Part shown: positions 1 to 14,338 of the stretch, piece by piece
How the letters are laid out: every line of letters begins with the position of its first letter
Numbering within the stretch: position 1 is the first letter of the stretch
Assembly (NCBI GenBank): GCA_029820875.1
Contig: JALGUK010000039.1
Coordinates: forward strand, 1-14,338
DNA: 14,338 nt
Source of the DNA: Candidatus Zipacnadia bacterium
GTDB taxonomy: Bacteria; Armatimonadota; UBA5377; JALGUK01
Reading direction: 5' to 3'
The notes under the pieces: model-generated
What the model was told of the DNA's origin: nothing
Databases searched by the model: none
Seen by the model: the letters and a program-made list of their open reading frames with translations, nothing else
Position numbers and translations under genes: made by a program

Positions 1-344
1 CCGGCCTGCCGGAGCATGGCGCACAAGCGAGCCGCACTTCCATCGAAGATTGGAATCTCAGGGCCATCCGTAATCACACGCAAATCGGTGATTCCGAACG
101 CGGCCAGGGCGGCCATCAGGTGCTCGACGATATAAACGTCAGCTCCATTATGCTCGACGGCAGTACAATTGGAAACTTCCCGGACGAAGTCAATGCTCAG
201 AGGAATATCCACTCCGAGGTCGCTCCGAAAGACGCGCAATCCAGCGCCCTCCGGGGCTGGTTCGAACCGCAGGGATAGGCTCCGACCCGAGGCGACGCCG
301 ATACCTTCTGCACTTACCGATTGCGCGACGGTGGCGCGTTTCAT
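1..344 (-). CDS. lpxC: LpxC, UDP-3-O-acyl-N-acetylglucosamine deacetylase, N-terminal part
   Basis: Zinc deacetylase catalysing the committed step of lipid A synthesis in the cytoplasm. Only the first ~114 residues lie in the window; the gene runs off the left edge. Seen: the strand starting at 344 reads MKRATVAQSVSAEGIGVASG. Near residues 74-103 it carries EHLMAALAAFGI followed by DGPEIPIFDGSA, matching the family's EHL(x)AALxGxGI...APEIPIMDGSA. His75 of the EHL motif is the expected zinc ligand. Odd: the family's GVGLHSG motif reads GIGVASG here, so its conserved His is Ala18. The ATG at 344 puts this motif at the usual distance from the N-terminus. An in-frame ATG at 365 would add seven residues and has a weak GTGGA upstream. 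Neither start has a strong ribosome binding site. Family assignment is confident; activity is less certain because of the missing His. Confidence 0.9.
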   Translation of the reverse strand, partial: MKRATVAQSVSAEGIGVASGRSLSLRFEPAPEGAGLRVFRSDLGVDIPLSIDFVREVSNCTAVEHNGADVYIVEHLMAALAAFGITDLRVITDGPEIPIFDGSAARLCAMLRQA

Positions 345-457
345 CGAGGAGGCATTCCGGTGCATAAGATTTATTCCACTAATATCAAATTCGCTCTTTG
401 TCTTCAGAGACCTTCCTTGACGGCCGGGAGGAAGCGTCGCCGGGTCGGGGGAATATC

Positions 458-508
458 ATGCAAAGCAAGCAGCCTGACTCTCAGAGGGTGACAGATAGTG
501 GGATTTGA
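458..508 (+). other. Possible 16-codon upstream ORF overlapping the kinase start
   Basis: An ATG at 458 sits five bases after GGGGGA (447-452), a good ribosome binding site. It opens a 16-residue frame (MQSKQPDSQRVTDSGI) ending with TGA at 506-508. The frame overlaps the GTG start of the kinase (498) in a different frame. It could couple translation to the kinase or be chance; nothing in the peptide is recognisable. Confidence 0.2.
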
Positions 509-1406
509 TTGTATCGGTATCGGATGCAGCGCGCTCGATTATCTCGGGATAGTGTCTCGTTGGCCTGACGTGGACGAGAAGATGCCGATGGACGATTTGA
601 CCATTCAGGGTGGCGGGATGATAGCCACGGCGCTGGTCGCCATGGCGCGGCTCGGAGCGAGGGTCTCGTGGATGGGCAAGCAAGGGGATGACCCGTTCGG
701 TGTGCAAATCTTTCGCTTTCTGGATGATGAGGGGGTAGACCACTCGCACGCGGTGATTGAGCCTGGCGCGCGCTCCCACTTCGCCTTTTGCATTGTAGAC
801 AGCCACAGCGGCAAACGCACCATCTTCCACGCCCGCGGCACCGAGAGCACGTTACGCCCGGAGGAGCTGAACCGCAAGGAGATTGAGTCGGCGCGTTCAC
901 TGCTGATTGACTTCCGCTACCCGGAGGCATCCGAGGCGGCCGCCCAATGGGCACAGGAGGCGAATGTGCCGGTTGTCATCGACGCCGAAGGGGCAAGTGC
1001 CCCGGAGTACGCGGAAATATTGCGGCATTGCGATCACATCATCCCCTCGAAGGCGTTTGCCGAGGGGTTCACCGGAGTGTCCGACTGGGAAGAGGCTGCA
1101 AAGCAAATTTTCGACACATTCAAGCCGGCGACAGTCGTGATTACGCTTGGGGAGGATGGATGCGTGGCTTACGACGGTACGGAACTGATTCACCAGCCGA
1201 GCTTCCCGGTGGAGGTCGTGGACACCACAGGGGCGGGCGATGTCTTCCACGGGGCATATACGTTCGGCCTGCTGCAGGGCTGGTCGCTCAGGGAGACCAT
1301 CCGGTTTGCATCCGCCGTCGCGGCGCTTAAGTGCCGGAAGCTCGGGGGCCGCGCGGGTATTCCGACGCTCGAGGAGACAATCTCATTCCTGCAGAGGACA
1401 TCATAA
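498..1406 (+). CDS. PfkB-family carbohydrate kinase
   Basis: Cytoplasmic ATP-dependent sugar (or nucleoside) kinase of the ribokinase/PfkB fold, 302 residues, a normal family length. Seen: an N-terminal FDCIGIGCSALDYLGIV strand, a glycine-rich sugar-binding stretch QGGGMIATALVAMARLG (about 37-53), and the C-terminal PfkB signature DTTGAGDVFHGAY (242-254), in which Asp248 is the expected catalytic base and GAG forms the anion hole. The GTG start at 498 is preceded by AGAGGG seven to nine bases upstream and puts the first beta strand directly at the N-terminus. The gene converges with the sugar phosphate isomerase on the other strand, so the two are not co-transcribed even though both suggest sugar catabolism. 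The substrate cannot be told from sequence. A short ORF with its own ribosome binding site overlaps the start. Confidence 0.93.
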   Translation: MGFDCIGIGCSALDYLGIVSRWPDVDEKMPMDDLTIQGGGMIATALVAMARLGARVSWMGKQGDDPFGVQIFRFLDDEGVDHSHAVIEPGARSHFAFCIVDSHSGKRTIFHARGTESTLRPEELNRKEIESARSLLIDFRYPEASEAAAQWAQEANVPVVIDAEGASAPEYAEILRHCDHIIPSKAFAEGFTGVSDWEEAAKQIFDTFKPATVVITLGEDGCVAYDGTELIHQPSFPVEVVDTTGAGDVFHGAYTFGLLQGWSLRETIRFASAVAALKCRKLGGRAGIPTLEETISFLQRTS

Positions 1407-1408
1407 GC

Positions 1409-1439
1409 GCCGCTGCAACTACGGTATTACCTCAGCGGC
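1409..1439. terminator. Weak hairpin between convergent genes
   Basis: GCCGCTG (1409-1415) pairs perfectly with CAGCGGC (1433-1439) across a 17-base loop, just after the kinase stop and before the isomerase stop. There is no U-tract on either side, so intrinsic termination is only possible, not shown. Confidence 0.3.
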
Positions 1440-1462
1440 CAGCCAGCAGAGGCTTTGTAATA

Positions 1463-2263
1463 CTACCTCCGCGCCGCGGAGAGGTACTCGTTGAACTTTT
1501 CGGCCCAGTGGGGGAGAATGACGTCTGGGTCCCAGGCGCTGATCCACTCGCCGGAGAGATGTCCCGGAAAGTCTATGCTGTCGAGCAACTGTACGGCGCG
1601 GGCGTGATCCACGATTCCCTCCCCGATGAAGACCAGCTCGTGGGTGTCCTTCGCGAGGTCGTGAATATGGCAGTGGCGGACGGTGTCCTTTATGTACCCG
1701 AATGCCTCGTCCATTGTCTCACCGTGGGTGATAGGATGTGCGATGTCCCAGAGGGTCTGCACATTCGGGTGGTCAGCCATCCGCACAGTATCGGCGTTGT
1801 CCTTGGCCAGGCTGAAAGAGTCATGCGTCTCGATGCAAACAACCACACCTCGGTCGCGTGCGTACTCGCCGGTCTGGCGGAGGGCATCGGCGACATACCG
1901 CTTACAATCCTCCTTGGCGACACCCTCGGGGATGGGCCCTCCGAAGACCCGCAGGTAGGGACATCCCAGGTCGGCGGCGAGGTCCGCGAAGCGCTTGGTC
2001 AGCTCCACCTGCTCGGCCCTCTCGGCGGGGTCGGAGGAGGAGTACCGAATCGAGGTGGCGATGCAGCTTATCTCGATTCCCGCATCAGCGAACTGGCGGC
2101 GGATGTCCGCCCTCTGCGCGGGTGTTGCGTCTGTCTCGACGCCGTGCTTGTGGTTCGCCTGTGCGCGCGGCTCGACTCCGTGGTAGCCGTACTTTTTTGC
2201 GGCTTGCAGGATCTGAGGGACGGTCCACTCGGGGCAACTCCAAGTCATGAAGCTGATCTTCAA
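1463..2263 (-). CDS. Sugar phosphate isomerase/epimerase (TIM barrel, AP endonuclease 2-like fold)
   Basis: Metal-dependent TIM-barrel protein of the xylose isomerase-like/IolE-IolI/AP endonuclease family 2 superfamily, predicted cytoplasmic, 266 residues. Seen from the chosen start: MKISFMTWSCPEW at the N-terminus, and four candidate metal ligands in family order, Glu145 (CIETHD), Asp173 (LWDIAHP), His199 (HCHIHD) and Glu239 (LSGEW). Start choice: an in-frame ATG lies at 2281 with no ribosome binding site. A TTG at 2263 has GAGGTG (2275-2270) six bases upstream and gives the MKISFMTW opening common in this family, so I prefer the TTG. The substrate is unknown; relatives isomerise keto sugars, inositol derivatives or tagatose-type sugars. 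A promoter candidate lies about 160 bases upstream. The nearest gene, the kinase, is convergent and separate. Confidence 0.9.
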   Translation of the reverse strand: MKISFMTWSCPEWTVPQILQAAKKYGYHGVEPRAQANHKHGVETDATPAQRADIRRQFADAGIEISCIATSIRYSSSDPAERAEQVELTKRFADLAADLGCPYLRVFGGPIPEGVAKEDCKRYVADALRQTGEYARDRGVVVCIETHDSFSLAKDNADTVRMADHPNVQTLWDIAHPITHGETMDEAFGYIKDTVRHCHIHDLAKDTHELVFIGEGIVDHARAVQLLDSIDFPGHLSGEWISAWDPDVILPHWAEKFNEYLSAARR

Positions 2264-2598
2264 CCGGAACACCTCATTCATTCAGGAGATAGTCACTGTG
2301 CTCGATGGCCCCTGTGCTCCGCCTGACGCAACAACTCAAGCGGTTGACATCTTTACCAAAGCCGCACGCGGCCCAGAGCAGTGGCATCGGCCCGCGGTCG
2401 AGGCAACAGGGCGTCTCAAAGATTACACCAATGAGGCATTGTTTGTCCAGATGTAAATCCAACAAAATTATGCGTGCGACGACGCTTTTGTCCGGCGAAT
2501 TCGGCGGGGAATGAGTAGAAACATTTTCGATGCCATCGGCGGGGTTTGCGGTCTTATAAAGCGGTTAGTCTGACAGGCCGACCATGACTTTAGGCGCC
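2264..2598. other. Gene-free stretch between isomerase and hicA
   Basis: 335 bases without a gene I can support. It holds a promoter candidate for the isomerase (2422-2449) and an untranslated leader of about 150 bases. On the minus strand a 63-codon frame (2274-2465) is unusually rich in cysteine and has no recognisable domain; I do not call it a gene. No U-tract terminator for hicBA is visible. Confidence 0.5.
2422..2449 (-). promoter_or_regulatory. Candidate sigma70-type promoter of the isomerase gene
   Basis: On the minus strand, TGGACA (2449-2444, five of six matches to TTGACA) and TGTAAT (2427-2422, five of six to TATAAT) are separated by 16 bases. Transcription would start near 2415, giving a leader of roughly 150 bases. 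This is a motif match only. Confidence 0.4.
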
Positions 2599-2832
2599 TC
2601 AGGAGAACCCAAGCAGGTTGCGCAGTTCCCTCTCAGTCATGCCGGCGGATGCGAGGATGCGTGTTAGCACTTGCTCCGGTACAGGGGCAAGCTTGTTGGC
2701 GTTAAGAATCACCCGGCGAGTTGTGCCGTCGGCCTCAATCTTCTCCCACCGCTGGTGCTTACTGGTTGCGGTATGGATAAACTGCGAGCGCTTAAGCGCC
2801 AGGCCGATCTGACCGTAATTGTAAGTCGCCAT
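2599..2832 (-). CDS. hicA: HicA-like mRNA interferase toxin
   Basis: Predicted toxin of a HicAB type II toxin-antitoxin module, 77 residues from the ATG at 2832; family toxins are small double-stranded-RNA-binding-fold RNases. Seen: LALKRSQF near the N-terminus (family LKrxGF), SKHQRWEK containing the candidate catalytic His (family GSHxxf), and a C-terminal PEQVLTRILASAGMTERELRNLLG like the family's GTLrxIlkqaGls. The usual second block, a proline/His-rich VPxHxgkel, is degenerate here (RRVILNANKLAPV), so the match is divergent. The start overlaps the end of hicB by 41 bases in another frame, which suggests translational coupling. An in-frame TTG one codon earlier is less likely. The toxin gene comes second, the reverse of the commonest hicA-hicB order. 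Confidence 0.7.
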   Translation of the reverse strand: MATYNYGQIGLALKRSQFIHTATSKHQRWEKIEADGTTRRVILNANKLAPVPEQVLTRILASAGMTERELRNLLGFS

Positions 2833-3115
2833 CAATAATCGCCATGATCTCTTGAAAAGATTTACCGTGAATCATCTCCGCGTAGGGAAGTTGTCCGAGC
2901 AGCTCCCAGCGGAGAGTTTTCTTATGCTGAATCGTAAAAGCCGCGGCCATCATCATGGCATCGGTGAGCATGACGAGGGCCTCTTTCTGCGTTCGTCCGG
3001 AGGTCGCCACGCCCAGCTCGTCGCACCAGGCAGCATAGGTATGTGTGGATGGGTCCAACTCGATGACCGGATTGATGGTGAGTTTTGGCCCGGAGGAACC
3101 AGCTTCGGTCACCAC
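2792..3115 (-). CDS. hicB: HicB-like antitoxin
   Basis: Predicted antitoxin partner of the overlapping downstream toxin. Seen: LTINPVIELDPSTHTYAAWCDELGVATSGRTQKEALVMLTDAM, the HicB partial RNase H-like core (family pattern ...YxAxcpelgvxsqGxTxeEAlxnlxeAi). The C-terminus (about 85-107) is short and ends in DRPGA, with no ribbon-helix-helix or helix-turn-helix that I can recognise, although most autoregulating HicB proteins carry one. Start: GTG codons occur at 3121, 3115 and 3112. Only 3115 has a usable ribosome binding site (AAGGGG at 3126-3121, five-base spacer). Protein length from there is 107 residues. A strong promoter with inverted repeats lies directly upstream. Confidence 0.75.
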   Translation of the reverse strand: MVTEAGSSGPKLTINPVIELDPSTHTYAAWCDELGVATSGRTQKEALVMLTDAMMMAAAFTIQHKKTLRWELLGQLPYAEMIHGKSFQEIMAIIDGDLQLRSDRPGA

Positions 3116-3154
3116 TCCCACCCCTTACGAGACGCGCTAAAACCCAGCATAGTT

Positions 3155-3183
3155 ATTATACCATACCGTTCGGTGGTTTACAA
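3155..3183 (-). promoter_or_regulatory. Sigma70-type promoter of hicBA
   Basis: On the minus strand TTGTAA (3183-3178) is followed 17 bases later by a perfect TATAAT (3160-3155). Transcription would begin near 3148, leaving a leader of about 30 bases before hicB. It is one of the two best promoter matches in the window. Confidence 0.7.
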
Positions 3184-3188
3184 CCGCC
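3165..3188. promoter_or_regulatory. Overlapping inverted repeats in the hicBA promoter (candidate operator)
   Basis: GGTGGTT (3172-3178) and AACCGCC (3182-3188) form an inverted repeat with one mismatch and a three-base centre covering the -35 box. ACCG/CGGT (3165-3174) forms a second, shorter one in the spacer. This position suits autorepression by the HicB-HicA complex, which is usual for the family. No binding data can be read from sequence. Confidence 0.4.
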
Positions 3189-3231
3189 GACCAGAATTGG
3201 CGTACATGCAGAAAGCCAGGCCTGAGGTGTG

Positions 3232-4398
3232 CTAACTAATCCAGCTTATTTTCTCCTCGAACAGCACCATCTTCAACTCTTGGGCGGCATCCTGAGCGGC
3301 TTCGATGGGGGTTTTACCGACAATCGCCGCATCTGCGGGCAGAATCACGAAAAGAGGCTTGCCTCGTGCGTACACTGTTCCCTGCTGGAGTGAGCCGTCG
3401 AAGGTCACTTGATACATCATAAGCCCGTCAAGCATAGCCTGGTTGATGCGGTCGGCGGCCTGTTTCGCACGCTCAGCCGTTTCCTGTTCTCCACCGTCCC
3501 GAACAGCCAGCCGTAGGATGACATGGTCGGCAAGTGTGACGGCGGCTACAGGTCCCTTGTCCGTCTCACTGATTGTCGCACGTGCTTGTCCCCATTTTGT
3601 AACCGCTCTTCGATCAATGGGGACTCCCAACTTCTTCAGCTCTGCGATAAGAGCCTCGACCCGGGCACGGGAGGTTGGATGGGTGCGGAGGATGCCCAGG
3701 TGCGAACTTCCCCGACGGGCGGACTCGTTTGCGAGCCGTTCCATGAATGTCAGCATTGCAACCGGGTTGTAGCCGGCACCGTACAGGCAGTGGACGGAGT
3801 GGTTATCCGCTTGGAACTCCATATCCTGACTGTATCCAGTTATGATACCTATGCGAATCAGTTGTGCGGCGGTGTACCAGTTTGCTAGGCCTTCTTGGCT
3901 GGCTCCAGAAATGGCAGCAGCGAGTGTCGCCAGGAGCAGCGTATTGGCGTATCGAGCGTTCTTACGCATGAGGATTAGACCGTGTTGATAGCAGTTGTGG
4001 CCCATCTCGTGTCCGATGATTGCGGCCAGTTCGTCCTCGGATTGGGCCGCCTCGATGGCACCTTTGGTGATGTAGATATGACCGCCCGGGATGGAGAACG
4101 CGTTGACGTCTGAGTCGTCGATAATCTTTATGACGTAATTGAGGTTGGGGCGTGCCGCGTACGGCGAAAGCCTGGCGATAATCTTGTCCAACCGGGCCTG
4201 AAGTTCGGGGTCCTTGAGAATATCAGCCTCTGCCTCGAATTCCTCCGCCGCCTTATCGCCGATATCCTTCTCAGCCTGAGGACTCCAGCGAAGGTCCTCC
4301 GGGTTGACCTGAAAATCATCTTCAGAGGCAACCGCGACGGCGGCCAGCAGAAGTGTGAGACAAGTGATTAGCAACACAGGCAGGAAATTCTTTCGCAT
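3232..4398 (-). CDS. Secreted M48-family zinc metallopeptidase
   Basis: Predicted periplasmic, signal-peptide-bearing peptidase of family M48, like BepA/LoiP, which act in outer-membrane protein quality control. 388 residues. Seen: an N-terminal signal peptide (MRKNFLPVLLITCLTLLLAAVAVA, cleavage probably after about residue 24), NAFSIPGGHIYITKG (99-113), the zinc motif HEMGH (His130, Glu131, His134), the third ligand Glu194 in MEFQAD, and THPTSRARV (239-247), all in family order. Residues from about 265 to the end form an extra domain of about 120 residues that I do not recognise; it has no TPR pattern. The ATG at 4398 is preceded by AGGTG five bases upstream. It is divergent from the riboswitch-prepilin unit, with about 65 bases between its start and the opposing -35 box. 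Confidence 0.92.
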   Translation of the reverse strand: MRKNFLPVLLITCLTLLLAAVAVASEDDFQVNPEDLRWSPQAEKDIGDKAAEEFEAEADILKDPELQARLDKIIARLSPYAARPNLNYVIKIIDDSDVNAFSIPGGHIYITKGAIEAAQSEDELAAIIGHEMGHNCYQHGLILMRKNARYANTLLLATLAAAISGASQEGLANWYTAAQLIRIGIITGYSQDMEFQADNHSVHCLYGAGYNPVAMLTFMERLANESARRGSSHLGILRTHPTSRARVEALIAELKKLGVPIDRRAVTKWGQARATISETDKGPVAAVTLADHVILRLAVRDGGEQETAERAKQAADRINQAMLDGLMMYQVTFDGSLQQGTVYARGKPLFVILPADAAIVGKTPIEAAQDAAQELKMVLFEEKISWIS

Positions 4399-4463
4399 CT
4401 AAGCACCTTTTCTTGTGGCGAAACGTCAGGCCCATAATCAGGTAGGTTTATTGTCGGCTAATA

Positions 4464-4492
4464 TTGCAACGAACGCCATTTTGTGGTATAAC
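4464..4492 (+). promoter_or_regulatory. Promoter of the cobalamin riboswitch transcript
   Basis: TTGCAA (4464-4469) and TATAAC (4487-4492) are separated by exactly 17 bases, and TGG directly before the -10 box makes an extended -10 element. Transcription would start near 4499, about 16 bases before the first paired base of the riboswitch. The agreement between promoter position and riboswitch start supports both calls. Confidence 0.7.
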
Positions 4493-4514
4493 ACTCCCAA
4501 ATTGAATAATGGAC

Positions 4515-4675
4515 GCGAGCGGAGGCGCGGCAAACAGCCGCTGGAAGACGGTCAAAAGCCGTCGCTGCCCCGCAACTGTAGCCGGGGACGAACCCCGCAG
4601 GAAGCCACTGGGCCCCAGGCCTGGGAAGGCGCGGGAAGTAGAAGGATCCGGAAGCCAGGAGACCCCTCCACTCGC
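4515..4675 (+). promoter_or_regulatory. Cobalamin riboswitch (AdoCbl/B12 element)
   Basis: RNA element that binds a cobalamin and controls expression in cis. Seen, in the order of the family consensus: a closing stem P1 of 11 pairs with one C-A mismatch (4515-4525 with 4665-4675); CTGGAAGACGGTCAAAAGCC (4541-4560), matching the GGAA..GGUnAAAnxCC block; GCTGCCCCGCAACTGTA (4564-4580), almost the invariant core; GCCACTG followed by GGGAAGGC; and finally the B12 box region CCGGAAGCCAGGAGACC (4648-4664). The element is complete and well formed. It is followed at 4703-4752 by two hairpins, the second a classical intrinsic terminator, and then by a prepilin gene, so an off switch acting by termination is the simplest reading. 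Ligand subtype (adenosyl- or aquocobalamin) is not determined. Confidence 0.95.
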
Positions 4676-4702
4676 ATATCTCATCGCCTCTTCGCGGGAA
4701 GG

Positions 4703-4762
4703 GGGGAATGTTTTTGTTCCCCGGGACGGTCGCTTCGCGTAGAGCGACCGTCTTTCTGTTTT
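4703..4762 (+). terminator. Riboswitch-associated intrinsic terminator, preceded by a second hairpin
   Basis: GACGGTCGCT (4725-4734) pairs perfectly with AGCGACCGTC (4743-4752) around an eight-base loop and is followed by TTTCTGTTTT (4753-4762), a textbook intrinsic terminator. Just before it, GGGGAA (4703-4708) pairs with TTCCCC (4717-4722). The terminator lies between the riboswitch and the prepilin gene, as expected for an expression platform. Its GACGGTC arm is also present inside the riboswitch (4547-4553). Confidence 0.85.
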
Positions 4763-4800
4763 AAATGTTCGGCCAGCCGTCACTCGCATACTCTGCTCCA

Positions 4801-4821
4801 AGAAGGAGGCCTTCTATCTTG
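4801..4821 (+). promoter_or_regulatory. Ribosome binding site within a small hairpin, deciding a TTG start
   Basis: AGAAGG (4801-4806) and CCTTCT (4810-4815) form a perfect six-pair stem around AGG, so the strong Shine-Dalgarno AGAAGGAGG (4801-4809) can be folded into a hairpin. CAAGA (4799-4803) is also complementary to TCTTG (4817-4821), which contains the TTG start. This may limit initiation on the prepilin mRNA. Confidence 0.45.
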
Positions 4822-5541
4822 TTCAAACAAACCGCTCCACGTCCAGGTTTCACGCTAATCGAACTGCTCGTCGTGATTGCGATAATCGCGATCTTGGCGG
4901 CTATATTGTTCCCGGTATTCGCAAAGGCCCGGGAAAAGGCCAGGCAGGCATCATGCCAGTCGAATCTGAAGCAAATCGGCCTCGCGGTGTTAATGTATAC
5001 CCAGGATTACGACGAATGTTTTCCACCGTCTTACTATTACGGCCCCGGGTGGAATCCCGAGTACGCCTGGGATTTCACGCTGGATTGGTCAACATGGCCG
5101 CCTACAGTCACGCTCGGACTCCTCGGGCCATACACTAAGAATGCGCAAATCAACGGTTGCCCAAGCTTCAGCGCAGAGTCCTGGGGACGCCCTTACACCG
5201 GTTACGCCTATAACACCACCTACATCGGGCATGGGCAATACGAGCCTATTGCCGCTCCGTCCAAGCTTGCCGCCGTGCAGCGGCCAAGCGAGACCGTTCT
5301 GTTATGTGACAGCGCATTCAGCCTCGGCGGCGCTATCTCTGCCAACAATTACCTCCGAGCACCGGGCGACCCATCTTACCCATGGATCGGGCCGAACGTG
5401 CATTTCCGGCATAACGGTGCCGCCGACGTCGCCTATTGCGACGGCCACGTCAAGGCAAGCACAGTGCAATACAATCAGAGTTCTTCAAAGCCCGAGTTGG
5501 GAGACCTTTCGGCAGACGACAGTGCGTATGACCTCCAGTAA
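4819..5541 (+). CDS. Type IV/II-like prepilin, DUF1559 / H-X9-DG family
   Basis: Secreted pseudopilin-like protein with a cleavable leader, 240 residues from the TTG at 4819. Seen: leader [10 protein letters not shown], then [33 protein letters not shown], the class III signal with prepilin peptidase cleavage after Gly and Glu at +5 of the mature protein. A conserved [26 protein letters not shown] follows. Near the C-terminus is [15 protein letters not shown], the H-X9-DG motif of TIGR04294. Start: the longer in-frame ATG at 4765 lies three bases after the terminator U-tract with no ribosome binding site and adds residues ahead of the leader. TTG 4819 has AGAAGGAGG nine bases upstream. It is the only gene directly behind the cobalamin riboswitch. 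The family is abundant in Armatimonadota and Planctomycetota; its function is mostly unknown. Confidence 0.93.
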
Positions 5542-5557
5542 TCACGTCGATTCTCTT

Positions 5558-5588
5558 GGGGCCGACGCTTATGTTACGCGTCGGCCTC
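5558..5588 (+). terminator. Strong hairpin downstream of the prepilin gene
   Basis: GGCCGACGC (5560-5568) pairs with GCGTCGGCC (5578-5586), extended by two outer pairs (one G-U) to 5558/5588, with a nine-base loop. It lies 16 bases after the prepilin stop. No run of T follows, so it may terminate weakly or protect the 3' end. It makes the prepilin a probable single-gene unit. Confidence 0.5.
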
Positions 5589-5753
5589 AATCTGCCTATC
5601 ATCTGCTTTGTTCCACGTTCCATGCACGAAAGCCTTCATGAATGAACCCCCTCGCTGGATGAATTCATTGAGAGAAGAACTCAGAAGGTCAACGGAGGGT
5701 ACTTCGCGAAGAAATGTAATGAGTATCTCAAGAGAAAAGCAGGTGAGGGACAA

Positions 5754-6113
5754 ATGGCTGACGAGGGCACATTTGAGGTAAAAGTCACAAAATCCCCCTC
5801 TAAACCCAGTGTCATGCTCATTTCAATTGCAGGCGAGATAGACAATGAGTGCGCCTCCGCGATATCGGCAGCGCTCGGGAAGCAGATGAAACTGGGACGC
5901 CGAAACTTCGTATTAGAACTATCGGGGGCTAACGCAATCACTTCAAAGGGTCTGAAGGCTCTCCTGGAGACTCTCACCCGCTTCAAGGGCAAAGGCTGCC
6001 AGCTCGCAAGTGCGGGCGCAAGGGGAGATGTATGGCAGGCGATTGATGCATTTGGGGTGGACGATGTCGCCCCGTGTTATCCGGATGTCAAAGATGCTAT
6101 AGATGCACTTTAA
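5754..6113 (+). CDS. STAS-domain protein, anti-sigma factor antagonist-like
   Basis: Small cytoplasmic protein of 119 residues, entirely a STAS domain like SpoIIAA/RsbV, which bind anti-sigma kinases and are switched by serine phosphorylation. Seen: LISIAGEID (22-30), the family's G-E-(L/I)-D opening; NFVLELSGANAITSKGLKALLETL (51-74), aligning with the ...DSSGL... phosphorylation loop; and a C-terminal half ending in VDDVAPCYPDVKDAIDAL. Aligned with SpoIIAA, Ser64 takes the place of the phosphorylated Ser58, but the preceding Asp is Thr63 and the following Ser/Thr is Lys65. The ATG at 5754 has AGGTGAGGG a few bases upstream. No anti-sigma kinase, phosphatase or sigma factor is in the window. 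A perfect palindrome CTTCGCGAAG (5702-5711) lies upstream. Confidence 0.85.
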   Translation: MADEGTFEVKVTKSPSKPSVMLISIAGEIDNECASAISAALGKQMKLGRRNFVLELSGANAITSKGLKALLETLTRFKGKGCQLASAGARGDVWQAIDAFGVDDVAPCYPDVKDAIDAL

Positions 6114-6121
6114 CGGGGGCG

Positions 6122-6152
6122 CAGACCTTCACGGTGTTATGCCGGAGGTCTG
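6122..6152 (+). terminator. Hairpin between the STAS gene and gdh
   Basis: CAGACCTTC (6122-6130) pairs with GGAGGTCTG (6144-6152), nine pairs including one G-U, around a 13-base loop, eight bases after the STAS stop. The sequence after it is GGCATAATAC, not a U-tract, so this may be a leader structure of gdh rather than a terminator. Confidence 0.3.
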
Positions 6153-6194
6153 GGCATAATACATAAGAGCCTTGGGTTTGGAGGGATTGTTTGA

Positions 6195-7463
6195 ATGACG
6201 CAGCTAGCGGAAGCTAAAGATAAGCAGGCGGCTCTGGATATCGCCCTGGAACAATTAGATATGGCAGCCGAACGCATCGGACTGGAGCAACCGATTCACG
6301 AAAAGTTGCGGCATCCGAAGCTCTCGGCGATTGTATCAGTGCCGACTCCAATGGATGACGGCACCCTGAAAGTGTTCACAGGTTATCGCGTGCAACACAG
6401 TGTTGAAAGAGGCCCTTGCAAGGGCGGTATCCGGTACCACCCCGATGTTACTCTGCAAGAGGTCCAGGCTCTGGCCATGTTGATGACGTGGAAGTGCGCA
6501 GTCGTGGACATCCCATACGGCGGAGGCAAAGGAGGCATCGCGTGCAATCCCAAGGAGATGTCCCTGCGGGAACTGGAGCGTATGACGCGGCGCTACACCA
6601 CGGAGATTATCAACCTGATCGGCCCCGACACAGACATCCCGGCCCCGGACATGGGGACCAACCCAGAGGTCATGGCCTGGCTCATGGATACCTACAGCAT
6701 GAGAGTGGGGCATATGGCTCGCGGGGTGGTAACCGGAAAGCCGCTTGAGCTCGGGGGCTCCAGAGGCCGCAACGAGGCTACGGGCCGTGGCTGTGTCATC
6801 ACTATTCTGGAAGCGACGAAGCGGATCGGGCTGGACATATCCCAGAGCACAGTCGCGGTTCAGGGCTATGGCAATGTCGGTGGAATCGCAGCCGCCTTGA
6901 TAGTGGATGCAGGGGCGAAGCTAATCGCTGCGTCCGACTCCGAAGGGGCGGTATATAACCCCGATGGAATAGACGCGCGTGGGCTTCTGCGGCACAAGGC
7001 CGAAACCGGCGTCGTAAGGGGCTTCCCGGGGTGTGAGGACATCACTAATGAGGAACTCCTCGCCTTGCAGTGTGACATTCTCATCCCGGCGGCTCTTGAA
7101 AACCAGATAACAGGGCAAAACGCCGACGGCGTGAAAGCAAGAATTGTCGCAGAAGGGGCCAATAGTCCGACCACACCGGAAGTGGACACGATTCTGCGCG
7201 AAAAGGGTATCCTTCTCATCCCCGATATCCTCGCCAACTCCGGCGGCGTTATCGTCTCCTACTTCGAGTGGGTCCAGTCACTGCAGGAGTATTTCTGGTC
7301 CGAGGAACGGGTGAACCAGGAGCTGCAACGAATCATCACAACGGCATTCGATGCTGTCTACGACCGGGCGTCTGCAAACGGAATATCGCTTCGGGATGCG
7401 GCGCTTGACATTGCAGTCGGGCGGGTGGCCGAGGCCCATAGGCTGCGCGGCATCTACCGGTAA
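6195..7463 (+). CDS. gdhA: Glutamate dehydrogenase (Glu/Leu/Phe/Val dehydrogenase family)
   Basis: Cytoplasmic NAD(P)-dependent enzyme interconverting glutamate and 2-oxoglutarate plus ammonium, linking carbon and nitrogen metabolism; hexameric in the family. 422 residues, typical length. Seen: GYRVQHSVERGPCKGGIRYHP (63-83) with substrate Lys76, MTWKCAVVDIPYGGGKGG (97-114) with Lys100 and Lys112, APDMGTN (150-156) with Asp152, the nucleotide-binding GYGNVGG (224-230), and the C-terminal NSGGVIVSYFEWVQ typical of glutamate rather than leucine dehydrogenases. The ATG at 6195 has GGAGGG nine bases upstream. Coenzyme preference is not safely readable. It follows the STAS gene by 81 bases with a hairpin between, so co-transcription is possible but not shown. 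Confidence 0.95.
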   Translation: MTQLAEAKDKQAALDIALEQLDMAAERIGLEQPIHEKLRHPKLSAIVSVPTPMDDGTLKVFTGYRVQHSVERGPCKGGIRYHPDVTLQEVQALAMLMTWKCAVVDIPYGGGKGGIACNPKEMSLRELERMTRRYTTEIINLIGPDTDIPAPDMGTNPEVMAWLMDTYSMRVGHMARGVVTGKPLELGGSRGRNEATGRGCVITILEATKRIGLDISQSTVAVQGYGNVGGIAAALIVDAGAKLIAASDSEGAVYNPDGIDARGLLRHKAETGVVRGFPGCEDITNEELLALQCDILIPAALENQITGQNADGVKARIVAEGANSPTTPEVDTILREKGILLIPDILANSGGVIVSYFEWVQSLQEYFWSEERVNQELQRIITTAFDAVYDRASANGISLRDAALDIAVGRVAEAHRLRGIYR

Positions 7464-7486
7464 GCGGCAGTGCAGGAGGAAAATGA

Positions 7487-7551
7487 GGGGGCGCGAAGCT
7501 TGCGAGTCTGGCGCCGGCCCCTCAACGGCGACTTGCGGACCCCGCGCCCCC
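7487..7551. terminator. Nested long hairpin after gdh, possible bidirectional terminator
   Basis: Three arms are nested in register: GGGGGCGCG (7487-7495) with CGCGCCCCC (7543-7551), nine perfect pairs; GCGAGTC (7502-7508) with GACTTGC (7530-7536), seven pairs with one G-U; and GCCG with CGGC inside. On the minus strand the structure is followed by CTCATTTTCC, a short T-run. On the plus strand there is none. It could end transcripts of the minus-strand glycosidase operon or be a structured 3' UTR of gdh. Confidence 0.45.
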
Positions 7552-7691
7552 ACGGTTGGAGAACCACACTTTCCTGAACTTTGCTTCGGCAGGCCAGTTC
7601 TATAGCTTATGCTGTCTCTTCGAGTGCCGCCGTTGCTCTGGTTGCGGTTCCCACCCTGCTCGGAATATCTTCATTACGTTGCGAGCAAAAG

Positions 7692-7756
7692 AGCGACCGC
7701 CGGTGTCATCCGCGTTCAATGCCAAAGAGTTGGACGAACATCTCGAGGCGGTCGCT
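7692..7756. repeat. Ten-base perfect inverted repeat with 45-base spacer
   Basis: AGCGACCGCC (7692-7701) and GGCGGTCGCT (7747-7756) are perfect reverse complements enclosing 45 bases, in a region without genes, followed on the plus strand by an AT-rich tract. No transposon signature is present. An RNA hairpin with a large apical region is possible. Confidence 0.4.
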
Positions 7757-7828
7757 GTCCCTCTAATAATATCCTACATAATTGTTTTACCACTATTTCA
7801 CATCTTTGTAACATAAAATTGCTGGCGG

Positions 7829-7852
7829 CCGGTGTGAGTCCGCTCACATCGG
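7829..7852. repeat. Near-perfect palindrome with lac-operator-like core
   Basis: CCGGTGTGAG (7829-7838) and CTCACATCGG (7843-7852) form ten pairs with one G-U on the plus-strand RNA around TCCG. The minus-strand core reads TGTGAGCGGACTCACA. It may be an operator-like dyad or, on the minus strand, a hairpin beyond the glycosidase stop with AATTTT ten or so bases later. Confidence 0.35.
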
Positions 7853-7896
7853 CACGGGAGCAGGATGATAACCACGGGCCGCTGTCGCCTGTGGGC

Positions 7897-9645
7897 TCAT
7901 TTCCCCAGGGCGAAAAGCCGCGTTTCACCGAGCTTGAGGTCGAGCGCGACCGCATCGGTCCGTTCGGCGATAACAGTCCCGGACAATGCATCGCGCACGC
8001 GAGTCGGTTGCGGCAGGCGGATGAGTTTCGGCCCTGCATGGCAAGCGTGCACTGCCAGGAATCGGCCGTCGGTCGCCAGAACGTCGTCAGAATCAAGGTA
8101 AATATGCACACCCGCCTGTTGGGCGATGTTGCGCAGGAGTTGTGGGGGGCAGCGAAGAGAGCCGATGTAAACCGATGTCCATCCGTCCCGACGGACTGCA
8201 ATAGCGGGAGCGCCGCTGGGCTCAAAGCGAGCCAGAACATTTGTGCCGGCTTGCCCTTTGTCGGGTGAGAAAACGGGCACGGGTACCGGACCGGCGTCGA
8301 ACTCGCGCGGGACATTCGCTAACAGTTTGTCCTCGCCGGAGAGGACGACCTTTGCCTGGGGTTTCATACCCTTATCGAATGTAAAGCCTGTGACATCGGT
8401 CATGTTTCGGACCGAGGCATCGCGGTTGATGAACCCGGATGCGTAAAACCAGACAGCCGTAACTCCCGGCCGCCGCACGATATTCGAGATGGCAGCCCGT
8501 TCTTTGTCCGTCATTGCGAAGCAGTCGAGGAAGATATACAGCTTGGCCCTGGGAACGCGTCCAGCCGCCAGGTCGCTGAGAAGGTACTGTCCGAACGGAG
8601 CGCCCATTCGGTAAAGGGCCCAGCGCATCCTGTAGACAAGCGGATTGCTGACCTCGCGCGAACATGAGAGGTAAAAGCAGCTCTTCTCGTCCATGATTAC
8701 AGCGATTTCAGGTGCTTGAGGGCGTGGCGTGAGATTCGCGGCATAGTAGTTCGTCAGTTTCTGCAGGTTCTGCCAGATGTCGCCGGCGTCCAGCCAGCCC
8801 GTGCCCCCGAGGTCCATCCACCAGCAGGCCATGCGGCGTGTGAAAAACTGGGCGAAATTGCGCTGGTGGACCCAGAAGGTGTGTTGAGGCGTGTCGACCC
8901 GCCCGAAGCCGGCCGAGGGGGCGGTCAGATACGTGCGCGTGTCATCCTCGTTGAGCCAGAGTTTGCCGTGAGCCTGGACCGACTCGATCGGCGCCATGAA
9001 CGGTCCGGACCCGGCGAGCTCCCGGTCGAAATAGGAGATGGGCGAGCAAAGGACGTCCACGTCGGGACACTCAAGCAGCCGCTCAAGGGCAAGATGCCCG
9101 CTTGTTTGCGGGCCGTTTGGGATACCGGACATGTCGTACAGGTATCCGTAGAAGTAAAGTACCAGCTTACGGCCCCGTGTCTGCTCCTTGATAATCCGTG
9201 CGAACGTCTCCAGCGGCTCGACCATTGCAATTTGCGCGTACTCGAAGAAGTCTATCAGCTTCCGCTCTCGCTTCGGATCGCGAAATGCCCCCAGCCTCGT
9301 GCGTCTGCGTTCCCGCTCTGAGGGAACCACAATGTCATCGAATGAGCTGATAGGTTCATGCCAGGCTCTCCGCACCGCCTGGATGCGTCCGCCGTACTTA
9401 TTGTGCACCCACTTGCGGAACCCTAAGGACATCGGTTCCTCGTATCCGCTCATGGGGGTACTCCAGGACGCATTGTAGAACCACTCGCCGCTGTTTTGCC
9501 CACACGGATGGTAGCCGAGCATGTGAGCACCGTACTTCGCCTCGAGATGGCGAACGGTGGCGCGGAGAGCTTCTGCAGCGCCTCTTCGCCACTTCTCGGA
9601 CGCAATCGAGTACATGCCTCGGTTGCCGTTGTCATAAAGCATCAT
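7897..9645 (-). CDS. GH42-like glycosidase, C-terminal fragment of a frame-split gene
   Basis: The 582-residue remainder of the secreted glycosidase whose N-terminus is encoded at 9632-10489. Seen: MMLYDNGNRGMYSIASEKWRRGAAEALR then GYHPCGQNSGEWFYN, with Glu54 of this fragment the candidate acid/base; GKLWLNEDDTRTYL with Glu233 a candidate nucleophile; and from about 310 a Rossmann-like segment resembling the beta-galactosidase trimerisation domain (RAKLYIFLDCFAMTDKERAAI). These placements rest on memory of clan GH-A/GH42-like proteins and are moderate in confidence. The frame is open upstream to WWDASEDDMM, which continues the barrel without a start codon, so the ATG at 9645 is not the ancestral start. 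It does have GAGGA four bases upstream and overlaps the upstream frame by 14 bases, so separate translation is conceivable. Such a product would lack a signal peptide and the first part of the barrel. Confidence 0.75.
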   Translation of the reverse strand: MMLYDNGNRGMYSIASEKWRRGAAEALRATVRHLEAKYGAHMLGYHPCGQNSGEWFYNASWSTPMSGYEEPMSLGFRKWVHNKYGGRIQAVRRAWHEPISSFDDIVVPSERERRRTRLGAFRDPKRERKLIDFFEYAQIAMVEPLETFARIIKEQTRGRKLVLYFYGYLYDMSGIPNGPQTSGHLALERLLECPDVDVLCSPISYFDRELAGSGPFMAPIESVQAHGKLWLNEDDTRTYLTAPSAGFGRVDTPQHTFWVHQRNFAQFFTRRMACWWMDLGGTGWLDAGDIWQNLQKLTNYYAANLTPRPQAPEIAVIMDEKSCFYLSCSREVSNPLVYRMRWALYRMGAPFGQYLLSDLAAGRVPRAKLYIFLDCFAMTDKERAAISNIVRRPGVTAVWFYASGFINRDASVRNMTDVTGFTFDKGMKPQAKVVLSGEDKLLANVPREFDAGPVPVPVFSPDKGQAGTNVLARFEPSGAPAIAVRRDGWTSVYIGSLRCPPQLLRNIAQQAGVHIYLDSDDVLATDGRFLAVHACHAGPKLIRLPQPTRVRDALSGTVIAERTDAVALDLKLGETRLFALGK

Positions 9646-10489
9646 ATCGTCCTCGCTGGCGTCCCACCAGGATAATCAACCCATCGGGATCAGCCTCCAG
9701 GACGCGGTCTATCCAGTAGTCCGTTTGTGTGAAGTCCGGCTCTGTCCCCTCGCGGTAACGGCCCAGAGGCACGCCGAACGAATGGATGTGGACACCTGCT
9801 GCGGCGGCACGACGAACCTCACGGAGCAAAGCCGGCTCCCCGACGGCGCCGTATGTAGCCCAGTCACCTCCCTGCTCGACGACGAGCATCTCAACGTCAA
9901 CCGGGCGGTCGGCCTTCATCCATGCAGAGTACGTATATACTTGTCCCGCTGTGAGCTTCACATTGTCCTGGAAGATGTGGGCATGCCATATCTCGCTCCC
10001 GCCGCCCTGTATGTCCACCCTTAGGCTCTTGTCGCCGCTGGCGGCTGTGGTGTCATCAATGGAGGCCGTGGCCTTGGCGCCGAGGTCCTCCCGCGTAAAG
10101 AGAACCCAGTCACGGGCGAAGTCGTCGAGGGTGCCCTCGAAGTCGCCGCCGCGGGCGATGTTCTCGGCGTGACTTCCGGGCTTCCCCTTATAGAGCTTTA
10201 CCTCGTCTATCCAGAGCACCTTCGAATTGATTCCGAAGTGGATGTGAATGCCGGCGTGGTCAGTGTCCCGTGGGGCGACGAATTGCCCTTCGAACTTCTC
10301 CCATTGCGTGGTGACCTTCGCGCGGGCCGGCCTGATGGTGACGTACATTGCGACCGGCGGAACGGGCTTACCGTCCACAAACAGCATGGGGGTGCCGCGG
10401 ACGTTTCGCACCGCCGCCGTCAACGCCAGGGCGGCCCGTGGCCCCACGATGATTACCGCCGTAAGGGTGAGGAGCACAATCTGCTTCAA
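9632..10489 (-). CDS. Secreted GH42-like glycosidase, N-terminal fragment of a frame-split gene
   Basis: First 285 residues of a carbohydrate-active protein. Seen: a signal peptide (MKQIVLLTLTAVIIVGPRAALA), LFVDGKPVPPVAMYV, a jelly-roll tail WIDEVKLYKGK, then a CBM4/9-like module (NIARGGDFEGT... SGDKSLRVDI... YTYSAWMKADRPVDVEML, about 110-205). The beginning of a TIM barrel follows (AAAAGVHIHSFGVPLGRYREG... YWIDRVLEADPDGLII). The frame then leaves the family and stops 16 codons later (stop at 9632-9634). The correct continuation, WWDASEDDMMLYDNG, lies in another frame from 9669. Start: TTG 10489 has GGAGGG (10502-10497) seven bases upstream, within the end of the preceding gene, whose TGA lies three bases before the TTG. 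The gene is therefore coupled to the LOG-like gene. Confidence 0.75.
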   Translation of the reverse strand: MKQIVLLTLTAVIIVGPRAALALTAAVRNVRGTPMLFVDGKPVPPVAMYVTIRPARAKVTTQWEKFEGQFVAPRDTDHAGIHIHFGINSKVLWIDEVKLYKGKPGSHAENIARGGDFEGTLDDFARDWVLFTREDLGAKATASIDDTTAASGDKSLRVDIQGGGSEIWHAHIFQDNVKLTAGQVYTYSAWMKADRPVDVEMLVVEQGGDWATYGAVGEPALLREVRRAAAAGVHIHSFGVPLGRYREGTEPDFTQTDYWIDRVLEADPDGLIILVGRQRGRYDAL

Positions 10490-10492
10490 CGG

Positions 10493-11062
10493 TCATCCCT
10501 CCATAAAGCCGTCAGGGTGGGGCAGGCGATAGGCGATGCCCGCCTCGACCCGGGCCTGGTGGGCGCGAAGAGCTCTGTCGACCAGAGCTTCAGGGTCTGT
10601 ACCGTAGATGATATCCGCACCTGTTTCCTTGTTAATCATCGCGACGATTTCATCAATGTGCTCTGCGATTCCGCCGGTACTCTGCAGGACAGCGATGAGT
10701 TTCGCTTCATCGTATGCGATGGCGAACTCTCCCAGCGTGCCCGACCGGCCGCCGAGAATCATTACAATGTCACACGAGCGGATGTTTTCGATTTCGCGGC
10801 CCATCAGACCGCTGCCGGTGAAGATAATGACGTCGTATTCCTCGTATGGCGAATGGTACCGCTGGATATGCTCCTCCAGCGACAGTGCCGGCGAGATGCC
10901 GACTATCAGACCGCCATTTTCCCTTGCACCGAGCACAGCCTCGTGCGGCAGCCCGGGACAAGCCCCCGTCAGCAGGATGCAACCACGGTCGGCGATGACC
11001 TGTCCCAACCGGCGTGCCTTTGCGTTGCTCTCAGGAGCAATATCACCGCCTGCAGAACCCAT
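10493..11062 (-). CDS. LOG/TIGR00725-like nucleotide-binding protein
   Basis: Rossmann-fold protein of the SLOG superfamily (LOG/DprA/TIGR00725 relatives), 189 residues from the first ATG; LOG proteins release cytokinin-type bases from nucleotides, but this branch has no settled function. Seen: MGSAGGDI, the glycine loop after the first beta strand; CILLTGACPGLPHEAVLGARENGGLIVGISPA; YDVIIFTGSGLMGREIENIRSCDIVMILGGRSGTLGEFAIAYDEAKLIAVL, containing the GGxxGTxxE signature. Start problem: ATG 11062 would remove the first beta strand. The frame continues upstream as IKTKIGV to an ATC codon at 11083, which has GGAGGG seven bases before it, and a stop codon lies two codons further up. I give the ATG as the provable limit, but translation probably begins near 11083. 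The stop overlaps the ribosome binding region of the glycosidase gene. Confidence 0.8.
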   Translation of the reverse strand: MGSAGGDIAPESNAKARRLGQVIADRGCILLTGACPGLPHEAVLGARENGGLIVGISPALSLEEHIQRYHSPYEEYDVIIFTGSGLMGREIENIRSCDIVMILGGRSGTLGEFAIAYDEAKLIAVLQSTGGIAEHIDEIVAMINKETGADIIYGTDPEALVDRALRAHQARVEAGIAYRLPHPDGFMEG

Positions 11063-11144
11063 TACGCCTATTTTAGTCTTGATGGTTCATCCCTCCAGAG
11101 AAATTGTCTGGGAAATCGCGGGTATAACGACAAAGAGCAGCTAT

Positions 11145-11161
11145 ATTCCTTATGAAGGAAT
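11145..11161. promoter_or_regulatory. Perfect 7-base dyad upstream of the LOG-glycosidase operon
   Basis: ATTCCTT (11145-11151) and AAGGAAT (11155-11161) are perfect reverse complements around ATG, about 60 bases upstream of the expected LOG start and downstream of the zinc-ribbon gene's stop. Its size and symmetry suit a repressor or activator site. No convincing -35/-10 pair could be fixed beside it. Confidence 0.35.
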
Positions 11162-11213
11162 TCACCGATTCGGGCTGGTTAACCTTTCTCGGAAACGTCT
11201 TGAACTGGTGTGG

Positions 11214-11771
11214 CTACTTTAATCGGGTACCGCACCTGGGGCAAAACTTGAAGCTCAAGTCAACCGTTGCACCGCATGAGGGGCATTTCGGCTGTTCAGG
11301 GATAGCGGCACCGCACTGGGGGCAGAACTTTGCCTCTGGTACAAGCTCCGCGCCACATTCAGGGCATTTTGGGGGCGATAGGGGGCGAATATGAGGCTCG
11401 ACGGCCTGCGCTAGGCTGCGGATAATGCCTACAATGCCCTCGCCGAGGGCTCCCGGCAGTTTACTCATTTCGTCGGCAAATTGGCGGGATTCGTCCTCCC
11501 ACTCCTCGGTCCGGCGGCGAAAGAACTGAGGGTCAACATGGTCGGCCTTCACCTCGAGTAGTTTCTTTTTGATGTCTACGCAGAGCTCCTCGGCATTGAC
11601 CTTCAAATCGCGCAGATATTCGCGCACGTCATCTTCGGCCGCCCGATCAATGGAACGTGAGAGCGATTCGAGAAGCCCCTGGGCGTCCTGGAGCAGGTCT
11701 TGCAGCCGCGCCGGGTCGCTGATTTCTTGCAAGGTCTGGCGGAGTCGGTCAATATCTGCTTGAGTGGCCAT
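11214..11771 (-). CDS. Coiled-coil protein with C-terminal double zinc ribbon
   Basis: 185-residue predicted cytoplasmic protein of unknown function. Seen: residues 1-125 are charged and helical (IDRLRQTLQEISD..., EYLRDLKVNAEELCVDIKKKLLEV), likely a coiled coil. Residues 136-180 hold two zinc ribbons with four CxxC pairs (C136/C139, C150/C153, C163/C166, C177/C180), in the DZR pattern CPxCGAxL...KFCPxCG. Such modules bind zinc and often act as adaptor or protein-interaction domains. There is no membrane segment and no kinase domain. The ATG at 11771 has AAGGTG about eight bases upstream. It is divergent from glmM across 197 bases. Confidence 0.88.
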   Translation of the reverse strand: MATQADIDRLRQTLQEISDPARLQDLLQDAQGLLESLSRSIDRAAEDDVREYLRDLKVNAEELCVDIKKKLLEVKADHVDPQFFRRRTEEWEDESRQFADEMSKLPGALGEGIVGIIRSLAQAVEPHIRPLSPPKCPECGAELVPEAKFCPQCGAAIPEQPKCPSCGATVDLSFKFCPRCGTRLK

Positions 11772-11815
11772 TGGTTGGTCACCTTCGTTTCTGGAGGGCT
11801 GACTGCTGCAGTAGC

Positions 11816-11844
11816 TTGACAGCCCGAGCTGGTTGCATTATCCT
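11816..11844 (+). promoter_or_regulatory. Candidate promoter of glmM
   Basis: A perfect TTGACA (11816-11821) is followed after 17 bases by TATCCT (11839-11844, four of six matches). Transcription would start near 11851, giving a leader of about 118 bases before GTG 11969. A dyad ACTGC-T-GCAGT (11802-11812) lies just upstream of the -35 box. The opposite strand of the -10 region reads GATAAT and could serve the divergent zinc-ribbon gene. Confidence 0.5.
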
Positions 11845-11968
11845 TTGGCCGCGGAGCAGCAATGTGCGCCGCGTTGATTGGGCATGTCAGAAGTATGATT
11901 TGCCGCCGCAGGGTACAAACCCTTCCCTGTCAGCAATAGCAAACAAACTTCAAGGACGTGATTGCACG

Positions 11969-13333
11969 GTGGGCAGGCTTTTCGGGACCGACGGCGTTCG
12001 TGGATTAGCCAATACCGAGCCGCTGACACCGGCTACTATCTTCCGCCTCGGACGGGCGGCGGGCTATGTATTTCAACGTCATGAAACGCGGACCGTTGTG
12101 ATAGGCAAGGACTCGCGGATTTCGGGCGATATGCTCGAAAGCGCTCTTGTGGCTGGGCTGTGCTCGGTCGGCACCAACGTATGTCGCGTGGGAGTGGTGC
12201 CGACGCCCGCCCTCGCACACCTTACCGGGGTTCTCTCCGCGCAAGCCGGAATCATGATCTCCGCATCGCACAATCCCATGCCCGACAACGGCATCAAGAT
12301 TTTCGCCGAAGACGGAACGAAGCTCCCGGATGCCGTCGAGGATGAAATCGAGCGGGTCATGTTCGAGGACAACCATCAACGTCCCGACCCGACGGGTGCG
12401 GGGCTGGGACACGTCGCCGAGCGGATGAACGCGGTGGACCGGTACCTCCAGCATGTGCGCCAGAGCGTCCAGGACCTGGACCTGGCCGGCTTGACGATTG
12501 TCGTTGACTGTGCCAATGGAGCCTGCTCCCAGGTGACGCCGCGGATGCTTGAGGAGTTGGGTGCCGAAGTCATCACTATTCACGCCGTTCCGGACGGACT
12601 CAATATCAATGCCAACTGCGGTTCGCAGCATCCCGAGGCGGTCCAGGGAGCGGTAATGCGTCATCTGGCTGACCTTGGAATGGCCCATGACGGAGACGGA
12701 GACCGCGTTGTGCTCGTGGACGAAATGGGGCAGATCCTGAACGGGGACCACATATTGGCCATCTGTGGAATCCAGATGGCGCTCGAACAGCGCTTGCCCG
12801 GTCGTCGGGTCGTCGGCACGGTACTTAGCAACTACGGGCTTGAGTTGGCGCTGAAGCGCCATGACGTGGAGCTTGTTCGGAGCAAGGTGGGGGACAGGTA
12901 TGTATGGGAGACGATGGTCCGCGAGGGCGCTATGCTCGGGGGAGAGCAGGCGGGGCATGTCATCTTCCGCGAGTTCTCCACAACGGGCGACGGCTTGATT
13001 ACGGCGCTTCAGGTTCTCAGGATAATGCTTAAGCGCGGCGAACCGCTTTCGAAGCTTGCCGACTGCATAGAGCTGGTTCCCCAGGTCGCGGTGGATGTAC
13101 CGGTTTCCTCTAAGCCGGACCTGAGCGGGTTCCCACGGATTCAACAGGCCATTGCCGACGCGGAAGCGGCGCTCGGCGACCAGGGACGCGTCATCGTCCG
13201 CTACTCGGGAACCGAGCCGCTCGCGAGGGTGAACATAGAGGGGCCGGACGAGGCGATAATCCGCGCCCATGCCGAGAACATCGCGGAGGCAATCAGACAG
13301 GAGCTGCCAGCGCCGACAGTCGGCGGCGACTGA
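11969..13333 (+). CDS. glmM: Phosphoglucosamine mutase
   Basis: Converts glucosamine-6-phosphate to glucosamine-1-phosphate for UDP-N-acetylglucosamine, the precursor of peptidoglycan and of lipid A (the LpxC pathway). 454 residues, the usual family length. Seen: MGRLFGTDGVRG at the N-terminus; GIMISASHNPMPDNGIK with the phosphorylated Ser100; the magnesium loop DGDGDR (241-246); GGEQAGHVIF (324-333) for sugar recognition; and the phosphate-binding RYSGTEPLARV (411-421). Start: the frame is open 198 bases further upstream, but GTG 11969 begins exactly at the conserved GRLFGTDG. AAGGA lies 12 bases upstream, a rather long spacing, so the start rests on homology. The upstream extension has no family similarity. 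Confidence 0.96.
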   Translation: MGRLFGTDGVRGLANTEPLTPATIFRLGRAAGYVFQRHETRTVVIGKDSRISGDMLESALVAGLCSVGTNVCRVGVVPTPALAHLTGVLSAQAGIMISASHNPMPDNGIKIFAEDGTKLPDAVEDEIERVMFEDNHQRPDPTGAGLGHVAERMNAVDRYLQHVRQSVQDLDLAGLTIVVDCANGACSQVTPRMLEELGAEVITIHAVPDGLNINANCGSQHPEAVQGAVMRHLADLGMAHDGDGDRVVLVDEMGQILNGDHILAICGIQMALEQRLPGRRVVGTVLSNYGLELALKRHDVELVRSKVGDRYVWETMVREGAMLGGEQAGHVIFREFSTTGDGLITALQVLRIMLKRGEPLSKLADCIELVPQVAVDVPVSSKPDLSGFPRIQQAIADAEAALGDQGRVIVRYSGTEPLARVNIEGPDEAIIRAHAENIAEAIRQELPAPTVGGD

Positions 13334-13409
13334 TGTGCCCTGTGTAGGACCTCGTAAGCAGTCCGTGCCTGGCCTCTACCGATATGGCTGTGAAGGAGTG
13401 CCATGACCG

Positions 13410-14338
13410 GTGAAGATGTCTCTTGCACTCGTTTTGACGGCGGCAGCGTTGGCGGTATATGCAAATGGAACGCAAGTTGCTGTCCCCAACTCTGGCTTTG
13501 AGCAGGTCGGGCCGGACAATCTTCCTGCCGGCTGGCACTGGGATATTAGTCGCAATGCCCGTGCTGGCTGCGCCTTGGACCAGGAGAGCGTCCACTCCGG
13601 GAAGCGGAGCGTTCGCCTCTCGAATCGGAGCAAGTTGGCGCCTAATGTCTACGGGCGGCTGTGGTGCGAGGTGCCGGTCGAACCGGCGACGCGCTACAAG
13701 CTCTCGGCGTGGGTGAAAGCGCAAGAGGCGGGAGGGGGGCTGCACTTCACCGATTGGAAATCATACAGACTGGCCGTCCCTTCGGGCACATATGACTGGC
13801 AAGAGATAACCGTGACATTCGAGACGAAAGGGAATCAGGATGTCCTTGCCATCGGCTTCAACATCGTCAACGTGACCAAGGCAATTTGGATTGACGATAT
13901 CAGTCTCAAGCCGGACCTGCATCGTGTTGAACTGTCCGGCGTGGACGGAAGCGTGAGCTTCTGGGCTCCCGAGGAGGTCCTTGGCGATGAGACGGACGTG
14001 GCTGTGAGACTCTACTACGACCTTCCGGCGCAGTTTAATGGGCGGGTGGAGGCTCTCAAGGCCGCCGACGCTACTATCTCCGGGCAATCGGCAAAACTTA
14101 CAGGCTCCGGCCGCGCTGAGCTGATGATGAACACGGGGACCGCTTCCGCAAGCAGACTGAGCCTCCGCATAGCCGTCAAGGACGAAAAGGGGCGCAAGGT
14201 CGGTCACGCCGAGACCACGCTCAGAAAATTCAGCCCCACTGTGGCGCTTGCCGGCCTGAAGAAGGCCCAAAAGCGCCTGGCCGTGCTCGAAAGCTTGCTT
14301 CAGCAGGCTAAAGAGAATGGCATTCCGCTCGATTATCC
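13410..14338 (+). CDS. Secreted CBM4/9-like protein, truncated by the window end
   Basis: The frame stays open to the right edge (309 codons shown). Seen: a signal peptide (MKMSLALVLTAAALAVYA), then a CBM4/9-like jelly roll (VPNSGFEQVG..., SGKRSVRLSN..., YKLSAWVKAQE..., IWIDDISLKPD, about residues 22-172). A beta-rich, probably Ig-like domain follows (about 173-270), then a helical linker LAGLKKAQKRLAVLESLLQQAKENGIPLDYP. In related secreted proteins of environmental bacteria such a linker precedes a large catalytic domain, which here would lie beyond the window. Start: GTG 13410 gives a Lys after the start as in a normal signal peptide, with GGAG 11 bases upstream; ATG 13416 is the alternative. 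It follows glmM by 76 bases. Its enzymatic role cannot be read from this part. Confidence 0.8.
   Translation, partial: MKMSLALVLTAAALAVYANGTQVAVPNSGFEQVGPDNLPAGWHWDISRNARAGCALDQESVHSGKRSVRLSNRSKLAPNVYGRLWCEVPVEPATRYKLSAWVKAQEAGGGLHFTDWKSYRLAVPSGTYDWQEITVTFETKGNQDVLAIGFNIVNVTKAIWIDDISLKPDLHRVELSGVDGSVSFWAPEEVLGDETDVAVRLYYDLPAQFNGRVEALKAADATISGQSAKLTGSGRAELMMNTGTASASRLSLRIAVKDEKGRKVGHAETTLRKFSPTVALAGLKKAQKRLAVLESLLQQAKENGIPLDY

Follow-up and report, generated by a model that had tools for sequence, protein, structure and literature searches.

Why a cobalamin riboswitch should precede a gene for a pilin-like protein, and what such a protein could do under vitamin B12 control, is the question raised by a locus of Candidatus Zipacnadia bacterium (Armatimonadota). 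The window, the whole stretch of DNA analysed here, comprises 14,338 nucleotides of contig JALGUK010000039.1. The original prediction, made from the letters alone, described a promoter, a complete cobalamin riboswitch, an intrinsic terminator and a TTG-started prepilin gene of the DUF1559 type, and the features now assigned to this region are as follows.

4464..4492, + strand: candidate sigma-70-type promoter, TTGCAA-17-TATAAC, read from the sequence
4505..4684, + strand: complete cobalamin riboswitch aptamer, RF00174 (Rfam match)
4723..4764, + strand: intrinsic terminator, a 13-pair hairpin (4723-4754) with a T-rich tail (terminator scan)
4805..4809, + strand: Shine-Dalgarno sequence GGAGG, 9 bases 5' of TTG 4819 (sequence)
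4819..5541, + strand: B12-linked H-X9-DG prepilin of 240 amino acids, with predicted cleavage at G10-F11 and glutamate at mature position 5 (PF07963, PF07596, AlphaFold2)
5410..5445, + strand: H-X9-DG motif, H198 to G209 (H198-X9-D208-G209 in the sequence)
5503..5538, + strand: C-terminal tail of 12 residues, a mark of many riboswitch-linked prepilins (tail pattern)
5560..5586, + strand: 9-pair hairpin 3' of the prepilin gene, without a T run (sequence)

The riboswitch was confirmed by the RF00174 covariance model, which is covered in full (positions 1-189) with a score of 94.4 bits against a cut-off of 31.5 (E = 7.3e-23). The RNA from 4495 to 4765 has a predicted folding energy of -117.8 kcal/mol (z = -2.26). 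The terminator was likewise recovered: six terminator-like sites occur in 2.4 kb, where shuffled sequence gives 2.6 on average, and the hairpin at 4723-4754 has the most pairs among them. The promoter stands in part. Its boxes can be read at 4464-4469 and 4487-4492, separated by a 17-base spacer and with TG one base ahead of the -10 box, but a stricter promoter scan, whose rule requires the second hexamer to end in T, has no site at 4464-4492; the promoter is thus a plausible candidate.

When the gap between aptamer and prepilin was compared across 56 loci, terminator-like hairpins were found in 27, against a mean of 0.9 for shuffled gaps, which indicates that transcription attenuation is common at these loci; the hairpin in the window has the second-best score among the 27. 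At nine loci (L132, L135, L136, L139-L141, L158, L163 and L192) the end of the terminator-like hairpin and its T tract falls at most a few bases from the codons of the prepilin start region or slightly within them, and termination may occur there at the very beginning of the coding sequence. At the other end of the window gene, the transcription unit may end at the hairpin at 5560-5586. About 210 bases beyond the prepilin stop lie a STAS-domain gene and a glutamate dehydrogenase-type gene, and based on the hairpin and this gap the prepilin is probably transcribed alone, as a monocistronic unit. Elsewhere in the window, two reading frames on the minus strand (7897-9645 and 9632-10489) share 14 bases and may represent a single gene split by a frameshift or an assembly error.

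The identification of the gene product also held. The window protein scores 35.7 bits with the N_methyl family PF07963 (cut-off 21.2) and 55.4 bits with the DUF1559 family PF07596 (cut-off 23.3), the only families that it matches at E 0.001. Despite the literal H-X9-DG motif, of which H198, D208 and G209 are invariant across the 57 rows of alignment A2, it stays below the cut-off of TIGR04294, H-X9-DG-CTERM (15.9 against 19 bits). A longer in-frame start exists, ATG at 4765, with no ribosome-binding site recognised ahead of it. The AlphaFold2 model has a mean pLDDT of 94.7, and type IV pilins top its list of structural matches; the Foldseek candidates listed through VIA are all pilins apart from one pseudopilin, with no cobalamin-binding fold among them. 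The protein combines a prepilin leader, a long N-terminal helix and a beta domain, the features by which we define a type IV pilin-like protein, and does not have the plug and TonB barrel of BtuB.

If the pairing of riboswitch and prepilin is functional, it should recur, and it does, in more than 100 related genomes. A homologue scan with the window prepilin as query, using one genome per species, gave 80 loci, of which L001-L068 were covered by an Rfam scan. All of the ten best loci have a riboswitch upstream of the prepilin. It is directly upstream in seven from Armatimonadota (L001-L006 and L010); in L007 (Verrucomicrobia), L008 and L009 (both Planctomycetota) surface-protein genes intervene and the distance is 1.7-2.6 kb. 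The tail is also present in L011, where the upstream sequence is only 1.2 kb long and contains no riboswitch match. Among 57 more distant prepilins (L012-L068), a few of them with little upstream DNA (L012, L020 and L064), RF00174 stands directly upstream only in L019 and L068, and in L065 it is downstream.

We found RF00174 in 246 of 291 Armatimonadota genomes at E 0.001, and above the cut-off in 223. The same genomes were searched with profile A1, built from 22 linked prepilins. At least 85 of the 150 listed riboswitches have a same-strand downstream prepilin among the 150 prepilin matches listed. These 85 correspond to 82 prepilins, for 80 of which the closest listed riboswitch is 22-429 bases away. 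A TonB plug accompanies at least 15 of the 150, based on the 41 plug places entered in that count. Ten genomes (about 44.5 Mb) contain 318 DUF1559 matches, 4-69 per genome; at a density of about 7 per Mb, or 1% of genes, roughly one chance pairing would be expected per 150 riboswitches.

From the side of the prepilins, 75 of 78 examined are linked to a B12 riboswitch, the 78 being the best 85 less seven that have no listed riboswitch. The 75 are made up of 55 with a listed riboswitch, three with weaker ones (G001, G006 and G010) and 17 of 20 further loci, in which the element is directly upstream on the same strand and belongs to RF00174 (ten), AdoCbl-II (six) or AdoCbl (one). One of the three without a match, L217, has only 43 bases upstream. 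Because different aptamer families of one Rfam clan precede the same gene, the pattern points to selection on B12 control rather than to one inherited stray element. At L225 the cobalamin riboswitch upstream of the prepilin has a TPP riboswitch (565-676, minus strand) back to back with it.

The linked prepilins are a B12-linked subgroup of the DUF1559/H-X9-DG family, many with a tail of their own. The tail pattern occurs in 46 of 77 linked rows, which hold two genes twice (L004/L162 and L005/L166), and in none of 53 unlinked rows. In a tree of 69 of the 77 linked rows (six short or odd rows and the two copies were left out) and the 53 controls, the linked and unlinked labels require two changes, whereas shuffled labels need close to 40 on average. 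L019 and L068 were removed from the controls: both have an upstream RF00174, and the tail had no part in their detection.

The association extends to two other phyla, from which we sampled 246 Planctomycetota and 240 Verrucomicrobiota genomes. Eighteen Planctomycetota prepilins, in 17 genomes, match at 1e-50. No riboswitch was found within 1.5 kb upstream of the Planctomycetota prepilins; in a whole-genome search, 9 of 16 further genomes then had one at a distance of 1.4-2.8 kb upstream, and over the sample RF00174 lies at this distance on the same strand in 11 of the 18. Of the seven without one, G405 and G369 have about 1.1 kb of upstream contig and the other five are matches that stop before the tail. 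In Verrucomicrobiota 41 genomes have a prepilin match, and in 19 of 22 (the best of the 41 after G007) RF00174 occurs on the same strand 68-3251 bases upstream, 13 times above and six times below the cut-off. Across three phyla the prepilin therefore recurs as a member of the B12 regulon, and the recurrence in these surveys supports the proposal that it is a genuine riboswitch target.

To what end B12 would control a prepilin is suggested by the neighbouring genes. We read up to 5.5 kb downstream of 80 riboswitches taken from the best 83 Armatimonadota matches; the remaining three are L002 itself and two that lie inside loci L145 and L156. Neighbours are plus-strand genes within 5.5 kb, their operon membership is presumed, and prepilins were called with a gene picker and a stop-to-stop scan. 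Fifty of the 80 loci have a prepilin within 1.1 kb. Of these, 15 also have genes of the btuF, btuD or btuC types, 19 have surface proteins and 16 have neither, some of them being ended by the contig. The other 30 loci comprise nine with BtuB/TonB-type genes, six with BtuFCD types, three with surface proteins and 12 with none of these, including L203, which has only 35 bases downstream. That a transporter always follows the prepilin and was merely lost in the window is rejected, since 35 of the 50 prepilin loci, some of them ended by the contig, show no BtuF/C/D-type gene in the downstream DNA read.

In many operons the prepilin is immediately upstream of btuF, and in L002 it is followed by PF01497 (BtuF type), PF00005 and PF01032. 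The riboswitch-linked receptor of L189 has both TonB domains, plug and barrel. The NCBI equivalog models remain below their cut-offs (BtuF, 121 against 234 bits; B12 receptor, 297 against 600), and the B12 assignment therefore draws on both the riboswitch and the sequence. In L169, L170, L174 and L187 an extra gene lies between btuF and btuD, and its family occurs in five loci, the fifth being L131; the L170 product, which starts MSKVIVSWSGGKDSCLAC, is presumably an ATP-pyrophosphatase of the diphthamide-synthase type. In L145 and L156 a cobalamin riboswitch is immediately followed by genes for ExbB, ExbD and TonB, and the next gene, of the BtuB type, has a riboswitch of its own in front; this arrangement would put the TonB energy system itself under B12 control in some Armatimonadota.

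Among the surface proteins, P0128, encoded outside the window, has the predicted fold of a transcobalamin beta domain; it ends in a PEP-CTERM segment, and its gene accompanies a prepilin gene. Pfam and NCBIfam name neither it nor a second, 'YSPG' surface protein beyond PEP-CTERM, and no credible match to either emerged from profile searches of PDB sequences (mostly antibody light chains for the YSPG protein). A third surface protein matches LDL-receptor-type beta-propellers in the same kind of search (best E = 9e-10). PEP-CTERM proteins with this similarity are encoded by the third gene, together with the prepilin, in L128, L136, L140, L141, L149 and L192, and they may be analogues of BtuG, the Bacteroides surface B12 protein.

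Judged from these neighbours, B12 acquisition is the likeliest role of the prepilin, and on balance we think it probable that a B12-repressed prepilin forms a filament or pseudopilus that captures cobalamin for BtuFCD. With plentiful intracellular cobalamin the terminator would form and the prepilin gene would be repressed; under B12 shortage it would be transcribed. The prepilin would then be cleaved and methylated, retaining its 50-residue N-terminal helix, and the type IV pilus or type II secretion machinery of the cell would assemble it into a surface filament or an envelope-spanning pseudopilus. Cobalamin would be captured by the C-terminal beta domain of the prepilin, either by itself or together with co-regulated PEP-CTERM proteins bearing the transcobalamin-like domain, and would be helped over the outer membrane to BtuF and then to the BtuCD ABC transporter. 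Computation provides the aptamer, the terminator, the prepilin, its recurring linkage, the neighbours and the predicted folds, whereas the ligand, the direction of control, assembly into a filament, B12 binding by the prepilin and passage over the outer membrane are inferred.

Cobalamin is too big for ordinary porins, and the pilin possibly substitutes for the outer-membrane receptor that normally serves B12 uptake. None of the 80 loci has both a prepilin and BtuB/TonB genes. Among the 96 Armatimonadota genomes with a riboswitch-linked prepilin, the TonB plug domain was found in 35 and not found in 61, against 93 with it among the other 195 genomes; this depletion is suggestive only, as the contrast is not large and many assemblies are probably incomplete. 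Strict genome-wide exclusion of TonB receptors is unsupported, as the two kinds of locus occur together in G254 and in G200. Secretins and T2SSE-type ATPases occur in all 15 genomes tested (14 of the 96, and G201 with prepilin locus L188), so machinery able to assemble a pilin is present, with assembly and retraction motors counted alike. More tentatively, and with rather less than even confidence, we propose that in Armatimonadota, Verrucomicrobiota and Planctomycetota the B12-repressed pilin, together with transcobalamin-like surface proteins, captures cobalamin and is pulled back through a secretin, replacing TonB-BtuB. If so, we know of no earlier case in which a pilin drives the uptake of a small-molecule nutrient.

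The main rival, which we regard as unlikely, keeps the prepilin in the B12 route and supposes that it never polymerises, acting instead as an inner-membrane-anchored periplasmic protein that binds cobalamin and hands it to BtuFCD while B12 crosses the outer membrane otherwise. The position of the prepilin directly upstream of btuF is consistent with this, as is the usually single prepilin gene with no pilus assembly gene recognised beside it (by eye and family) in the loci read. However, the canonical GFTLIE prepilin N-terminus and the pilin fold are retained, and the periplasmic role is already filled by BtuF. Less probable again is an adhesive or signalling pilus, made on B12 hunger, that attaches to B12-producing cells or particles and leaves B12 itself untouched. 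Pilins commonly serve adhesion, and surface and beta-propeller-like proteins are co-encoded, but the BtuFCD-type genes and the transcobalamin-like fold point to B12 itself; of the two roles originally suggested, uptake and attachment, these neighbours would favour the former. The notion that the prepilin is an incidental passenger, inserted behind a riboswitch that serves another gene or paired with it by chance, draws on the abundance of DUF1559 genes and the probably monocistronic window unit, and is strongly disfavoured and very improbable given the frequency of the pairing, its rarity among distant prepilins and the few label changes on the tree, with the phylum survey and the distant-prepilin control ruling out chance.

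Uptake by a B12-controlled pilin, the reading that we prefer, would add pilins to the list of B12 riboswitch targets and provides a concrete, testable candidate, in three phyla, for cobalamin uptake by diderm bacteria without TonB receptors. The open-access matches listed include no paper joining a prepilin or DUF1559 with a cobalamin riboswitch, none on DUF1559 and cobalamin and none on an armatimonad, cobalamin and a riboswitch; most subscription papers and all of bioRxiv lie outside this scope. In the accessible part of a metagenome riboswitch survey (PMC2211319) the B12 targets are btuB, btuC, fecB, cob genes and metE, with no mention of 'pilin', and the accessible parts of PMC2667541 and PMC8383342 make no link between prepilins and cobalamin riboswitches.

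Compared with known systems, the prepilin loci share their riboswitch family with the btuB/BtuFCD operons of the Gram-negative TonB route, and BtuF/C/D-type partners in 15 of 50, but have a type IV pilin-like protein in place of BtuB with TonB/ExbBD. The accessible part of PMC1796856 describes SLBB transcobalamin-like proteins as secreted, with planctomycetes among their holders, and predicts that they scavenge B12; it contains neither 'type IV pil' nor 'riboswitch'. P0128 appears to have the same fold as the proteins described there, and differs from them in its PEP-CTERM end and its co-encoded prepilin. With the competence (DNA-uptake) pilus and the type II secretion pseudopilus the system has in common the prepilin N-terminus, the pilin fold and, in the genomes tested, a secretin and a T2SSE-type ATPase; unlike them, its regulator and neighbours indicate a vitamin rather than DNA or exoproteins, and no assembly gene was recognised in those of its operons that were read. 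Finally, the window protein has the same domains and the same motif as the DUF1559/H-X9-DG prepilins of Planctomycetes and Armatimonadota, and B12 acquisition would give a likely function to one branch of this very large family.
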